From Bowmanella denitrificans (GTDB lineage Bacteria > Pseudomonadota > Gammaproteobacteria > Enterobacterales > Alteromonadaceae): DNA of 64,000 bases. The stretch's first letter is position 1. The number at the start of each line of letters is the position of its first letter. The notes under the pieces are model-generated. The model saw nothing but the letters and a program-made list of their open reading frames with translations, searched no databases and was not told the origin of the DNA. The stretch is from the NCBI RefSeq assembly GCF_002887595.1, contig NZ_PEBU01000003.1, positions 124,001 through 188,000 on the forward strand. Direction: 5' to 3'. A program made the position numbers and the translations under genes. Positions 1-64,000 of the stretch are shown here, in pieces.

Positions 1-1
1 C

Positions 2-814
2 TTACGGGTTTTCGACGTAGCCGCCCGTCACCTCAGCTTTAAACTGGCTGCCGACGAGTTGCACCTGACACCCACCGCGGTATCGCATCAGATTCGTAAT
101 CTGGAGGCCTGGTTGGGCGTGACACTATTTAGCCGGCAGGTTCGCCAGGTTGCACTAACCGAATCCGGTATCCGTTTGGCTAAGGTCACTCGCGCCAGCC
201 TGCACGCCATTGGTCAGACGCTTCAGGAATTGAAGGGGCAAAGTCAGGGGCTGGTGATACGTTGCACTTCGTCATTTGCCGCGCTCTGGCTGCTGCCCCG
301 AATGGCAGAGATGCAGGCTTTATTACCCGATACGCCAATAGAAATACGCAGTGGCGAACAACTGGAGCCATCGCTGTCAGTCAGTACTCTGGCGATCAGA
401 TTTGGGTTGGTAGCAAACCAGGCTCAGCCCGTTACCCATGAACATTTCAACCTGTATGGCACGGCAAGCCAACTTGCCAGGTTCGAGGCCGGGCAGGATT
501 GCCCCATATTTTTACCAAGATGGAAAAACACCAGCTTGCCAGCCGCCCCATGGCAAACTTATTGCCAACAACTAGCCGGCTCTCCTGGCCACATAAACCT
601 GACATATTTTGATCAAGAGCTGTTTGCCATTCAGCAGGCTCAGGCCGGGCTGGGTCTGGTGTTTAGCGGCCAGACCCTGATAAAGGGCGCCGCACAACTT
701 AAGCCGTTAGCTGATGGCAAGCCTGTCGGCTCTGGTTTGGGATATTATCTGCAAGGCCAAGTTCCAAGCGGTATCTCGCCAGTTCTGTCCTGGTTGACTC
801 AGGCGCTGGCATAG
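2..814 (+). CDS. LysR-family transcriptional regulator, GcvA-like (5' end outside window)
   Basis: Partial LysR-type DNA-binding regulator. The frame is open to the left edge of the window, and its first visible residues (LRVFDVAARHLSF) are the usual start of the winged helix-turn-helix, so the real start lies just upstream. The HTH continues through TPTAVSHQIRNLE, and the rest is a periplasmic-binding-protein-like effector domain. The SHQI form and the spacing resemble the GcvA/AmpR branch. The TTG at 59 is an internal codon, not a start. The protein ends at a normal TAG with no visible partner gene on the right. The effector and the target genes cannot be deduced from this window. Confidence 0.85.
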   Translation, partial: LRVFDVAARHLSFKLAADELHLTPTAVSHQIRNLEAWLGVTLFSRQVRQVALTESGIRLAKVTRASLHAIGQTLQELKGQSQGLVIRCTSSFAALWLLPRMAEMQALLPDTPIEIRSGEQLEPSLSVSTLAIRFGLVANQAQPVTHEHFNLYGTASQLARFEAGQDCPIFLPRWKNTSLPAAPWQTYCQQLAGSPGHINLTYFDQELFAIQQAQAGLGLVFSGQTLIKGAAQLKPLADGKPVGSGLGYYLQGQVPSGISPVLSWLTQALA

Positions 815-893
815 CTGGGATCTGTCGCCATTGTCCTAAACCATGCTCAGTTGTCTGCTTATTCTGAGCATATTGATACTTAAGGATAGTGCT

Positions 894-1025
894 CTGCAGC
901 TCCTCATTGCTGTGCAAATGACGACCAGGTGGTTGCTTAACCTCTATGATGTCTGGAATCTGCAGCTCCTCATTGCTGTGCAAATGACGACCAGGTGGTT
1001 GCTTAACCTCTATGATGTCTGGAAA
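894..1025. repeat. Two tandem copies of a 66-bp unit
   Basis: The unit beginning ctgcagctcctcattgctg at 894 recurs at 960. The copies are essentially identical; they differ at their last base (t versus a). The period of 66 bp is 22 codons, and the minus strand stays open through both copies, giving a repeated peptide with HSNEELQ and EVKQPPGR. There is no convincing start signal or known domain, so it is listed as a repeat rather than a gene. Confidence 0.9.
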
Positions 1026-1043
1026 TGACTGAGCGAAGTGGAT

Positions 1044-1451
1044 TCAGGGCTGGCGCTCATAAACAGGAACATCAGCGGGTAAGGTAAACCAGTCCTGCTT
1101 TTCACTCACCCATACATGGGCGGTTGGCTGGATAAGCCGGGTATCGGATAGATTAGACGGCTTCAACTTAATAATATCCGGCTCTTCTGGATTAAAGTGA
1201 TACAGCCGATTGCCGCAGGTTGGGCAGAACATTGCGCCATTAATATTGCCGCTATCGGCCTTACGCTGCCACTTTTGCATCTGACCTTGAAATTCCACAT
1301 CTTTGGCCTTCACTACCGCAGTAATGCTGAATGCGCTGGTCGAGAGCTTCTGACATTCCTTGCAATGACAAGCCACCACCATCAGCGGTGCCGCGTTAAG
1401 CTGATAGGTTACCTCGCCACATTGGCAGGCACCGGCTATCGGATATTCCAT
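1044..1451 (-). CDS. GFA (glutathione-dependent formaldehyde-activating/CENP-V) domain protein
   Basis: A 135-residue protein that is almost entirely one GFA/CENP-V fold domain. Zinc-binding cysteines are visible as GACQCGEV near residue 8, CHCKECQ near residue 29 and CPTCGNR near residue 76. The family is named after an enzyme that helps glutathione react with formaldehyde, but most small members have no proven substrate, so no reaction is assigned. The start is supported by an AGGGAA ribosome site. It lies alone between the 66-bp repeat and a membrane protein gene on the same strand. Confidence 0.85.
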   Translation of the reverse strand: MEYPIAGACQCGEVTYQLNAAPLMVVACHCKECQKLSTSAFSITAVVKAKDVEFQGQMQKWQRKADSGNINGAMFCPTCGNRLYHFNPEEPDIIKLKPSNLSDTRLIQPTAHVWVSEKQDWFTLPADVPVYERQP

Positions 1452-1544
1452 ACAGTTCCCTGTGAGCTGAGCTTGGCATCGACATCAAGCCATTGAATAT
1501 TCAGGGCAATCTAACAAAGCCGAATGACCCCTGACAAGGTGAAT

Positions 1545-1994
1545 TCAGCGAAACACTCGGATCAGAAGATAAGCGGCACCGACAAACAAACTTCCCAGCA
1601 CCAGCATCCCGATATGGCCCGCCCATAACGCAGCTAAGTTTACCAGTTTTGCCTGTTCTGGCGCCTGAGCCTGATAAGCCAGCCTAACCTGCTGGCCGGT
1701 TTGTAGCTCGGCTTCCCACAATCCGTAATCATGCACAACCAACACTGTCTCGCCACTTGCCAGTGTCAGGCGAATCAGTGCGCTATTCACCAGAGTACGG
1801 GAGCGCCTGGCAGTGCTGCCAATCTCCTGATAATGCTGGCGAATGTCTTCTACTGTGCCCACACCATATCTGGCGCCGCTTAGAAACTGACTGGTGTCCA
1901 GCATATCGTCAATGGCTAAGTACAAAAGCAAACTCCCGGTAGCTGCAAATACCAGAGCGCCAAACAGCAAGGGTATCGGCAGTTTTAGTGACAT
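1545..1994 (-). CDS. Two-TM membrane protein, DUF3592-like
   Basis: A small membrane protein with a hydrophobic helix near the N terminus (PIPLLFGALVFAATGSLLL), a soluble central part and a second helix near the C terminus (GHIGMLVLGSLFVGAAYLL). The central segment, with GTVEDI near its start and GQQVRLAYQ further on, has the layout of DUF3592 proteins, whose function is unknown. The frame is open to an ATG at 2060; the ATG at 1994 was chosen because it puts the first helix at the N terminus, but neither start has a strong ribosome site. Confidence 0.6.
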   Translation of the reverse strand: MSLKLPIPLLFGALVFAATGSLLLYLAIDDMLDTSQFLSGARYGVGTVEDIRQHYQEIGSTARRSRTLVNSALIRLTLASGETVLVVHDYGLWEAELQTGQQVRLAYQAQAPEQAKLVNLAALWAGHIGMLVLGSLFVGAAYLLIRVFR

Positions 1995-2138
1995 AGGGGG
2001 CCAAGTGTTGTGAGATGGTAAACACACCTTAGCAGGCCATATATGGTTTTTATCAATCATTGCTATTCAATTTCTTCATTATCCAGAATACCGGCAAATC
2101 TTGATACTGAGGCTGCTGAAACCAACAAGGAATGAAAA

Positions 2139-3074
2139 ATGAAAGCAGCCTTTATTAATCAATATGGTGACGCCGCAGTACTGACAGTGAGCGAGCAGCC
2201 CAAACCTGTGATCCAACCCGGTCAGGTACTGATTCGGGTGATGGCAAGTGGTGTCAACCCGGTGGATTTTCATATCCGCAACGGCATGCTCAGTGGTACA
2301 GAAACCCATACGTTGCCGCTGATCCTGGGCTGGGACTGTGCTGGCATAATCGATGAGGTGGCAGACAAAGTTAATCATCTTAAACCAGGTGACGAGGTGT
2401 ACGCCTACACGCCTATTCAGGCCCAGGGCACCAATGCCCAGTGGATAGCCGTAGATGCCGATGTCGTCAGGCCCAAACCCACTAATCTTTCATTTGTGCA
2501 GGCTGCTGCCCTGCCACTGGCAGCACTAACGGCCTGGCAGGGGTTGTTTAGTCAGGGTAAATTACAATCCGGTCAGCGCTTGCTGGTGCATAATGCCTCC
2601 GGTGCGGTAGGCAGCCTGGCAGTGCAGCTGGCCAAAGCCAAAGGGGCAACGGTTATCGCTACCGGCTCAGCGTCCAAGCAAGACTATATCAAAGCCTTAG
2701 GCGCAGATGAGGTCAGAGATTACCACCAGGCAGATTGGCATCAGGGTATCGAAGCCGTTGATATGGTGTATGCGGCACGTGGCGGCCTCGACTTATTGCA
2801 GCAAAGTGTCGACTTGATTAAACCCGGCGGCTTTTTAATTTCCACCCTGGATGAGCTGCCTGAAGCCCTACTGGCAGCAAAGCAAGTGCATTTTCATCGT
2901 ATGTGGGTCAACCCCAATGGCGGCGATCTTGAGCAGATCACCACGCTTGTTGAGAACGAGCAACTGCAGTTGGCGATTGATTCGGTCTACCCTCTTGAGC
3001 AGATCCAGGCAGCCCACCAACGCTGTGAGTCACATCAGGCCTTGGGTAAAATAGTGCTGGACCTTAGTCTGTAA
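2139..3074 (+). CDS. NADP-dependent medium-chain dehydrogenase/quinone reductase family oxidoreductase
   Basis: A 311-residue MDR-superfamily oxidoreductase. The N-terminal GroES-like domain has ASGVNPVDF and PGDEVYAY; the Rossmann domain follows with an AVGSLAVQLAKAKGA nucleotide-binding turn and a KPGGFLIS strand. It lacks the cysteine set of zinc alcohol dehydrogenases and is closest in layout to quinone oxidoreductases, which reduce quinones or enones with NADPH. The start is supported by AAGGAA a few bases upstream. It stands alone on the plus strand between minus-strand genes. The natural substrate cannot be told from sequence. Confidence 0.85.
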   Translation: MKAAFINQYGDAAVLTVSEQPKPVIQPGQVLIRVMASGVNPVDFHIRNGMLSGTETHTLPLILGWDCAGIIDEVADKVNHLKPGDEVYAYTPIQAQGTNAQWIAVDADVVRPKPTNLSFVQAAALPLAALTAWQGLFSQGKLQSGQRLLVHNASGAVGSLAVQLAKAKGATVIATGSASKQDYIKALGADEVRDYHQADWHQGIEAVDMVYAARGGLDLLQQSVDLIKPGGFLISTLDELPEALLAAKQVHFHRMWVNPNGGDLEQITTLVENEQLQLAIDSVYPLEQIQAAHQRCESHQALGKIVLDLSL

Positions 3075-3144
3075 CAACAACATAGTCACCTGGCCCGCTG
3101 GCGGGCTGGGCGCTAACGCATTGCGTTATTTGATAATTGCCCCT

Positions 3145-3450
3145 TCAGGCCAAAACCGGCCTGAAGAAGCTACGCTCATAGCTAACAATGCACTGCGTTT
3201 GCTCTGCGTATTGAAAGGCCGCCTGGCAGTCGGCATCATTAAAGGAGTCCTGGCGGTATTGCTCATAGCTTGCCAGACTGGGAAAAGTAAACAGCGCCAA
3301 CGCTATATTATTAGCCCCTTCTGAAGGCAGAAAATAGCCGTTGTGCTGCCCACCAAATTTATTGACCAGCGGGATCCACATCCTGGCATAGGCTTCAAAT
3401 TCTTCCAGCTTATTGGGGTCGATAACATAACGCAGAAAACAAGTTACCAC
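3145..3450 (-). CDS. NIPSNAP-family protein
   Basis: A 101-residue protein of the NIPSNAP fold (dimeric alpha/beta barrel). Visible signs are the opening strand CFLRYVIDPNKLEEFE, the central FGGQHNGYFLPSEG and the ending SYERSFFRP. Bacterial NIPSNAP proteins are small and mostly without an assigned reaction. The start is a GTG at 3450 with AGGAAG seven bases upstream. The gene is separated from the aguB end by about 80 bp and shares its strand. Confidence 0.8.
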   Translation of the reverse strand: MVTCFLRYVIDPNKLEEFEAYARMWIPLVNKFGGQHNGYFLPSEGANNIALALFTFPSLASYEQYRQDSFNDADCQAAFQYAEQTQCIVSYERSFFRPVLA

Positions 3451-3532
3451 TTTATTCTTCCTCTATAGTTCCATGTTATTGCAGTAACAAAAATTAAAAC
3501 GCCACCCTGAGAGATGGCGCTTTTAGAGGCCT

Positions 3533-4420
3533 TTAATCCCGCCAGCGACGGGTCAGATCTTCATAGGCGTCAATGCGACGGTCACGGAAATAGGGCCAGA
3601 TACGTTTCACGTTTTCGGTACGGGCCAGATCCAGCTCCACCAGCAAAGTTTCTTCTTTATCACTGCTGGCCTGGGCCAGTAATTCACCTTGCGGACCAGC
3701 CACAAAGCTTTGGCCCCAGAACTGAATACCCGGGTCGCCCTCAATGGGCGAGGCTTCAAAGCCGGTACGGTTGGCTACAATCACCGGCAGCGAGTTGGCC
3801 ACCGCATGGGCGCGTTGAATGGTATGCCAGGCGGTGTGCTGACGCTCGCGTTCATCCGCAGTATCGGTCATATCCCAGCCAATGGCTGTGGGATAAAACA
3901 GCATATCGGCACCACGCATAGCCATTAATCGGGCCGCTTCCGGATACCATTGATCCCAGCACACCAGTACACCCAGCTTACCGACACTGGTTTGAATAGG
4001 TTCAAACCCCAGATCGCCTGGTGTGAAATAGAACTTCTCGTAAAAACCGGGATCGTCAGGGATATGCATCTTGCGATATTTACCCACCATGCCTTGCTTG
4101 CGGTCAAACACCACAGCGGTATTGTGATACAGGCCCGAACCGCGCTTTTCAAATAGCGAGGTGACCAGCACAATATTCAGCTCCCCAGCCAGGGCGGCAA
4201 AAAACTCGGTGGCAGGGCCGGGAATAGGTTCGGCCAAATCAAAATAGTCGGTATTCTCTTCCTGGCAGAAATACAGGGTGCTGTGCAGTTCCTGCAACAT
4301 CACCAATTCGGCTCCCTCAGCGGCCAGCTTACGCACCTGTGCGGCGCTGTTGTTCCAGTTACTGAGCTTGTCGTTATTTGCCACGGCCTGCTGAACCAGA
4401 CCGACTTTAAGTTTAGCCAT
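3533..4420 (-). CDS. aguB: N-carbamoylputrescine amidase
   Basis: A 295-residue nitrilase-superfamily enzyme that hydrolyses N-carbamoylputrescine to putrescine, CO2 and ammonia. The Glu-Lys-Cys triad is visible as E44 (MLQELHST), K117 (YRKMHIPDD) and C154 (VLVCWDQWYPE). The HIPDDPGF/YEKFYFTPGD segment is typical of the AguB group, and the length is normal. Its ATG overlaps the end of the agmatine deiminase gene by 8 bp, so the two are almost certainly cotranscribed and together convert agmatine to putrescine. Confidence 0.95.
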   Translation of the reverse strand: MAKLKVGLVQQAVANNDKLSNWNNSAAQVRKLAAEGAELVMLQELHSTLYFCQEENTDYFDLAEPIPGPATEFFAALAGELNIVLVTSLFEKRGSGLYHNTAVVFDRKQGMVGKYRKMHIPDDPGFYEKFYFTPGDLGFEPIQTSVGKLGVLVCWDQWYPEAARLMAMRGADMLFYPTAIGWDMTDTADERERQHTAWHTIQRAHAVANSLPVIVANRTGFEASPIEGDPGIQFWGQSFVAGPQGELLAQASSDKEETLLVELDLARTENVKRIWPYFRDRRIDAYEDLTRRWRD

Positions 4421-5468
4421 AGACTGTTACTCCCCTGCGCAATTGCGCCATCACGTCATCTTTTAATGTACCTTGGGGCACCTGCATGCTAATGCAATGC
4501 AAGCTGCCATATTGCTGTACCAGCACCGCGCAATCCAATGCCACAATGTTATGGGCCGGATAGGCCTTAGTCAGCACCTCCAGCGCCAACTGGTCTTCTG
4601 GCTGGCCATAAATGGGACATAACACCTGCTGGTTGTTAATCAGATAATTGGCATAGGATGCCGGTAACCTGTCGCCTTCGTCGCTATAGATTTCCGGCAG
4701 TGGCAATTCAAATATCTGATGGTCAGGTAATGCCTCGCGGCATTCGTCCACCAGCGCTTGCAAGCCGTCAAAATGTGCATCCTGCGGGCGATTAAAACAG
4801 GATTGAATGACCAGGCCCTTATCCGGGGTAAAACGTACCAGGGTATCGATATGCCCGTCGGTATCATCCCCTTCCAGATGGCCATGTTCGAAGATGCTGA
4901 CCCGGCTCGCTCCCAGATACTCCTTAAACTGCGCCCGGTATTGGTCCAGGCTCATCGCGCCGTTACGCTCGGGATTAAGCAGACATAAGGCAGTGGACAG
5001 CAAATGGCCCTCGCCGTCTATCTCCAGCGCGCCGCCTTCAGCCACCATCTCGGTACTGATTAATGGCAATTTACACAGCCTGGCCAGAATATCGCGATTA
5101 GCCAGATTGTCGCGGCGGGCATCGAATTTATTGCCCCAACCGTTAAACTGGTATTCCACCGGCTGCATCCCCTGCTCAGAGGTACAGGTCAGAAAACCAT
5201 AATCACGCAGCCAGGTATCATTAGGATTGGCTTTTAGCAGCAACACTTGCTGGCAGTGAGCGGCGCGGGTTTGAAAATCGGCCATATCGGCTTCACGAAT
5301 CAGCAGTAACACCCCGCAATTGGCCTGATTAATAGCTTCAATAAGCTCAAGGTATAAGCTACGGGCTTTTTCCAACCAAGGTGCCCAATCGGTATCCTGA
5401 TGAGGCCAGGCCAGAATCACAGCTTCCTGCGGCGCCCATTCGGGCAGCAATCGACGAGAATCGGTCAT
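4413..5468 (-). CDS. aguA: Agmatine deiminase
   Basis: A guanidino-group-modifying enzyme that converts agmatine to N-carbamoylputrescine and ammonia. Family landmarks are RRLLPEWAPQEAVILAWPH at the start, DTWLRDYG, the EGGALEIDGEGHLL block, HLEGDDTDGHID, and the catalytic cysteine in GSLHCIS near the C terminus. The frame is open to an ATG at 5498; the ATG at 5468 fits the family N terminus better, and a TATAAT-like hexamer (5507-5512, minus strand) sits where a promoter for the shorter form would be. Coupled to aguB downstream. Confidence 0.93.
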   Translation of the reverse strand: MTDSRRLLPEWAPQEAVILAWPHQDTDWAPWLEKARSLYLELIEAINQANCGVLLLIREADMADFQTRAAHCQQVLLLKANPNDTWLRDYGFLTCTSEQGMQPVEYQFNGWGNKFDARRDNLANRDILARLCKLPLISTEMVAEGGALEIDGEGHLLSTALCLLNPERNGAMSLDQYRAQFKEYLGASRVSIFEHGHLEGDDTDGHIDTLVRFTPDKGLVIQSCFNRPQDAHFDGLQALVDECREALPDHQIFELPLPEIYSDEGDRLPASYANYLINNQQVLCPIYGQPEDQLALEVLTKAYPAHNIVALDCAVLVQQYGSLHCISMQVPQGTLKDDVMAQLRRGVTVYG

Positions 5469-5545
5469 AAATTCAGCTATTCCACTACGGATGGTCATTG
5501 CCGCCGATTATAGACGTTAGCGTATTCAATGCCATCGGAAATGGC

Positions 5546-6187
5546 CTAATTGATGATGCCTATGCCCTCTATTTGCATCAGGTAGACGCCAAGACCAATA
5601 GTGAACAAGAACATCCCCCATAACGAATGTTCAATGGCCACAATTAAGGTAGAGCGGGTTTGAATATAGCGATAGCCAAATAACAGACCGCCAACCCCGG
5701 ACAACACAACCGCAACCCAGTTACCGTAAGCGGCGTGGGCCAGGGCAAAGCTGAATGTACTTAAGCCCAAACGACCCAATTTGGAAGGCAAAATATGTTT
5801 ATAGCGATGAAAGAAAAAGGTGCGAAACACCAGTTCCTGCGGCAGCACCGATACCAACGGATAAATGGCCAGCGTCAGTAACCAAAGCTGATGATCTTTG
5901 CTTGGTAACCATAGAAAAAACTGCGGCAACCAAAGATAGACCAACACACTAATGACTAATGCCAGGGGCGCAAACAGCAACAATTGATGACGCAGACAGT
6001 GACCTAATCCTTGCAGATGCCAGAGCCGGAAGCGCTTAAATCTTGGATCGTTCAGCAGCAGCCATAAACAGAAAAAACCTATTATCAACAGTATGGGAAT
6101 GAGCCATTTAACCGAATAAGCGGAAAAAACCGCCACCATCAGTGGCACCAACCCAAACAAACAGAACATTTCCAGCCAGCGATTCAC
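5546..6187 (-). CDS. CPBP-family intramembrane metalloprotease-like protein
   Basis: A 213-residue membrane protein with about six hydrophobic helices and the CPBP (CAAX protease/bacteriocin-processing, Abi) motifs. Motif 1 appears as PQELVFR at 116-122, motif 2 as the FALAHAAYGN segment with H151 and N156, and a later histidine lies in IEHSLWG. The first glutamate of the usual EExxxR is replaced by glutamine (Q117), which may reduce or abolish protease activity. It lies downstream of the Rrf2 gene on the same strand, about 75 bp away. The substrate is unknown. Confidence 0.8.
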   Translation of the reverse strand: MNRWLEMFCLFGLVPLMVAVFSAYSVKWLIPILLIIGFFCLWLLLNDPRFKRFRLWHLQGLGHCLRHQLLLFAPLALVISVLVYLWLPQFFLWLPSKDHQLWLLTLAIYPLVSVLPQELVFRTFFFHRYKHILPSKLGRLGLSTFSFALAHAAYGNWVAVVLSGVGGLLFGYRYIQTRSTLIVAIEHSLWGMFLFTIGLGVYLMQIEGIGIIN

Positions 6188-6263
6188 CTTGTCACCTATT
6201 GGTCACAAAACTGTCATACCCCTATTAGGTATATACATAAATCGACTGAAAGGGGAAAATTAT

Positions 6264-6695
6264 TTATCCGCCGGTACGGTCGTGGCGTTCGAACTCGCTG
6301 GCCAGCTGTGCCAGGCTAACCTGTTTAAAGCGTGCCAACATTAGTGCTTCGGCTTCTTGCATCACGTCACGCAAGGCTTTGTTGACGCCATGCTCGATGG
6401 GGCAATTGTTATGCTCGTCGGTCAGACCAATAGTAAATACCGAGCCCTCGCCCAGGGCCTTATGCACATCATATAAAGTGATTTCGGTTAGCGGCTTCGC
6501 CAGCGACCAACCACCATTGTGCCCTTTCAACGCACTCACATAGCCCTGTTCACGCAGTGCCGCCATGGTTCTGCGCACCACCACAGGATTAGTGCCAAGC
6601 ATCTTACCTAAGTCGTCAGAGGTTGCGGGTTTGCCATAGTGATGCAGATGGATCAAGGCATGAAGTACCCGGGAAAGGCGGCTGTCTTTGCGCAT
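6264..6695 (-). CDS. Rrf2-family transcriptional regulator
   Basis: A winged helix regulator of about 143 residues. The start chosen at 6695 gives the family-typical opening (SRLSRVLHALIHL); a GTG at 6731 would add 12 residues. The recognition helix region TNPVVVRRTMAALREQGYV and the wing KGHNGGW are clear. Only one cysteine (C98, in NNCPIEHG) is present, unlike the three-cysteine iron-sulphur members NsrR and IscR, so a thiol-based or non-cluster sensor is more likely. It is divergent from a flavoprotein gene and probably controls it through the repeats at 6738-6800. Confidence 0.88.
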   Translation of the reverse strand: MRKDSRLSRVLHALIHLHHYGKPATSDDLGKMLGTNPVVVRRTMAALREQGYVSALKGHNGGWSLAKPLTEITLYDVHKALGEGSVFTIGLTDEHNNCPIEHGVNKALRDVMQEAEALMLARFKQVSLAQLASEFERHDRTGG

Positions 6696-6737
6696 AACTG
6701 GCTGTTTAAAAAATTTTCCATATGCTACCACAGCCTT

Positions 6738-6800
6738 ATGTAACTTTTAATGTTTCTTGTGTTGAACAGCACACGCACCTCATGTAACACTAATAGTTAC
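6738..6800. promoter_or_regulatory. Probable Rrf2 operator region: repeated ATGTAAC and a GTAAC-N7-GTTAC dyad
   Basis: In the divergent intergenic region the heptamer ATGTAAC occurs at 6738-6744 and 6782-6788. The second is the left half of a dyad, GTAAC (6784-6788), seven bases, GTTAC (6796-6800), just before the ribosome site of the flavoprotein gene. Position and symmetry suit a repressor site for the neighbouring Rrf2 protein. Binding is an inference. Confidence 0.5.
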
Positions 6801-6818
6801 TTAAAGAGAGGGCTTATT

Positions 6819-7730
6819 ATGAAATTTGATGTAATGATTATCGGTGGCAGCTTTGCCGGTCTGTCTGCCGCCATGCAGCTGGTCAGGGCACAAAAACAGG
6901 TACTGGTTATCGACAGCGCTAAGCCCCGAAACCGCTTTGCAGTTAACTCGCATGGCTTTTTCACGTTGGATGGCGAGAGCCCGGCTACCATACGCGATAA
7001 AGCCCTGGCCAAACTGCAGGCTTATCCGGGGTTTTCTTTATTGGAAGCTGAGGTGGTCGATGTGAAAAAAGTCAGCACAGGCTTTCGTGCAGAAACGGCC
7101 AATGGTCAGCATATGGCTGCCGCCAAAGTCATTCTGGCCACCGGCGTTAAGGATGAATTGCCGGATATCCCTGGCTTGCCTGAACGTTGGGGTAAAACCG
7201 TCATCCACTGCCCATATTGTCATGGCTATGAAAATAAAAACGTCCCTTTGGGTGTACTGGCCACCAGCGAGTTTTCTATTCACCAGGCTAAGCTGGCACC
7301 CGACTGGGGCTCCACCACCTACTTTACTCAAGGGCAGTTTTCACCGGATTCGGACGCGCGCCAAATGTTGGAAAAACGCGGCGTACAGATAGAAGAAAGT
7401 CCGGTAATTGAGTTACTTGGCACGGCTCCGCAAATCCTCGCCGTGCGACTGGCTGATGGCCGCGAGCTTCCCATACAGGCCCTGTATGTGGGCCCTAACA
7501 CACAAATGGCCAGTTCATTAGCAAAACAGCTTGGTTGTGCCTTTGAGCCCGGTTTTATGGGGCCGGTGGTGAAGGTGGATGAATGTCAGCAAACCACGGT
7601 GGCCGGCGTCTATGCTGCCGGTGATATGGCGATTCCAATGCAAAACGCCACGCTGGCCAGCGCTTCAGGGGTGATGACCGGGGTCCATGTGCACCATGCT
7701 CTGATCCAGATACAGCTAGACAGTAAATAG
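6819..7730 (+). CDS. Thioredoxin-reductase-like FAD/NAD(P)-dependent oxidoreductase
   Basis: A 303-residue flavoprotein of the thioredoxin reductase class. The FAD-binding GGSFAGLSAA lies at residues 9-18, the redox-active CPYC pair at C131/C134, and the C-terminal FAD loop is GVYAAGDMA. The NADPH-domain nucleotide motif looks degenerate (GVLATSEFSIHQA), so the reductant and partner may differ from standard TrxB. The ATG at 6819 was chosen because AAAGAGAGGG precedes it; the frame is open further upstream but through the operator. Divergent to an Rrf2 regulator, suggesting redox or stress control. Confidence 0.88.
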   Translation: MKFDVMIIGGSFAGLSAAMQLVRAQKQVLVIDSAKPRNRFAVNSHGFFTLDGESPATIRDKALAKLQAYPGFSLLEAEVVDVKKVSTGFRAETANGQHMAAAKVILATGVKDELPDIPGLPERWGKTVIHCPYCHGYENKNVPLGVLATSEFSIHQAKLAPDWGSTTYFTQGQFSPDSDARQMLEKRGVQIEESPVIELLGTAPQILAVRLADGRELPIQALYVGPNTQMASSLAKQLGCAFEPGFMGPVVKVDECQQTTVAGVYAAGDMAIPMQNATLASASGVMTGVHVHHALIQIQLDSK

Positions 7731-7830
7731 AGTGTCAGCGCTAAAAGTAACAGTGACAGGAACAGAAACCACGCTAAGTCCCTGTACGCCTTGGCGATGA
7801 ATAAGTATTTGAATCAGGTAAATAAAGTCC

Positions 7831-8514
7831 ATGCAAAACATACTCGATAAGGCATTTAATACAGATATGGCAGCGCGCTATGATAGTAGCCGCGCCCATA
7901 TGCAGCCTCTAAAAGACGCACTGCACTGGCAGATGCAGGCGCTGTTTGCCAGCTTACCCGAAGATGCCCACCTGCTTTGTGTGGGCGCTGGCACCGGCGA
8001 AGAATTGCTGTATCTGGCAAGGGCGTTTCCCGGCAGGCATTTCACCCTGGTAGACCCGGCGGCGGCCATGTTGGCCCGCTGCCAGCAAAAAGCCCATCAG
8101 CAAGGGATAGCGCAGCGCTGCACTTTTTTTAGCGGTTACCTGCATGACATGCAGGATACAACCCCGTTTGACGCTGCTACCAGTATTCTGGTTTCGCATT
8201 TTATCCTGCCTCTGAATGAACGACGGGCTTATTACCGGCAGATTGCCAGACGCCTGAAACCTGGTGCGATATTAGTGAATGCGGATTTAAGCTGGGACAG
8301 ACAAGCCGCCAGTTTCGCTGATATTTGCCAGCACTGGGTTGCTTTACATCAACAGGCGGGCATGAGCACCGACCCGTCTTATCTTAATGATCAGTTGAGT
8401 CTAGCTTCTCCGTCACAGATGCAAAGCCTGATAAAGGCGGCTGGTTTTAGTACGGTTACGCCATTTTTTCAGGCCATGCTGGTACATGGCTGGTATTCAA
8501 TTAGAGCTGACTAG
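7831..8514 (+). CDS. Class I SAM-dependent methyltransferase
   Basis: A 227-residue methyltransferase of the Rossmann type. Motif I is LLCVGAGTGEELLYLA around residues 48-63, the acidic end of strand two is TLVDPAAAML, and later come HFILPLNERRAYYRQIARRLKPGA. These support S-adenosylmethionine binding, but the substrate cannot be deduced. It starts 100 bp after the flavoprotein gene, and its stop is followed directly by a gene fragment in the same frame. Confidence 0.85.
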   Translation: MQNILDKAFNTDMAARYDSSRAHMQPLKDALHWQMQALFASLPEDAHLLCVGAGTGEELLYLARAFPGRHFTLVDPAAAMLARCQQKAHQQGIAQRCTFFSGYLHDMQDTTPFDAATSILVSHFILPLNERRAYYRQIARRLKPGAILVNADLSWDRQAASFADICQHWVALHQQAGMSTDPSYLNDQLSLASPSQMQSLIKAAGFSTVTPFFQAMLVHGWYSIRAD

Positions 8515-8520
8515 ACTGGT

Positions 8521-8676
8521 GTCAGTCATTTCCGCGGCGTAATGGAACTGAACCTGATTGCCAAGCAGTTTCCCCTGCTTGGCGGCCAGTCCTACATCTG
8601 CGGTCCTACCGGCTTTATGCGCTATGCCAAACAGCAACTGCTGTCACTGGGCCTGCCCGCACAGGCCCCCATTTAG
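8521..8676 (+). pseudogene. Fragment resembling the C-terminal end of a flavohaemoprotein (Hmp-type) reductase domain
   Basis: Directly after the methyltransferase stop, in the same frame, about 50 codons read through GVMELN, a linker and YICGPTGFMRYAKQQLLSLG to a TAG at 8674. Flavohaemoglobin reductase domains end with the same layout (CGP-x-GFM, then a helix ending LG, then a conserved tail of the IHYE.FGP type). Here that tail is missing and no start or upstream domain exists, so this looks like a decayed remnant. It is too short for certain family assignment. Confidence 0.55.
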
Positions 8677-8683
8677 ATGTCGA

Positions 8684-9277
8684 TCAAACCCCAGGCATAC
8701 CAATAAACCCCGGCAATGCTTTTATACGCGCTATCCAGGCTTGAATATGCTGATAAGGGCTAATATCCACCTCCCCTTCCCAGGCCAGTACCACATAAGG
8801 AAATACCGCACAGTCGGCAATGGTTGGCCTGCTCGCGGCCAGCCATGACTGCTCCGCCAGATGTTTATCCATTAGGCCCAGAATGTATTCGCTGCGCGCC
8901 TGCGCCTGTTGCATATCCAACTGCGCACCGAACTTCTTCACCAGCCGGGCCGCATTAGGGCCATGCTGAATTTCACTGGCGGCCACCGACAACCACTGCA
9001 TCACCTGTCCTTGCAGATGGGCCTCACCCGGCCACCAGGCTTCACCGCCGTAACGTCCGGCCAGGTACACCAGGATGGCTTGGGCATCACGTAACACCAG
9101 ATTATCGTCCTGCAAAATAGGCACCTGGCCCCAGGGATTCAGGCTACAGATGGCCGCGCTTTTATGCTCGTTGCGACTAAAATCCACCGGCACCAGTTGC
9201 AGCTCAATCTGCGCCAGGGCAGCAAATAAACGCACTTTATAGCAATTGCCCGATACCTCTAAATCATACAGTTTCAT
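8684..9277 (-). CDS. Glutathione S-transferase family protein
   Basis: A 197-residue GST. The thioredoxin-like N-terminal domain begins MKLYDLEVSGNCYKVRL, and the glutathione-contacting segment is NPWGQVPILQDDNLVLRDAQAIL. The all-helical C-terminal domain contains SWLAASRPTIADCAVFPYV, the conserved N-capping region. It likely acts in the cytoplasm on electrophiles or peroxides; the specific substrate is unknown. Its start overlaps the end of the VOC gene by 14 bp, so the two form an operon transcribed away from the LysR gene at 9818. Confidence 0.9.
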   Translation of the reverse strand: MKLYDLEVSGNCYKVRLFAALAQIELQLVPVDFSRNEHKSAAICSLNPWGQVPILQDDNLVLRDAQAILVYLAGRYGGEAWWPGEAHLQGQVMQWLSVAASEIQHGPNAARLVKKFGAQLDMQQAQARSEYILGLMDKHLAEQSWLAASRPTIADCAVFPYVVLAWEGEVDISPYQHIQAWIARIKALPGFIGMPGV

Positions 9278-9713
9278 GGTTTTCGCCCTCCGCAGGGATC
9301 AGTTGATTAAACTCCAGTACATTGCCGTCCGGATCACGGATAAACAGGGCCACCCGGCGTGGCCCGATGCGCTTAGGGCCTTCGGTAATCACGATGCCCT
9401 GCTGTGTCAGCCAGTTTTGAAACTGCTGAATATCAGCTACCAAAAAGGCCGGATGTGTCATACCCGGAAGCTTGACAGGCTCATCCAGCAACACATTCTT
9501 TGCGCCAGGGCGTGTGGCACCATTAAAAATCAGGTTAATTCGCACCCCCGCCGGCGTGACCATCTCATTGGCTTCACCACGGGGAATGCGGTAGGTTTCA
9601 CGAAATCCCAGCCCCTGATAAAAGCGCAGGGCCCGTTGTCGGTTGGATACCCGAATGCCCACATGGTCATAGCCAATGGCCGGTTGTGGGCAGTCTGTCA
9701 AAGTGGAATGCAT
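9264..9713 (-). CDS. VOC-family (glyoxalase/bleomycin-resistance fold) protein
   Basis: A 149-residue protein with paired beta-alpha-beta-beta-beta modules of the vicinal oxygen chelate fold. Metal-ligand candidates are the histidine in IGYDHVGIRV, the histidine in MTHPAFLV and the glutamate in GNVLEFNQ. Members include dioxygenases, glyoxalases and antibiotic-binding proteins, so the reaction stays open. It is the first gene of a pair with the glutathione transferase, which hints at a glutathione-related detoxification role. Confidence 0.85.
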   Translation of the reverse strand: MHSTLTDCPQPAIGYDHVGIRVSNRQRALRFYQGLGFRETYRIPRGEANEMVTPAGVRINLIFNGATRPGAKNVLLDEPVKLPGMTHPAFLVADIQQFQNWLTQQGIVITEGPKRIGPRRVALFIRDPDGNVLEFNQLIPAEGENHETV

Positions 9714-9817
9714 GCCGTCAGGCCTCCTGTTTATTGTTCACGAAGCAGTCTGACACCTTTCAAATAACAAGATAATCCGGTAATTTTGAGAAATATATTT
9801 CCGATTTATGGAATAAA

Positions 9818-10723
9818 ATGGATCGTCTTGACGCCATGGCCATGCTGATTAAAGTGACGGATACCGGCAGTTTTTCTGCCGCCAGTAAAGCATTGGGCGT
9901 GCCACTGGCCACCTTAAGCCGCAAAGTGTCTGAGCTGGAAAAGCAACTCGGCACCCGCTTACTTGTGCGTACTACCCGCAAACTCAGTCTGACGGAAGCG
10001 GGCATACACTATGTAGCGGCTTGTAAGCGCATTCTTGAACAGGTTGAAGAAGCCGAGCGTCAGGCCACAGGCGAATATACCCAACCCAAGGGCGAGCTAG
10101 TGATCACCGCTCCGCAAATGTTTGGCCGCTTACATGTGCTGCCGCTCATTAGTGATTTTCTGGCCCTGTATCCCGACATTAAGGTCCGCTTGCTACTGGC
10201 GGATCATAATCTGGATTTGATTGAGGACCATGTGGATATGGCGGTCAGAATTGGCCGCCTGCCCGACAGCACAATGGTGGCGACCCAGGTTGGTCAGGTT
10301 CGCGTGATCGCTTGTGCAAGCCCGGCGCTACTGGCCACAACAGGTGTGCCCAGGTACCCGGATGATCTGTTGCAAATCCCCTGTGTGACTTCAGATACTA
10401 ACCGCGCGGTGGCAACCTGGCGCTTTACCCAGCCAGGCTCATCGACATTGCTGGAACTGGATATTCAGCCAAGACTGTCAGTCACCAATAATGACGCCGC
10501 ATTATGTGCAGCGATACGACAGGTGGGGGTTACCCGGCTGCTGCATTACCAAGCCGCCGATGCTATTAACCAGGGCAAATTGCAGATTATTCTGCCGGAG
10601 TTTGAACCGCCACCACTGCCCATACATCTGTTGCATACCTCCCGTGGCATGATGCCGCTGAAAATGCGCAGCTTTTTAGATTTTGCCGCACCGCGGCTGC
10701 GCCAGCGTATTAGTGCCTTGTAG
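9818..10723 (+). CDS. LysR-family transcriptional regulator
   Basis: A complete 301-residue LysR regulator. The winged HTH is at the N terminus (DAMAMLIKVTDTGSFSAAS through LATLSRKVSELEKQLG), followed by a linker helix and an effector-binding domain starting at GELVITAPQMFGRLHVLP. The sequence style is that of the large CrgA/AaeR-like group. It is divergent from the VOC-GST pair with about 100 bp between, so it probably regulates that pair and itself. The effector is unknown. Confidence 0.92.
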   Translation: MDRLDAMAMLIKVTDTGSFSAASKALGVPLATLSRKVSELEKQLGTRLLVRTTRKLSLTEAGIHYVAACKRILEQVEEAERQATGEYTQPKGELVITAPQMFGRLHVLPLISDFLALYPDIKVRLLLADHNLDLIEDHVDMAVRIGRLPDSTMVATQVGQVRVIACASPALLATTGVPRYPDDLLQIPCVTSDTNRAVATWRFTQPGSSTLLELDIQPRLSVTNNDAALCAAIRQVGVTRLLHYQAADAINQGKLQIILPEFEPPPLPIHLLHTSRGMMPLKMRSFLDFAAPRLRQRISAL

Positions 10724-11014
10724 GGCAATGCGTATTAAGAATGTCGCTAAGCAGCAAGGGTATGTACATCCTGCCACAAGTCGATGCCGAAGCCGCCGCC
10801 CGACTGCTAAATGGTGCTGCCACACTCAATGCCGCCCTTTGGGTCGCGGCCAGCCCAGAGCCTAAAACTGTGCTACCTAAGGCCATTGAGGCATTTCGGG
10901 TATTGGCGGGTGGTTTTTTGGCGAAAGCAGTTTCGGTTCCGCCAGCGCTTTCGGGGTAAAGCATATTTCTATCTAAGCGGTGGATAGGTATGCCCGGCGC
11001 TACTGCTTGGCTTT
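10724..11014. other. No supported gene
   Basis: Short open frames exist on both strands (for example plus 10741-10959), but they have alanine-rich, low-information translations, no ribosome site and no recognisable domain. I see no repeat or clear terminator. It separates conserved chromosome from the accessory region that begins near 11015. Confidence 0.4.
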
Positions 11015-11131
11015 GTATAACTACCTGCGTGCCAGGTTAGCAGGATTGTTACTTATTCGTTTCGCAAGAGATGATGTATTAGCACTGCTCAGTTTGTTGG
11101 TTCTTTAACCACTGTCACTTGTTATACACAC
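11015..11131 (-). other. Possible attC site, long form (weak)
   Basis: On the minus strand GTGTGTATAACAAGTGAC (from 11131) is the exact complement of the GTTATACACAC that opens this cassette at 11551. A matching GTTATAC lies at 11021-11015, giving a site of about 117 bp, within the known attC size range. Inner complementary arms are not clear, so only the left core is well supported. Confidence 0.5.
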
Positions 11132-11529
11132 TCTGCCTCGATATTAGACTTAATAGCCGTGAGGTTTTTACAAGCATTAAACGAGGCGTGATTGATAATG
11201 TCAGACCAGAATTTCTTTGTCTCTGAGCGAGAAGAACACCAGAAATTTCCACTCCCTAATGCTTGTAGCTCCTTATTAGGCTGGAAGTACAAGGTACAAC
11301 TGAGCTGCTCCGTATTAGTATCAGGCGGCCCACTTAATTGTCTAGTTAGATCAATTTCAAAAAATTCCCCTTCGCCCCACTCATAGCAGCCCCACTGGAA
11401 CAGAAGCATGTCTTCGTCAGTCGAAAGAAAACCTTCAAATGTAAAATTCTCGAAAAGCTCTATTTGGCGTCTCAGTATCGCGAAGCCACTATAACTTTCG
11501 AATTTTGTGACAAGGTTCTCTATTACCAT
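11122..11529 (-). CDS. Cassette-borne hypothetical protein
   Basis: A 135-residue soluble protein rich in Phe, Glu and Trp, with no signal peptide or membrane helix and no domain I recognise. It is clearly more AT-rich than the neighbouring chromosome. Its TAA stop lies inside the downstream attC core (GTGTATAAC), and its ATG follows GGAAG shortly after the upstream GTTATACACAC arm, the tight packing typical of integron cassettes. The acidic sequence with WGCYEWGEGEFFEIDL may be structural. Function unknown. Confidence 0.65.
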   Translation of the reverse strand: MVIENLVTKFESYSGFAILRRQIELFENFTFEGFLSTDEDMLLFQWGCYEWGEGEFFEIDLTRQLSGPPDTNTEQLSCTLYFQPNKELQALGSGNFWCSSRSETKKFWSDIINHASFNACKNLTAIKSNIEAECV

Positions 11530-11540
11530 GCAGCTTCCAT

Positions 11541-11551
11541 GTGTGTATAAC
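11541..11551 (-). other. attC right-hand core (cassette boundary)
   Basis: Minus-strand GTTATACACAC, exact complement of the arm at 11121-11131, marks the 5' boundary of the cassette holding the gene at 11122-11529. Immediately upstream on the minus strand a short hairpin, GGCTGT with ACAGCC, is present, but the left half of a normal attC is absent, so this junction looks rearranged. Confidence 0.6.
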
Positions 11552-11819
11552 GGGGCTGTAGAAAAACCACAGCCTCCTTTTCAGATGACGGTCCTACTTA
11601 AAATCCAGGAGAGTTTTTGAGATAGATAACTCCAGATTTTAAAAATAGGCGCTATTTTTAGTTCATTTATTGACCATTTTCGGTTCAGGAAAATCTTCTA
11701 CCCTTTTTCTCCAGCCTCAACGCCCCACTTTGGAGCTTTTGATAGTGGGCTAAAATAACCAACGCTCTGTGGAACGCCAACTGTTAATAGTCCTGCACTG
11801 CAGTGGGTTGCTGAGCTAA
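11552..11819. other. No supported gene; short hairpins
   Basis: Contains a perfect dyad aaaaata-ggcgc-tattttt (11641-11659) that could act as a terminator in either direction, and the hairpin next to the attC half site. No open frame with a domain or ribosome site was found. It may be decayed mobile DNA. Confidence 0.35.
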
Positions 11820-12797
11820 TTACCATTTAAAGGTTACTTTACCTACAATATTACTCTCAGGCACAACCCCCCAATAACGACTGTCTAAGCTATTGTCTCT
11901 ATTATCACCCAATACAAAATAATGATTGTCTGGTATTAACCATTCATCTGGCATAGTCCCAGCTTGATAAAAATAACGACTGGTCAGATCTATATGATTA
12001 CTGTTCAATTTTATCTCATACGACACTCGGCCTAACGATTCTTGATAATACTTGAGTTCAGAACCATCTTCTTTTTGAGTGAATTTATATTTCTTCTCAA
12101 CTTCTTTAAAACTAGGGCAATCGGTCGATTCATCTAAACACAAAGGTTTAATAAAAATACTTTTGTTACGGTAGATCACTTTATCACCTGGCAATCCAAT
12201 AACTCTTTTAACATAATCAATGCTGGGATTGAGTGGATATTGAAAAACTACCACATCTCCCCTTTGCAAAGCTTTGGATGGTTCTGCTTTATATATTTGC
12301 ATTCCCAAGTATTTGTAGTTCCCATACCCTTTTTTACTAACTATTACTTGGTCACCGGGATTTAAGCTGGGGCTCATTGACGATGCAGGAATAGAAAATG
12401 GTTCAAATAAGAATGTTCTACCCAAAAACATTAAAATGAAGACTACTAAAAAACATACTAATGTAGCCCACCAGCTAGCGTACCATTTTCTAACCTGAGA
12501 TTTATCGTAACGTCGAGCTACTAGAAAGGAATGCAAAGGACAAGCTATTAAAATTATCCACGTGAGGTATATGCTTTGATACCAAGCTTCTTTGTTTGGT
12601 ATTGCATGCAATTTTGTATCAATTAATGAAACCAATACTGTCAAAATAAAATAAAACCAAAAAAGTTTGGCTTTATTGACATACAAAAACGTAAATGGCT
12701 GTAATACAAAACCGTATAAAATACTCAGCCAACCTTTAGGCTTCCATGAATTTTCCAATTTACCTCCTACTCGCCAAAAAAATGATATGGACTCCAT
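11820..12797 (-). CDS. Signal peptidase I family protein with extra N-terminal membrane helices
   Basis: An S26 family serine protease that would cleave signal peptides at the outer face of the inner membrane. The catalytic serine is in SIPASSMSPSLNPGD, the catalytic lysine in DYVKRVIGLPGD, and GDNRDNSLDSRYWG near the C terminus is the conserved last box. About 130 residues before the catalytic part contain roughly four hydrophobic helices, more than standard LepB. The frame continues to a TTG at 12833; the ATG at 12797 is preferred, with little ribosome-site support. AT-rich and inside the cassette region, so it is probably an acquired second copy rather than the housekeeping lepB. Confidence 0.85.
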   Translation of the reverse strand: MESISFFWRVGGKLENSWKPKGWLSILYGFVLQPFTFLYVNKAKLFWFYFILTVLVSLIDTKLHAIPNKEAWYQSIYLTWIILIACPLHSFLVARRYDKSQVRKWYASWWATLVCFLVVFILMFLGRTFLFEPFSIPASSMSPSLNPGDQVIVSKKGYGNYKYLGMQIYKAEPSKALQRGDVVVFQYPLNPSIDYVKRVIGLPGDKVIYRNKSIFIKPLCLDESTDCPSFKEVEKKYKFTQKEDGSELKYYQESLGRVSYEIKLNSNHIDLTSRYFYQAGTMPDEWLIPDNHYFVLGDNRDNSLDSRYWGVVPESNIVGKVTFKW

Positions 12798-13366
12798 CTT
12801 TCCAGGAGTTTTGCCAAACTCAAGTGATGCCAACAGTTGAGGAGAACCATCTATATCAGATTTTAACTGTACCTATGGTGTTGCTTTAGCCAAATTGAGT
12901 TTTAGTATCCACGGCGAAGTGCAGCAAGGCAAGGTTTGAATAACATGACCTCCATGTCTTATATGACGCACCGCACCCTCCAGCCCCATTTACAACAAGC
13001 GTCCGGCCTGTTGCCTTGCAGGCCGGCTAAAACTGTTTAATCTGGTTCCATACCAGACTTTTTCCCAAGACTTCCATCACCACGAAGATGTATGGATTCC
13101 CTTCCCCAAGAAGGATACACCTAGTGAGCACGCTAGCTTTTACACTATCAGCAGTCCATACATCTTCGTGGTAGAAAAAGAATGACTTGAGAAAACCGGG
13201 AATGGCTTATGGTATCAGGTACGCAACAATAACTTCTGAATCTCCGAGAAGCCATCCGAGACACGCTTTCCACTCGATTTTCTCCCAGCAAATTGCCGAC
13301 CTTTTGGCAGCGCCTTGAACAGACCGAGAATTTTTAGCGGGGGGCAAAGCGGCTGGGGCCACTTAA
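12798..13366. other. Gene-free stretch with hairpins
   Basis: No protein gene is supported. It contains the hairpin ccggcctg-ttgccttg-caggccgg near 13004-13027, a small hairpin tctgg-ttccata-ccaga followed by ctttttccc near 13051-13070, and the 18-bp inverted repeat listed separately. A minus-strand frame ending near 13215 reads into the IS end and is not convincing. It is probably mosaic mobile DNA. Confidence 0.4.
13079..13172. repeat. Perfect 18-bp inverted repeat around a 58-bp core
   Basis: accacgaagatgtatgga at 13079-13096 is exactly reverse-complemented at 13155-13172. The core between has no open frame. The geometry would suit a miniature element, a structured RNA or a recombination site; none of these is shown. 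Confidence 0.85.
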
Positions 13367-14560
13367 TAGGGCGTGAGCGCACTTTGTTAATTCCATTAAC
13401 CAAAGAGTAATTCTGCTCTGAAATTATCATCGAAGCTGGCCCTGACACATTTGCCTCGGATGGAATCTTTGCTTTTGCTGTGTTGCTTCACCATGTTGCG
13501 CACTACCCGCCTGAACAACGCCATATTCTGCGCACTTATCGGCTCCTGAATCTGGCATTCATCTTCTTTGAACACCACATCCAACACCCAGTGTTGCTGA
13601 TTCTCGGTCAGCCAGTGTTGGCGTATAGCCTTGGCTATGCTGTCTGCATGGTCTAATGATGTCAGGTAATAGTGGGTGCTGTAGCTGGTCTTTTGCCCCT
13701 GGCTACGCTCACGCTCAACCGCCACAATGCGCTTGACGCCCGGCCAGTGTGGCAGGATGTCCTGGGGCAATTGGCTGGCATCGAGAAGAGAAACCTGTCT
13801 GACCTCTTCGCGACCATGCCCTTGGCTGTGCGATGAACAAACCGAGGCACCCGGCTCCCCCGCCTGGCTAAAACACTGATTGATAACGGTGTACAGCTTC
13901 TGCTGATTGCCTTTGACCTGTACCACATAATCCGCCTGACGTTGGGTGAGCCGTTTCAGCGTCTCTTTTTGACAATGCAGGGCATCCAGTGTCACCACCG
14001 TATCGGTAATATCCAATATGTCCAACAACGCCCGGACCGCAGGGATTTCATTGCTTTTCCCGTCGACCTGCTTCTGCAGCAGAGTCAAACCGCTTTCACA
14101 GTCAAATGCTGAGACCAAATGCAGATTTTCCGGCAGATGCTGACTGGTACCACGCAACATCTTGCCATCAAAAGCAATAACAGGCTTCGCACTTTTCTGG
14201 CGATGCTCGTTGACCCAACTGAACAGCGAAAGCACTTGTGAATCGGTGTCTACCACTCTGAAAATCCGGGCAATGCTGTGCCGGGTGGGAATACCCGCAT
14301 TGAATGGCCGAAACTGACGAAGCCAGTTAAGCTTGCTGTGGCCATAGATTTCGATGTCCTTCCAGCCCTCACACCCTGCCGTGACGGCGGAAATGACCAG
14401 GAACAACACGTCCACTAAGTTGTGCTCCTGATTAATAGTTGAGCGGTTTTCTTTGACGAGTTCAAGGTGGCAAAACAGTGACATAGGCTGAGGTTGGTAG
14501 GGGAAACTGCGCGTATTTGATCAGACTTTAAGATGATTTACAAAGTTTGATCCTGCCCTG
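13367..14560 (-). mobile_element. Insertion sequence, ISAs1 family, apparently complete
   Basis: About 1.19 kb with imperfect terminal inverted repeats: tAGGGCGTGAGCGCACTTTG at the left (13367) against cAGGGCAGGATCAAACTTTG read inward from the right (14560), matching at most positions. It is flanked by a direct repeat ggccactta at 13357-13365 and 14561-14569, the 8-10 bp target duplication expected of this family. One intact transposase gene fills it. Insertion is within the cassette cluster, so it is younger than the cassettes around it. Confidence 0.88.
13396..14484 (-). CDS. ISAs1-family transposase
   Basis: A 362-residue DDE transposase that mobilises the surrounding element. Catalytic acid candidates are the aspartate of IAFDGKMLRGT, the aspartate of VTLDALHCQK and a glutamate in VLDVVFKEDE near the C terminus. 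The N-terminal segment with GCEGWKDIEIYGHSKLNWL is typical of the family (DUF4338/H-repeat-associated type). The length is nearly full, with no frameshift or internal stop, so it may be active. The ATG lies about 75 bp inside the right terminal repeat and the stop about 30 bp inside the left one. Confidence 0.93.
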   Translation of the reverse strand: MSLFCHLELVKENRSTINQEHNLVDVLFLVISAVTAGCEGWKDIEIYGHSKLNWLRQFRPFNAGIPTRHSIARIFRVVDTDSQVLSLFSWVNEHRQKSAKPVIAFDGKMLRGTSQHLPENLHLVSAFDCESGLTLLQKQVDGKSNEIPAVRALLDILDITDTVVTLDALHCQKETLKRLTQRQADYVVQVKGNQQKLYTVINQCFSQAGEPGASVCSSHSQGHGREEVRQVSLLDASQLPQDILPHWPGVKRIVAVERERSQGQKTSYSTHYYLTSLDHADSIAKAIRQHWLTENQQHWVLDVVFKEDECQIQEPISAQNMALFRRVVRNMVKQHSKSKDSIRGKCVRASFDDNFRAELLFG

Positions 14561-14635
14561 GGCCACTTAGGGATAAAGCTTTGGCTCGGTTGATCCCTTG
14601 ATCAGCCCCCTTGATCATATTGGCTTGGGGACACA

Positions 14636-14652
14636 GTCACTTGTTAGCTTTC
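14636..14652 (-). other. attC left-hand core, truncated site
   Basis: Minus-strand GAAAGCTAACAAGTGAC is the exact complement of the GTTAGCTTTC that opens this cassette at 15172 and contains the TAA of the cassette gene. The rest of the attC is missing; the ISAs1 target region begins within 70 bp. The AACAAGTGAC string is shared with the cassette end at 11131. Confidence 0.65.
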
Positions 14653-15150
14653 ATTTGGCAAATATATTTTGCCAGTGCTATGAACTATGCCAACGGAGCC
14701 TTCAACCGTTTCTAATTCAACACCATATTCATCAATACGCGTGATGCTGCCCCAGTGATAGTGTGAAACTGTAGGCTCTAGTGAGTCCATTGAGTGAAGA
14801 AGTTGACCTAACTTGTATTCCTTAATTCGTGAGCCACTTTTGTATATCGTAAGCATCACTTCTTCAGAGGTTACATCTTTGCTTACCAAATTTAATCCTG
14901 AATAACCTATGGCTACATACGTCCCTGTTGGGGATATCAATATTGATCGATGCCATCCCGGAATTTGGTATAGTTCAGTAAGAGTAAACTTGTCTTTAAT
15001 TGCATAAACTGTAGTGTTTTTACCTAATTCACTATACGCACAAAAGTTGATGTGAGCATCGCAAGTACGGTAACTTTTAGGCGCTTCTAATGGCTCATCG
15101 GCATGAGCCATACTAAAGAGCACAATTAAAATAAAAGCTACGATTTTCAT
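14644..15150 (-). CDS. Cassette-borne exported hypothetical protein
   Basis: A 168-residue protein with a clear signal peptide (MKIVAFILIVLFSMAHA, then DEP), so probably periplasmic. The mature part has two cysteines close together (CDAHINFC), perhaps a disulphide, and beta-rich composition with no known domain. The ATG at 15150 follows a GAGG site; the TTG just before it is not needed. The stop overlaps the attC core downstream, and the start lies 13 bp after the upstream attC core, as in integron cassettes. Function unknown. Confidence 0.7.
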   Translation of the reverse strand: MKIVAFILIVLFSMAHADEPLEAPKSYRTCDAHINFCAYSELGKNTTVYAIKDKFTLTELYQIPGWHRSILISPTGTYVAIGYSGLNLVSKDVTSEEVMLTIYKSGSRIKEYKLGQLLHSMDSLEPTVSHYHWGSITRIDEYGVELETVEGSVGIVHSTGKIYLPNES

Positions 15151-15162
15151 CAAAACCTCAAA

Positions 15163-15235
15163 GAAAGCTAACGCTTTGAACAGCGGAAAACGCGAGCGTA
15201 GCGAGTGGTTTTCCGATGATTTAACTTGTTAGGTT
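15163..15235 (-). other. attC site
   Basis: Minus strand: AACCTAACAAG at the left, GCGTTAGCTTTC at the right, and between them a strong stem CGGAAAAC/GTTTTCCG. The left core is the complement of the opening arm of the cassette at 15250-15615 and the right core opens the cassette at 14644-15150. Length, the TAACAA and GCGTTAG cores and the hairpin fit classical attC sites well. Confidence 0.88.
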
Positions 15236-15249
15236 CTATGGTCAAAATG

Positions 15250-15615
15250 CTACTTATCACTACCATATCCAGTTGGCCTATATAAGCTCAAATAATCAAG
15301 AGTATCGCCAACGTAAATTTCATCTCTAGCCTGTATGTTCACATACAGGTCTTCAACAACCTCTCCACCAGGGGAAATGAGCTCAATCAGCCATCCGTGC
15401 TCTATTTTCTTATATCGAATGTTGAAGGTGGTTACACCCCGCTCTGGATAGAGAGATAACTCTCTTGTCAGAGTATTTTCATAAAATCCCCAGATAACCG
15501 TGTTTTTACTCCCATAGTTAAACCACTTTGTGTTAACCAGAGGAAATGAATCAGTTTCAAGTGGATAGGAGTACGCTGAGACAATGCTTAATAAGAGTGC
15601 CAGAATAGTTCTCAT
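15250..15615 (-). CDS. Cassette-borne exported hypothetical protein
   Basis: A 121-residue protein with a signal peptide (MRTILALLLSIVSAYSYP) and a beta-rich mature part (TKWFNYGSKNTVIWGFYEN and later LSLYRPTGYG). No family is recognised. The frame extends upstream to 15645, but those codons lie inside the attC site, so the ATG at 15615, six bases after the attC core, is the likely start. AT-rich like its cassette neighbours. Location is expected to be periplasmic; the role is unknown. Confidence 0.7.
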   Translation of the reverse strand: MRTILALLLSIVSAYSYPLETDSFPLVNTKWFNYGSKNTVIWGFYENTLTRELSLYPERGVTTFNIRYKKIEHGWLIELISPGGEVVEDLYVNIQARDEIYVGDTLDYLSLYRPTGYGSDK

Positions 15616-15620
15616 CGGTA

Positions 15621-15710
15621 AACCTAACGCTGTGTTAACCGGCAAGCCGAAGCGAAGCTTTGGATTGTCCGGCAGCTGAAAGCTGCATAGTTTAACACTT
15701 TGTTATGTGG
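15621..15710 (-). other. attC site
   Basis: Minus strand: CCACATAACAAAG at the left, GCGTTAGGTTT at the right, with inner complementary arms GTGTTAA and TTAACAC. The left core is the exact complement of the GTTATGTGG that opens the cassette at 15712-16017; the right core opens the next cassette. About 90 bp long. Core sequences and symmetry fit an attC site. Confidence 0.88.
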
Positions 15711-15711
15711 A

Positions 15712-16017
15712 TTATTGTTCATAAGTTGCATTAATGGACTCCTTGTATAAGACCAAAAAGATAAGCAACACCAGTGACCAAGCCACAGAAAGCACAATGA
15801 TAACAAATGGTACTGACAAAACACCTCCTTCTAGTTCTACTTTTAAAGCAAGTGCAGTTATGATAGATAAAACTATTGAGGAGAAAGTCATGGTTTTTGG
15901 TTTAACACTATATCGGGAAGGAAGTAACTTTGCTGCTATAAGATAAAGAAGCAGGCATGGTAATGATGAAATCAAAATTAAAATTACATAGATTGAAATT
16001 ATTAATACAGTATCCAT
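15712..16017 (-). CDS. Cassette-borne small membrane protein
   Basis: A 101-residue protein with about three hydrophobic helices (around residues 4-28, 43-60 and 68-92) joined by a short basic loop (PSRYSVKPKT). No family is recognised. It lies between the attC core at 15702-15710 and a GTTATGTGG core at 16043, so it forms one cassette on its own. Strongly AT-rich compared with the conserved chromosome. Inner-membrane location is expected; function unknown. Confidence 0.65.
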   Translation of the reverse strand: MDTVLIISIYVILILISSLPCLLLYLIAAKLLPSRYSVKPKTMTFSSIVLSIITALALKVELEGGVLSVPFVIIVLSVAWSLVLLIFLVLYKESINATYEQ

Positions 16018-16034
16018 CTTTGCACTACCTTATT

Positions 16035-16043
16035 CCACATAAC
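16035..16043 (-). other. Cassette boundary core at the upstream edge of the cluster
   Basis: Minus-strand GTTATGTGG, exact complement of the arm at 15702-15710, marks the 5' end of the first visible cassette. Upstream sequence does not contain a recognisable left half of an attC, so this is either a damaged attC or the point where the cluster was joined to the chromosome. Confidence 0.6.
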
Positions 16044-16831
16044 AGCTTATTATATTGAATTCGTGATAATGTTCGCTTCTGCGTTGGTAGCATTGCCCTG
16101 CGGTCTTCACATTAATCCCTTATTTTCAAATAGTTAGCGCGATACTTTGTGGCTCCACTCTTAGCGCACTTCTGGGGAAAGTAAGAAAGCAGTGTAAACG
16201 AGGTCTCAGTAAACACGCAACGTTTTCACCTTCTTCAAGCTTTACAAAGGGTTGGGTGTCTGGCGCTTGGGGAAAGTGAGCGCACATTCTCGATAAACTT
16301 CGTCAAAACAGGCTGATTCTAACACTATCTATTACACCTGTATCAATATACATAATTTTTCAATTGGCGATACTTCTTCACCGCAGAGCCGCGGAGTTCA
16401 CAGAGAAAAACAGGAGCTTGCTCAATTTATGCCTTAGAAAACTCTCCGCTCTCTGCGTCTCGGCGGTGAAAAAAATCTGTCCAAAAAACACAAATAACCA
16501 CAGAGGCACGAAGAACACAGAGTATTGGAAAGCACTACTGGGAACTTAGCGTCACAGCGAGAAATCTTTTCGTGTCGTTCGTGTTTTTCACGGTGATATA
16601 GCTTATAAATTCACTTTGACCGCGAACCACACTATAAAGACACAAAACCTCTCACCGCAGAGATATCCTAATAACCCAAGCTCTTCTCCGTGCTCTCTGT
16701 GACTCTGTGACTCTGTGGTGAAAAATTCTTTCCAAAAAAATTGTAAATAACCACAGAGGCACAAAGAACACAGAGTATTTGAAAGTATCATTGCGAACTT
16801 AGCGTCACAGCGAGAAGCCTTTGCCGACTAC
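16044..16831. repeat. Gene-free region filled with accgcagag / ccacagaggcac dispersed repeats
   Basis: From about 16374 to 16801 there are repeated, partly inverted modules: ttcaccgcagagccgcgg and its inverse ctctgcgtctcggcggtgaa, then accacagaggcac(g/a)aagaacacagagtatt twice (16498 and 16749), each after a run with ccaaaaaa and a gcgtcacagcgagaa string. Open frames here translate to low-complexity peptides and are spurious. A related copy lies at 21927-22051. From 16044 to 16373 I see nothing supported. Confidence 0.85.
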
Positions 16832-18040
16832 CTACAACAACATCAAATAAAGCTGTCCTACCCCGGCCAGCATTCCTAATACCGCACCGACGATAATCAG
16901 TTTCCATTCATCCTGCTTATACGCCGGACGAAGCACCCCTTCAAATTCCTCCGGACTCAGGGCTTCCATCTTAACCCGCAGATCCTCACCAATATTCAGC
17001 GCACCATTGGCATAGTCATGGGCATAGTGCAGAAATTTATCCGAGTCCTCAAAGATACGTTTGACCGCCATTTCCTTCATACGGAAATAGTCGTCACTGC
17101 CCACCGCCAGGGCAAAGTATGGTTGGGCCAGTGCCACATAGCGCTCAATGGCATCATTAACATGCAGCTCAATCAGTTCCAGCAACTGCGCTGAACCTGC
17201 GCCTTTTAATACCGCATGGGTGATATTCTGGGAGTTAAGCAGCTTCTGTTCGATAATCTCGGCATAAACCCGCGACACTTCCTTCTGGCGTTTCAAAAAC
17301 ATCCCCTGAACCGTAAAAATACCCACCTTATGCGGTCGCTTAGGTTCAAAGATAATTTTGATGGCAATCCAGTTGGTGGCATAGCCAACAATCAGGCCGC
17401 CTAAGGGCAGGATCCACCAGAACTGGTAGAACGACCAAATCAGCATAGTGGGCAAACCAAACAGAAAACCGAAATACAGGCCGGAACGCTCAATAAAGGG
17501 GAACTCTTTGGCCCCGGCTTTGAGAAAAATCTCGTTAATCAGCTCGGGATCTTTAGACAGTTGTTCCACCACCATTTCGCGGATATCAAAGATTTCGCTC
17601 ACGTTCTGCTGGAAATCGTGCACCATCTTGCGCACCACGTTAGGGATATCCAGTTCCACCCGGCTGTACACCAGGTTTTTGCCCTGCACCGGCAATGCGG
17701 CCCACAAGTTAGGGGCGGATTGCTGCATCACATCATTAACGATGCGTCTGAGCACCTGCTTAAGGCGGCGTTCAATGGCACTGGTCAGTTGCCCGGCATC
17801 CAGCCGATTGACAATTTCTTCGACACTGAGCAATTTGCCCAATACCAGTTCCACTTCAATTTCTGCCATCTTGCGACGCTTGGCAGGGATCAGCCCTTGC
17901 CAGCCGAAGATAGGCCGGATCCCGACAAACTCCAGCGGGTAAAACATCATTTTGACTGCCAGATAGTTAGTAAACCACCCCACCAAAGCGCTGGTCAGCG
18001 GGATAAGCAACAATATCAGGGTGTCGATATTCCATTCCAT
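16832..18040 (-). CDS. DUF445-family membrane protein
   Basis: A 402-residue membrane protein of the DUF445 family. The signature is at the N terminus: a helix with GWFTNYLAVKMMFYPLEF followed by GIRPIFGWQGLIPAKRRKMA; the same kind of motif recurs in the middle (GYATNWIAIKIIFEPKRP), suggesting an internal duplication. A final hydrophobic helix closes the protein (GAVLGMLAGVGQLYLMLL). The long central part is predicted to be helical and amphipathic. Function is not established for the family. It is divergent from sdaA with about 220 bp between. Confidence 0.88.
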   Translation of the reverse strand: MEWNIDTLILLLIPLTSALVGWFTNYLAVKMMFYPLEFVGIRPIFGWQGLIPAKRRKMAEIEVELVLGKLLSVEEIVNRLDAGQLTSAIERRLKQVLRRIVNDVMQQSAPNLWAALPVQGKNLVYSRVELDIPNVVRKMVHDFQQNVSEIFDIREMVVEQLSKDPELINEIFLKAGAKEFPFIERSGLYFGFLFGLPTMLIWSFYQFWWILPLGGLIVGYATNWIAIKIIFEPKRPHKVGIFTVQGMFLKRQKEVSRVYAEIIEQKLLNSQNITHAVLKGAGSAQLLELIELHVNDAIERYVALAQPYFALAVGSDDYFRMKEMAVKRIFEDSDKFLHYAHDYANGALNIGEDLRVKMEALSPEEFEGVLRPAYKQDEWKLIIVGAVLGMLAGVGQLYLMLL

Positions 18041-18108
18041 ATCAGAGAATTAGCGCCTGTTTCTAATGGTGTAGCAGCCTTAAATCAGGCTAACGATAGA
18101 AATTAGAA

Positions 18109-18226
18109 TGGTCAATCTAAAAGCGCGAGTCTTTGCGGTTGTTTACGCGAAACTTTACATCGCATTAACTTTTCTAATCCGCACTATTACTTTTGTCTGT
18201 TTGTCAGATTGACCAGAATGGTCAAT
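18109..18226. promoter_or_regulatory. Probable operator: ATTGACC-N5-GGTCAAT dyad and an upstream half-site
   Basis: A perfect dyad ATTGACC agaat GGTCAAT lies at 18208-18226, about 37 bp before the sdaA start. A matching half, TGGTCAATCT, occurs at 18109-18118 in inverted orientation to AGATTGACCA at 18206-18215. The arrangement suits a dimeric regulator acting at two sites. The protein that binds is unknown. Confidence 0.5.
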
Positions 18227-18262
18227 ATTGGTCAGTTATAAGAAATCCATAAAGAGAACCCT

Positions 18263-19636
18263 ATGATCAGTGTATTTGACATGTTTAGTGTTGGCATCGG
18301 CCCGTCCAGCTCCCATACCGTCGGCCCTATGCGTGCCGCCAAAGCCTTTTTGCAGGATCTGAAAGACCAGGGGCTGTTTGAGCGCACTGATTTTGTCAAA
18401 ACCGAGTTGTACGGTTCACTGGGTCAGACGGGTAAAGGCCATGGCACAGGTAAAGCAGTCATTCTTGGCCTGCTGGGGCACGATCCGGAAACCGTGGATG
18501 TGGATCAGGTTGACGCAATGCTGGCAGATATAGATAAAACCCAGCAAATTAACTTAGGCGGCGAAAAGCACGTGAGTTTCCCCCGTGAAGGTGCCATTGT
18601 CTTCCATCGCCGAAAAACCCTGAAATTGCACTCCAATGGCCTGAGCTTTTTTGCTTACCAGGGCGAAGAGCTACTGGCCAGCCAGACTTACTACAGCATT
18701 GGTGGCGGCTTTATTATTAAGGAACAAGACTTCGAGGACGAAAAAGCCACTGCTCTCAAGCATGATGAAAAACCGGTGCCCTTCCCGTTTGAAACCGCCG
18801 CCGAGCTGATGGCGCACTGCAAAGAGCACGGTATGCGCATCAGTACCCTGATGCTGAAAAACGAGCAGGTATTTCAAAGCGAAAAAGAAATTCGCGCCAA
18901 GCTCTGGCATATCTGGCAGGTGATGGCGGCCTGTGTGGAAAAAGGCAAAATGACCGAAGGCATACTGCCTGGCGGGCTGAAAGTGAAACGTCGCGCCCCG
19001 GATTTGTATCGCAAACTGCAAAACGAGAAAAGTGCCGATCCGATGGCAGCCATGGACTGGGTTAATCTGTTTGCCCTGGCAGTCAATGAAGAAAATGCGG
19101 CCGGCAGCCGCGTGGTAACCGCTCCAACTAACGGTGCTGCTGGGATTATTCCGGCGGTACTCTGTTACTTCGATAAGTTTGTGCGCAGCGTGGATGAAGA
19201 TACCGCTGTACGCTATCTGCTGACCGCAGCGGCCATTGGTATCCTGTATAAGAAAAATGCCTCAATTTCCGGCGCCGAAGTAGGCTGTCAGGGTGAAGTG
19301 GGCGTCGCCTGCTCTATGGCCGCCGGTGCATTGGCTGAAATATTGGGGGCCAGCGTATCAGCGGTGGAAAACGCTGCCGAAATCGGTATGGAACATAATC
19401 TGGGCCTGACCTGCGATCCGGTCGGTGGCCTGGTGCAGGTGCCCTGTATTGAACGTAACGCCATGGGCTCCATCAAGGCCATTAACGCTGCCCGCCTGGC
19501 CATGCGCGGCACCGGCGACCATAAGGTTTCACTGGATAAAGTGATCAAAACCATGTGGGACACCGGCAACGATATGAAATCGAAGTACAAAGAAACGGCT
19601 AGAGGCGGTCTGGCGGTAAATATCATTGAATGCTAA
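18263..19636 (+). CDS. sdaA: L-serine ammonia-lyase (L-serine dehydratase)
   Basis: A 457-residue single-chain iron-sulphur serine deaminase converting L-serine to pyruvate and ammonia. The N-terminal part has the signature [20 protein letters not shown]. The C-terminal part carries the cysteines expected to hold the 4Fe-4S cluster, in [31 protein letters not shown] and nearby, and [14 protein letters not shown]. The length is normal for the one-chain type. AAAGAGA precedes the ATG, and a dyad at 18208-18226 suggests regulation. Its last codons are copied in the 169-bp repeat that follows. Confidence 0.96.
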
Positions 19637-20107
19637 GCCGTTTCTTTTCCGGGCAGGAAGCCCGGTCACCCGCGGTAGCTCCAGATAAATCACACTTTAT
19701 CGCCAGGGCGAAGGCGGGTGAACAAGCGGCTGAACAAGGATGGGCAGCAGCGTAAAACAGTCAACGGCAAGAGGCGGTCTGGCGGTAAATATCATAGAGT
19801 GTTAAGCCGTTTCTTTACCGGGCAGGAAGCCCGGTCACCCGCCGTAGCACCAGATAAATCACACTTTATCGCAAGGGCGAAGGCGGGTGAGCAAGCGGCT
19901 GCACAGGGATAGGCAGCAGCGTAAAACAGTCAACGGCTCGCGGCGGTCTGGCGGTAAATATCATAGAGTGTTGAGCCGTTTCTTTTCCGGGCAGGAAGCC
20001 CGGTCACCCGCCGTAGCACCAGATAAATCACACTTTATCGCAAGGGCGAAGGCGGGTGAACAAGCGGCTGCACAGGGATAGGCAGCAGCGTAAAACAGTC
20101 AACGGCA
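19601..20107 (+). repeat. Three tandem 169-bp units containing the sdaA 3' end
   Basis: The unit starts in the last 12 codons of sdaA (AGAGGCGGTCTGGCGGTAAA) and runs through the stop, a ccgggc-aggaa-gcccgg hairpin, a cactttatcg segment and gtaaaacagtcaacggc. Copies start at 19601, 19770 and 19939, an exact period of 169 bp. Copies two and three are more similar to each other than to copy one in the former coding part. 64-residue frames inside are by-products. Confidence 0.92.
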
Positions 20108-20243
20108 AGCCTGCTGTATAAAATCCGCCCAGGCTTTGGTAGTAGTCAAGTTCGTAGGCTACGCTCTATCTGATTATCAGCGTTGACACTCAGATTGTTA
20201 CCTACAATTGGTAGGGCACAGTCTATTCTGGAGCAAGGATGTC

Positions 20244-21344
20244 ATGAAAATTATTGTCTGGAATATCCAAAAAATTACCGCCGAAAAGGCCGAGCAGTTT
20301 TCCCCCGTTATTGGCGACATTATTACTGGCATAGTGGGTATCGAACCCTTTATTTTTGTCATTCTTGAGAATAAGACCAAAGGTGAACAGACTCTTAATG
20401 CCGTTGGTACAGGATTGCGGGTTTTGTCACTGCAATGTGCGGCAGTCAGCCTTGGTGGCGCAAATGGCTTGAAGGAAAATATATTGATATTTTCCGGAAA
20501 CGGCGCGACATTCAGTGATGTTAGCCAATACACAGGCTGGCAAGCTTCATTTGATATACAGTGCAATGCGATGCATCAGCGTGAATATGCGGCAGCGCAA
20601 GCAGAGGTTAACCGCCTTAATCAGCTAAGACCGGCTCGCACCAGCACTGCCGCTTCACGAACCGCCAGTTTGGCATCAGTACAACAAGACACATTGCGCC
20701 CGGCGCTGGACTTTCGTAACCCCGTCAGCATTACTACCCACCACGACGGCCAAACGTCACGTTTTTTAGTCTTGCATGCTCCTGGGCCCTCACAAGGCGA
20801 ACAGCATGAGTCCCCCTATGCCATAACCTATGCAAAATGTGTACTGGAGTCGGCCACTACTCATCAATACCCAATTGTGTTGGGAGATTTTAATTTACGC
20901 CAAAATATGCCTTATGTAAGCGGCTTTATGGATGCTGGGGTAAGAATTGGTGCCACCACCAAAGGACGGGAAGATGGGCGCCATACCTACTCAAGACTGG
21001 ACAGATGCTATATCTCGCCAGGAACGCCGTTATCAGTTGAGCTTTACACTGATGGGCCGGATAAAACCCTGACGGATCATCATTGCCTGGTCGTAAGTTT
21101 GGAACAGCGTGCGCAAAGGTTAATCCCAGATTACTTTGCCTTTGAACCATCCCCACACAGACGTCAGGAAATTCGACGCGTAAACCGGGAGGAAGTCAGA
21201 AAACAGCGAATCGCTAGTTTCAAAAACACAGATCTGAAACTTAGCACCGAAAAACGAAGAGCACGCCAACAAGAAATTAATGCACAAAGAAGACAAGAAC
21301 GGTTCAATGAGTTTCGACAATTAAACAAATTTGGGCAAGATTAA
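20244..21344 (+). CDS. Endonuclease/exonuclease/phosphatase-fold protein with basic C-terminal tail
   Basis: A 366-residue protein of the EEP superfamily (metal-dependent phosphodiesterases). Expected catalytic motifs appear in order: VWNIQ near the N terminus, ILENK, FLVLHAPGPS, IVLGDFN, a YSRLDRCYI segment and TDHHCLVV near residue 275. About 75 residues after the fold are highly charged and probably helical, with many arginines (EKRRARQQE, AQRRQERF), which may bind nucleic acid. No signal peptide. The ATG at 20244 follows AAGGAT. Whether the substrate is nucleic acid, lipid or another phosphate ester is unknown. Confidence 0.75.
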   Translation: MKIIVWNIQKITAEKAEQFSPVIGDIITGIVGIEPFIFVILENKTKGEQTLNAVGTGLRVLSLQCAAVSLGGANGLKENILIFSGNGATFSDVSQYTGWQASFDIQCNAMHQREYAAAQAEVNRLNQLRPARTSTAASRTASLASVQQDTLRPALDFRNPVSITTHHDGQTSRFLVLHAPGPSQGEQHESPYAITYAKCVLESATTHQYPIVLGDFNLRQNMPYVSGFMDAGVRIGATTKGREDGRHTYSRLDRCYISPGTPLSVELYTDGPDKTLTDHHCLVVSLEQRAQRLIPDYFAFEPSPHRRQEIRRVNREEVRKQRIASFKNTDLKLSTEKRRARQQEINAQRRQERFNEFRQLNKFGQD

Positions 21345-21379
21345 CCCTGGCAATGGCTCGCAACTGACTCATGGTTAAT

Positions 21380-21494
21380 ACTATTGAGTCTTCAGCTGTT
21401 TTTTGACGGGCAGGAAGCCCGGGCGGCAGCGTAAAACAGTCAACGGGATGTCGGACTTAAGTCCGACCCACTGTGGGTTGGGCTTTAGCCCAAC
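21380..21494. repeat. Partial copy of the 169-bp unit and a two-hairpin palindromic repeat
   Basis: Around 21403-21447 the strings gacgggcaggaagcccggg and ggcagcgtaaaacagtcaacgg repeat two parts of the 169-bp unit near sdaA. Directly after it, 21450-21494 holds the palindrome gtcggacttaagtccgac, the short dyad ccactgtggg and gttgggctttagcccaac. The second module also occurs at 44539-44670. Confidence 0.85.
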
Positions 21495-21626
21495 AAAGAT
21501 AGAATACCGCACCTTGCCTATAGTGCTGCTCTGCATGCCTTTCATTGCACCACAGCGCCCTGGCTAGAAACAGGTACAAGGTTGAACGTCATACCAAGAT
21601 TGCTCGCCCCAAAAGCCTGCTGCTGA

Positions 21627-21905
21627 CTATTTACTCAGCATTTTTTGCCACAGTGCCTGTACCTGAGCCTGATCGGCGCTTTCCAGTTCGCGATTGGCGA
21701 AAGCCTGCGTCAGACTTTGCTGCATGGCGCTGTCCAGTTTCTCCAGGCAATATTCCGCACTATTTAAAGCGCGGGCCACCATCAATGAAAAATGTCCACT
21801 CAGGTAACTGGAAATAAACAGCTCGTGATCGCTGCCATCCATTACTGCCTGGTCAAAGGCGGCTTCCACCTCATCGACAAATTGATTAAAACGTTGCTCT
21901 GACAT
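21627..21905 (-). CDS. yfcL: YfcL-family protein
   Basis: A 92-residue helical protein matching the YfcL family, best seen in the segment HELFISSYLSGHFSLMVA. Function is not established. In Escherichia coli it neighbours epmC (yfcM), and the same neighbourhood is retained here (epmC at 23172, aroC further on), which supports orthology. No membrane helix or signal peptide. About 160 bp of dispersed repeat separate it from the NAD-kinase-like gene upstream. Confidence 0.85.
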   Translation of the reverse strand: MSEQRFNQFVDEVEAAFDQAVMDGSDHELFISSYLSGHFSLMVARALNSAEYCLEKLDSAMQQSLTQAFANRELESADQAQVQALWQKMLSK

Positions 21906-21926
21906 GTTATTCCTTACTACTATATT

Positions 21927-22051
21927 TCACCGCAGAGACACCAAGATCTCAAGCAATTGCAGCAAACTCTGCGTCTATTTCTTCGTGCCTCTGTCACAGC
22001 GAGAAGCTTTGTGTGCAGTTCTCTGTGCCCTCTGTGACTCTGTGGTTTAGC
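21927..22051. repeat. Copy of the accgcagag / cacagag dispersed repeat
   Basis: ttcaccgcagagacaccaag at the left, aaactctgcgtctatttc in the middle, and gtgcctctgtcacagcgagaag with ccctctgtgactctgtggttt at the right are the same modules as in 16374-16801, partly in reverse orientation. No gene. Confidence 0.8.
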
Positions 22052-22063
22052 AATACACAGACG

Positions 22064-23182
22064 TTATTCGGGTGAAGCAACCGGGTAAAGTACCTGGTCG
22101 TGGAAGCCGGTAATCACCGGTATTAACCCGCTTAATGCCTTATCCAGTTCTGCATCGCCAGTATCAGCAATCAACGGCCGGCCATTAAGTGACTGCAATT
22201 TGGTTTTAGTGGCCACCAGCAGAATATTGTCCCGGCCCACAGCCCGAATCAACGCCGGACTCAGTTGTTGGTTGCCACGGCCGAAAATATGTCCCTGACC
22301 ACCAATTAAGGTAATCACCAACTTGGCTGGCTGGCCCTGAATCGCTTCGAGTAATTCCCCAGCACTAAGATCGCTGGCCACTAACTGCTGATGCCGGACC
22401 AAATCCACCCCCAGCAGCGTATTTTCCAGGCCCATTTCCGTCATAATGGCCGCCACGGTCGAACCCGAGCCCATAATAAACAGCTCATCGTCCATCTGTT
22501 CAATCACATGGGCGGCGATATCTTCCAGCACCAGCTCATCGGACTCCCGGCCGCCCATTTTGACTGCCTGCACATAGCGCAGCTCAGAAGGAATTCGCAT
22601 TTCGCCGTAGCGGCGGGCCCGTACTTTGCCCTCGCGAAAGGCAGACTCATCAATATCCATCACATCGGCTTCAAGCAAACTGACCAGCTCGCCCTGCACC
22701 AGCATTTCTACCAGCCGCCCGGCAGCCTTAGGCGTTACGCAGTAAACTCCGGAGTGAATTTTACAGCCAGCCGGAATCCCCAGTACCGGTACTTTGTCTT
22801 CCACCGCGCTACAGATATTGCGGGCCGTGCCATCACCGCCGGCAAACAGCAATAAATCCACTGGTTCTGCCATCAGTGCCTGGGCAGTATTTTCGGTATC
22901 CTGCGGCTCAGACTGAGCAGGACTTTGATAAATACAGCGGCAGCGAAAGCCCATTTCCCGGCACAGGTCCTCCCCCATCGGCCCGGATGCGGTAAGGATT
23001 TCAAGCCTATCCGCATAGGGCAGTAAAACACTCAGCGCCTGACGGGTACGCTCGGGGGCAAGCTGTTTTGCCCCCATGGCCAGGGCCTTCTCCCTTATCT
23101 CTTTGCCATCACTGCCCTTCAAAGCCAGAGCACCGCCAATACCGGCATAGGGGTTGATTATCAGCCCTAGTTTAAAGGACAT
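22064..23182 (-). CDS. ATP-NAD kinase family protein (COG3199-like)
   Basis: A protein of about 372 residues with the NAD/diacylglycerol-kinase fold. The nucleotide-binding motif GGDGT appears in LLLFAGGDGTARNI, and the opening GLIINPYAGIGG is typical of this predicted kinase group, which is distinct from the housekeeping NadK. The second of two adjacent ATGs (23182) has GGAGG at ideal spacing. Its start overlaps the end of epmC by 11 bp, so the genes are translationally coupled. The actual phosphoryl acceptor is not known. Confidence 0.85.
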   Translation of the reverse strand: MSFKLGLIINPYAGIGGALALKGSDGKEIREKALAMGAKQLAPERTRQALSVLLPYADRLEILTASGPMGEDLCREMGFRCRCIYQSPAQSEPQDTENTAQALMAEPVDLLLFAGGDGTARNICSAVEDKVPVLGIPAGCKIHSGVYCVTPKAAGRLVEMLVQGELVSLLEADVMDIDESAFREGKVRARRYGEMRIPSELRYVQAVKMGGRESDELVLEDIAAHVIEQMDDELFIMGSGSTVAAIMTEMGLENTLLGVDLVRHQQLVASDLSAGELLEAIQGQPAKLVITLIGGQGHIFGRGNQQLSPALIRAVGRDNILLVATKTKLQSLNGRPLIADTGDAELDKALSGLIPVITGFHDQVLYPVASPE

Positions 23183-23720
23183 CATATTCCTCCACAGCAA
23201 AGTCTGCCGCACAGATGGTTGGTGTTTGATAAAAGTCTTGCAGGCAATGCATTAACTGCCTGGCTCTGGGCGGGAAGCCGTTTTGCAGATATTTAACGGC
23301 CTGAGCTAGCACGGCGCGACTAAAGGCGGCACGATCCGGCTCTACGCCATTAAGATTGTCGGTACTGACCCGAAACGTCTTGCCCGCAGCTACGCATAAG
23401 CCCCATTCAATGGCCTGAGGTTTGACTTCGACTTTCTCAAATTCCGCCTGCTGCTCGGCATTGCGCCCATCCGGGCAATACCAGTAACCATAATCTTCCA
23501 GCAAACGGCGTTTTGCCCCCGCCAGACACCAATGGGCAATTTCATGCAGGGCACTGGCGTAATAGCCATGGGCAAAAATAATCTGATGAAATGGGGTTTG
23601 CGCGTTAGCTGGCAAATACAAAGGCTCATGGTTACCGCGCACCAGACGTGTGTTATGACTGGCCGCAAACTGGCCGTTAAACAACCTGATTAAATCTTCA
23701 ACCTGATGTACGTCTGACAC
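23172..23720 (-). CDS. epmC: Elongation factor P hydroxylase
   Basis: Non-haem-iron enzyme that hydroxylates the lysyl-lysine modification of elongation factor P. Matches YfcM/EpmC throughout: EPLYLPA, IIFAHGYYASALHEIAHWCLAG with the histidines likely to bind metal, GYWYCPDGR and EVKPQAIEWG. The frame is open to 23780, but the GTG at 23720 has GGAG upstream and gives 182 residues, the length I recall for the E. coli protein. EpmA and EpmB are not in this window. Confidence 0.93.
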   Translation of the reverse strand: MSDVHQVEDLIRLFNGQFAASHNTRLVRGNHEPLYLPANAQTPFHQIIFAHGYYASALHEIAHWCLAGAKRRLLEDYGYWYCPDGRNAEQQAEFEKVEVKPQAIEWGLCVAAGKTFRVSTDNLNGVEPDRAAFSRAVLAQAVKYLQNGFPPRARQLMHCLQDFYQTPTICAADFAVEEYDVL

Positions 23721-23788
23721 AACGGCTCCACTACCACAATAACCGGCGCGGATTGTATCACCGGCTGAGCCACGGCCCAAGCCGTGTA

Positions 23789-24877
23789 CTAACGGGTAGC
23801 AAGCAAGTCGGCGGCCAGTTGCTGTGCCGACAACCTCTCTTTACCAACCTGCTGACAAATAGCCTGTGCTTCAAACCAGTCTTTTAACGCGGGTAACGGT
23901 TTCTCTGGCATAAAAACAGGCAAATCACCCACCATGCCAAATTGCGGTGCAATGCGGGCCAGAATAGTCTGGATCCCATAATCATCGATATTGGCAAAGT
24001 TGTGCAAGAAATCAGCCTGCATTTTTTCATCGGCGCCGCCTTGCTGACTGGCTTGGTTAAGGACTTGCAGCGCGGCGTAATAAGCTTGTTTGGACTGGTT
24101 GGTGCTGCCTTTAATCATATGCTCAACCCTGGTGTCCAAGCGCAGATAACGCTCTTTCTGACCAGACAGCAGGTACGACAGTAACAGATTAATCCCGCTG
24201 TTTGTCATAGCACTGCGTCTGCCTGCCAGTTGATTATATTCCAGCGCTTGCGCGAAATGCGGCGCCGCTGCCAGCGGCTCACCTTTCATAAGCAGTACCA
24301 CACCGAGATTGTTGTTACCATTGGCCTGATGAACAGTCGCGCCTACTTGCTTCGCTTTGCGAATGACAGCTTCATACATGGTAGTGGCCGACTCATAGTC
24401 AGCCTGAAAACGAAAAATAAGGGCCAGACTGACAGACAACGCCAGCTTCTGGTCAATAGTCACGCTCTGGCTTATGGCACATTGAAAAGCCCGCCCGGCC
24501 TGGGCAAAGGCCTGATGTTCACGAAAATAAATGCCTAACGCACTCAGCAGTGACACTTGTTTGTGCGCCCGAAACTGGCTCACGTCATACTCCACCAGGG
24601 ATTCCAGTGCCTGAGTTGCAATGGCAGATTTATCCATAGATTTAGCCGCACGATAGGTGGCGAAGTACCAGTCGAACTGCTCTTCTGGACTGAGATATTG
24701 TAAGAACGGCAGGTTATTTTGCAGGGTATTGAGGGCCCTGGCCGGCATGGTCATCAGGTAATTGTTGGCCTCTGCAAATAAAGCCCGACCTTTTTCGGTC
24801 TGGCTATCCGTAGTACTGGCGTCCTGCGCACTAACGGGCAAATACCAAAGTAAACTCAGGCCAATCACAGTGCGCAT
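23789..24877 (-). CDS. Exported TPR-repeat protein
   Basis: A protein of about 362 residues with a signal peptide (MRTVIGLSLLWYLPVSAQ) and helical repeats of tetratricopeptide type; the clearest are ADYESATTMYEAVIRKAKQ and ANGNNNLGVVLLMKGEPLAAAPHFAQALEY. The frame continues 15 codons upstream of the chosen ATG at 24877, which places the signal peptide at the N terminus. Some such proteins are the sensory half of exported TPR-GGDEF proteins, but no catalytic domain follows here. It is on the same strand as epmC, 68 bp upstream of it. Role unknown. Confidence 0.75.
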   Translation of the reverse strand: MRTVIGLSLLWYLPVSAQDASTTDSQTEKGRALFAEANNYLMTMPARALNTLQNNLPFLQYLSPEEQFDWYFATYRAAKSMDKSAIATQALESLVEYDVSQFRAHKQVSLLSALGIYFREHQAFAQAGRAFQCAISQSVTIDQKLALSVSLALIFRFQADYESATTMYEAVIRKAKQVGATVHQANGNNNLGVVLLMKGEPLAAAPHFAQALEYNQLAGRRSAMTNSGINLLLSYLLSGQKERYLRLDTRVEHMIKGSTNQSKQAYYAALQVLNQASQQGGADEKMQADFLHNFANIDDYGIQTILARIAPQFGMVGDLPVFMPEKPLPALKDWFEAQAICQQVGKERLSAQQLAADLLATR

Positions 24878-25042
24878 GGTGAAACGATGTAAACCGATGC
24901 GTGTTGGTAACCTATACAACAACCCTCCTCTGACTCACACTATGTGCAGTCGTCTCAGCCCGGCATGACAACTTAACTATAGCAAAGGCATAGGGTTTAT
25001 TGTTTATGTAGAAAAATACCTAATGTATGAAATTTGCCAGAC

Positions 25043-25072
25043 TGACAAGCCGGCAGGTGGCCCGGCTTGTCA
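25043..25072. terminator. Hairpin after the TonB receptor gene
   Basis: tgacaagccgg at 25043-25053 pairs with ccggcttgtca at 25062-25072, an 11-bp stem with an 8-base loop, just past the receptor stop. No T-run follows on the minus strand, so if it acts as a terminator it is not a classic one. Confidence 0.45.
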
Positions 25073-25086
25073 CTTAACCTTTTGGT

Positions 25087-27150
25087 TTAGAAGGTCACAC
25101 TAAAACCTACTGAAGGCCGGATACCAAAGTCATCTTCTTCCTCCTTGATAATCAAATCTGACGTGGACTTGACCTTAGGGTAATCTAGATCCACATGGCT
25201 GATGTTTTCCACGCCGAGGATATTCATCACTTCCATCACCAGCTTGGCATCCAGACCAAAGAAATCGACTTTACGCTCCAGCCTCACATCCAGGCGACCA
25301 TAAGTATCGAATCGTTCTGAGAAAGGATCGCCATACACCGGCAAAAAGCGCCCTTCAAAGTCAGGATTATGTTTAACACCCACTATGGGCGTATAGGCCT
25401 GACCGCTACGGGCGGTCAAATTAAAGCCAGCATTCCAGCGCTCATTGATTTGATAGTTAAACACAGCATTGATCACCAGCGGCGTATCTGCATAGTAATC
25501 ACGGGTGATATCCGTACGCAGGTCGGTGCGCTCACTCTTGCCATAACTGACCGACAACCAGCCATACCAATCTTCGGTGCGGTTTTTGTTGATCATCAGG
25601 TCCACTCCATAAGCCCGCCCTTCTACCTCGTTGCTGTACAGCTTATCCGCATCAGCATAACCGTTTAGCGCCAAGGGTAGCTTGTCCATGGTCTTGTAAT
25701 AGGTTTCCAGTGACCAGCTCCACTCATCAGCCAGGTCCTGCTCAAACCCCAGACTGGTATGCATTGACGTCTGAGATTTCAGTTGCGGATTACCAATCTC
25801 TTCCATCAGATAGGGAATATCCTGCATGCGGTTATAGCGGCCGGCTTTGAAGTTAATACGATTGCTGTCATCTAACTGGTAGCGAAGGGCCAGTCTGGGG
25901 TTAACAAAATTCTCATCGGTCAGATCATTGCGATGCCACTGCACGCCAAGCTCAGACTCCAGCGCCTCGCTAAGCTGCCAGATATGCGCCACCGACAACA
26001 TTTGGCTGGCAAAGTCCACCTTACGCTGGTCCTTTATACGCTCACCTTTATTCAGGTCACAATCGGGATCCAATTCGGTACAGGTGTACAAAAACATGTC
26101 GTAATCTACACTGAATTGCTGATCATAATAGGCCGCATCCACCACTAGGTGATGACGGCGATTTAAGCGGTAATTTAGGCGGCCTTTGAGCGACACTTGC
26201 TTATTCTTAACGTCCTGGTAAAAGCCATCCGTACCTGTGGCCGCTTTACCGTATTCCAGGCGCTCATCACCGCTGAGCGCCCCCACGCCCAGCTTAAACT
26301 GATAGTCATCAGCAAAGTGATCCCAGATCAGACTTTGGCTGTTAAAACCGCGTTTAAAGATTGCATCGCCCTGATATTCAGGATTCTTCAATGACAATTC
26401 GGCCCGCTCATTAAAATTGGCCGCCGCGCTGTCATTAGCACCGGTAAAAGACAGACTGAACTGGTTATTACCGTTGGGCTCCCACATCAGTTTGCCCTGG
26501 TAATCGTTATCATCCGGCGCGTCGTTAATGACCACGCCGGTCTTCTCACCGTCCTCGTCTTCCAGCTCTTCACCTTTGGAGAAAAACAGTGGCAACATGC
26601 TTTTACGTCCGGACAGGTAGAACGCCAGATTATCGCTAATGGCCCCTTCGACAAACACACCGGAGTTAAACATGCTCATATCCACAATGGTTTTGACATT
26701 CTGATGGCGTGGATTACGCAAGGTCACATCAAACACCGCGCCGGTAACGTTGGCATAGCTGGTACCGTAGGCCGCTGAATACAGTTGAAAGTCTTGCAAC
26801 AGGTACTTGTTAAAGATGGAATTGCCAAAATCATGGAAAATATAGCCAGCTGGCATAAAGTCCACTTCAAAGCTGTTATCACTGGGGGACGAACCACGCA
26901 CGGCGGGTGCCGCCATCGAGCCACCGGCAGCCACGACACCTGGCAGGGCAAATACCGCCTGCAGCGGGTCGCCCAATGCGCCGGGCATGGCAATCAGTTT
27001 TTCACTGTTTTCGGTAATCTCAGACAAAATACTGCTGCGTTTGTGTACAACTTCTATCTTTTCAACCTGCTCCTGAGCATAAGCCCCCTGGGCAAAGACT
27101 AAGGTCAGTGCAATAGCGGATAATTTGAACGTTGGTTCCAGCTTTAACAT
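25087..27150 (-). CDS. TonB-dependent outer-membrane receptor
   Basis: A receptor of about 687 residues. Signal peptide MLKLEPTFKLSAIALTLVFA, ending GAYA; a TonB-box-like stretch around VEKIEVVHKR; a plug domain with SMAAPAVRGSSPSDNSFEVD; then a long beta-barrel ending in phenylalanine (GFSVTF). The ATG at 27150 has AGGAAC upstream and places the signal peptide at the N terminus; the frame is open to 27192. The ligand is unknown. Single gene, followed by a hairpin. TonB-dependent receptors take up iron complexes, vitamins or glycans. Confidence 0.93.
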   Translation of the reverse strand: MLKLEPTFKLSAIALTLVFAQGAYAQEQVEKIEVVHKRSSILSEITENSEKLIAMPGALGDPLQAVFALPGVVAAGGSMAAPAVRGSSPSDNSFEVDFMPAGYIFHDFGNSIFNKYLLQDFQLYSAAYGTSYANVTGAVFDVTLRNPRHQNVKTIVDMSMFNSGVFVEGAISDNLAFYLSGRKSMLPLFFSKGEELEDEDGEKTGVVINDAPDDNDYQGKLMWEPNGNNQFSLSFTGANDSAAANFNERAELSLKNPEYQGDAIFKRGFNSQSLIWDHFADDYQFKLGVGALSGDERLEYGKAATGTDGFYQDVKNKQVSLKGRLNYRLNRRHHLVVDAAYYDQQFSVDYDMFLYTCTELDPDCDLNKGERIKDQRKVDFASQMLSVAHIWQLSEALESELGVQWHRNDLTDENFVNPRLALRYQLDDSNRINFKAGRYNRMQDIPYLMEEIGNPQLKSQTSMHTSLGFEQDLADEWSWSLETYYKTMDKLPLALNGYADADKLYSNEVEGRAYGVDLMINKNRTEDWYGWLSVSYGKSERTDLRTDITRDYYADTPLVINAVFNYQINERWNAGFNLTARSGQAYTPIVGVKHNPDFEGRFLPVYGDPFSERFDTYGRLDVRLERKVDFFGLDAKLVMEVMNILGVENISHVDLDYPKVKSTSDLIIKEEEDDFGIRPSVGFSVTF

Positions 27151-27262
27151 AACGTGTTCCTGATGTTTTGAGTGTGACATCAGAGTAATCAAGTCAGTGT
27201 CTGAGAGCTGTGAGAGCTGTGTGGCGAGATGTTGTGCTTTGTAAAAAGCTGTATTGGGGTGA

Positions 27263-27283
27263 GCCGGTCTGTGTCAGACCGGC
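27263..27283. terminator. Hairpin at the end of the MFS gene
   Basis: gccggtctg-tgt-cagaccggc spans the stop codon of the MFS gene. A strong 9-bp stem, but without a T-run on the minus strand; it may act as a transcript-end stabiliser or weak terminator. Confidence 0.4.
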
Positions 27284-28521
27284 CTGGGTATCTCTTCACA
27301 TTGCAGTTTTCTGGCCGGGATCAGCACAATCACCAATAGGGCCACTGCCACCACCATAGCCGCAGCAATAAAGGTCTGTTCAGCACCCTGGCCCTGGTTC
27401 CACAGCAGCCCGGCAGCATAATTACCGATAGCGCCCCCCAGCCCTCCTGCCAGACTCACATACAAGGCCTGACCGCGACTTTGGAAGCGACGACCGAAAT
27501 AGCGGTGGATAAACTGAATGGCGGTGGCATGAGTCAGGCCAAAGCTGGCAGCATGAATACACTGACTCAGAATAAGAATACCAGGGAAGTGGGCAAAACG
27601 CGCCAATACCCACCAGCGAATCACGGTCAGGACCAGACTCACCAGCAGCATCTGCTTTATACCAAAACGCTGAATCAGGCGACCGGCTTTAAGAAAAATC
27701 AGGATCTCGGCGACCACCCCCAAAGACAACAGTAAACCGGTTTGTAAACCGCTGTAGCCGAGGTCTTTCATATACAAGGTAAAGAAACTGTTATAGGGGC
27801 CGAAGCCTACTTGCAGTAAACACAGGGCCAGAATAAAGCCCAGAAACACCGGGCTGTTGATCTTACTCCAGATCGACCCGGTGTGCGGCGTATCATCCGG
27901 TACCTGCTGCGGCTCACGCAAGCGACTGCTGACCAGCAACAAGGCAGCCAGTAAGCTGACACAAATGGCCAGTAACACTTCGGTGCCAAACCAGTCAATT
28001 AAACGCCCGGCGCTGATGGTCAGCAGAATAAAGCCCATACTGCCCCATAGGCGAATACGGCTATAACGATGTGCATCACCGCCGACACTGTTAAGGGTGA
28101 TCACTTCCATCTGTGGCATGATGGCGGTCCAGAACATCATGATCAGGCCGAAGCATAAGGTCAGTCCCCAGAATCCGTCGGCGAAAAAAATCACAAAAAA
28201 GCTGACCAGGGCCAATAGTGCACCCAGTTGCAGGATACGCAGGCATTTACCGCTGCGATCAGCCAGATTGGCCCACAGATTCGGCCCCAAAATACGCGTC
28301 AGAGTAATCAGGCCCAGTAACTGACCGATTTCTACCGACGTTAACCCACGGCCATCTAAAAACATGGCCAGATAAGGGGTTAACACCCCTAACTGACCGA
28401 AATACAGCAGGTAGGCCAGGGCCAGCCAAATCAGCGGGCCGCGACCAGGTAAAGATAGGTTACTCAGAAAGATGTCCTGGCAAAATAGGGGTGTGTGATT
28501 GTACGTCGGCATTCTGCCCAC
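27274..28521 (-). CDS. MFS transporter, HcaT/nucleoside-symporter-like
   Basis: A 415-residue protein with about twelve hydrophobic helices, resembling the MFS_1-like group that includes the phenylpropionate transporter HcaT. Indicators are [30 protein letters not shown] at the start, the loop [12 protein letters not shown] and the repeat-type second-half loop [11 protein letters not shown]. The start overlaps the end of aroC by about 60 bp; ATGs at 28521 and 28512 are both possible, and no later ATG precedes the first helix. The position after prmB-aroC matches an operon. Substrate unknown. Confidence 0.82.
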
Positions 28522-29563
28522 GATGGCGCAGGAAATGGTCCATCAGCACCAACGCCAGCATGGCTTCGGCAATGGGCACGGCGCGGATGCCAACGCAAGG
28601 GTCGTGACGGCCCTTGGTCACAATCTCGGCCGCTTTGCCCTGTATATCGATGGTGTCACCCGGCACGCTGATACTGGAGGTGGGTTTTAAGGCCAGATGT
28701 ACCAGAATATCCTGGCCACTGGAAATCCCTCCCAAAATACCGCCGGCTCGGTTGCTGGCAAAACCCTTTGGCGTCATGGCATCACGGTGTTCGGAGCCTT
28801 TTTGTTCCACCACCGCAAAACCGTCGCCTACTTCAACACCTTTTACCGCATTGATGCCCATCATGGCATGGGCAATATCTGCATCCAGACGATCAAACAC
28901 CGGTTCGCCCAGTCCCACTGGCACATGTCGGGCCACCACTGACACCTTGGCACCAATGGAATCACCGGATTTTTTCAGATCGCGCATATATTCATCCAGC
29001 GCGTCCAGTTTGCCAGGGTCGGCACAAAAGAACGGATTGTCGTTGGTGATAGCCAGGTCCACCGGTTCAAGCCTGATTGGCCCCAACTGCGACAAATAAC
29101 CGGTGATTTCAATACCTAGTTTGTCCTTCAGGTATTTTTTAGCAATGGCTCCCGCCGCCACCCGGATAGCAGTTTCCCGGGCACTGGAACGACCACCGCC
29201 GCGATAATCACGCAGGCCGTATTTCTGCTGATAAGTATAATCGGCGTGACCAGGCCGGAAAATATCCTTGATATTGGAATAATCCTTGGAACGCTGGTCG
29301 GTGTTTTCGATTAGTAACCCAATGGACGTACCGGTGGTTTTACCTTCAAATACGCCGGAGAGTATTTTTACCACGTCATCTTCACGACGGGCCGTGGTAT
29401 AACGAGAGGTGCCAGGCTTACGTCTGTCCAGATCTACCTGCAGATCAGCTTCGCTTAACGCCAGCCCCGGTGGGCAGCCATCGACCACACCGCCGATGGC
29501 AATGCCGTGGCTTTCACCAAAGGTGGTCACGGTGAAAAGTCTGCCAAAATGATTTCCAGCCAT
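28460..29563 (-). CDS. aroC: Chorismate synthase
   Basis: A 367-residue enzyme making chorismate from 5-enolpyruvylshikimate 3-phosphate, the last step of the common aromatic pathway; it needs reduced FMN. Family motifs are [20 protein letters not shown] at the N terminus, [29 protein letters not shown] and [14 protein letters not shown]. The frame is open to 29650, but the ATG at 29563 is the family start. It begins 10 bp after prmB ends, so prmB-aroC form an operon as in other gammaproteobacteria. Confidence 0.97.
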
Positions 29564-29573
29564 AGTCTTGTTG

Positions 29574-30500
29574 TTATCCTGCTTGTTGATTCCAATAGGC
29601 CACCAGATCAGCACGGCTGATGGCAAACACACCCAGTCCACCCTGTTCAAAGTCCAGCCAACTCAATGGCAGCTCAGGATACTGCTGTTCCATATGTACC
29701 ATGGAATTACCCACTTCAATAAACAGCCAGCCCCGCTCGCTAAGATGATCCGGCCCATCTTTGAGTAATTGATGCACCAGGTCCAGCCCGTCAAAACCGG
29801 CCGCCAGACCCAATTCGGGTTCGTGGTGAAATTCTTCGGGCAAATCAGCCATATCCTCGGCATCCACATAGGGAGGATTGGCAATGATCAGGTCATAGCG
29901 CTGACCACCGAGGTTTTGATACAGATCTGATTGAATCGGGAATACCCTGTCGCCCAGGCCGTGCTCCTGAATATTGATATCCGCCACCTGCAGCGCATCC
30001 GCGCTGATATCCACCGCATCCACTTGCGCGCCTGGCCAGGTATGGGCTGCGGCAATGGCAATGCAGGCACTACCAGTGCACATATCCAGTATGTTGTCCG
30101 GCTCAAAGTTCAGCCAGGGTGAAAATTGGTTGATAATCAGCTCGGCAAAGGGCGAACGTGGTACCAGTACGCGCTCATCCACGTAAAATGGTAAACCGCA
30201 AAACCACGCCTGATTAGTCAGATACGCCAGCGGGATACGTTCATCCACCCGCCGCTGCACCAGTTCTACCACCTGCTGCTTTTCTGACTGGGTCAGACGT
30301 GCGTTGTACAGTGCAGCAGGATCCTGCTGCGGCAGGTGCAATACCTGCAGTACCAGGCAAACCGCTTCATCCCAGGCATTGTCGGTACCATGCCCAAAAT
30401 ACAAGCCCGCCTCATTAAAACGGCTCATGGCCCAGCGCATCATATCCAAAATTGTTTGTAAATCGGTGACGGCATCTGGCCATGTAAGCTTGTCTGTCAT
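29574..30500 (-). CDS. prmB: Ribosomal protein uL3 N5-glutamine methyltransferase
   Basis: A 308-residue SAM-dependent methyltransferase that methylates a glutamine of ribosomal protein L3. The SAM motif is [16 protein letters not shown] and the catalytic glutamine-binding motif is [36 protein letters not shown] in the middle is characteristic of the PrmB/HemK group. The length and the prmB-aroC neighbourhood favour PrmB over HemK. Directly upstream of aroC and divergent from smrB. Confidence 0.95.
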
Positions 30501-30636
30501 AAATCTCTACCTGAAAAAAAATGCGCGCCTATTATGCCAGTTACCTGACTGGCTGCCGATAGTAAAATCAGCCAAACTTTGCCCTTAAGCACAGGCTTGC
30601 TATTATGCCGCCAGTTTTGCCCTGGCTCTCTACCTT

Positions 30637-31194
30637 ATGACCAAGAAATCCGATCTGAACGAAGAAGAGTTATCGCTGTTTCGCAGCGAAGTTCAGGGCG
30701 TCAGGCGTATCAAGCAGGACAAAATACCCCCTCGCCCACCGGCCAGCAAGCATAAAACCGCAGAACTTAGACAAAACCGGACTAACCAGCATTGTGTTGC
30801 GCAACGCCAGGCCCGTCAGGCAGCGGCCAGTTTCGCTTTCTCTGACGGCTTTGAAGCCTGGTTTGACCCAAATCAGCCGATTAAATACACCAAGCCCGGC
30901 AGTGACAGTTATGAAGTAAAACGCCTGCGCCGCGGCGACTACCCACCGGATCTGATTCTGGACTTACATGGCTTGAAGCGCGATGACGCCAAACTGGAAA
31001 TCGCCGCCTTACTGCATACTGCTGTCAAACAACATTGCTACTGTGTTTGCATAGTGCACGGCTTAGGTGAACATATATTAAAAAAATCCGTGCCCAACTG
31101 GCTGGTACAACACCCCGACGTACTGGCATTTCATCAGGCACCGCTGGAATGGGGCGGCAATGGCGCGTTGCTGGTGTTACTTAAAGCCTGTTGA
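30637..31194 (+). CDS. smrB: Ribosome-rescue endonuclease SmrB
   Basis: A 185-residue protein whose C-terminal half is a Smr domain: DLHGLKRDDAKLEIAALL, then VCIVHGLGEHILKKSVPNWL and QAPLEWGGNGALLVLL. The DLHG and HG.G motifs are conserved in Smr nucleases. In E. coli SmrB (YfcN) cuts mRNA at collided ribosomes, and the length matches. Divergent from prmB, as in related genomes. Its stop lies inside a perfect 16-bp inverted repeat that may end the transcript. Confidence 0.93.
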   Translation: MTKKSDLNEEELSLFRSEVQGVRRIKQDKIPPRPPASKHKTAELRQNRTNQHCVAQRQARQAAASFAFSDGFEAWFDPNQPIKYTKPGSDSYEVKRLRRGDYPPDLILDLHGLKRDDAKLEIAALLHTAVKQHCYCVCIVHGLGEHILKKSVPNWLVQHPDVLAFHQAPLEWGGNGALLVLLKAC

Positions 31195-31239
31195 CCTTTT
31201 GAGTAAGATTTTTCAGCAGCGAATCAAAAGGTCAACAGG
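31187..31239 (+). terminator. 16-bp perfect inverted repeat across the smrB stop
   Basis: cctgttgaccttttga at 31187-31202 and its exact reverse complement at 31224-31239, 21-base loop, followed by tttaaaattt. It is likely a transcript end for smrB. The stem includes the TGA stop codon. Confidence 0.55.
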
Positions 31240-31315
31240 TTTAAAATTTCCCACAACCAGATCCTCGACTAGACTGTCAGCATAACATCAGGGAACAGTA
31301 GTCAGTGGATCATGC

Positions 31316-33901
31316 ATGCCCGAGCGCTTTAAGCACCTTAGCGTCAGTGAAACAAGCCAGCTACAAAAAACGCTGAATTATGCCGTACAATTTCTGGTTC
31401 TGGCGTTTAGTTACGCCTTGTTCAGTTATTTAGGCGTTAAACTCGCCACCCTCACTTACAATATCAGCCTGATATGGCCCCCTGTGGGTATCGCCGTTGC
31501 GTTGTTGCTGCGCTGGGACATGCGCCTTTGGCCGGCGATACTACTGGGCGGCATCTTCCAGGAAATGGTGGTGACAGGATACGGATTCCTCCTGTCTTTA
31601 ACGATTAGCGTAGCATCCTTGTCTGCCATTTATTTTGCTTGCTACCTGCTTAAGCGCCTGCATTTCGACGTGCAAATGGAACGCAGCAAAGACTTTTATT
31701 ACTTTACCCTTATTGCTGTAATTGGCTGCCCATTGTTGATGGCCTTAATGGGGGTTGGCGTACTGACCCTCAATGGCGTGATCCCACAGCAGGATTTCCC
31801 ATCTGCTGCTCTGTCCTGGTTTCTCGGTGATATTACCGGCATGCTGGTATTTGGCATCGCTCTGCTGGTGTTCAATCTAAACCGTCTGGCGGCGCTGCTT
31901 AATGCGTCTAACTTGCTGGTCTTTGCCATGATGCTACTCATTGGCTTAGAACTGTTTGTATTTGAGTACAGTCCGGTAGCTCCTGCATTGGCCCTGCTGC
32001 CGGTGCTCGGCCTGCTTTGGATTGCCCTGCGTACCAATTTGGCTGCCACATCCTGGGTGGTGCTAAGCTTTTCGGCGTTAGCCTTCTATGCAGCATTAAA
32101 TCACCAGGGAATTTTTTCAAGCTTGCAGAATCCGCCTCTTGGCACCTGGTTTTATGTCAACAGCCTTGCTCTGGTTGCCTTGATTGTGTCGGTATCGGCA
32201 ATGGAAAGCCGACTGGAATCAGAGCAAATGCAATACTCCATTCAGTCCACCAATATCGGCACCTGGGACTGGCGTTTGCAGGACCAGCGAGTCCTGGTTA
32301 ATTCTGGCTGGCATCATCTGCTGGGGTTGTCTCATCAGCGACGGGAAATTTCACTGGGGGAGTTTATCTCGTTGGTTCATCCAGAGGACTTGCGCATCAT
32401 TGAAAACACCATGGATAACTATCTGAACCAGCAGACCCACGAATTCAGTTGCCAATATCGGATGTATCACAAGTCTGGCGACTGGCGCATCATTCAGTCA
32501 ACTGGCAAAATTATTGAGTGGGATTTACGCGGCCGGGCCCTGCGTATGTGCGGTACCCATCTGGATGTCACTGATTCCATCAAAACCCAGCAAGAGCTGA
32601 CGCAAACCTATACCTTTTTAAACCGTGTCTCAGAGCAAATCCCCGGTGCCATTTATCAGTTCATCCTCGACAAAAAAGGCCACGGTCACTTTCCTTATGT
32701 TAATCAGGGCATGGTCAGAATGCTTGGCGTCTCTGCTGAAAAATTAAAAGAGGATGCTAAATATGGTCTGACCAACGTTCATCCTGATGATGTGAGCAAG
32801 CTGGTTAAGACCATCCTGAAAAACAGTATCCTGGGTAAAAGTTGGCGGTATGAATTCAGAGTGGTCAAACCCAGAGCAGGTTGGCGGGAGATTCACTCAA
32901 GGCCCCACCAGTTAGAGGATGGCCAGGTGGTCTGGTTTGGCTATATGACAGATATCACTGACCATAAACACCTTGAACAAAGCATGCGCCTGGTCAATCA
33001 AAAACTGCAAAGTGCGCAACGGGCCGCTAAGTTGGGCTACTGGAATGGTAATTTGGTGACTGGCGATATGAGCTGGTCAGATATTTTATTTGAGCTTTAC
33101 GGATACAGGCCCGGCGCGGTTGAGGCCAGTTTTAACACGCTACTGGGGCTGGTTCCTGAGGAAGAAAAACAAGCCCTCAAAGATGGCATGGCCTGGGCAG
33201 TTCGAACCGGCGAGTTAAATATAGAGCATCGCATTGTTACGACAGACGGAGAGATACGCTGGTTTCATCAGTTAGCCAAGGTATCCACTGCCAACCACCA
33301 TTGGTTTGAAGGAAGCGCGCAGGATATTACCGAAAGAAAGACTCTGGAACTGCGCTTCCAGACCATGGCACTGACCGATGAGCTGACCGGCATAGCCAAC
33401 AGGCGGGCATTTTTGCAACAACTGGAGCGGGAATGGGGCCGGTTTAAACGCAAAGGAAGTCACAGGGTATTTGTCACCATTACGGATATTGATCACTTTA
33501 AACAGGTTAACGACACCTATGGCCATGATGTGGGCGACAAGGTTCTTCGGCACTTTACCGACCTTATCGGCGAGCATATCCGCAAGGGCGACGTATTTGG
33601 CCGCATGGGCGGCGAAGAATTCGCCCTGATGCTCATTGATTCGGATCAAGCTCAGGTCATCAATCTGTTAGAAAAATTACGCGGCATTATTCAGGACACC
33701 CCCCTGCAGGTAACCATGAGACTGTCAGTCAGTATTACCGCCAGTTTCGGCGTGGCGCGTTTTAATGCCACTCAAAGAAACTTTGACGATGCGCTTATTG
33801 CCGCAGACCAGGCCCTTTATCAGGCCAAAGGTCAGGGACGTAACCGGGTTTGCCTTGAATCCTCCAACGCATCGCAGCCGCACTCTATCACTGATACCTA
33901 A
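31316..33901 (+). CDS. MASE1-PAS-GGDEF diguanylate cyclase
   Basis: An 861-residue membrane sensor. About 290 residues at the N terminus are a MASE1 integral membrane domain (8-10 helices, with ISLIWPPVGIAVALLLRW), followed by three PAS-type regions (roughly 310-400, 430-545 and 570-680) and a GGDEF domain from about 690. The active-site motif is GGEEF at 765-769, and an RxxD inhibitory site (RKGD) lies five residues before it, so a product-inhibited, active c-di-GMP synthase is likely. The start is the ATG at 31316. No EAL domain. The sensed signal is unknown. Confidence 0.94.
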   Translation: MPERFKHLSVSETSQLQKTLNYAVQFLVLAFSYALFSYLGVKLATLTYNISLIWPPVGIAVALLLRWDMRLWPAILLGGIFQEMVVTGYGFLLSLTISVASLSAIYFACYLLKRLHFDVQMERSKDFYYFTLIAVIGCPLLMALMGVGVLTLNGVIPQQDFPSAALSWFLGDITGMLVFGIALLVFNLNRLAALLNASNLLVFAMMLLIGLELFVFEYSPVAPALALLPVLGLLWIALRTNLAATSWVVLSFSALAFYAALNHQGIFSSLQNPPLGTWFYVNSLALVALIVSVSAMESRLESEQMQYSIQSTNIGTWDWRLQDQRVLVNSGWHHLLGLSHQRREISLGEFISLVHPEDLRIIENTMDNYLNQQTHEFSCQYRMYHKSGDWRIIQSTGKIIEWDLRGRALRMCGTHLDVTDSIKTQQELTQTYTFLNRVSEQIPGAIYQFILDKKGHGHFPYVNQGMVRMLGVSAEKLKEDAKYGLTNVHPDDVSKLVKTILKNSILGKSWRYEFRVVKPRAGWREIHSRPHQLEDGQVVWFGYMTDITDHKHLEQSMRLVNQKLQSAQRAAKLGYWNGNLVTGDMSWSDILFELYGYRPGAVEASFNTLLGLVPEEEKQALKDGMAWAVRTGELNIEHRIVTTDGEIRWFHQLAKVSTANHHWFEGSAQDITERKTLELRFQTMALTDELTGIANRRAFLQQLEREWGRFKRKGSHRVFVTITDIDHFKQVNDTYGHDVGDKVLRHFTDLIGEHIRKGDVFGRMGGEEFALMLIDSDQAQVINLLEKLRGIIQDTPLQVTMRLSVSITASFGVARFNATQRNFDDALIAADQALYQAKGQGRNRVCLESSNASQPHSITDT

Positions 33902-33908
33902 CGTAACT

Positions 33909-35852
33909 TTAGTTATTGGGCATAAGTGTTGCCTCAAATGGAGAGGCAGGCAGCCCTTCCAGGTTATACAGGTTGGCATCCTGGGGGTTATCCTGCCAGC
34001 CATAACGCACCGCGACAGGGTCTGAAACCTCATCTGACCATAATCTGACATATCGTCCGTCAATTCTGGCCTTGGCGTTAACAAATCTGCCATCACTACC
34101 TGCCAGGGTGAAGCCGGTCAAGGTCTGGCCTTTAGCCGTCAACCCAGTTCCCATATGGTTAAAGGCAAGCAGCAGGCTGTTCTTCTTGCGGATTAGATGT
34201 GAAAACAGTGGACCGGAATACACCAAGTCGACCTCGTCATAAGTCAGATGCCTGGCTGCCAGGGCCATCCGTTGTGCCAGCCGCTTTTTTTCCAATGGAT
34301 GAATATCATTCCATTCACCTAAATCAAAGCTAACGGCCATGGCAGTATTATCCAGCGCCAGAGACTGCAATTGCTGCTGACGTAACGCTGCCCAGTTACT
34401 TTGCACCGGCTCATGTTGGTAAGGGTTTAAGGCCGAAAGCTGAACAAACACAAAAGGCAGAGCGGGTTGCTGCCATTTCAAGCGCCAGTCCTGGATCAGC
34501 GCCATAAACATGTCTGCGTAGTGCTGTGGTGCACCAGTGTTTGACTCGCCCTGGTACCAGATCACTCCTTTAATGGCAAAACGGGTGGCGGGGGCCAGCA
34601 TGGCATTGAATAAGCCAAGCGGCTTCCAGGCGATAAACTCAGCATTGGCCAGCGGCGGCATGTCAGTGCCAATCTGGTAATGCCAGTCTCCGCTTAAATC
34701 GATACGTTCATCCACTAATCTGAGTTCGTATGGCTTATCCGGCACCAGGCCCCCTTGTCCGCGATGACTTAAGACTCTGATGGTCAGAGTATTTTCCCCC
34801 TCTTTAAGCAGCCCCGCCGGCACCTGATAAATACGCGGCGGGTACTGATAGGTGGTATTGCCGATCAACTGGCCGTTGATATAGGTTTGGTCCGCATCAG
34901 TGATACTGCCCAGTCGCAATATGGCGGTTTGTTTGGCTTGCTGCTGAGTCAGATAAAGGTTTTTTCGCAACCACAATACGCCATGCGAAAACGACTCGCC
35001 CTGTTCTTGCCAAAAGCCAGGCATATGCAGGCTTGGCCAATCTTTGTCCTGCAACGTGGCACTGTACCAGGCAGGGTCACTCAACAGGCCCAGATCCTGA
35101 TGGTCAGCCAATTGGTGCCACTGCTGATGCTTTTGCTGATTGTCGGCTTCCAGTGCGTCGATGTTAGCCTGGTTGCGAAAATATTTGGCAGTCGCCATCT
35201 CATCGGGAAAATTTGCCAGTGCCTGCTCGCTCATCCAGCTTTGCACCGGCGAGCCGCCATAACTGCTATTGATGATACCAATGGGTACATTCACGGCTTT
35301 GGTAAGCGCTTCGGCAAAAAAATAGGCTAATGCGGAGAAATCCTGAATATGCTCAACACTGGCTGTGCGCCATGCCACCTGTGGATAATCATCATGGGGA
35401 TGCTGAAAATCATAGGCTCTGGGTACCAGAAACTGGCGGATCAGAGGAAAGTTTTTACGGTTTGCCATCTGCGGGTATTTTTCCAGCACCCGTCGAACCG
35501 GCAGTTCCATGTTGGATTGGCCGGATGCCAGCCAGACATCCCCAAAGTAAAGGTCGTTAAGCTGAATCTGTTGTGATTGGCCGACAAACTTGAAGGTGTA
35601 AGGGCCACCGGCTTGCTGTGCAGGCAATTGAATTTGCCAGCGCCCCTGACTATCAGCCGTGGCGGTTAGATGCAGATGTTCAAATATCAGACTGATGCGC
35701 TCTTCAGGACTGGCCCAGCCCCAGATCTGCAACGACTTATCCCGCTGAAGCACCGCGCCATCAGACAGCAGCGCTGGTAGCCTGAGCTGTGCGACGGCGT
35801 CTTTGCTGCAACATACCAGCGCCACAATCAGTAAAAACAACACCCGCATCAA
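33909..35852 (-). CDS. Sialate O-acetylesterase-like SGNH hydrolase, exported
   Basis: A 647-residue exported esterase of the sialate O-acetylesterase type, which removes acetyl groups from sugars such as sialic acid or xylan decorations. Signal peptide MMRVLFLLIVALVCC with cleavage near AVA-QLR. Catalytic block I is ASGQSNMELP; a later KGVIWYQGESN is the second SGNH block. The segment between has an inserted beta-sandwich domain (LRKNLYLTQQQAKQT onward), typical of the two-part family. Single gene; the natural substrate is unknown. Confidence 0.88.
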   Translation of the reverse strand: MMRVLFLLIVALVCCSKDAVAQLRLPALLSDGAVLQRDKSLQIWGWASPEERISLIFEHLHLTATADSQGRWQIQLPAQQAGGPYTFKFVGQSQQIQLNDLYFGDVWLASGQSNMELPVRRVLEKYPQMANRKNFPLIRQFLVPRAYDFQHPHDDYPQVAWRTASVEHIQDFSALAYFFAEALTKAVNVPIGIINSSYGGSPVQSWMSEQALANFPDEMATAKYFRNQANIDALEADNQQKHQQWHQLADHQDLGLLSDPAWYSATLQDKDWPSLHMPGFWQEQGESFSHGVLWLRKNLYLTQQQAKQTAILRLGSITDADQTYINGQLIGNTTYQYPPRIYQVPAGLLKEGENTLTIRVLSHRGQGGLVPDKPYELRLVDERIDLSGDWHYQIGTDMPPLANAEFIAWKPLGLFNAMLAPATRFAIKGVIWYQGESNTGAPQHYADMFMALIQDWRLKWQQPALPFVFVQLSALNPYQHEPVQSNWAALRQQQLQSLALDNTAMAVSFDLGEWNDIHPLEKKRLAQRMALAARHLTYDEVDLVYSGPLFSHLIRKKNSLLLAFNHMGTGLTAKGQTLTGFTLAGSDGRFVNAKARIDGRYVRLWSDEVSDPVAVRYGWQDNPQDANLYNLEGLPASPFEATLMPNN

Positions 35853-35975
35853 GTTATCTCCTTGGTTTCTCTAGCAACTGACCATGGGTAAGCCAGTACC
35901 AAGGGGATAATGCGAAACCTGCCGATGTACGGCAACCGCCAGTTCAGGGATTAACAGATTTCATCAAATTGATAC

Positions 35976-36191
35976 TCAATTCCGTAAGCCAGAGTCTGTC
36001 GACCTTTTATAGGCCACCAAGGCATTGGCATGACCATGGCCCATTTGATGCTGTTCCTTGAGCCAGGTTACCTGTTCCATATGTTTCAACCCTTGCAGGC
36101 TGTCCAACAATGACAGCCAGTGTTGAATAGATTGGCCATATTTCTTTTCAATGGCGGGAAAGTAGGAGGCTGGGCCTTTGGTGTCAGTCAC
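35976..36191 (-). CDS. DUF4287-domain protein
   Basis: A 71-residue protein composed almost entirely of a DUF4287 domain, recognised by GPASYFPAIEKKYG, then KHMEQVTWLKEQHQMGHGHANALVAY. Function unknown. The frame extends to 36215, but the GTG at 36191 with AAGGAA six bases upstream gives a better start. No signal peptide. Single gene between an exported esterase and a lipoprotein gene. Confidence 0.8.
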   Translation of the reverse strand: MTDTKGPASYFPAIEKKYGQSIQHWLSLLDSLQGLKHMEQVTWLKEQHQMGHGHANALVAYKRSTDSGLRN

Positions 36192-36309
36192 GGTCGATTC
36201 CTTACAGTTAAACACTATCTATCAGTCGTTTACCTGCATCATAGATCGACCATGGGCCCAACTTTTTTTAACTGCAACGGTATAACTTGCCTATCCGGAG
36301 TATTGAGGC

Positions 36310-36933
36310 TTAACCAAAGATCATGCGCCACAGCCAGCTTTTATCCAAATCTTCCTGACAGGATTTCAGTTGCCCAGCATAGCGCTGCGATCTTTCTTTC
36401 ACCCGGCCTGCCACTTTCTTAAGCCAGGCTTTTTGATTGTAGGTCTTGCGCTTGTAGCCGCCCCAACCTTCGTGATAATTCAGATATTGAGCATAAGCGT
36501 CCCATTTGGACACACCATTAATCTTGTGGGTTTTGCTGATAAACCAGCCCATAAAATCCATGGCATCATCAAAATCTTCCCGCGACGCCCAACCGTTGCC
36601 GGTTTCACGCACATAGTCCTGCCAGGTGGGGGTTTTAGCTTGAGAGTAGCCGTAGGCTGAACTGATTCTTCCCCAGGGGATCAAACCAAAAAATACGTAG
36701 TCTCTGGGTGGCAAGGCATCGTGGCGAAAAGAGCTTTCCTGATACATCATTGCCATGGGCACATGAATAGGCACCCCCCATTTATCCTTCATATCAGAAG
36801 CCGCATCGTACCAGTCACGTTTTTCGTAAAAAATTTCACAGATATTGCTGCTGTCCTTAGGTGGACTGGTGGCACAGCCCGCCAACAACAAAGGCAGACA
36901 ACAGATTAACGGGAATAAAATTTTTTTTTGCAT
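36310..36933 (-). CDS. Lytic transglycosylase-type lipoprotein
   Basis: A 207-residue lipoprotein. Signal and lipobox LPLLLAGC with C20 as the lipidated cysteine. The rest is an SLT-type transglycosylase domain: the catalytic glutamate is E66 in MMYQESSFR, followed by SAYGYSQAKTPTW and AQYLNYHEGWGGYKR. It should cleave peptidoglycan glycan strands from the outer-membrane side. The unusual feature is its small size, with no LysM domain. Single gene. Confidence 0.88.
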   Translation of the reverse strand: MQKKILFPLICCLPLLLAGCATSPPKDSSNICEIFYEKRDWYDAASDMKDKWGVPIHVPMAMMYQESSFRHDALPPRDYVFFGLIPWGRISSAYGYSQAKTPTWQDYVRETGNGWASREDFDDAMDFMGWFISKTHKINGVSKWDAYAQYLNYHEGWGGYKRKTYNQKAWLKKVAGRVKERSQRYAGQLKSCQEDLDKSWLWRMIFG

Positions 36934-37003
36934 CGGACTGAACTTCTTCCTTTAGCGTGACTCTCAATGATTGTGTGTTTGAGTGTGTCCCTTGTAAATT
37001 GTT

Positions 37004-37031
37004 GCCTGGCTTTGAAGCCAGGCTTTTTTTT
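37004..37031 (+). terminator. Strong rho-independent terminator on the plus strand
   Basis: gcctggct-ttga-agccaggc at 37004-37023 followed by eight T (37024-37031) and another T-run at 37035-37040. It reads as a terminator only on the plus strand, although both flanking genes are on the minus strand, so a short plus-strand transcript is implied. Confidence 0.75.
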
Positions 37032-37060
37032 GTCTTTTTTCAGCCCCGATTGAGGCGCAA

Positions 37061-38644
37061 TCAGGCACAGGTCCTATCAGCCACTGCAAAATAGTCGTGC
37101 AGGAATTGATCAAAAGAAACATTATCCTGGCGCTCCCCTTCTGCCTGTGCTGCTAATGAATCGGCGACCAGTTGCTCCAGCTCAGCTTCGCTGTGATAAC
37201 TATACTGATGCTGCGCCAGCGTCTGTTTGTAATACTCTGCCATTTCCAGCGCGTAGGCGCCGCTACCTTGTCCTGTGTCTTTTAAATGCTGAAGAATTCT
37301 GGCTGAAGGCGTCAGAGAAGGGTCCAGAACTTTGTCCAGTTCAGTATGCACTGCGCTTTGATAAGCATCCCCTCCCTGCACGCTGTCTAAAATCACTGCC
37401 ACCTCTGCCATGCCCTTAAGCAGTTCCTGCGCCCAGTCTTTCAATGTTTGGCTCTGGCCATTATTACTCAGCATCAGATCAGGTTTGCGACCTTCCACTA
37501 CCACGGTGCGAAGGTTTCGTTCGGTTTCTGCGAAATCTTCTCCACGCATTTCAGCACTTGGGCAAACGGCACAATACACGAGAAAAGTTTCAAGAAAATA
37601 AAACTGCTCAAGACTAATCCCCACATCACTGAATGGATTGACATCCAACGCCCTCACCTCAATGTAACTGACCCCCCGCTCTGCCAACGCATCCGTGGGC
37701 TTTTCCAGTTTACGTGTGGGTTGTTTGGGCCGGATGGGAGAATAAAGCTCGTTTTCGATTTGCAAGACATTGCTGTTTAACTGTTGGTATTGCCCATTTT
37801 TTTTGCCGGCAAATTTGGCGTAATCAGCAGAAGGGGTATTAATGGCCTGACGCAACGACGCAACATAATTGTCCAGTTGGTTATAACAAACATTTAGACC
37901 AGATTGGGCCTTGTTGGTATAACCCAGATCACTCATGCGCAGTGACGTGGCATAAGGCAGATAATAGGAGCCGGTGGGCAAACGCTCAAACGGCAGATTG
38001 GACTGATTGTCTTTAATAAAGGAGCCACACAATGCTGGTGACGCGCCATACAAATAAGGAATTAACCAACAAAAGCGACGATAATTGCGGATCATGTCAA
38101 AATAGGCAGCCGATACAGCATCTTGATCAGCGTCTGTGGCAGATACCGCTGGTAACCATTTATCCCAGAATGCCTGCGGCAGGGAAAAATTAAAATGCAC
38201 ACCGGCAATGGCTTGCATCATGCTGCCATAGCGGTTTTTCAGCCCCACCCGGTACAAGGTTTTCATCTTGCCGACATTCGAGCTGCCATATTGGGCAATG
38301 GGAATACTGTCTTCACTCTCTATGTAACAGGGCATGCTCATTGGCCACAGTCGTTCATCGCCAATACGTTCCAATACAAATTTGTGAATATCACGCAACT
38401 GCGCCAGCGCCTGGCGGGGGTCGGCGTGCGGTATAGTAATAAACTCCAGCAGTGCTTCAGAAAAATCGGTGGTGATATATTCATGGCACAAGGCGGAACC
38501 CAAGGCTTTGGGGTGAGGCGTCTGAGCAATACTGCCGTTGCTATTAATCCTCAGCGTTTCCCTTTCTATACCACGCAGTACGCCTTTCAGCGAATCAGCA
38601 ATATCAGCCTGGCTCAGTTTGGCCAGGCGCTCGGCAAAAGTCAT
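37061..38644 (-). CDS. gshA: Glutamate-cysteine ligase
   Basis: A protein of about 527 residues catalysing the first step of glutathione synthesis, ATP-dependent joining of glutamate and cysteine. Proteobacterial GshA features are GIERETLRI at the N terminus, DFSEALLEFIT, the NVCYNQLDNYV segment and YIEVRALDVNPFSD. The length is close to that of E. coli GshA. The frame is open 15 bases further up to 38659; the ATG at 38644 was chosen because it gives the usual N terminus. Transcribed alone; glutathione from it would serve the GST at 8684. Confidence 0.95.
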   Translation of the reverse strand: MTFAERLAKLSQADIADSLKGVLRGIERETLRINSNGSIAQTPHPKALGSALCHEYITTDFSEALLEFITIPHADPRQALAQLRDIHKFVLERIGDERLWPMSMPCYIESEDSIPIAQYGSSNVGKMKTLYRVGLKNRYGSMMQAIAGVHFNFSLPQAFWDKWLPAVSATDADQDAVSAAYFDMIRNYRRFCWLIPYLYGASPALCGSFIKDNQSNLPFERLPTGSYYLPYATSLRMSDLGYTNKAQSGLNVCYNQLDNYVASLRQAINTPSADYAKFAGKKNGQYQQLNSNVLQIENELYSPIRPKQPTRKLEKPTDALAERGVSYIEVRALDVNPFSDVGISLEQFYFLETFLVYCAVCPSAEMRGEDFAETERNLRTVVVEGRKPDLMLSNNGQSQTLKDWAQELLKGMAEVAVILDSVQGGDAYQSAVHTELDKVLDPSLTPSARILQHLKDTGQGSGAYALEMAEYYKQTLAQHQYSYHSEAELEQLVADSLAAQAEGERQDNVSFDQFLHDYFAVADRTCA

Positions 38645-38884
38645 TGTTGTCTGCTGCAAAATTGATCCTAGTTTGGATACAAGACCCCATAGATGGGTAG
38701 TATTAATCTTATTTCAAGCCTTGCCAACCGAACAAATGGTTGTTGTCCGATACAAGGGCCGAAACGCCAGATAAATGGCGACCGGCAATAGCGCATAGAT
38801 ATTTCATTCGCCTCGTACCTTGCCGATTTCCTGTTAACATTAAGTGTAAGAAGTTATTGGACGAACGAAATGCAGGAGGGGCGG

Positions 38885-39439
38885 ATGGCTCAGTATCTGG
38901 ATATGGAGTTTGCCTTGCAGCAATTAGGGGGCGACAAGCAACTATTGAACAATATGCTCAAACGTTTTGTTAACCAATACGGCCTGACTGCAGAGCACAT
39001 CAGGCAACTGATGACCGACAAACAATGGCAGGAAGCCAGACAATTGGTACACAGCCTTAAAGGCGTGGCTGGCAATCTGGGCATGACACCTTTATATCAA
39101 AGTGCTTCGACATTGGAGCACGGCCTTAAGTCGGCATCCGCTGACGCAATGCAGCATTACCCTGCCTTTACCCATGATTTAGATGCGACCCTGGCAGAGA
39201 TACAGGCGCTTCTGTCGGGTCCCTCTTTGGTCAGCGCTGCAACCACAGAAGCAACGGCTGATCCGCTGGCTTACCAAACACTGGTCGCTATGCTGCAAAG
39301 CAACGAATTTATCTCTCCGTCTAAATTGGACAGTTTACTGGGCAGCTTGTCTTTGACGGAGGAAAATCGCGGTAAGCTACATGACCTCATCAGCGACTTG
39401 GAGTACCATCAGGCCATAAAATTCATCCAGCAACTGTAG
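38885..39439 (+). CDS. Hpt (histidine phosphotransfer) domain protein
   Basis: A 184-residue protein whose N-terminal 110 residues are an Hpt four-helix domain, with the phosphoacceptor histidine in LVHSLKGVAGNLG. It would relay phosphate between a hybrid kinase and a response regulator. The C-terminal 70 residues have no recognised domain. The start at 38885 is preferred because AGGAGGGG sits just before it; an upstream ATG at 38870 contains that site. No kinase or regulator gene adjoins it, so its partners are elsewhere. Confidence 0.85.
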   Translation: MAQYLDMEFALQQLGGDKQLLNNMLKRFVNQYGLTAEHIRQLMTDKQWQEARQLVHSLKGVAGNLGMTPLYQSASTLEHGLKSASADAMQHYPAFTHDLDATLAEIQALLSGPSLVSAATTEATADPLAYQTLVAMLQSNEFISPSKLDSLLGSLSLTEENRGKLHDLISDLEYHQAIKFIQQL

Positions 39440-39469
39440 GGGCTCCCTTAAGTTGCCATTGGCCATTGC

Positions 39470-40171
39470 ATGACCTTAGACGTACATTTTGACCACCCCG
39501 ATTTCCTCGCCGTCCATAAACCGCCCACTATTGGTATGCATCAGGAAGGCCAGAACATCGGCCTGGTGACCATGCTTAGCCAACAATTAGGTGGCCGTCC
39601 GTTGTGGCCGGTGCACCGATTGGATAAAGTCACCTCAGGCTTGGTACTCATAGCCAAAAATGCTGACACAGCAGCAGCGCTGTCTGGCCTGTTCGCCAAA
39701 CGCCAGGTGGAAAAATACTATATTGCCCTGTCAGACAAGAAACCGGCTAAGAAGCAAGGTGCCGTGATTGGCGATATGCAAAAAGCCAGGCGTGGTCAGT
39801 GGAAGCTATCCACCAGCAAATTGTCACCAGCGGTCAGTCAGTTTTTCAGTGCCGGACTGGGGAACGGCTTGCGGCTTTTTGTGGTACGGCCACACACAGG
39901 TAAAACTCACCAAATTCGGGTAATGATGAAAAGCCTTGGCGCGCCCATACTGGGCGACTCACATTATGGCGCTACACCAGCCGATCGCACCTATCTGCAT
40001 GCTCTGGCGCTAAGATTTACCTACCAAAACAATGCCTTCAGTTTTATCTGCCAGCCAGCGGCAGGACAACACTTTAACAGCCCGGAATACAACCGGGAAG
40101 TGGAGAAGTTTACTCCGCCCTGGGCACTTAGATGGCCACAGTTAGCCAATATAGGGGGCATGCATGGCTAG
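39470..40171 (+). CDS. RluA-family pseudouridine synthase-like protein (TIGR01621 type)
   Basis: A 233-residue protein with the RluA-type catalytic fold. The active aspartate lies in VHRLDKVTSGLVLIAKN, and the later RPHTGKTHQIRVMMKSLGAPILGDSHYG is the second family signature. There is no S4 RNA-binding domain. It resembles the smaller RluA-like group whose RNA target is unknown. Its stop overlaps the VanZ start by 8 bp, so the two are cotranslated. Confidence 0.9.
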   Translation: MTLDVHFDHPDFLAVHKPPTIGMHQEGQNIGLVTMLSQQLGGRPLWPVHRLDKVTSGLVLIAKNADTAAALSGLFAKRQVEKYYIALSDKKPAKKQGAVIGDMQKARRGQWKLSTSKLSPAVSQFFSAGLGNGLRLFVVRPHTGKTHQIRVMMKSLGAPILGDSHYGATPADRTYLHALALRFTYQNNAFSFICQPAAGQHFNSPEYNREVEKFTPPWALRWPQLANIGGMHG

Positions 40172-40550
40172 CTGGCGAAGCAAGATCGCAAGGCGCGTCA
40201 AACATCCATGGATTTTCATTTTAATGCTGCTGGCACTGGTGGTGTTCTGCGTCATGTTATGGTTACCCACCCAGTATTTACTGGTTGACGGCAGCAATGA
40301 CAAACAGCACCACATTAGCTTTTTCCTTGGCCTGACCTGGTTATGCTGGTATAGCCTGCGCTATCACCCTGCCTGGCAGGCTTGCATGCTGGTGTTGTTT
40401 GCCGTACTCAGTGAACTGTCTCAGCACTGGGTGCCACATCGTCACAGTAGCTGGGAAGATTTACAGGCCAATTTACTTGGCATTGCTCTGGGTTACCTGT
40501 TGATTCTGCTTGTCAGGCTGATGCAAAAACTAATGGGCAAGCGTAAATGA
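40164..40550 (+). CDS. VanZ-like family membrane protein
   Basis: A 128-residue protein with about four hydrophobic helices and the VanZ-like pattern: DKQHHISFFLGLTWLCW in the first half and ELSQHWVPHRHSSWEDLQANLLGIALGYLL near the C terminus. The role of such proteins is unknown in this setting; no glycopeptide resistance genes are nearby. It overlaps the pseudouridine synthase gene before it and panE after it (ATGA overlap), forming a three-gene operon. Confidence 0.85.
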   Translation: MASWRSKIARRVKHPWIFILMLLALVVFCVMLWLPTQYLLVDGSNDKQHHISFFLGLTWLCWYSLRYHPAWQACMLVLFAVLSELSQHWVPHRHSSWEDLQANLLGIALGYLLILLVRLMQKLMGKRK

Positions 40551-41431
40551 AAGTAGTGATCCTGGGCCAGGGGGCGATCGGCAGCTTGCTGGCGGCCCGT
40601 TGCCAATGGTCGGGGGTGGATTATGCAGTGATGGGCCGAGATACTACATTACAAACTATCCATTTTCAGTCAGTTGATGGCAGAGTGGATACTTTCACTC
40701 CCCCGTCAATCAGCCAGGAACAATTGCGTGGCAGTGAGTTACTGATACTGCCACTCAAGGCCTATCAGATACTGCCAGCACTGAAATCCCTCAAGCCGTC
40801 CCTCAGTTCACAGCCGCTGATATTGTTGCATAACGGTCTTGGCACTGAACATGAGTGCCGTGCACTCTTGCCTGCCCACCCCGTTGCATTGGGCATAACC
40901 CGGCTGGCCGCGCTAAAACAAGGCATCCGGGTACAGGAAACCGGCCACGGGCAGACCGATCTGAGTTGGGTACAAAAGCCTGACAGTGATACCATGATGC
41001 AAGTGCAACAGCTAATCACCAACCTGTTGTCACCCAGCGAGTGGCACCAGGACCTTCGTCCTTTGCAGTGGGCTAAGCTGGCTATTAACGCGGTGATTAA
41101 TCCCCTTACTGCCCTGCACAATATCCGTAATGGTGAATTGGCATCAGCGGAGTTTCAGGTGCAGATCCAGGCCCTCAATCAGGAAACCGCCAAGCTTATG
41201 CAAAACCTTGGCATTCCGGGATCTGAGGATTTGGATGACAAGGTTGCCGAGGTGATTCACGCCACTGCTGCTAACTTCTCATCTATGCATCAGGATTTTA
41301 CCCATGGGCGGCAAACGGAGGTGGATTATATCAACGGCTTTCTGGTTCGCTCTGCGGCGCAGCAGGGTATGTCTTTACCCCAACATCAGGCACTTTGGCA
41401 GACAATTAAGCATGGCAGGCCAGCAAATTAA
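40547..41431 (+). CDS. panE: 2-dehydropantoate 2-reductase (ketopantoate reductase)
   Basis: A 294-residue NADPH-dependent reductase converting ketopantoate to pantoate for coenzyme A synthesis. The N-terminal Rossmann motif is VVILGQGAIGSLLAAR; the C-terminal helical domain has WAKLAINAVINPLTAL, with the lysine and asparagine conserved in PanE, and GRQTEVDYINGFLV. The length is normal. Last gene of the operon with the synthase and VanZ genes. Its 3' end overlaps the convergent regulator gene by 26 bp. Confidence 0.93.
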   Translation: MKVVILGQGAIGSLLAARCQWSGVDYAVMGRDTTLQTIHFQSVDGRVDTFTPPSISQEQLRGSELLILPLKAYQILPALKSLKPSLSSQPLILLHNGLGTEHECRALLPAHPVALGITRLAALKQGIRVQETGHGQTDLSWVQKPDSDTMMQVQQLITNLLSPSEWHQDLRPLQWAKLAINAVINPLTALHNIRNGELASAEFQVQIQALNQETAKLMQNLGIPGSEDLDDKVAEVIHATAANFSSMHQDFTHGRQTEVDYINGFLVRSAAQQGMSLPQHQALWQTIKHGRPAN

Positions 41432-42374
41432 ATTGCTTTCGGTAGCGGCTGGGGGTTAGCCCCAGGTTTTTCTCAAAGTGCAGTCGTAAAGATAAAGCAG
41501 TGGCAAAACCACATTGCTGCGCCACCAACTCAACAGGTAAGTCAGAGCTTTCCAGCCAGTATCTGGCCTGTTCCAGTTGAGCATTTAAAAGCCATTGTTT
41601 GGCGCTTAGACCAAAGCTTTGCTTGAACTTGCGATCAAAGGTCCGGCGGCTCATATGGCTCTGCTGCGCCAATCGCTCCACCGTTAATCCCGCTGCCAGA
41701 TTTTGCATGGCCCATTCAAGGGTTTTACTCAGCTCACCTCGCCGTTTAGGCACAGGCAATTCGATAAACTGCTGCTGGTCACCATCCCGATGGCCCGGCA
41801 CCACCAGACGCCTGGCGGTGCGATTGGCTTGCTCTAAACCAAAATCTTCACGAATCAGCTGAATCGATAAATCCAGACAAGCCGCACTACCTGCGGAGGT
41901 GTGGACATTGCCATCCTGCACATAGAGACGGTTTATCTGCAACTTCACAGCCGGGAAACGACGGGCAAAAGCCTCGGCATACTTCCAATGGGTAGTGGCG
42001 CATTTCCCGTCCAATACTCCAGCGGCAGCCAGCACAAAGGCCCCCGAGCAAAAAGATACCAAACGCTTGCCAGCCTCGCTGGCTTGTTTCAATGCCTGGA
42101 TGAGTGGTTCTGGAACCTCGGCATCGATATGACGCCAGCCCGGCATCAGGATAGTGTCAAAGTCAGCCAGGGAGCCAATCATTTTATCCACTTCCAGCCA
42201 GCCACCGCCACTTAAGCGGATGCGATTGTGATCGGTACCAATCACTTGTGTCTGGTACCAGTCGCCCCTGTCACGGCCATGGGAGGCAAATATTTCCACC
42301 GCCGCACCATATTCCAGCATGGATAAGCCGTCATAAACACAGATAGCAACGTGATGTGCTGTGCTATTTTTCAT
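41406..42374 (-). CDS. GlxA-type transcriptional regulator (DJ-1/PfpI plus AraC)
   Basis: A 322-residue regulator with an N-terminal DJ-1/PfpI-like domain (residues about 8-190, cysteine in VSFCSGAFVLAAAG) and a C-terminal AraC HTH pair (MSRRTFDRKFKQSFGLSAKQWL and VELVAQQCGFATALSLRLHFEKNLG). Members control amine and amino-acid catabolic genes in response to unknown ligands. Divergent to the rhodanese gene with about 100 bp between. It may regulate that gene, but nothing in sequence proves it. Confidence 0.92.
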   Translation of the reverse strand: MKNSTAHHVAICVYDGLSMLEYGAAVEIFASHGRDRGDWYQTQVIGTDHNRIRLSGGGWLEVDKMIGSLADFDTILMPGWRHIDAEVPEPLIQALKQASEAGKRLVSFCSGAFVLAAAGVLDGKCATTHWKYAEAFARRFPAVKLQINRLYVQDGNVHTSAGSAACLDLSIQLIREDFGLEQANRTARRLVVPGHRDGDQQQFIELPVPKRRGELSKTLEWAMQNLAAGLTVERLAQQSHMSRRTFDRKFKQSFGLSAKQWLLNAQLEQARYWLESSDLPVELVAQQCGFATALSLRLHFEKNLGLTPSRYRKQFNLLACHA

Positions 42375-42478
42375 GGCTGAAAATTAACTTTTTTTGTTAA
42401 ACAGGTCAATGTTCTGCAACTGCTGCCCCTGTTTTAATGCATATATCCTCGCTGTGAGGGTAAAAACAGGAGAATGAT

Positions 42479-42877
42479 ATGACACCATCTGAAGTAATGC
42501 GTATTCCCGCCGCCGCTCCTCAAGAAGCTCAGCGACACTTTGCCGCCAAACTGGCATTTGAAACCGATTGCGCCGATGTACAGGAAGCCATGAAAAAGGA
42601 ACAACCTGACTTTGTGTTGCTGGATGTACGTGGCCCCAATGCCTATGCCCGTGAGCATGTGCCAGGGGCGATGAATCTGCCCAGAACACAGATGAGTCCC
42701 GCCGTTTTACAGGATCTGTGTGCTGGCAAAGCATTTGTAGTTTACTGTGCAGGGCCGCATTGTAACGGTGCAGACAAGGCTGCCGAGCTGATTGCCCGGT
42801 TTGGCTTTCAGGTCAAAATAATGATTGGTGGTGTTGAAGGCTGGCGGGATGAAAAATTCAGCTTCGCCAGCCTATAG
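42479..42877 (+). CDS. Rhodanese-like domain protein
   Basis: A 132-residue single rhodanese domain. The fold signatures are FVLLDVRGPNAYAREHVPGAMNLP and the active-site loop VYCAGPHCNGADKAAE, where C(AGP) is the likely sulphur-carrying cysteine. It could move sulphane sulphur from thiosulphate, glutathione persulphide or another donor. AGGAGA precedes the ATG. It is divergent from a GlxA-type regulator and convergent with thiI, whose own product has a rhodanese domain. Confidence 0.9.
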   Translation: MTPSEVMRIPAAAPQEAQRHFAAKLAFETDCADVQEAMKKEQPDFVLLDVRGPNAYAREHVPGAMNLPRTQMSPAVLQDLCAGKAFVVYCAGPHCNGADKAAELIARFGFQVKIMIGGVEGWRDEKFSFASL

Positions 42878-42893
42878 CCTATATTAGCCTTGC

Positions 42894-42910
42894 CCGGCCA
42901 GGGAGGCCGG
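42894..42910. terminator. Hairpin between convergent rhodanese and thiI genes
   Basis: ccggcc-aggga-ggccgg in the 35-bp gap between the two convergent gene ends. No T-run on either side, so its termination strength is uncertain. Confidence 0.45.
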
Positions 42911-42912
42911 CA

Positions 42913-44367
42913 TCAGGGGCGATACACCTTAACATTCTGATAGCCCTGTTCATGCAACAGTAAAGCCTGCATACGGCTCATCACTCCGCGGGCGCAATAC
43001 AGATAATACTCCTGGCTTTGATCCAAATCGCCAAACTGACTGGCCAGACGGAAAAACGGTAGAGTTTTCACCTCGTGACCGTCCACCGTCAGAGGATTGT
43101 CCTCCTCCTCCTCGGGGCTGCGGATATCCAGTACCACTGCCCCCTGGGGTAAGGCATCGCTGGTTTGCACCTGCGGAACTTCGGCTTCAGTTTCCTGCGC
43201 CATACGGCGAATATCCAGCACATTGGATGCTTTGACCACACGGTCCACCAGATCGGCATCCAGTTTAGCTTCCTGCTCCTCGACTTCACTGAGGATGGCT
43301 CTGACCGTGGGCTTTTTGGATATCACACCGCAATATTCCGGCATGCCTTTGGCAAAATCTTCGGTGCCGATTTGTCTGGCCAGACTGATAATGTCTGACT
43401 TGTCCCAACAAATCAGCGGCCGTAGCACCAATTTTTCTGTGGCCCGGTCAATGACCGCCAGATTAGATAAGGTCTGGCTGGATACCTGGCCTAATGCCTC
43501 GCCTGTCACTAAAGTCGAGATATCCAGATTATCCGCGACAATGCTGGCTGCGCGCATCATCATACGTTTTAGCACCACGCCCATCAGGCCGTTATCCACC
43601 CGTTCCAGAATTTGCGCCACCACGGGCTCAAAATCCACCGCAATAAACTTAACCCGGTGCGAAGTACTGTATTGTTTCCATAAGTAGCAGGCCACCTGCT
43701 TAACCCCGATTTCATGTTCCCTGCCACCAAGATTAAAGAAGCAGTAATGGGTGCGGGCACCACGACGAATCATCTGGTAACTGGCCACGCCGGAATCAAA
43801 GCCACCAGAAATCAGCGATACCACGTCTTCCTGGGTGGGCAATGGCATACCGCCCAGACATTTAAATCTGTCATCGATAATCAGCAGATGCTCTTTATCA
43901 ATTTCCAGCTCTATCATCACATCGGGCTTGCTAAGATTAACGCCGCCGGTTTCACAATGCTGATTTAGGCCGCCGCCCACATAACGGGCCACGTCCACCG
44001 AACTGAATTCATGTTTGCCGCGACGCTTAACCCTGACCGCAAAGCTTTTACCAGCGAGCTTGTCGTGCCAAACGGCTTTGACCTGCTGATAAATATCGTC
44101 CAGATCCTGGTATTCACTTTGTCGTACCTGCAGACACTGCTCGATACCCGGAATGCGTTTAAGCTGATCCACCACCAAAGCAGCCTGCTCGGGCGTCTCG
44201 GTTCTGGCTTCCATCACCAGCTTGTCCCATTTATTCCACACCGCCACTTTGAATTCATACGGCTTAAAAATATTACGCACATTGGATTCAAGGATTTTGG
44301 TAAAACGGCGGCGCACCGAGTCGCTCTTGATGGAGATTTCCGGGTGCAGCTTAAGAATAAATTTCAT
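42913..44367 (-). CDS. thiI: tRNA uridine 4-sulfurtransferase with rhodanese domain
   Basis: A 484-residue enzyme making 4-thiouridine in tRNA and supplying sulphur for the thiazole part of thiamine. The N terminus (MKFILKLHPEISIKSDSV) is of ThiI type, a THUMP region follows, the PP-loop is SLISGGFDSGVASY, and the C-terminal rhodanese domain has its catalytic cysteine in YLYCARGVMS. The length matches the long proteobacterial form. The frame has 4 extra codons upstream; the ATG at 44367 is the family start. Near the downstream thiamine gene thiL in function only. Confidence 0.95.
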   Translation of the reverse strand: MKFILKLHPEISIKSDSVRRRFTKILESNVRNIFKPYEFKVAVWNKWDKLVMEARTETPEQAALVVDQLKRIPGIEQCLQVRQSEYQDLDDIYQQVKAVWHDKLAGKSFAVRVKRRGKHEFSSVDVARYVGGGLNQHCETGGVNLSKPDVMIELEIDKEHLLIIDDRFKCLGGMPLPTQEDVVSLISGGFDSGVASYQMIRRGARTHYCFFNLGGREHEIGVKQVACYLWKQYSTSHRVKFIAVDFEPVVAQILERVDNGLMGVVLKRMMMRAASIVADNLDISTLVTGEALGQVSSQTLSNLAVIDRATEKLVLRPLICWDKSDIISLARQIGTEDFAKGMPEYCGVISKKPTVRAILSEVEEQEAKLDADLVDRVVKASNVLDIRRMAQETEAEVPQVQTSDALPQGAVVLDIRSPEEEEDNPLTVDGHEVKTLPFFRLASQFGDLDQSQEYYLYCARGVMSRMQALLLHEQGYQNVKVYRP

Positions 44368-44765
44368 CGACGGGTACAACCTAGGGCAAAAGTGCGCGGA
44401 GTATAGCAGACTCGGCCATAGTTGGCAGTTGGCAGTTGGCAGTTGGCAGTTTAGTCTGACTCGCCCTAGCTTTCTGTAAACGAATTTCTGCTAACTGACT
44501 ACTGATTACTGACCACTTAGTTCTGACGGCTTCATCCAGTCGGACTCAAGTCCGACCCACGGCGCTTGGACTGGGTTTTGCTGTCGGAATCTACTCTGAC
44601 TCTTTGTGTTTATCCGAACTTTGCTGTCGAAATCAATTTCGACCCACTGTGGGTTGGGCTTAAGCCCAACAACAATAGCTTCAAAATCCGTGGTTACTAT
44701 CCAGTTGGCAGTTCAGGTCGCCCCGGCTATGCCAACTGACGACTGACGACTGATTTACTGACCAC
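44368..44765. repeat. Gene-free repeat region between thiI and pomB
   Basis: Contains four perfect copies of the heptamer GTTGGCA (44421-44448); the palindrome gtcggactcaagtccgac (44539-44556); gtcgaaatcaatttcgac (44626-44643) followed by ccactgtggg and gttgggcttaagcccaac (44653-44670), the same module as at 21450-21494; and two copies of a ctgactactgattactgaccactta-like string (about 44493 and 44742). No gene. Confidence 0.85.
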
Positions 44766-45704
44766 TTAACTCCCTTCCGGTTCAACGATGGAAATAGGCT
44801 TGGACTCCTTCGGCGAGCCCTGGTTAATGGCGATTTCCACCCGGCGGTTACGACTTCTTCCCTCAGCGGTATTATTTGGTGCCAGCGGTTTATTATCAGC
44901 CATGCCCACCACAGTCATTCTGGATTCATCAAAGCCTTCGGCACCACGCATGGCTTCAGCTACAGCAACGGCGCGTTGCGCCGACAAGTCCCAGTTGGAG
45001 CGATAAAGTTCATTGGCAATATTCTGATTATCCGAATGCCCGGATACTTCAACGCGACCCGGAATATCCACCAGTAGGCTGCCAATTTTGCGCAGTACCG
45101 GAATAAATTGGGGTTGCAGAAACGCAGAACCTGCGGAAAACGCACCATTCTCACGGATGCGAATCGTAATCTGTTGCCCAAGAGATTCCATCTCTATGGC
45201 GCCATCAAGAATCTGCTTTTCCATCTGCTGGGCGATTTTCTTTACCAACTCGTTGGTTTGTTCCTGACTAGCGGCCTGGGACGAGCTACTGGCGGTTTCC
45301 TGCGCGGTTTGCTGTGATTTACCACCACGTTGAGTACCGCGTTGTTTCTGACGACCACCGGCGGAGTCCTCGTCACCCGCTTGAAATTCCAACATTTGTT
45401 GGGTCATTTCAATAGTTTGCTGCTGAATATTCTCAATGGGGGTGGGATCGGGTCGACCTGGTCTGAATTCCATGGCAATTACGCTAGTGCCTTTGGGAAT
45501 ATCCTTAACTTCAATTTTATTCTGCACGCCAAACGCGAACTTCATCGAGCCGGCAATTTGCTTAAACTTCAGCACATCCATTTCTGAGAAGGCCAGCAAC
45601 AGAACAAAAAAGCACATCAGCAGCGACATCAGGTCGGCAAAAGTTGCCATCCAGGCCGGTAGCCCGGATGGGCATTTGGGGCATTCCTGTTCTTCAGTTG
45701 CCAT
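44766..45704 (-). CDS. pomB: Flagellar stator subunit PomB (sodium-driven MotB)
   Basis: A 312-residue stator protein anchoring the flagellar motor to peptidoglycan. One helix at the N terminus carries the ion-binding aspartate D24 (FADLMSLLMCFFVLL), the same position as in PomB. A long Gln/Ser-rich linker leads to an OmpA-like domain (VEVSGHSDNQN, LSAQRAVAVAEAM, NRRVEIAI). The absence of MotB features and the position of D24 support Na+ coupling. Five bases separate it from pomA. Confidence 0.93.
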   Translation of the reverse strand: MATEEQECPKCPSGLPAWMATFADLMSLLMCFFVLLLAFSEMDVLKFKQIAGSMKFAFGVQNKIEVKDIPKGTSVIAMEFRPGRPDPTPIENIQQQTIEMTQQMLEFQAGDEDSAGGRQKQRGTQRGGKSQQTAQETASSSSQAASQEQTNELVKKIAQQMEKQILDGAIEMESLGQQITIRIRENGAFSAGSAFLQPQFIPVLRKIGSLLVDIPGRVEVSGHSDNQNIANELYRSNWDLSAQRAVAVAEAMRGAEGFDESRMTVVGMADNKPLAPNNTAEGRSRNRRVEIAINQGSPKESKPISIVEPEGS

Positions 45705-45709
45705 TCGCC

Positions 45710-46474
45710 CTACTCCTCGGTGTCGCCCGTGGCACGCTTACTGGCAGCCAGATAATTTTTCAGCAGCGCTTCAATCACTCTGGGGTTTTGACCATCGGCA
45801 ATACCCAGAATTCCATCTAGTACCAAGCTTTGATTCAGTTTTTCCTGGCCAGCACGGTTACCCAACTTCTGTGAAATAGGCAAAGCCACTACGTTGGCAA
45901 AGAACGCGCCATATAAAGTGGTCAGCAAAGCCACCGCCATGGCAGGGCCGATGGCCTTTGGGTCATCCATATTCGATAGCATGGCCACCAGACCGATTAA
46001 TGTACCTATCATGCCCATGGCAGGCGCAATATCCCCCAGGCTTTTAAAGATAGATGCACCAAATTCATGCCGTTCTGAAGTCAGACTGATGTCTTTAGCC
46101 AACGTGGCGCGCACGACATCTACATCATGACCGTCCACCAGCATGTCTACACCTTTTTGCATAAAAGGGTTGCTGATTTCTGCTTCTTCCAGGGCCAGAA
46201 AACCGCCTTTTCTGGCGGCATCAGCCATTTCTACAATCTTTTCGATTAGCTCTTCAGGCGCCTCAATTTTAAACATAAAGGCTTTGACGGCGATTTTACC
46301 AGCGCCAAAGAACTGCCCCATGGTATACGCACTCATCACCACAAACAGCGAGCCACCAAATACGATCAGGATAGAGGGGACGTTGACAAACATCATAATG
46401 TCGCCACCCAGGATCATGGACATAATGATAAAACCAACGGCACCCAACATGCCGATAAGGGTTGCTAAATCCAC
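45710..46474 (-). CDS. pomA: Flagellar stator subunit PomA (sodium-driven MotA)
   Basis: A 254-residue four-helix stator protein that forms the ion channel with PomB and pushes on the rotor. First helix TLIGMLGAVGFIIMSMILGG, second with MFVNVPSILIVFGGSLFVVM, then a cytoplasmic loop with charged residues and last helices around GMIGTLIGLVAML and ALLTTLYGAFFANVVALPI. The length and the pairing with PomB (D24) support PomA. No flagellar structural genes adjoin, which is usual for stators. Confidence 0.94.
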   Translation of the reverse strand: MDLATLIGMLGAVGFIIMSMILGGDIMMFVNVPSILIVFGGSLFVVMSAYTMGQFFGAGKIAVKAFMFKIEAPEELIEKIVEMADAARKGGFLALEEAEISNPFMQKGVDMLVDGHDVDVVRATLAKDISLTSERHEFGASIFKSLGDIAPAMGMIGTLIGLVAMLSNMDDPKAIGPAMAVALLTTLYGAFFANVVALPISQKLGNRAGQEKLNQSLVLDGILGIADGQNPRVIEALLKNYLAASKRATGDTEE

Positions 46475-46793
46475 TCCGTCCTCCCCGAATGCGCGACTAT
46501 CACCAGATTAGCTATTTTTCTGATAAACATGCCCTAAAGCATATTCCCATAACAAGTTTGCCGTAACTCGCCGAATTCGACAATGTTCAGAAATCATTAT
46601 ATTGATCTAGGGGCCAATCTTAACTTATTGACTTGGCTCACCAATTTATCGACCCACCAGAATCTTTCTAAAGCAACAATTTGCCGGGGGTAAAAGTGAT
46701 TGACCATAATTGCCCCCTCGGGTAAGGTGCGAAGCCAGTTCCCAGCCCCGCCAGCACCTGTTTTGACGGGCAATCAATAGCCAGCAAACACCT
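46475..46793. other. Divergent promoter region, no gene
   Basis: Lies between pomA (minus) and xseB (plus). A possible promoter for the xseB operon has TTGACC at 46700-46705 and TAAGGT 17 bases further on, a weak match. No repeat, terminator or small gene was recognised. Confidence 0.4.
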
Positions 46794-47039
46794 ATGACAA
46801 GCCGAAAGAAAACTGAAAATTTGTCGTTCGAACAATCCCTTGCCGAACTTGAGAGCATAGTCAAGCAAATGGAAGGCGGCGATTTGCCCCTTGAAGAAGC
46901 GTTAGCCCAGTTTGAACGAGGTATAGAACTTACCCGGCACAGCCAGTCAAAACTAAGTCAGGCACAGCAAAAGGTCAGTATCCTGATGGAAAAACAAGGT
47001 CAGGCTGAATTGCTTCCCTTTGATGACGCTGGCGAATAA
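46794..47039 (+). CDS. xseB: Exodeoxyribonuclease VII small subunit
   Basis: An 81-residue helical subunit of exonuclease VII, which degrades single-stranded DNA together with XseA. Family features are LSFEQSLAELESIVKQMEGGDLPLEEALAQFERG and LTRHSQSKLSQAQQKV. The length is normal. First gene of xseB-ispA-dxs, the standard gammaproteobacterial order; ispA starts 3 bp after its stop. Confidence 0.96.
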   Translation: MTSRKKTENLSFEQSLAELESIVKQMEGGDLPLEEALAQFERGIELTRHSQSKLSQAQQKVSILMEKQGQAELLPFDDAGE

Positions 47040-47042
47040 TAC

Positions 47043-47936
47043 ATGTCACAGGATTGGCTAGAAGAATTCGGCCAGTATCAGGCCAGAATCAACCATCTGT
47101 TGCAGACGCAGATTCAGGGATTGCCGGATCTAGCTCCCAGGCTCAAAGACGCCATGGGGTATGCATTGCTGATGGGGGGCAAGCGCGTCAGGCCTGCCCT
47201 TGTATATGCAACAGGCAGTATGCTTAAGGTCAGACAGGAAGACCTGGATGCGGCCGCGATGGCTCTTGAATGTATCCACAGTTATTCCCTGGTGCATGAT
47301 GACTTGCCCGCTATGGACAACGATGACCTGCGCCGCGGTAAACCCACTTGTCATATCGCGTTTGATGAGGCGACCGCTATACTGGCTGGCGATGCCCTGC
47401 AAACCCTGGCTTTCAGTCTGCTGTGCGATTACCCTCTGAGCGCAGAATGCCAGCAAAGGCGCATCCACCTGGTGAGTGCCGTGGCCAAAGCGTCTGGATA
47501 TCAGGGCATGTGCGGCGGACAGGCACTGGATATGGCCGCCACTGACAAACCAATCGATATTCAGCAACTGGAAATTTTGCACCGCTGCAAAACAGGGGCT
47601 TTGCTCACTGCTTCAGTAGAGCTGGCCTGCATCTTGGCTGACGTGCCTACAGAGCAGCGATTGCAACTACAGAAATTTGCCGGTGCCATTGGTCTGGCAT
47701 TTCAGGTGCAAGACGATATTCTCGATGTGACCGGCGATACGCAAACACTGGGAAAACGTCAGGGTTCTGACCAATTCCTGAACAAAAGTACTTATCCGGC
47801 GCTGTTGGGTCTGGACGGAGCCAAAGGGCTTGCACAGCAACTTTATCAGCAAGCACTTCAAGCATTGCAGCCTTTACCTTACAATACGGATCTTTTGCGG
47901 TCGTTCGCCGGATATATCATTGACCGTAACCACTAA
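47043..47936 (+). CDS. ispA: Farnesyl diphosphate synthase
   Basis: A 297-residue prenyltransferase that makes geranyl and farnesyl diphosphate. The first aspartate-rich motif is LVHDDLPAMDNDD (DDxxxxD form) and the second is FQVQDDILDVTGD; GGKRVRPAL and GDALQTLAF are also present. Length and context match IspA. It provides the farnesyl unit for quinones and cell-wall lipid carriers, using the precursor supply controlled by dxs just downstream. Confidence 0.97.
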   Translation: MSQDWLEEFGQYQARINHLLQTQIQGLPDLAPRLKDAMGYALLMGGKRVRPALVYATGSMLKVRQEDLDAAAMALECIHSYSLVHDDLPAMDNDDLRRGKPTCHIAFDEATAILAGDALQTLAFSLLCDYPLSAECQQRRIHLVSAVAKASGYQGMCGGQALDMAATDKPIDIQQLEILHRCKTGALLTASVELACILADVPTEQRLQLQKFAGAIGLAFQVQDDILDVTGDTQTLGKRQGSDQFLNKSTYPALLGLDGAKGLAQQLYQQALQALQPLPYNTDLLRSFAGYIIDRNH

Positions 47937-47950
47937 AATAATAAGTGCAC

Positions 47951-49822
47951 ATGACTCTGGATTTAGCCCATTACCCCATTCTGGCTCTGGCCGATACACC
48001 GCAGCAATTACGTGAGCTGCCTCAGGATAAACTGCGCCAGTTGGCCAAGGAGCTGCGCCAATATCTGCTGACCTGTGTTAGTCAGAGCAGCGGCCATTTT
48101 GCCTCCGGATTGGGCACGGTAGAATTAACCGTGGCGCTGCACTATGTGTATAACACCCCCTTTGACCGACTGATTTGGGATGTGGGCCACCAGGCCTATC
48201 CGCATAAAATTCTGACCGGACGACGGGAACGCATGCCCAGTATCCGGCAAAAAGGCGGGCTGCACCCCTTCCCCTGGCCACCGGAAAGTGAATTCGATAC
48301 CTTTGCCGTCGGCCATTCTTCGACGTCCATCAGCGCCGCTTTAGGCATGGCGGTGGCGGCAGAAAAAGAAGGGCTGGGGCGAAAAACCGTTGCGGTGATT
48401 GGCGACGGTGCTATGACAGCGGGCATGGCGTTTGAGGCGATGAACCATGCTGGCGATATTAAAAAAGACTTGTTAGTTGTACTCAACGACAACGAAATGT
48501 CGATTTCAGAGAATGTCGGAGCCCTTAACAGTCACCTGGCCAGGCTGCTGACCGGGCGTTTCTTTAACTCCATTCGCGACGGCGGTAAAAAACTACTTTC
48601 CAACGTACCTCCTATCAAGGAGTTTGCCAGCCGCGCCGAAGAACACATTAAAGGAATGGTGGTACCTGGTACCATATTCGAAGAGCTGGGCTTCAATTAT
48701 ATCGGCCCCATCGACGGCCATGATGTGAACGGTATGGTGGATACCCTGCGTAATATGCGCCAAATGAGTGGCCCGCATATTCTGCATGTGGTGACCAAAA
48801 AAGGTAAAGGCTACGAAGAAGCGGAAAAAGATCCGATTAAATTCCATGCCGTACCTAAATTTAATCCCAGTGACAACAGTCTGCCTAAAGCCAAAGCATC
48901 AGGCCCAACCTTCTCTGCCATCTTTGGCAACTGGTTATGCGATATGGCCAGCCAAGATGAAAAGTTAATGGCCGTTACACCAGCCATGCGTGAAGGCTCG
49001 GGTATGGTGAAGTTTTCCCAGCAGTATCCTGCGCAATATTTTGATGTGGCCATTGCCGAGCAACATGCGGTGACCTTTGCCGCCGGCCTTGCCAAAGAAG
49101 GCTATAACGCTGTGGTAGCCATTTATTCCACCTTCCTGCAGCGAGCCTATGATCAGTTGATCCATGATGTGGCACTGCAAAACCTGCCGGTGCTTTTTGC
49201 CGTTGATCGCGCCGGACTGGTGGGAGCGGATGGCCCTACCCATCAGGGTGCTTTTGATATTCCGTTTATGCGCTGCATTCCCAATATGCTGATTATGACG
49301 CCGTCAGATGAAGATCAGTGCCGCCAGATGCTGTATACCGGCCATCTGCATAACGGTCCTGCGGCAGTAAGATACCCTCGTGGCCAAGGTATGGGCGTGG
49401 CAATACAAGAACAGATGCAGGCCCTGGAACTAGGCAAAGGCAAAGTGTTACGAGAGGGCCAGGACATTGCCATTCTTAACTTTGGCACTTTGCTGCCTGG
49501 CGCACTACAGGCAGCAGAAAAACTCAATGCCACTGTGGCAGATATGCGCTTTGTCAAACCTTTAGACGATGCGCTGATTAAACAACTGGCCCAGCAGCAC
49601 AAATTGCTGGTCACATTGGAAGACGGTGCCATTCAAGGTGGTGCGGGCAGCGCAGTGGGTGAATCACTACATCGCCAGCAATTGAGCAGCCGCTTACTGA
49701 CGCTTGGCCTGCCCGACAGTTTTATTATGCAGGGCACCCAGGAAGAGATGTATGCAGAACTGCAAATTGACGGCCCTGGCATACAAGCCCAGATTCAGGC
49801 TTTTCTCACGACCCAAGAATAA
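47951..49822 (+). CDS. dxs: 1-deoxy-D-xylulose-5-phosphate synthase
   Basis: A 623-residue thiamine-diphosphate enzyme that joins pyruvate and glyceraldehyde 3-phosphate in the first step of the MEP isoprenoid pathway. Key segments are [20 protein letters not shown], the ThDP-binding [18 protein letters not shown] to NDNEMSIS, and [18 protein letters not shown]. The GTG at 47945 is 6 bp upstream, but the ATG at 47951 matches the usual N terminus. Last gene of the conserved block; a hairpin follows. Confidence 0.97.
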
Positions 49823-49833
49823 CCCCTTCCTTC

Positions 49834-49856
49834 AGATGCCGGCCAGTCCGGCATCT
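49834..49856 (+). terminator. Hairpin after dxs
   Basis: agatgccgg-ccagt-ccggcatct with a perfect 9-bp stem 12 bp after the dxs stop, followed by cgttccctcc without a T-run. It probably marks the end of the xseB-ispA-dxs transcript. Confidence 0.55.
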
Positions 49857-49903
49857 CGTTCCCTCCTACACAATGCTATTGAAAAACAAGACATTACAGC
49901 GAG

Positions 49904-49934
49904 TTGGCTAATTTTCGATCTTGCGCTTAGCCAA
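49904..49934. promoter_or_regulatory. Possible operator before the sigma-factor gene: TTGGCTA-N17-TAGCCAA
   Basis: Perfect 7-bp arms at 49904-49910 and 49928-49934, about 50 bp before the sigma-factor start, in the only sizeable non-coding stretch at the front of the CHAT/peroxidase unit. Position fits autoregulation, but 7-bp arms can arise by chance. Confidence 0.3.
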
Positions 49935-49983
49935 GACCTGGCATAGGCTGATTCTATAAATATAAAGATAGAAGACACCTTCG

Positions 49984-50784
49984 GTGAATGTAGAGCCGTT
50001 ATCCATCGACTCCACTTCACCTGAATCTCTATTAAGCGGTATTGCTTCAGGGAAGAAAGGATCTGAACAGATGCTGGTCAGTTTGTACTGGCGCCGTTTG
50101 TTCTTTATTTTGCGCAGCCGCTGCCAGGACCCTGAACTGGCCGCCGATCTCACTCAGGATACCTTCCTCACCGTCATCCATGCGGCCAGAAACGGCAGCA
50201 TCGACAACCCAAAGGCATTGGGCGCTTATATCAAAAGCACTGGTATCAGCTTGCTAATCACTCATTACCGCAAGGAACAGCGCCGCAAAACCGAGGCCGA
50301 CGAGAATATTGACCAGGTGTTTGCTGATGTCCGTAGTGATCTGCAGCAGCAATTAAGCACGGAACAGCTAGTAAGTATCGTGCGCCAGCTAATGGCAGAA
50401 ATGACCAATGAACGGGATAAGCAACTACTCATTCAATACTTTGTGCAAGGCTGTGACAAAACACAAATTTGCGAGCAGTTTGACCTGCCTCCTGCACACT
50501 TTGACCGGGTATTATTTCGGGCCAGGCAACGATTAAAGCAAATGCTGCAGACCCGGCTGAATCTTGATATCGATAAGGTTGGGCTGTCACATTTATTGCT
50601 TTTACTGCTGGCAATGATGCAAATCCCCTCACCTGCTGTACCTCCTTACCTAAATTCTCAATATTGGCTGAGAGAAATTCAGGCTACGACTCACCCAATA
50701 GCTATGCCAGTCAGGGATGACGGCATTTTTTACTCTGGAGCACTGTGGTACCAGCCAGGAGGACAACAACATGCATCAAACTGA
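49984..50784 (+). CDS. ECF-like RNA polymerase sigma factor
   Basis: A 266-residue sigma-70 family protein. Region 2 is DPELAADLTQDTFLTVIHAARN, and region 4 is TQICEQFDLPPAHFDRVLFRARQRLKQM. About 75 residues after region 4 form an extra tail with a hydrophobic run (HLLLLLLAMM), which is unusual and might be involved in anti-sigma binding or membrane contact. The start is a GTG with little ribosome-site support. Its end overlaps the anti-sigma-like gene by 14 bp. It is expected to direct transcription of the following genes and itself. Confidence 0.85.
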   Translation: MNVEPLSIDSTSPESLLSGIASGKKGSEQMLVSLYWRRLFFILRSRCQDPELAADLTQDTFLTVIHAARNGSIDNPKALGAYIKSTGISLLITHYRKEQRRKTEADENIDQVFADVRSDLQQQLSTEQLVSIVRQLMAEMTNERDKQLLIQYFVQGCDKTQICEQFDLPPAHFDRVLFRARQRLKQMLQTRLNLDIDKVGLSHLLLLLLAMMQIPSPAVPPYLNSQYWLREIQATTHPIAMPVRDDGIFYSGALWYQPGGQQHASN

Positions 50785-51424
50785 GCAGGACGACTGGCTA
50801 GCCATGGGGTTTCGCTATGTTCGAGGTGAGCTTAGCGGGCATGAACTGGATAAATTTGAGGACTATTTAATGGACAACCCTGAGTTACTTGAACAACTTG
50901 AGCTGGACAGCGTATTCGCCTCTGTCCTGCCCAAACTTGAGCTGGTAACTGTCAAGCCAGACAAGGGTTTTAATTTATGGCGCTGGTTATTTACTACCCC
51001 TATTGGCGCGTCTTTATCCGCTTCTTTAGGCACCGCTTGTGCCTGTGTATTGCTGGCAGCTTTACTTTGGCCAAACAGCAGCACCCAGATTCCTGCCATC
51101 AGCGCCAGTAATCAACTGGTGCATTTAGGTACGCTGCGCTCTACCAGCCAGCCTGAGAAAATCATAGAACTTAGTGATAAGAAGACCCAATTAATATTAG
51201 TGGTGCAACCAGTCTCTTTTGAAGATGAGAACTTTTTGGTCAATATAAAAAGTAGCAGCACTGGTAGTGAGACATCTTTAACGGCTTCAATTTCAGCAAG
51301 CGGGGACATAGTTGTTTTGATTCCATCACAAGCTCTGGTGGCAGGTAAATATCAACTCAATATCACAGGCTTAACATCTGGAATAACACAAGAATCGTCA
51401 TTTCACCTTAATAGGAGGAAATAA
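50771..51424 (+). CDS. One-TM anti-sigma-like protein
   Basis: A 217-residue protein with a short acidic cytoplasmic N-terminal part (MGFRYVRGELSGHELDKFEDYL, then MDNPELLEQLE), one membrane helix at about residues 76-100 (ASLSASLGTACACVLLAALLW) and a beta-rich outer domain. The layout is typical of anti-sigma factors; no zinc-binding HxxxCxxC is seen. AGGAGG supports the ATG at 50771, so the upstream frame from 50717 is not used. It overlaps the sigma gene by 14 bp and the peroxidase gene by one base. The signal it senses is unknown. Confidence 0.75.
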   Translation: MHQTEQDDWLAMGFRYVRGELSGHELDKFEDYLMDNPELLEQLELDSVFASVLPKLELVTVKPDKGFNLWRWLFTTPIGASLSASLGTACACVLLAALLWPNSSTQIPAISASNQLVHLGTLRSTSQPEKIIELSDKKTQLILVVQPVSFEDENFLVNIKSSSTGSETSLTASISASGDIVVLIPSQALVAGKYQLNITGLTSGITQESSFHLNRRK

Positions 51425-52866
51425 TGAGAATGCACGGATTTGCGGAAACCCATTTTGAAAACACGAAAAGCGTCACTTCGTCTGCGGTCCCCAAACCAAG
51501 TAAAGGAACATTAATCGACCTTGGGGAGATAATGTTCAATGCTCAATTCGAACGATTATCAAGTATCCCTGCTGGATATACCTTTCTTGGACAATTTATT
51601 GACCATGATATAACCCAGTCCAGCACACTAGCTTCCTTTCCTAGTAGCAACTCAACATCAGGAACATTTAATGATACCAGTCTGCAACTAGACCTGTCTT
51701 GTCTGTACATTTCCGGCTGCTATGCAGAACATCAAGACGCAGGCTTGGTAGATGAAAAAGGAAATCTGAAATTAGGAGAATCCGTAACAGACGATGGAAA
51801 AATACAGAAAGATGCGGACCTTTTACGCAATAACAACACAAAGCGAGCGTTGATTCCTGACCAACGAAATGACGAGAACCTAATAATTTCTCAACTACAT
51901 CTTCAGTTTCAGAAACTCCACAATAGTTTTGTGGAAAAGTGTAGTTACAACAGCGCTACTGATAAATTTTCTTACGCCAGAGAAATGACAATAAGCTCAT
52001 ATCAAAACATTGTGATTAATGACTTTCTTTTTGAAATTCTACACAAAGATATCTGGATGTACTATTTTGGTTCCAATAATAAAATGCCAGAGTTGTTCTT
52101 CAAAAATACAATCCCAAGAGAGTTTACTATGGCAGCGTTTAGATTTGGGCATGCAATGGTGAAGCAGCGCTATAGAGTGAATGAAAACAGAGAATTAACT
52201 TTGAATGAGTTATTCCATTTCACCGGAAATGGCAGGCTCAATGGTTATAATCGGCTCCCTTCTAGTGTGTTGGTAGACTGGGCATTATTTTTCTTTGATG
52301 CATCCTCAAAAAATGTAAATTTTTCAAAACTTATCTTCCCTGCCATCAATATAAGAATTAATGGACCAACCTGGCCGAACAACATCCTTTCCATTCGAAA
52401 CTTACTCAGAGGGAATGAAGAATCACTGTTGGATATCCAGAGCATTATTTTGAAGATTGAAAATAGTAACATCGACAAAGAAATAAAGGAATTATGCACC
52501 TTTTTAACAGAACAAGAACTAAATCCAAAAATTGAAATGGAAGAAAACAGTAATAGCATTAGAACAAGTATTAACATATTGGATAATGTGCCCGATAAAA
52601 AATCAATATTAGATAACCCGCCATTACTGTATTACTTTTTATGCGAGTCATTCTTTCGTTCCACTAGAAGGACTCCAAATGGAAAAACAAATTTTAATTT
52701 TTCAAATTCAAACAAAAATACTAAAACTCCTGATAGAAAAGTAAAAAAACTAGGGCCGGTATGCAGCATAATAATAGCTGATACATTCCATAAGATCTTA
52801 GAAAAATCAAGAGATGTTACAAATGGAAAAAATAGCAACATTAAGAAGATGAGAGATATTATTTAA
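51424..52866 (+). CDS. Animal-type haem peroxidase family protein
   Basis: A 480-residue member of the animal haem peroxidase (peroxidase-cyclooxygenase) superfamily. The distal site is GQFIDHDIT with D60 and H61, the middle segment is IPDQRNDENLIISQLHLQF, and the proximal histidine is H243 in FRFGHAMVKQRYRVN. These predict a covalently or tightly held haem and peroxide use. No signal peptide is seen, which is odd for a peroxidase. AT-rich compared with dxs. Its ATG overlaps the previous stop. The substrate is unknown. Confidence 0.85.
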   Translation: MRMHGFAETHFENTKSVTSSAVPKPSKGTLIDLGEIMFNAQFERLSSIPAGYTFLGQFIDHDITQSSTLASFPSSNSTSGTFNDTSLQLDLSCLYISGCYAEHQDAGLVDEKGNLKLGESVTDDGKIQKDADLLRNNNTKRALIPDQRNDENLIISQLHLQFQKLHNSFVEKCSYNSATDKFSYAREMTISSYQNIVINDFLFEILHKDIWMYYFGSNNKMPELFFKNTIPREFTMAAFRFGHAMVKQRYRVNENRELTLNELFHFTGNGRLNGYNRLPSSVLVDWALFFFDASSKNVNFSKLIFPAINIRINGPTWPNNILSIRNLLRGNEESLLDIQSIILKIENSNIDKEIKELCTFLTEQELNPKIEMEENSNSIRTSINILDNVPDKKSILDNPPLLYYFLCESFFRSTRRTPNGKTNFNFSNSNKNTKTPDRKVKKLGPVCSIIIADTFHKILEKSRDVTNGKNSNIKKMRDII

Positions 52867-52899
52867 TCTAACTTACTAATTGAGTCGCGGGAGATATGT

Positions 52900-53358
52900 A
52901 TGTCAAAACCAGACATCAGAAAATCTTGGGTTTACTTTAAAGTTGTTGATACGTTAGAAAATTATCAACATCCTGTTGCAGGAGACTATTTTGTCATTAT
53001 GAAAGGAGATAGAAACGACAGTCTAAAGCTTAAGTATCGTCACTTTGATCAAGCTAATGACCTGAACGAGTCTGCCATATTGAATTATTGTGAAATATAT
53101 CTTGAGGAAGGATGGTATTGGAGCATTAAAGATGACCGAAAAGGTTCATCTGGAAAAAGATTTATTAGATATATGACGACAGCATCAGGTAGTGGCGGCA
53201 CTCCGGATCTAATGTTGACCTACATTAAGGAATTGACAAAAGAAGGCGATCCTGATCAGAAAGACATACATTCAGATCTTAATGAGATAACATCCAAAAC
53301 TTCGAATGGAAACGTTAAGTCAGTTAGCGAATATGGACTTTGGTTGTGTGAAAATTAG
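52900..53358 (+). CDS. Small unrecognised protein of the CHAT unit
   Basis: A 152-residue hydrophilic protein with several tyrosines and tryptophans in the first half (DTLENYQHPVAGDYFVIMKG, YLEEGWYWSIKDDRKGSSGK) and a polar, low-complexity second half with GSGGTP. No family is recognised and there is no signal peptide. It begins 34 bp after the peroxidase and overlaps the CHAT protein start by 26 bp, so its translation is probably coupled to it. In known CHAT protease systems a neighbouring small protein is often a substrate or activator; that is only an analogy here. Confidence 0.7.
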   Translation: MSKPDIRKSWVYFKVVDTLENYQHPVAGDYFVIMKGDRNDSLKLKYRHFDQANDLNESAILNYCEIYLEEGWYWSIKDDRKGSSGKRFIRYMTTASGSGGTPDLMLTYIKELTKEGDPDQKDIHSDLNEITSKTSNGNVKSVSEYGLWLCEN

Positions 53359-56300
53359 TATTTTTCTGCTACTGATTTATGTATTGGTCGGCGTTGAAAA
53401 GAGTGAAGCAGACTGCCAATCAGAACTAAAAAATAGACGTTTTCTAACCGAATATGCCATAAAGGGTGCAGATGAGTTACTCATTGTAGACAAATCTGCA
53501 TCCTTCTTCACTTCTTTCTACTACGATGACGAAAAATTAGAAATCAGCGCATTATCTTTATCGCCATTAAAAGAACTCATTATAGTCCCTGACTATTATA
53601 AGAATATTAAAAAAAGGCTCTGCGTTTACTTACCTGATATAAACGAAGCCAATGAAAACAATGAGCCTATTGACATAATTTTTTCCACATCAAACTCCCC
53701 TGAATTGTTAGAGATAGCCTTATTAGCCAAAGAGTGGGAAAGTGAAAATTTTACAGATAAGACAAAAAGCAGTTATGAGAATCTATTAAAAAAACTTCAA
53801 TCTAACAAAAGCCAATACATTTCTGCATTTCTTTTCACATACTTCAATACACTTTGGTCAGCAGCTCAATTTGAAAAGATAATGTCTGCCTACGAAAAGC
53901 TAGAAAAAAGTTTACTTTCACCCGACGTTTCCGTACATATTGGCATCATATATGTTGACGCAGTACTTAAGCTCAAAAAGGCAGCACTGGCAGAAAGTGT
54001 ATCCATGGATTTGCTAACTAATACTATGGAACTACAGCTATATCAGAGAATACATTTAATTGTCTTGTTGTCCGAATCACTCCTATCACAGAACAAATTG
54101 GCATCGGGATTTGCATACCTTCAGGAAGTAGAATATTTACTCAAACTTGAGTCAAAAAAGCAATATGTACCACATAGGGTATTACTAGAATACTACGACA
54201 ACAGGGCATATTACTGGCTTAAGAAATTTTACGCTGAAAAACACACTTCGCATCTCAGAACAGCCTTGATAGATGAATATAAAGCGCTCCATCATTCTTA
54301 TTTTTTGGCTGATCTGACTAAGAACCAACAGGTAATGAATAACATTGCCTGGATTAAACGAAGTCTCTGGATGCTGGAAAGTGCTAGCGAGACCTATTCG
54401 CGATCATTGGCATTAAGCATTGATAATGACAATAGCTTTAGCCGGGCACTATCATTCCGAAACCTGGCTAACCTGGAATATTCGTTAGGAAATTATCAGC
54501 AGGCCATTACCTATTTTTTACAAGTGCTTCCTTTCTCTGAGTCCTCAATGCCCAGTTGGTATACCGACAGCCTATGTGCATTAGGCAATGCCTATCGCTA
54601 CCTGGAGGACAAGCACAATGCCAATGTATATATGGCGCTTTGCCTTGATAGCACTAGAGCTTTTTCAACCACTTATACGAGTCGCCTGACAGCTTTAACC
54701 GATTACTACCATAGTGAAATCTATCCTGAAGAAGTACGTGAAGAAGTGTTGGGGTTACTTGAAAAAGTACCGGAACCTCAAGACAAGATCAAAGCGTATT
54801 TATGGCTGGCGAAAGCATCACTGGTAGCAAACAGGCTGGATGATGCAGCTGACTATTTTCGAAAAGCAAATGTACTTTCTTCTGGTGCTTCAGACCCGGT
54901 GTTAAAGATCCAAGTGAGTATGGAGGCAGCGACAGCGCTGCTGCAAAGGTCACAACAGCAAGCATTGCCCTATATTGAACAAGCGCTGGATGATATTGAA
55001 AAGATCAGGAAGGAACTTGATCCTGAACTACTAGGTCCGGCCTGGAGTCAGAAAGTTTCCGATTTTTATAATAGGCTAATAGGACAACATTTAGCCGACA
55101 GCGAATTTGATATTGCGTTTAATCTATACGAATCCTCTTTGGCAGCCAGTATGCGCAAGGTTTATGCCGTAAAGGATATAACCACAGACGAGTCTCGACT
55201 CACTAAGATAAGCAGCATAGCTGCAAAAATGGCTGTCGACGGCGCACAAGACAGTTCTCTCGAACTGAGCATTGAGAAGCGACTACTTAAGCTTGATAAG
55301 CCCGGAGCTATCCAGTCCCCTGTTTTACAGGAATTAATGTGGTACCAGAACAACAAAGAAAAGCTGCAGGAAGTTGGCCCAGCTGAGCTTATACCCGCCC
55401 AGACATTAACAGAAATTCAGGAAAAGCTAGTCCAAGGGCAAATCGTCCTCGCCTACATAGAGTTACAGCAAGAGCTTGGCGCATTTATTGTATCTCATGA
55501 TTCTTTTATCTATCGAAGCTTGAGTGACATTAAGAAACATCAGGACAATCTATCAGGGTTACAACAAAAACTTCGTTCACCCGACCAGAATCCCTGGCCG
55601 ATTCTTAAGAAGATGTCATCTTACCTGATACCGGCTGAAGTATCTGAGTCAACAGCATCAGAAGCCCTGATCATCACCAGCCCCAGTTTAAGTGCCTTTC
55701 CTTTTTCGGCAATCCCGACTAAACAGGGCAAACTTCTAATTAATGAATTGAAGCTAAAACAGATCCCTTCTACTACCAGCCATTTTCTTCCGCGCACCGA
55801 TATTAAGCGCGATGCTCTGGATCTAGCTATCTTCTCTTCCCCGATAACAACCCATGTTGCTAGTTCAGAGCAAGAACAACAGAACTGGGCGAATAAGCTA
55901 CCGCGATTGGAATGGTCAAAGTATGAAGCCAATGGTTTAAAGGACATTTATAGAGATAAAAACACCATGCAGTTTTTGCAGGAACAAGCAAATCGACAGC
56001 AACTCCTCAGTCAAAATGTCAGGGAAGCCCGAATTCTGCATATCGCCACACACAGCTACTTTAATCCGAATCAGCCAACAAACGTAGGGTTTACACTGAG
56101 TTTATGGAATGAGGGGAGTTATGACCCTGGTTTTGTTACATTTTCCGAACTTTACAGCCACTCATTTCAAAATGACTTGGTTGTAATAAACGGTTGTGAG
56201 TCTGGTCTGGGTAATACTTTTAGATCAGAGGGAATGCAAGGTATGGCAAGAGGCTTTCTGGTCAGCGGCGTTAACAACGTTATCGCTACGCTGTGGCCAA

Positions 56301-56464
56301 TTTCGGATAAAGTTTCCGCGGAATTTATGCTCAGTTTTTATCGCCACCTGGGTGATTCAAAAGACTATGCTAAAGCGCTACAACAGACCCAGATAGAATT
56401 TGCCAGCAATCCCCGCTACCGCCATCCATTTTATTGGGCAGCTTATACACATTACGCGAGATAA
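53333..56464 (+). CDS. Exported TPR-repeat protein with C-terminal CHAT protease domain
   Basis: A protein of about 1043 residues. The N terminus is a signal or anchor sequence (MDFGCVKISIFLLLIYVLVG). The middle (about 300-650) has TPR-like helical repeats (LANLEYSLGNYQQAITYFLQ, DDAADYFRKANVL). The C-terminal 320 residues are a CHAT domain (caspase-like, HetF-associated): the catalytic His is H907 in HIATHSYF and the catalytic Cys is C955 in VINGCESGLGNTF, followed by GMARGFLVSGVNNVIATLWPI. The frame is open to 53306, but the ATG at 53333 places the signal at the N terminus. Target and trigger are unknown; location outside the cytoplasm is predicted. Confidence 0.85.
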   Translation: MDFGCVKISIFLLLIYVLVGVEKSEADCQSELKNRRFLTEYAIKGADELLIVDKSASFFTSFYYDDEKLEISALSLSPLKELIIVPDYYKNIKKRLCVYLPDINEANENNEPIDIIFSTSNSPELLEIALLAKEWESENFTDKTKSSYENLLKKLQSNKSQYISAFLFTYFNTLWSAAQFEKIMSAYEKLEKSLLSPDVSVHIGIIYVDAVLKLKKAALAESVSMDLLTNTMELQLYQRIHLIVLLSESLLSQNKLASGFAYLQEVEYLLKLESKKQYVPHRVLLEYYDNRAYYWLKKFYAEKHTSHLRTALIDEYKALHHSYFLADLTKNQQVMNNIAWIKRSLWMLESASETYSRSLALSIDNDNSFSRALSFRNLANLEYSLGNYQQAITYFLQVLPFSESSMPSWYTDSLCALGNAYRYLEDKHNANVYMALCLDSTRAFSTTYTSRLTALTDYYHSEIYPEEVREEVLGLLEKVPEPQDKIKAYLWLAKASLVANRLDDAADYFRKANVLSSGASDPVLKIQVSMEAATALLQRSQQQALPYIEQALDDIEKIRKELDPELLGPAWSQKVSDFYNRLIGQHLADSEFDIAFNLYESSLAASMRKVYAVKDITTDESRLTKISSIAAKMAVDGAQDSSLELSIEKRLLKLDKPGAIQSPVLQELMWYQNNKEKLQEVGPAELIPAQTLTEIQEKLVQGQIVLAYIELQQELGAFIVSHDSFIYRSLSDIKKHQDNLSGLQQKLRSPDQNPWPILKKMSSYLIPAEVSESTASEALIITSPSLSAFPFSAIPTKQGKLLINELKLKQIPSTTSHFLPRTDIKRDALDLAIFSSPITTHVASSEQEQQNWANKLPRLEWSKYEANGLKDIYRDKNTMQFLQEQANRQQLLSQNVREARILHIATHSYFNPNQPTNVGFTLSLWNEGSYDPGFVTFSELYSHSFQNDLVVINGCESGLGNTFRSEGMQGMARGFLVSGVNNVIATLWPISDKVSAEFMLSFYRHLGDSKDYAKALQQTQIEFASNPRYRHPFYWAAYTHYAR

Positions 56465-56525
56465 GCCTGAGAGAAACAAGCACTCTCTGTCACTACTTTA
56501 AAGTACAACCTACAGAGTTAAAACC

Positions 56526-57158
56526 ATGAATTCGATTGCTCCTGCAACGCCGGGGTTATGGCAGCTTATAGCTGAAAGGCTTACAGAAAATTGGCTTAAG
56601 TTTGCAATGGCCCTGCTGTTATCCATGCAGCTTGGTGATGTATATCAAAACACAACATTAACAAGCATAAATGGAAACAAAGCCAGTACGGAAACCCCGG
56701 AGTTAACCAACTTCCAGCAAAACCTGTCTGACATAATTGACAGTAAGTTTAACCAGATAAGCGCTAGAACCTATGATCATAGTATCAATACGCAATCCAT
56801 AGTTAGGGAAGATCTTCATCAACATATTCAAATGATTAACAGACAACTGAATCTGGCCTATCAGCAGCAAATGCAACTAATGGAATCAAACCAAGAGCAA
56901 AGTCGTTCAATGGATGAGATCCGTGAAGACCTGAAGTTGATTAATGACCAGATAAAAATTGCACAGTCCTATGCCAGGGTATTTGAACAAACCAACTCAT
57001 TGTTAGTAAGAGTAATTTCGGATTTCAATGTGACTTTGAAGTCAGATGCAGTGAACCAACAACTGGGGATGATAAACGAAACACTAGCAGAACTTGAATC
57101 GGCCAACCGAAGTCTAAACCGGCACCAGAATCTTACCAGTCACACCCAGCCCAGATAA
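56526..57158 (+). CDS. One-TM coiled-coil protein
   Basis: A 210-residue protein with a hydrophobic segment at about residues 22-38 (NWLKFAMALLLSMQLG) and long, Gln/Glu-rich helices after it (INRQLNLAYQQQMQLMES, MDEIREDLKLINDQIKIA) typical of a coiled coil. No family is recognised. It lies 60 bp after the CHAT gene, and its last 19 bp overlap the convergent pgpA end. Being adjacent and co-oriented, it may be a membrane scaffold or regulator of the CHAT system. This is inference from position. Confidence 0.65.
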   Translation: MNSIAPATPGLWQLIAERLTENWLKFAMALLLSMQLGDVYQNTTLTSINGNKASTETPELTNFQQNLSDIIDSKFNQISARTYDHSINTQSIVREDLHQHIQMINRQLNLAYQQQMQLMESNQEQSRSMDEIREDLKLINDQIKIAQSYARVFEQTNSLLVRVISDFNVTLKSDAVNQQLGMINETLAELESANRSLNRHQNLTSHTQPR

Positions 57159-57673
57159 ATAAGCCCATGCAAACTTAAGCAGGCCAGTATGCCAGCCAGT
57201 ATATCGTCCAGCATAATACCCAGACCGCCATGAATATGCTTATCCAGATAGCTGATGGGCCAGGGTTTAACAATATCGAACAGACGAAATAGAATGAATC
57301 CAGCCACCAGCGTGGTTAGATTGACAGGCGCCAGCATAAAGGTCAGCAACATGCCGGCCACTTCATCCCAGACGATAGCACTATGGTCGTGCACCCCCAT
57401 ATCCCTGGCGGTTTTACCGCAGATCCAGATGCCTGCCACGCAAGCCGCCAAGGTCACAAGCAAATAAAGCGCACTGCCGCTAAAAGCGGCCAGTAAAACC
57501 AGCGGCACGGCGGCAAGACTGCCAAATGTACCAGGTGCCCAGGGTGCCAGGCCTGAGCCAAATCCAAGCGCCAGGAAATGGGCAGGATTTTTCAGACTTA
57601 GTAAATGTACAGGGTTGGATTTAGCTGAAGTGCTGATAGCCTTGTCCTTCAAAGGCGTAACGCTCCTTGCCAT
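57140..57673 (-). CDS. pgpA: Phosphatidylglycerophosphatase A
   Basis: A membrane phosphatase of about 178 residues that makes phosphatidylglycerol from its phosphate. The signature is in the middle: GKTARDMGVHDHSAIVWDEVAGM; the N terminus has ALGFGSGLAPWAPGTFGSLA. Three to four membrane helices. The start is uncertain: ATGs at 57700 and 57673 both overlap the end of thiL by 53-80 bp, and an internal TTG preceded by AGGAG is another option. Last gene of the nrdR-rib-nusB-thiL-pgpA block. Confidence 0.92.
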   Translation of the reverse strand: MARSVTPLKDKAISTSAKSNPVHLLSLKNPAHFLALGFGSGLAPWAPGTFGSLAAVPLVLLAAFSGSALYLLVTLAACVAGIWICGKTARDMGVHDHSAIVWDEVAGMLLTFMLAPVNLTTLVAGFILFRLFDIVKPWPISYLDKHIHGGLGIMLDDILAGILACLSLHGLIYLGWV

Positions 57674-58583
57674 CGCGCAGTTCCAGTTTCCCCTGCACAC
57701 CGTTTAATTGGCCGATACAGGTGACCGACACACTGGCCGTGGTCATCGCCAGGTCCAGATTGCCTTTCTGCTCTTCGGATACGCTAAACAATAGTTCGTA
57801 GTCGTCACCGGCGGTTAGTGCATAACGCAGTGCCTGCTCCCCGGCAACACTGTCGCGCATGGCCTCTGACAAGGGCAATTTGTCCACCTGCAATATCGCA
57901 CCGCAATTTGATGCCTGCATAATATGCCGTAGATCAGCAATCAGGCCATCGGATATATCGATACAGCTGCTGGCGATGCGCCTTAACATCGTTCCAACCA
58001 GTACTCTAGGGGTAGGGTAATTCAAACGGTTGGCAACGAAATTACGATGTTTAGGTGGTACATCCATTTTCCCCTGCAGCATATCCAGCCCTAATCCGGC
58101 ATCTCCCAGGGTACCGGTAACATACAACCAGTCTCCTGGCTTGGCTTTAGCGCGGGTTAAGGCCTGATCTTTAGGCACAAAGCCCTGTGCTGTCAGGGTA
58201 ATACTGAGGGGCCCTTTTACGGTATCACCACCGATCAATTGCACCGAGTAATACTCAGTCAGTTCCTGCATTCCCAAAGAGAACTCGTCCAGCCACTGCT
58301 CATCCACATTGGGCATGGCCAGTGACAGGCTAATCCAGGCAGGCTCCGCCCCCATGGCGGCCAAATCGCTGAGATTGACCGCCACCGCTTTATGGGCAAT
58401 AGCCCTGGGGGGGGTGTTTTCGGGAAAATGCACACCACTGACTAAGGTGTCAGTGGTCACTGCCAGGGACTGATTTTGCGGCACATTGACAATGGCGCAA
58501 TCGTCCCCTATTCCCAATTGCACGTCCCGGCGCACATGGCTACGCGGTTTGAAATACTGGGCAATAATGTCGAATTCTTTCAC
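57621..58583 (-). CDS. thiL: Thiamine-monophosphate kinase
   Basis: A 320-residue ATP-dependent kinase that turns thiamine phosphate into the active diphosphate coenzyme. Landmarks are GIGDDCAIVNVP, TLVSGVHFPENTPPRAIAHKAVAVNLSDLAAMGAEP, and the later CIDISDGLIADLRHI and LTAGDDYELLF. The length is normal. It lies 5 bp after nusB and overlaps pgpA, as in other gammaproteobacteria, and supplies a cofactor used by Dxs. Confidence 0.97.
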   Translation of the reverse strand: MKEFDIIAQYFKPRSHVRRDVQLGIGDDCAIVNVPQNQSLAVTTDTLVSGVHFPENTPPRAIAHKAVAVNLSDLAAMGAEPAWISLSLAMPNVDEQWLDEFSLGMQELTEYYSVQLIGGDTVKGPLSITLTAQGFVPKDQALTRAKAKPGDWLYVTGTLGDAGLGLDMLQGKMDVPPKHRNFVANRLNYPTPRVLVGTMLRRIASSCIDISDGLIADLRHIMQASNCGAILQVDKLPLSEAMRDSVAGEQALRYALTAGDDYELLFSVSEEQKGNLDLAMTTASVSVTCIGQLNGVQGKLELRDGKERYAFEGQGYQHFS

Positions 58584-58588
58584 AGGAA

Positions 58589-59011
58589 TCAGGCTTGCTC
58601 GTGTTTGCGCAGGGTACGAACCGCTTTGTCCAGCACCCCGTTAACGAATTTATGACTCTCTTCGGCACCAAAAGCCTTAGCAAGTTCAATGGCTTCGTTA
58701 ATCACTACCTTGTATGGCACGTCAACACGCTTTACCAGCTCATAGGTAGCCAAACGCAGAATGGCTTTTTCCACAGGGTCCAGCTCTTCTGGCAAACGCC
58801 CCAGGTAAGGGCGAATTTTCGCATCCAGCTCGGCGCTGTCATTGATTACGGCGCGCAGCAGTTCTTGAAAAAATGCCAGGTCTACCTTGGCCATGTCATT
58901 GGTAGACGCCAGGTGCAGTTCAATCTGGTGGGCTGAATTTTTTGACATCTGCCAGGAGTAAATGCCTTGCAGCGCCAGTTCTCTAGCCTTACGACGGGAA
59001 GATGGTTTCAC
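58589..59011 (-). CDS. nusB: Transcription antitermination factor NusB
   Basis: A 140-residue all-helical RNA-binding protein that helps transcription of ribosomal RNA genes with NusE/S10. Family features are RRKARELALQGIYSWQMS at the N terminus, LDPVEKAILRLATYEL in the middle, and PYKVVINEAIELAKAFGAEESHKFVNGVLDK near the C terminus. Normal length. Four bases after ribH and five before thiL, so it is cotranscribed. Confidence 0.97.
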   Translation of the reverse strand: MKPSSRRKARELALQGIYSWQMSKNSAHQIELHLASTNDMAKVDLAFFQELLRAVINDSAELDAKIRPYLGRLPEELDPVEKAILRLATYELVKRVDVPYKVVINEAIELAKAFGAEESHKFVNGVLDKAVRTLRKHEQA

Positions 59012-59014
59012 CGC

Positions 59015-59488
59015 TCAGACTCCTTCGATCTGGTCGATGACATTGACCATTTCCAGTGCGCCCATCGCCGCTTCAGCACCTTTGTTACCCGCCTTGGTAC
59101 CTGAACGCTCAATGGCCTGTTCAATACTGTCGGTAGTGATAACGCCAAAGGCTACAGGAATACCAAATTCTAACGATACCTGCGCCAGGCCTTTGTTACA
59201 TTCACCAGCCACGAAATCAAAATGTGGGGTACCACCGCGAATAACGGCTCCAAGGGCAATAATGGCATCAAACTTTTGCTTTTCGGCCAATTTTTTAGCC
59301 ACCACTGGAAGCTCATAAGCACCAGGCACCCGTACCAGAGTGATATCCTGATCATTGACCTCACCTACCCGCTCCAGCGTGTCCAGGGCGCCTTCCACCA
59401 GGCTTTCCACTACAAAACTGTTGAATCTGGACACAACAACGGCAAATTTCTTGCCGGTGGCGCGCAGGTTACCTTCGATGATATTCAT
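59015..59488 (-). CDS. ribH: 6,7-dimethyl-8-ribityllumazine synthase
   Basis: A 157-residue enzyme that builds the lumazine precursor of riboflavin and forms icosahedral or pentameric shells. Motifs are [22 protein letters not shown] at the start, [44 protein letters not shown] and [11 protein letters not shown] with the conserved histidine in the second block. Normal length. It follows ribBA after 110 bp that hold a hairpin, and nusB starts 4 bp after its stop. Confidence 0.97.
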
Positions 59489-59565
59489 GCTCTATCCCCA
59501 TAATCAAAACGGCGCGTATGATACCACAGCCGCCGTTTAGGTGAATGGCTAAAATTACAGGCAGG

Positions 59566-59591
59566 CTGGATGGAATATGGTTTCCATCCAG
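59566..59591. promoter_or_regulatory. Hairpin between ribBA and ribH
   Basis: ctggatggaa at 59566-59575 pairs with ttccatccag at 59582-59591, a perfect 10-bp stem with a 6-base loop, about 7 bp past the ribBA stop. No T-run on the minus strand. It may be an RNA-stability element or weak terminator separating the expression of the two parts of the operon. Confidence 0.45.
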
Positions 59592-59598
59592 GTTGAGC

Positions 59599-60705
59599 TT
59601 AATTCACGTATTCCACCACTTCCAGGCCAAAGCCGGATAATGCATGATACTTCTTCGGCTTGCTCAACAAACGCATCTTACGCACCCCAAGAGACGCTAG
59701 AATTTGGCAGCCCACTCCGACGGTTCGGGATGTTCCAGTCCAACCTGGTGCAGGCGCTTGTTCACCTTTATCCTCGGCTTCAAACTGGCGAACCTTGGCA
59801 ATCAAATCCTGATTGGATTCTTCCTTACCCAGAATCAATAGCACACCGCCTTCATCGGCGATACGCGCCATGGCCTGATGCAGGCCCATGCTGCGATCTA
59901 ATGAGCGCTGGGACGCCAGCAGATCGCCAAAAGTATCATGCAGGTGCACCCGCACCAGTGCTGGCACATCCCCCGCAATGTCGCCTTTGCGCAGGGCAAA
60001 ATGCAGTTGATCGTCGATTTCATCTTTATAGGTAATCAGGTCAAACTCGCCAAATTCCGTCGGCAGGCGGCACTCCGCCACCTTTTCAATGGTGGTTTCG
60101 TTGAGGTTACGATACTCAATCAAATCGGCAATAGTGCCAATCTTTATGCCGTGCTTTTCGGCGAACTTTTCCAGCTCCGGGCGCCGGGCCATGCTGCCGT
60201 CGTCATTGAGAATCTCGACAATCACGGCGGCGGGCTCTGCCCCGGCCAACCGTGCCAGGTCAACCCCGGCTTCGGTATGTCCAGCCCGATTCAGTACACC
60301 ACCATCTTTGGCAATCAACGGAAAAATATGTCCGGGCTGAACTATATCACCGGCTTTAGCATCAGGTGCCACTGCAGCCAACACGGTGCGCGCGCGATCA
60401 GCGGCAGAAATCCCGGTGGTAACACCACTGGCCGCTTCAATGGACACGGTAAAATTTGTGGAAAACTGTGCACCGTTGTTGGTCACCATCAACGGCAGAT
60501 TCAGGCGTTTACAACGCTCCGCCGTCATTGGCAAACAGACCAGGCCCCGGGCATGGGTCACCATAAAGTTAATGGCCTGCGGCGTAACATGCTGCGCCGC
60601 CATAATCAGATCACCTTCATTTTCCCGATCCTCATCGTCCATCAGGATCACCATTTTGCCCTGGCGGATATCGTCAATCAGTTCCTGGGTGCTATTCAGT
60701 GCCAT
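59599..60705 (-). CDS. ribBA: 3,4-dihydroxy-2-butanone-4-phosphate synthase with degenerate GTP cyclohydrolase II domain
   Basis: A 368-residue protein. The N-terminal RibB domain is complete: [29 protein letters not shown] and [14 protein letters not shown]. The C-terminal GTP cyclohydrolase II-like domain lacks the usual zinc cysteine cluster (in place of C-x-x-GDxFGS-x-RCDCG there is [21 protein letters not shown]), so this half is probably inactive as a cyclohydrolase and RibA would be encoded elsewhere. The ATG at 60705 was chosen over one 9 bp upstream. It lies 62 bp after ribE and 110 bp before ribH. Confidence 0.93.
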
Positions 60706-60767
60706 AGTCTCCACTCAATTTTGTAGGGTAAATCTGCCACCGATTTGTCGGCAGCCTCGTTGTATCG

Positions 60768-61436
60768 TTAGCGGCCTTTTAGATATCCATGCTCGGCTAA
60801 AAACGCCATACTGATGTCTTTTTTGGCCCCCGATTGTGCGGCCTTGTCTCCCAGCAACAAACGTTCTAAATAGCGGGCAACCACATCAACTTCAAGGTTA
60901 ACTTTAGTGCCGGATTGATAATCACCTATATTGGTTTCTTTCAAGGTATGGGGCACCAAGGTCAGCATAAATCTGGCGCCGTCCAAATCGTTTACCGTCA
61001 AGCTAACACCATCCACGGTAATTGAGCCTTTCTGTGCAATATAGCGGGCCAGCTCATCCGGCGCCTGTACCCATATTTCCACCGCACGGGCGCTGCTTTG
61101 CACAGATAAAATGTCACCCACCCCATCCACATGCCCACTGACAATATGTCCGCCAAAACGGGTAGACGCCAGCATGGCTTTTTCCAGATTCACCCGCTGT
61201 CCCACCTTGTAATGAGCAAACCCGGAGCGTTTCAGGGTTTCTGCGGAAAGATCGGCCACATAGTGCTGCGACGAAAAATCTACCACGGTCAGGCACACAC
61301 CGTTAGTGGCAATACTGTCCCCCAGTGCCACGTCGCTCATATCCAGTTTGCCGCTATCAACGGTCAAACGCACATCACCACCGGTCGGCTCAATGGCGCG
61401 AATATGACCAACGGCCTGAATAATACCTGTAAACAT
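60768..61436 (-). CDS. ribE: Riboflavin synthase, alpha chain
   Basis: A 222-residue enzyme that dismutates lumazine to riboflavin. It consists of two similar barrel domains, with MFTGIIQAVGHIRAIEPTGGD and GDSIATNGVCLTVV in the first and GHVDGVGDIL, KGSITVDGVSLTVN in the second. A normal length for the family. It starts 3 bp after ribD, so it is cotranscribed, and its product uses the lumazine made by ribH in the same operon. Confidence 0.97.
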   Translation of the reverse strand: MFTGIIQAVGHIRAIEPTGGDVRLTVDSGKLDMSDVALGDSIATNGVCLTVVDFSSQHYVADLSAETLKRSGFAHYKVGQRVNLEKAMLASTRFGGHIVSGHVDGVGDILSVQSSARAVEIWVQAPDELARYIAQKGSITVDGVSLTVNDLDGARFMLTLVPHTLKETNIGDYQSGTKVNLEVDVVARYLERLLLGDKAAQSGAKKDISMAFLAEHGYLKGR

Positions 61437-61439
61437 AGG

Positions 61440-62570
61440 TTACTCCGTTTGGGAAGATGGATAGATAACTTGGGCGGTCAGGCGCAGGTCCTCGCCTACT
61501 TGGCGAATATCCTGCCAGCGCAGGGCAATGGCTTGCTGCATATGACTGAGACTTGGCATCAGTGCCAAACCCTTTGCCTTATCGCCCATGATCTTAGGCG
61601 CCTGATACAGCATCAATGTATCAACCAGCTTATATTCTAACAGTGCACCGGCCAGCGCCGCGCCCGCTTCCACCCACAAATTGTTCACCCCGGACTCGGC
61701 CAAATGGGTCAACAGTGCGGGCAAGCTCACCCGCTTGCCCTTTTCCTGACAATGCCACTGGCGAACCTGTTTAGGGTACAAATGGGGGCTAACTGACTTG
61801 TTCGCAAGCAGAATCGGCCCAGGCAAACTAAACAAACGATATTTGGGAGTTAGCTGGTTACGGCTGTCGACGATAACCCGCAGAGGCTGACGTACAACCG
61901 GGGTATCTATGCCCAACTGATTTGCATCAAGTCGCACGTTCAGCATGGGATCATCAATCATCACGGTGCCCGAGCCGGTTAAAATAGCACAGCTTTTCGC
62001 CCTTTCACGCTGCACATCCAAACGTGCTTGTTCGCTGGTAATCCACTGACTGTGGCCATTTTCCATCGCGGTTTTGCCGTCCAGACTGGCCGCCAGCTTC
62101 AGTGTCACCAAGGGCCGTCCCTGCGTCATTCGTTGAATAAATCCTGCGTTCAGGGCTTCGGCCTGACTTTTCAACAGGCCGACCTGTACATCAATTCCGG
62201 CATCTTGCAGCATTTGCAGACCACGTCCAGCTACCTGTGGGTTAGGGTCCTGCATAGCGGCCACCACACGTTTGATGCCGGCTTTAATCAAACCTTCAGC
62301 ACAAGGGGGCGTGCGCCCATAATGACTGCATGGCTCCAACGTTACATAGGCAGTAGCTCCTTTGGCGTTATCCCCGGCTTGTCTTAGGGCAAACACCTCT
62401 GCATGTGGGCCACCAGCCTGCTGATGCCAGCCCTCCCCAACCAGTTCACCGCGGGCAGAAACAATCACACAGCCAACGTTTGGATTAGGTGAGGTGGTAT
62501 AACGCCCTTTTTCTGCCAGTTGCAAGGCATTAGCCATCCATTGATGATCGGCTTGGCTGAATTGCGACAT
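61440..62570 (-). CDS. ribD: Bifunctional riboflavin biosynthesis deaminase/reductase
   Basis: A 376-residue enzyme. The N-terminal deaminase domain binds zinc through the histidine and glutamate in GGPHAEVFAL and the cysteines of EPCSHYGRTPPCAEGLI; the C-terminal reductase domain has VTLKLAASLDGKTAMENGHSQWIT and a NADPH-binding region near the LWVEAGAALAGALL segment. The ATG at 62570 lies one base past the nrdR stop region, and 27 residues of frame upstream are not used. Second gene of the nrdR-ribD operon. Confidence 0.97.
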   Translation of the reverse strand: MSQFSQADHQWMANALQLAEKGRYTTSPNPNVGCVIVSARGELVGEGWHQQAGGPHAEVFALRQAGDNAKGATAYVTLEPCSHYGRTPPCAEGLIKAGIKRVVAAMQDPNPQVAGRGLQMLQDAGIDVQVGLLKSQAEALNAGFIQRMTQGRPLVTLKLAASLDGKTAMENGHSQWITSEQARLDVQRERAKSCAILTGSGTVMIDDPMLNVRLDANQLGIDTPVVRQPLRVIVDSRNQLTPKYRLFSLPGPILLANKSVSPHLYPKQVRQWHCQEKGKRVSLPALLTHLAESGVNNLWVEAGAALAGALLEYKLVDTLMLYQAPKIMGDKAKGLALMPSLSHMQQAIALRWQDIRQVGEDLRLTAQVIYPSSQTE

Positions 62571-62571
62571 G

Positions 62572-63021
62572 TCAGTCTCCCAAACGGGCGATTTCTTCAC
62601 CGAACTCGCGAATATCTTCGAAGGAGCGGTACACCGAGGCAAAGCGCACATAGGCCACTTTGTCCAACTCCTTTAGTTCATTCATAATGACATTGCCGAT
62701 CAGTTTACTGTCCACCTCGCGTTCACCTGTGGCGCGTAGCGTAGACATCACCCGGTTAACACACTTCTCTACTTGTTCTGTACTGACTGGGCGTTTCTCA
62801 AGTGCACGCTGCAAACCGGCGCGCAGCTTTTCTTCGTTAAAGGGTTCGCGGGAGCCATCACGTTTGACGACCTTAGGCATCACCAGCTCGGCGGTTTCGA
62901 AAGTGGTAAATCGTTCGTGGCATTTGAGGCATTCACGACGACGACGGATCTGATGGCCGTCAGCCACCAGTCGGGAATCTATTACCTTGGTTTCCTGTTC
63001 AGAACAAAAGGGACAATACAT
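62572..63021 (-). CDS. nrdR: Transcriptional repressor NrdR
   Basis: A 149-residue regulator of ribonucleotide reductase genes. It has an N-terminal zinc ribbon (MYCPFCSEQ and later CLKCHERF) and an ATP-cone domain ([29 protein letters not shown]). It responds to ATP/dATP levels and binds NrdR boxes elsewhere. The ATG at 63021 has GGAG at good spacing; a GTG two codons earlier (63027) is not needed. First gene of the rib block, as in other gammaproteobacteria. Confidence 0.97.
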
Positions 63022-63139
63022 GGTCACTCCAGGAAGGAAAATTCTGCCACCGACAAGCTCTCACAGTTGTAGAGCCTGGCAGCCGCCGCTAAGCTATCAA
63101 AAAAACGCTTCGGATAACAGTCATAGAGGCCCAGGCATC

Positions 63140-63583
63140 ATGAGAATACTATTAATGTCAGCTTTGCTTGCCATAGCTTATCCCTCAGCGGCAGCAAACT
63201 GTGACAACTTAGGCGCATTATCCTGGTTGTTGGGGCAGTGGCAGATGCAAAAAGGCGACAAAACCTTGTGGGAAAACTGGCAAAAAGTCAGTGACAACAG
63301 TTTTGAAGGGCACGCAGGCAGCAACAGTAGTAAAGGACAAAGCAGTGAAGATTTGCGTCTGCAGGTGATGCAAGGTCAAATCTTTTATCTGGCCAAGGTC
63401 AGTGAAAATGCGCTGCCTGTTGCCTTTGCATTACAAGATTGCACTGAGAATAGTGCCACTTTTGTCAACGCAGGTCACGACTTCCCTCAGCGCCTGCATT
63501 ACCGGCTAGACGGTCAGCAATTGCATATCAGAGTGGAAGACTTACACAGCAAGGGCTTTACCCTGCTTTTTCAACCCAGATAA
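63140..63583 (+). CDS. Exported DUF6265-like protein
   Basis: A 147-residue protein with a signal peptide (MRILLMSALLAIAYPSAAA) and a mature part beginning around ANCDNLGALSWLLGQWQMQ, followed by WENWQKVSDNSFEGHAG and FVNAGHDFPQRLHYRLDG. This arrangement matches DUF6265 proteins, a small secreted family of unknown function with a lipocalin-like layout. The ATG at 63140 is preferred over the long upstream frame, which runs into nrdR on the other strand. Single gene. Confidence 0.75.
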   Translation: MRILLMSALLAIAYPSAAANCDNLGALSWLLGQWQMQKGDKTLWENWQKVSDNSFEGHAGSNSSKGQSSEDLRLQVMQGQIFYLAKVSENALPVAFALQDCTENSATFVNAGHDFPQRLHYRLDGQQLHIRVEDLHSKGFTLLFQPR

Positions 63584-63591
63584 TGCGGATA

Positions 63592-64000
63592 TTAAAAATC
63601 AATACTTAACTTATGTTCAAAGCCCAGGGCCAGATAGCGCCGATCAGGATTGTCATCCTGTTCAATATGAGCAGCCCAGGCATAGACCTTAGTTTGCTTA
63701 CCCAGATGATAATCGAATCCCAGGTTGTAGGTTCTGTCATCTTCCATACTCTGTAACTGAGCGCGCCATTCCCATTCCCCCCAGCGATGACTGTAACTGG
63801 CCAGAGCACCATTACGGGCGTCACCACCAGCGGAGGGGTCCTGTCGTTGCAACATAATGCCTAGCTTGCCAGCGCCCAGTTTATGTTGAACTGAGGCGCG
63901 AGTGACATCAAAGCCCGCCACATCAAAGTCCTGTGCCAGTGCGACAAACCAGGCGGAAGACTTTAGGTTAGCGTCACCATAAAACAGTCCTGCTGAAATA
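63592..64000 (-). CDS. Outer-membrane porin, C-terminal part (5' end outside window)
   Basis: The frame is open to the right edge of the window. The visible 136 codons have alternating beta-strand pattern typical of gram-negative porins: GLFYGDANLKSSAWFVALAQ, YSHRWGEWEWRAQLQSMED, RTYNLGFDYHLGKQTKVYAW and the final strand YLALGFEHKLSIDF ending in phenylalanine, the assembly signal. A GTG at 63921 is internal. The pore type cannot be told from this fragment. Confidence 0.8.
   Translation of the reverse strand, partial: ISAGLFYGDANLKSSAWFVALAQDFDVAGFDVTRASVQHKLGAGKLGIMLQRQDPSAGGDARNGALASYSHRWGEWEWRAQLQSMEDDRTYNLGFDYHLGKQTKVYAWAAHIEQDDNPDRRYLALGFEHKLSIDF

Follow-up and report, generated by a model that had tools for sequence, protein, structure and literature searches.

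Do six closely spaced genes that bring together an ECF-like sigma factor, an anti-sigma factor, a haem peroxidase and a CHAT protease form a working unit, and if so, what would such a unit do? In the window, by which we mean the whole stretch of 64,000 nucleotides that was analysed, an ORF check placed all six on the plus strand at the positions given by the first-pass annotation (Table 1). Its spacings were reproduced as well: genes 2 and 3 overlap by 1 bp, genes 3 and 4 are 33 bp apart and genes 5 and 6 are 61 bp apart, and the overlaps of genes 1 and 2 (14 bp) and of genes 4 and 5 (26 bp) follow from starts at 50771 and 53333, respectively. Pfam and NCBIfam searches gave no convincing family for genes 2, 4 and 6.

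Table 1. Features of the locus, in window coordinates.
Feature	Position	Strand	Basis
ECF sigma factor (gene 1), 266 aa	49984..50784	+	TIGR02937 8.3e-18 (residues 29-188); PF04542 (Sigma70_r2) 1.8e-9
Membrane anti-sigma factor (gene 2), 235 aa from first ATG	50717..51424, likely start 50771	+	Position, alignment; no Pfam family
Candidate CHAT cleavage site, Arg141 codon (LGTLR-ST, 24 residues past TM)	51137..51139	+	Invariant column of alignment A3
Short haem peroxidase (gene 3), 480 aa, no signal peptide	51424..52866	+	An_peroxidase PF03098 9.5e-16
Small fast-evolving protein (gene 4), 152 aa, C-terminal W motif	52900..53358	+	Position, motif
TPR-CHAT caspase/separase-like protease (gene 5), predicted exported, 1052 aa from first ATG	53306..56464, likely start 53333	+	PF12770 6e-49, TPRs
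His916 codon	56051-56053	+	Invariant in CHAT alignment
Cys964 codon	56195-56197	+	Invariant in CHAT alignment
Gene 6	56526..57158	+	N-terminal hydrophobic stretch, coiled-coil-like (by reading)

The annotation took all six genes for one unit, to be dismissed as a chance cluster should they seldom be neighbours in other genomes. Our search across genomes found the opposite for five of them: the sigma pair was present and the gene order kept in 25 of the 26 peroxidase and CHAT loci read in the window's family, a set that takes in the window and a diverged paralogous locus of the same genome. Full sets were also found in a Rhodospirillales, a Pseudomonadales and an Alteromonadaceae MAG, and in L181 of another family, the latter being at least one of 11 class regions with strong peroxidase matches, several of them on short contigs; the phylum-level peroxidase matches (39 of 398) stand outside these locus-context counts. 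The anti-sigma lies beside the sigma in 29 units, and the sigma pair does not adjoin in two of the 31 peroxidase and CHAT units (L054 and L093). Since gene 6 matched no ORF in 39 other loci, the conserved unit consists of genes 1 to 5, and we rejected gene 6, seen only at the window locus, as a member. It sits within an inserted segment, and pgpA on the opposite strand ends at 57140.

As far as sequence can tell, the window locus does hold an ECF-like sigma and an adjoining one-TM anti-sigma, as first proposed: gene 1 matches TIGR02937, and hydropathy places the TM of gene 2 at residues 99-117. Region 4 of the sigma stays under Pfam's cut-off, and its C-terminal extension has a hydrophobic stretch at residues 196-212 (hydropathy). 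For gene 2, the predicted layout is a helical N-terminal domain, one TM and a periplasmic beta-sandwich; the structure model, of modest confidence (pLDDT 59.9, with residues 70-144 below 50), has helices at 18-73, a helix at 105-116 and strands at 148-233, and a fold search with it returned nothing at E 0.001 or better, the best being immunoglobulin-like at 1.4e-3.

Among three invariant columns in alignment A3 (26 anti-sigma rows, 19-31% identical to the window's), Arg141 is the sole one lying outside the membrane. Across unit anti-sigmas this Arg is found 16-27 residues outside the membrane, usually in the context [D/E]xxR-[S/G], and all 30 carry R-[SGN] 15-28 residues past the TM, where shuffled periplasmic parts reach a mean of 2.8 and a maximum of 10 of 30. 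The same site is present in 7 of 8 anti-sigmas from peroxidase-less CHAT loci; that of L086 misses the motif window, with R-G at +8. None of 14 RskA-type control anti-sigmas has an Arg in this stretch, the TM search range being wider for them than for the unit proteins. An acid occupies P4 in 21 of the 30 sites and is absent in nine; in the window's own site P4 is Gly. In a five-row realignment (A6) the Arg column is not invariant because the L096 row is shifted there, L096 itself having R-G at +27. The excerpted text of PMC4626109 gives (D/E)xxR as the recognition core of separase, and the conserved Arg could be a cleavage site or could instead be structural.

What might cut there? Gene 5 matches CHAT and TPR families only, with no trypsin-like PDZ protease of the DegS type among its families, and its CHAT domain and His-Cys dyad would place it, by sequence, in protease clan CD. 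The dyad noted earlier as H907 and C955 corresponds to H916 and C964 from the first ATG, and neither residue varies across an alignment of 26 CHAT proteins. The protein was also predicted to leave the cytoplasm, which agrees with an N-terminal hydrophobic stretch that reaches the threshold in 26 of 31 unit CHAT proteins and falls just below it in the other five (1.72-1.88). Its profile matches TPR-CHAT/Csx29 chains, and separase weakly (E about 0.03). As read from the anti-sigma motif only, it may be a protease that takes Arg at P1. The invariant Asp1001, 37 residues past Cys964, was considered as a counterpart of the separase S1-pocket residue Asp1082 and dropped, the latter lying 42 residues past its Cys. 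That Asp1082 is a modelled S1 residue comes from the excerpt of PMC4626109.

Taken together, we lean towards reading the operon as a self-contained envelope-signalling circuit in which the exported CHAT protein acts as a site-1 protease dedicated to its own anti-sigma. The one-TM anti-sigma would hold the sigma at the inner membrane until an envelope signal, read by the TPR or N-terminal region of the CHAT protein, activates the latter to cut C-terminally of the conserved Arg, near the membrane on its outer side. By analogy, host proteases like RseP and ClpXP would remove the remaining stump, and the freed sigma would drive its own operon and raise the peroxidase. The output would be a cytoplasmic short haem peroxidase with the gene 4 protein, probably detoxifying peroxide or making a reactive oxidant. 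As such, the stress-activated protease pathway suggested at first is made more specific by a conserved candidate cleavage site in the anti-sigma.

Several observations were counted against CHAT as the site-1 protease: the Gly at P4 in the window, the nine of 30 sites with no P4 acid, CHAT regions that have no sigma pair, and the lack of a common promoter motif ahead of the sigma genes, where a crude bipartite 4+4-mer scan found its best pair in 6 of 29 against 5 in one shuffle. The predicted location of peroxidase and CHAT on opposite sides of the membrane was counted likewise, as was the Csx29 substrate, in which none of the residues at the cut is essential.

The peroxidase of the window carries GQFIDHD (residues 56-62), R148..E151, H243 and N326, which by sequence fits the signature of the peroxidase-cyclooxygenase superfamily as excerpted from PMC4420034 (GQxxDHD, RxxE, proximal His with Asn); Q57, H61, R148 and H243 are invariant in 25 aligned rows, and N326 is nearly so. 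It gives profile matches to lactoperoxidase and myeloperoxidase chains. The short bacterial peroxicins, family 5 of the superfamily, share these motifs and the size of the unit enzymes (PMC4420034, in excerpt), but differ in that the first, ester-forming Asp of G-Q-x-x-D-H-D is missing from most of the latter: among 30 readable, it is D in 8 and A, S or T in 22. With a profile built from the units themselves, most unit peroxidases score above other bacterial members, but L094 (283 bits) overlaps. None of 31 unit peroxidases has an export signal, in line with the cytoplasmic location predicted before, and peroxidase and CHAT would therefore lie on opposite membrane sides.

No export signal was found on 28 small proteins either. 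Other units hold a similar-sized gene between peroxidase and CHAT, or an extension of the peroxidase instead, as in L058 and L059, where an extra C-terminal peroxidase domain stands in for the small gene. As phmmer matches the window's copy to itself alone, the homology of these small proteins rests on position and short motifs; the L003 copy links only to L034, L038, L044, L048 and L051, and a six-row AlphaFold fold reached pLDDT 36.5.

The unit is also wider than first described. Sigma, anti-sigma and CHAT occur with no peroxidase in 6 of 20 family CHAT regions (L073, L074, L076, L077, L080 and L082), in one of 10 class regions (L184) and in 8 of 20 regions that are for the most part acidobacterial, so that these three recur as a set, with the peroxidase resembling a payload. 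In the other 14, 9 and 12 regions, respectively, no sigma pair was seen; the 14 were counted by profile, whereas by reading alone L086 does show a pair. Moreover, two Acidobacteria encode, beside sigma-like genes, a single chain of anti-sigma-like domain, TM, TPR and CHAT, with IEGTR-G and LLETR-G in the linkers. Acidobacterial linkers are longer, the fixed 15-28 window misses most of them, and the Arg is visible only when they are aligned by eye; L131, a CHAT-less acidobacterial anti-sigma, has Arg-Asn nearby too. These loci carry no more than sigma-like genes: the two scanned, of L233 and L123, match region 4 at E 0.0024 and 0.016, which falls short of Pfam's cut-off. The chances are almost even that, in two or more bacterial phyla, an exported TPR-CHAT protein resembling separase, encoded with or fused to its anti-sigma, serves transmembrane signalling as a dedicated Arg-specific site-1 protease, and that one branch couples it to a myeloperoxidase-type enzyme.

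The recurrence of the trio also bears on the strongest alternative, which we regard as unlikely though worth weighing: that CHAT is an effector and not the trigger, DegS/RseP cutting the anti-sigma, the sigma turning on CHAT and peroxidase as damage-control or self-killing enzymes, and the Arg being structural. CHAT proteins do act as effectors elsewhere, and that of the window matches the PADLOC models BovA (1.7e-9) and SAVED_CHAT (0.0018); L054 and L093 hold CHAT and peroxidase with no adjacent sigma pair, most other CHAT regions read lack the pair, and the best distance correlation is that of peroxidase with CHAT (0.93). Against this, sigma, anti-sigma and CHAT stay together where the peroxidase is absent, an anti-sigma-like domain is fused to CHAT in two Acidobacteria, and the Arg is missing from all 14 controls.

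The same correlation, the highest of all, would suit a slightly less probable reading in which peroxidase, small protein and CHAT make up one enzyme system, for instance with CHAT processing or activating a released, oxidant-making peroxidase, and the sigma pair setting its dose. The order peroxidase, small protein, CHAT indeed holds in L054, L093, L095 and L096, loci whose sigma pair lies elsewhere or is missing, and the domain replacing the small gene in L058 and L059 points the same way. However, neither peroxidases nor small proteins have export signals, and CHAT is kept in peroxidase-less relatives.

Improbable, in our view, is a mobile defence-like cassette that senses attack, e.g. by phage, and in which killing or arrest of the cell falls to peroxidase and CHAT. 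In the window, the unit is inserted between dxs and pgpA, two genes that lie side by side in four of four congeners, G+C drops to 0.34 at 52-54 kb, downstream neighbours vary from genome to genome, and CHAT has its PADLOC matches. Yet the sigma alone among the remaining five proteins has one, a weak match to SspE (0.0074), the window flanks are housekeeping genes by reading, and the second copy in the same genome looks resident because the amidohydrolase-like gene near it is also found there in a congener. A target-site repeat search at the insertion ends found no shared 10-mer in direct orientation and one short inverted match. Finally, a chance cluster is refuted for genes 1 to 5, and next to negligible overall, by the 25 of 26 loci, the paralog in the same genome and conservation beyond the family, with nothing in its favour there; for gene 6, found at the window locus only, it holds as far as tested.

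How does the proposed CHAT circuit compare with described systems? In DegS-RseA-sigmaE, too, a one-TM anti-sigma is cut by a site-1 protease in the periplasm. That protease, DegS, is of the PDZ serine type and its gene lies elsewhere, whereas the operon described here itself encodes a predicted caspase-fold TPR-CHAT cysteine protease, and in two Acidobacteria such a protein even shares one chain with an anti-sigma-like domain. Regulated proteolysis in DegS-RseA-sigmaE is mentioned in the excerpt of PMC10028731, which also holds the precedent for a TPR-CHAT protease cutting a sigma inhibitor: Csx29 and Csx30, with CASP-sigma, of the type III-E Craspase. Shared with it are a TPR-CHAT protease, an ECF-like sigma with its inhibitor, and relief of inhibition by the protease; in the text excerpted from PMC10028731, that protease is RNA-activated via Cas7-11 and no Csx30 residue at the cut is essential, whereas the CHAT protein of the present unit carries an export signal, a one-TM anti-sigma bearing the conserved Arg takes the inhibitor's place, and the six genes include none of CRISPR type. 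PADLOC models on the six proteins and a reading of the flanking ORFs gave neither Cas7-11/gRAMP nor a Csx30 by the TPR-CHAT gene. CalpL-CalpT-CalpS is also a set of dedicated protease, anti-sigma and ECF sigma, differing in its Lon-type protease with SAVED domain and its cyclic nucleotide signal (PMC11417357, in excerpt). The combination was first thought to match no described system, but an association of CHAT with ECF sigma factors is already in print for ECF54, where CHAT, subtilase or carboxypeptidase genes lie nearby and proteolytic control is proposed (portion of PMC8999054 consulted). ECF54 is proposed there to act without an anti-sigma, in contrast to the 29 units here, which were set apart by the anti-sigma beside the sigma and not by the sigma's own ECF group.

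With the CHAT circuit, exported CHAT proteins gain a testable substrate and cut site, and a branch of short bacterial peroxidases gains a regulatory home. The fused anti-sigma/CHAT proteins provide natural reagents for testing the cleavage model. Furthermore, bacterial CHAT proteins become linked to the recognition rule of separase and, if the proposal is true, the cutting rule [D/E]xxR would operate, independently of CRISPR, in a switch of the bacterial envelope.

The unit proposed by the first-pass annotation is real, and recurrent, for genes 1-5 (ECF sigma factor, anti-sigma, short haem peroxidase, small protein and exported TPR-CHAT protein). A diverged second copy of these five genes (L003) lies elsewhere in the same genome, its peroxidase sharing 33% identity with that of the window. 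Among 295 genomes of the Alteromonadaceae, PF03098 is present in 39 and CHAT in 44. We fetched 38 loci around the PF03098 matches; this set does not include seven full-length peroxidases or genome G163, in which the matches are a mirror of the G182 ones. Together with the window and L003, the fetched loci contain 26 loci in 24 genomes where a peroxidase of the unit type is followed by CHAT, and in 25 of the 26 the sigma and anti-sigma genes lie immediately upstream (the exception is L054). The 25 loci do not represent 25 independent events, as they include close kin such as L038/L044/L048 and L050/L055/L057. At L040 the sigma, anti-sigma and peroxidase are present, the last at a contig end before any CHAT, and L035 and L046 carry the peroxidase alone. 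For the 11 loci L061-L071, phmmer gave no match to a unit-type sigma, anti-sigma or CHAT. The peroxidase domains of L061 and L062 lie within open frames of about 1800 aa, resembling long peroxicins (PMC4420034).

A profile search of species genomes yielded at least 80 loci, and in five of the 80 listed CHAT is directly behind the peroxidase (see table). Loci L097, L105 and L144 show a weak CHAT match at another place in the locus, and the remaining listed loci show none. L181, from another family of the same class, carries the full unit. A Povalibacter sigma/anti-sigma pair is on a separate contig (L213), with no CHAT within 16 kb, and its anti-sigma has Arg-Ser 36 residues after the TM. Our comparison set comprises 31 units, 29 with a sigma pair, L092 being excluded.

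Coordinates and arrangements of individual features and loci
Source	Coordinates	Feature	Remark
Window	50569-50619	hydrophobic stretch in C-terminal extension of sigma	
L003	10976-11929	patatin-like phospholipase gene	by reading
L215, Acidobacteria	2500-6147	single chain of 1215 aa, anti-sigma-like domain-TM-TPR-CHAT	zf-HC2 just above cut-off
L233, Acidobacteria	3765-7409	single chain of 1214 aa, anti-sigma-like domain-TM-TPR-CHAT	anti-sigma part by profile similarity only
L123, Acidobacteria	3363-4283	anti-sigma	no CHAT in the locus read
Aestuariibacter sp. AA17		CHAT behind peroxidase	same locus as L043 (coordinates)
Povalibacter uvarum		CHAT directly behind peroxidase	
Alteromonadaceae MAG		CHAT directly behind peroxidase	
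Rhodospirillales MAG		peroxidase-small-CHAT-sigma-anti-sigma	
Pseudomonadales MAG		CHAT directly behind peroxidase	sigma pair behind CHAT, other strand

The peroxidase and CHAT of the units look intact as enzymes. Peroxidase residues Q57, H61, R148 and H243 are invariant across 25 aligned rows, of which two do not represent full units, and N326 is conserved in at least 90%; CHAT His916 and Cys964 are invariant in 26 rows. The peroxidase profile matches lactoperoxidase and myeloperoxidase chains, and at the position of the ester-forming Asp 8 of 30 readable units have D, the other 22 having A, S or T. Between peroxidase and CHAT, a script placed a gene of 122-212 codons (gene 4) in 28 units, and another was found in L045 by reading the frame. 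L058 and L059 have no separate gene 4; their peroxidase, about 150 residues longer with a similar W motif at its end, abuts CHAT, so that by position gene 4 or its equivalent occurs in 31/31 units. These two fusions hint that the gene 4 product may be a peroxidase partner. Identity of gene 4 proteins is very low (16-20%), and phmmer linked the L003 copy with five others only, and the window protein matched itself alone. Judged by eye, from a Y..P motif plus a C-terminal W, the proteins may form one fast-evolving family. Structure prediction gave no usable fold for the gene 4 protein.

The topology proposed earlier, with CHAT leaving the cytoplasm and the peroxidase not, was borne out by hydropathy, not a trained predictor: a 12-residue hydrophobic stretch (mean at least 1.9, within the first 65 residues) occurs in 26 of 31 CHAT proteins (with values of 1.72-1.88 in the remaining five) and in none of 31 peroxidases or 28 small proteins. 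By hydropathy the anti-sigma has one TM and about 118 residues outside the membrane. In 20/30 unit sigmas a C-terminal extension contains a hydrophobic stretch, a feature unusual for an ECF factor.

An alignment of 26 anti-sigmas, 19-31% identical to that of the window, has three invariant columns, of which L39 and E48 fall within the helical domain in the cytoplasm and Arg141 lies outside the membrane. The context of the latter is usually (Y/F)L[D/E]xxR[S/G], and HLGTLR-ST in the window. R-[SGN] lies 15-28 residues after the TM in all 30 unit anti-sigmas (L040 counted), with D/E at P4 in 21; in 1000 shuffles of the periplasmic parts it appeared in a mean of 2.8 and a maximum of 10 of 30. It is also found in seven of eight anti-sigmas of peroxidase-less CHAT loci, four of the seven being near-identical, and is absent from this stretch in L086, assigned by reading only. 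Fourteen RskA_C control anti-sigmas, from 12 of 39 family genomes, have no Arg at all there. In a five-row realignment the Arg141 column was broken by a shifted L096 row, and in the model of the window anti-sigma R141 falls within a loop of low confidence that joins the TM to the beta-sandwich. The recognition motif of separases is (D/E)xxR, Arg being the P1 residue (PMC4626109), and the CHAT profile matches TPR-CHAT structures and, weakly, separase structures.

Beyond the peroxidase units, profiles placed sigma and anti-sigma beside CHAT in 6 of 20 further family CHAT regions and 1 of 10 class regions. CHAT was present in all 10 further genomes searched; 20 CHAT regions were picked from the matches in eight of them. 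A sigma-like/anti-sigma-like pair, linked or fused, accompanies CHAT in eight of the 20 regions, all in Acidobacteria, and L215 is an additional case. The L215 and L233 fusion genes each lie immediately behind a sigma-like gene and encode R-G between TM and TPR (IEGTR-G and LLETR-G). The seven unfused acidobacterial anti-sigmas mostly have longer linkers, and by eye each of the seven has an Arg where the periplasmic domain begins, the next residue being G, S, E or A. As the same site this Arg is suggestive only, because the strict 15-28 window would miss most. Of two acidobacterial anti-sigmas whose loci, as far as read, contain no CHAT, that of L123 has no such Arg and that of L131 an ambiguous Arg-Asn. 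At L087, L088 and L089, other exported CHAT proteins are encoded behind genes for two proteins, the one very large and the other of 568-590 aa (by reading), possibly two-partner secretion.

In the 5.48-Mb draft genome that contains the window, the six genes are flanked by dxs on one side and pgpA, on the opposite strand, on the other (names by reading). As these two adjoin directly in all four congeners searched, 33-145 bp apart, the entire segment (about 7.3 kb, with gene 6) is, judged by this gene order, an insertion in the window genome. G+C is 0.34 at 52-54 kb of the window vs about 0.50 in the surroundings. An hslU-like convergent gene (by reading) directly follows units L037, L042, L052 and L057 of different genomes, a possible insertion hot spot. 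Patatin-like phospholipase genes (by reading) lie near units in L003 and, 796 bp after CHAT, in L047.

Taken together, the findings would be most simply explained if the exported CHAT cuts the anti-sigma at the conserved Arg141. Against this reading stand the many CHAT genes without a nearby sigma pair. Distance correlation is highest for peroxidase-CHAT (0.93) and lowest for sigma-peroxidase (0.65), all values being inflated by shared species history. The nearest mechanisms are Csx29-Csx30-CASP-sigma (PMC10028731) and CalpL/T/S (PMC11417357); ECF54 sigma factors have CHAT neighbours and are proposed to act without an anti-sigma (PMC8999054). In a literature search that did not reach most subscription journals or the main paper on ECF classification, we recognised no account of an anti-sigma being cut by an exported CHAT, nor of a peroxidase-CHAT unit, so novelty is not proven. 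The trio also occurs without the peroxidase, in the order CHAT-sigma-anti-sigma-small gene (L073, L074, L076, L077, L080 and L184) or sigma-anti-sigma-135-aa-CHAT (L082). Since it is found both with and without the peroxidase, the peroxidase together with gene 4 looks like a single payload of the trio, and the small gene of the former six loci and the 135-aa gene of L082 look like others.
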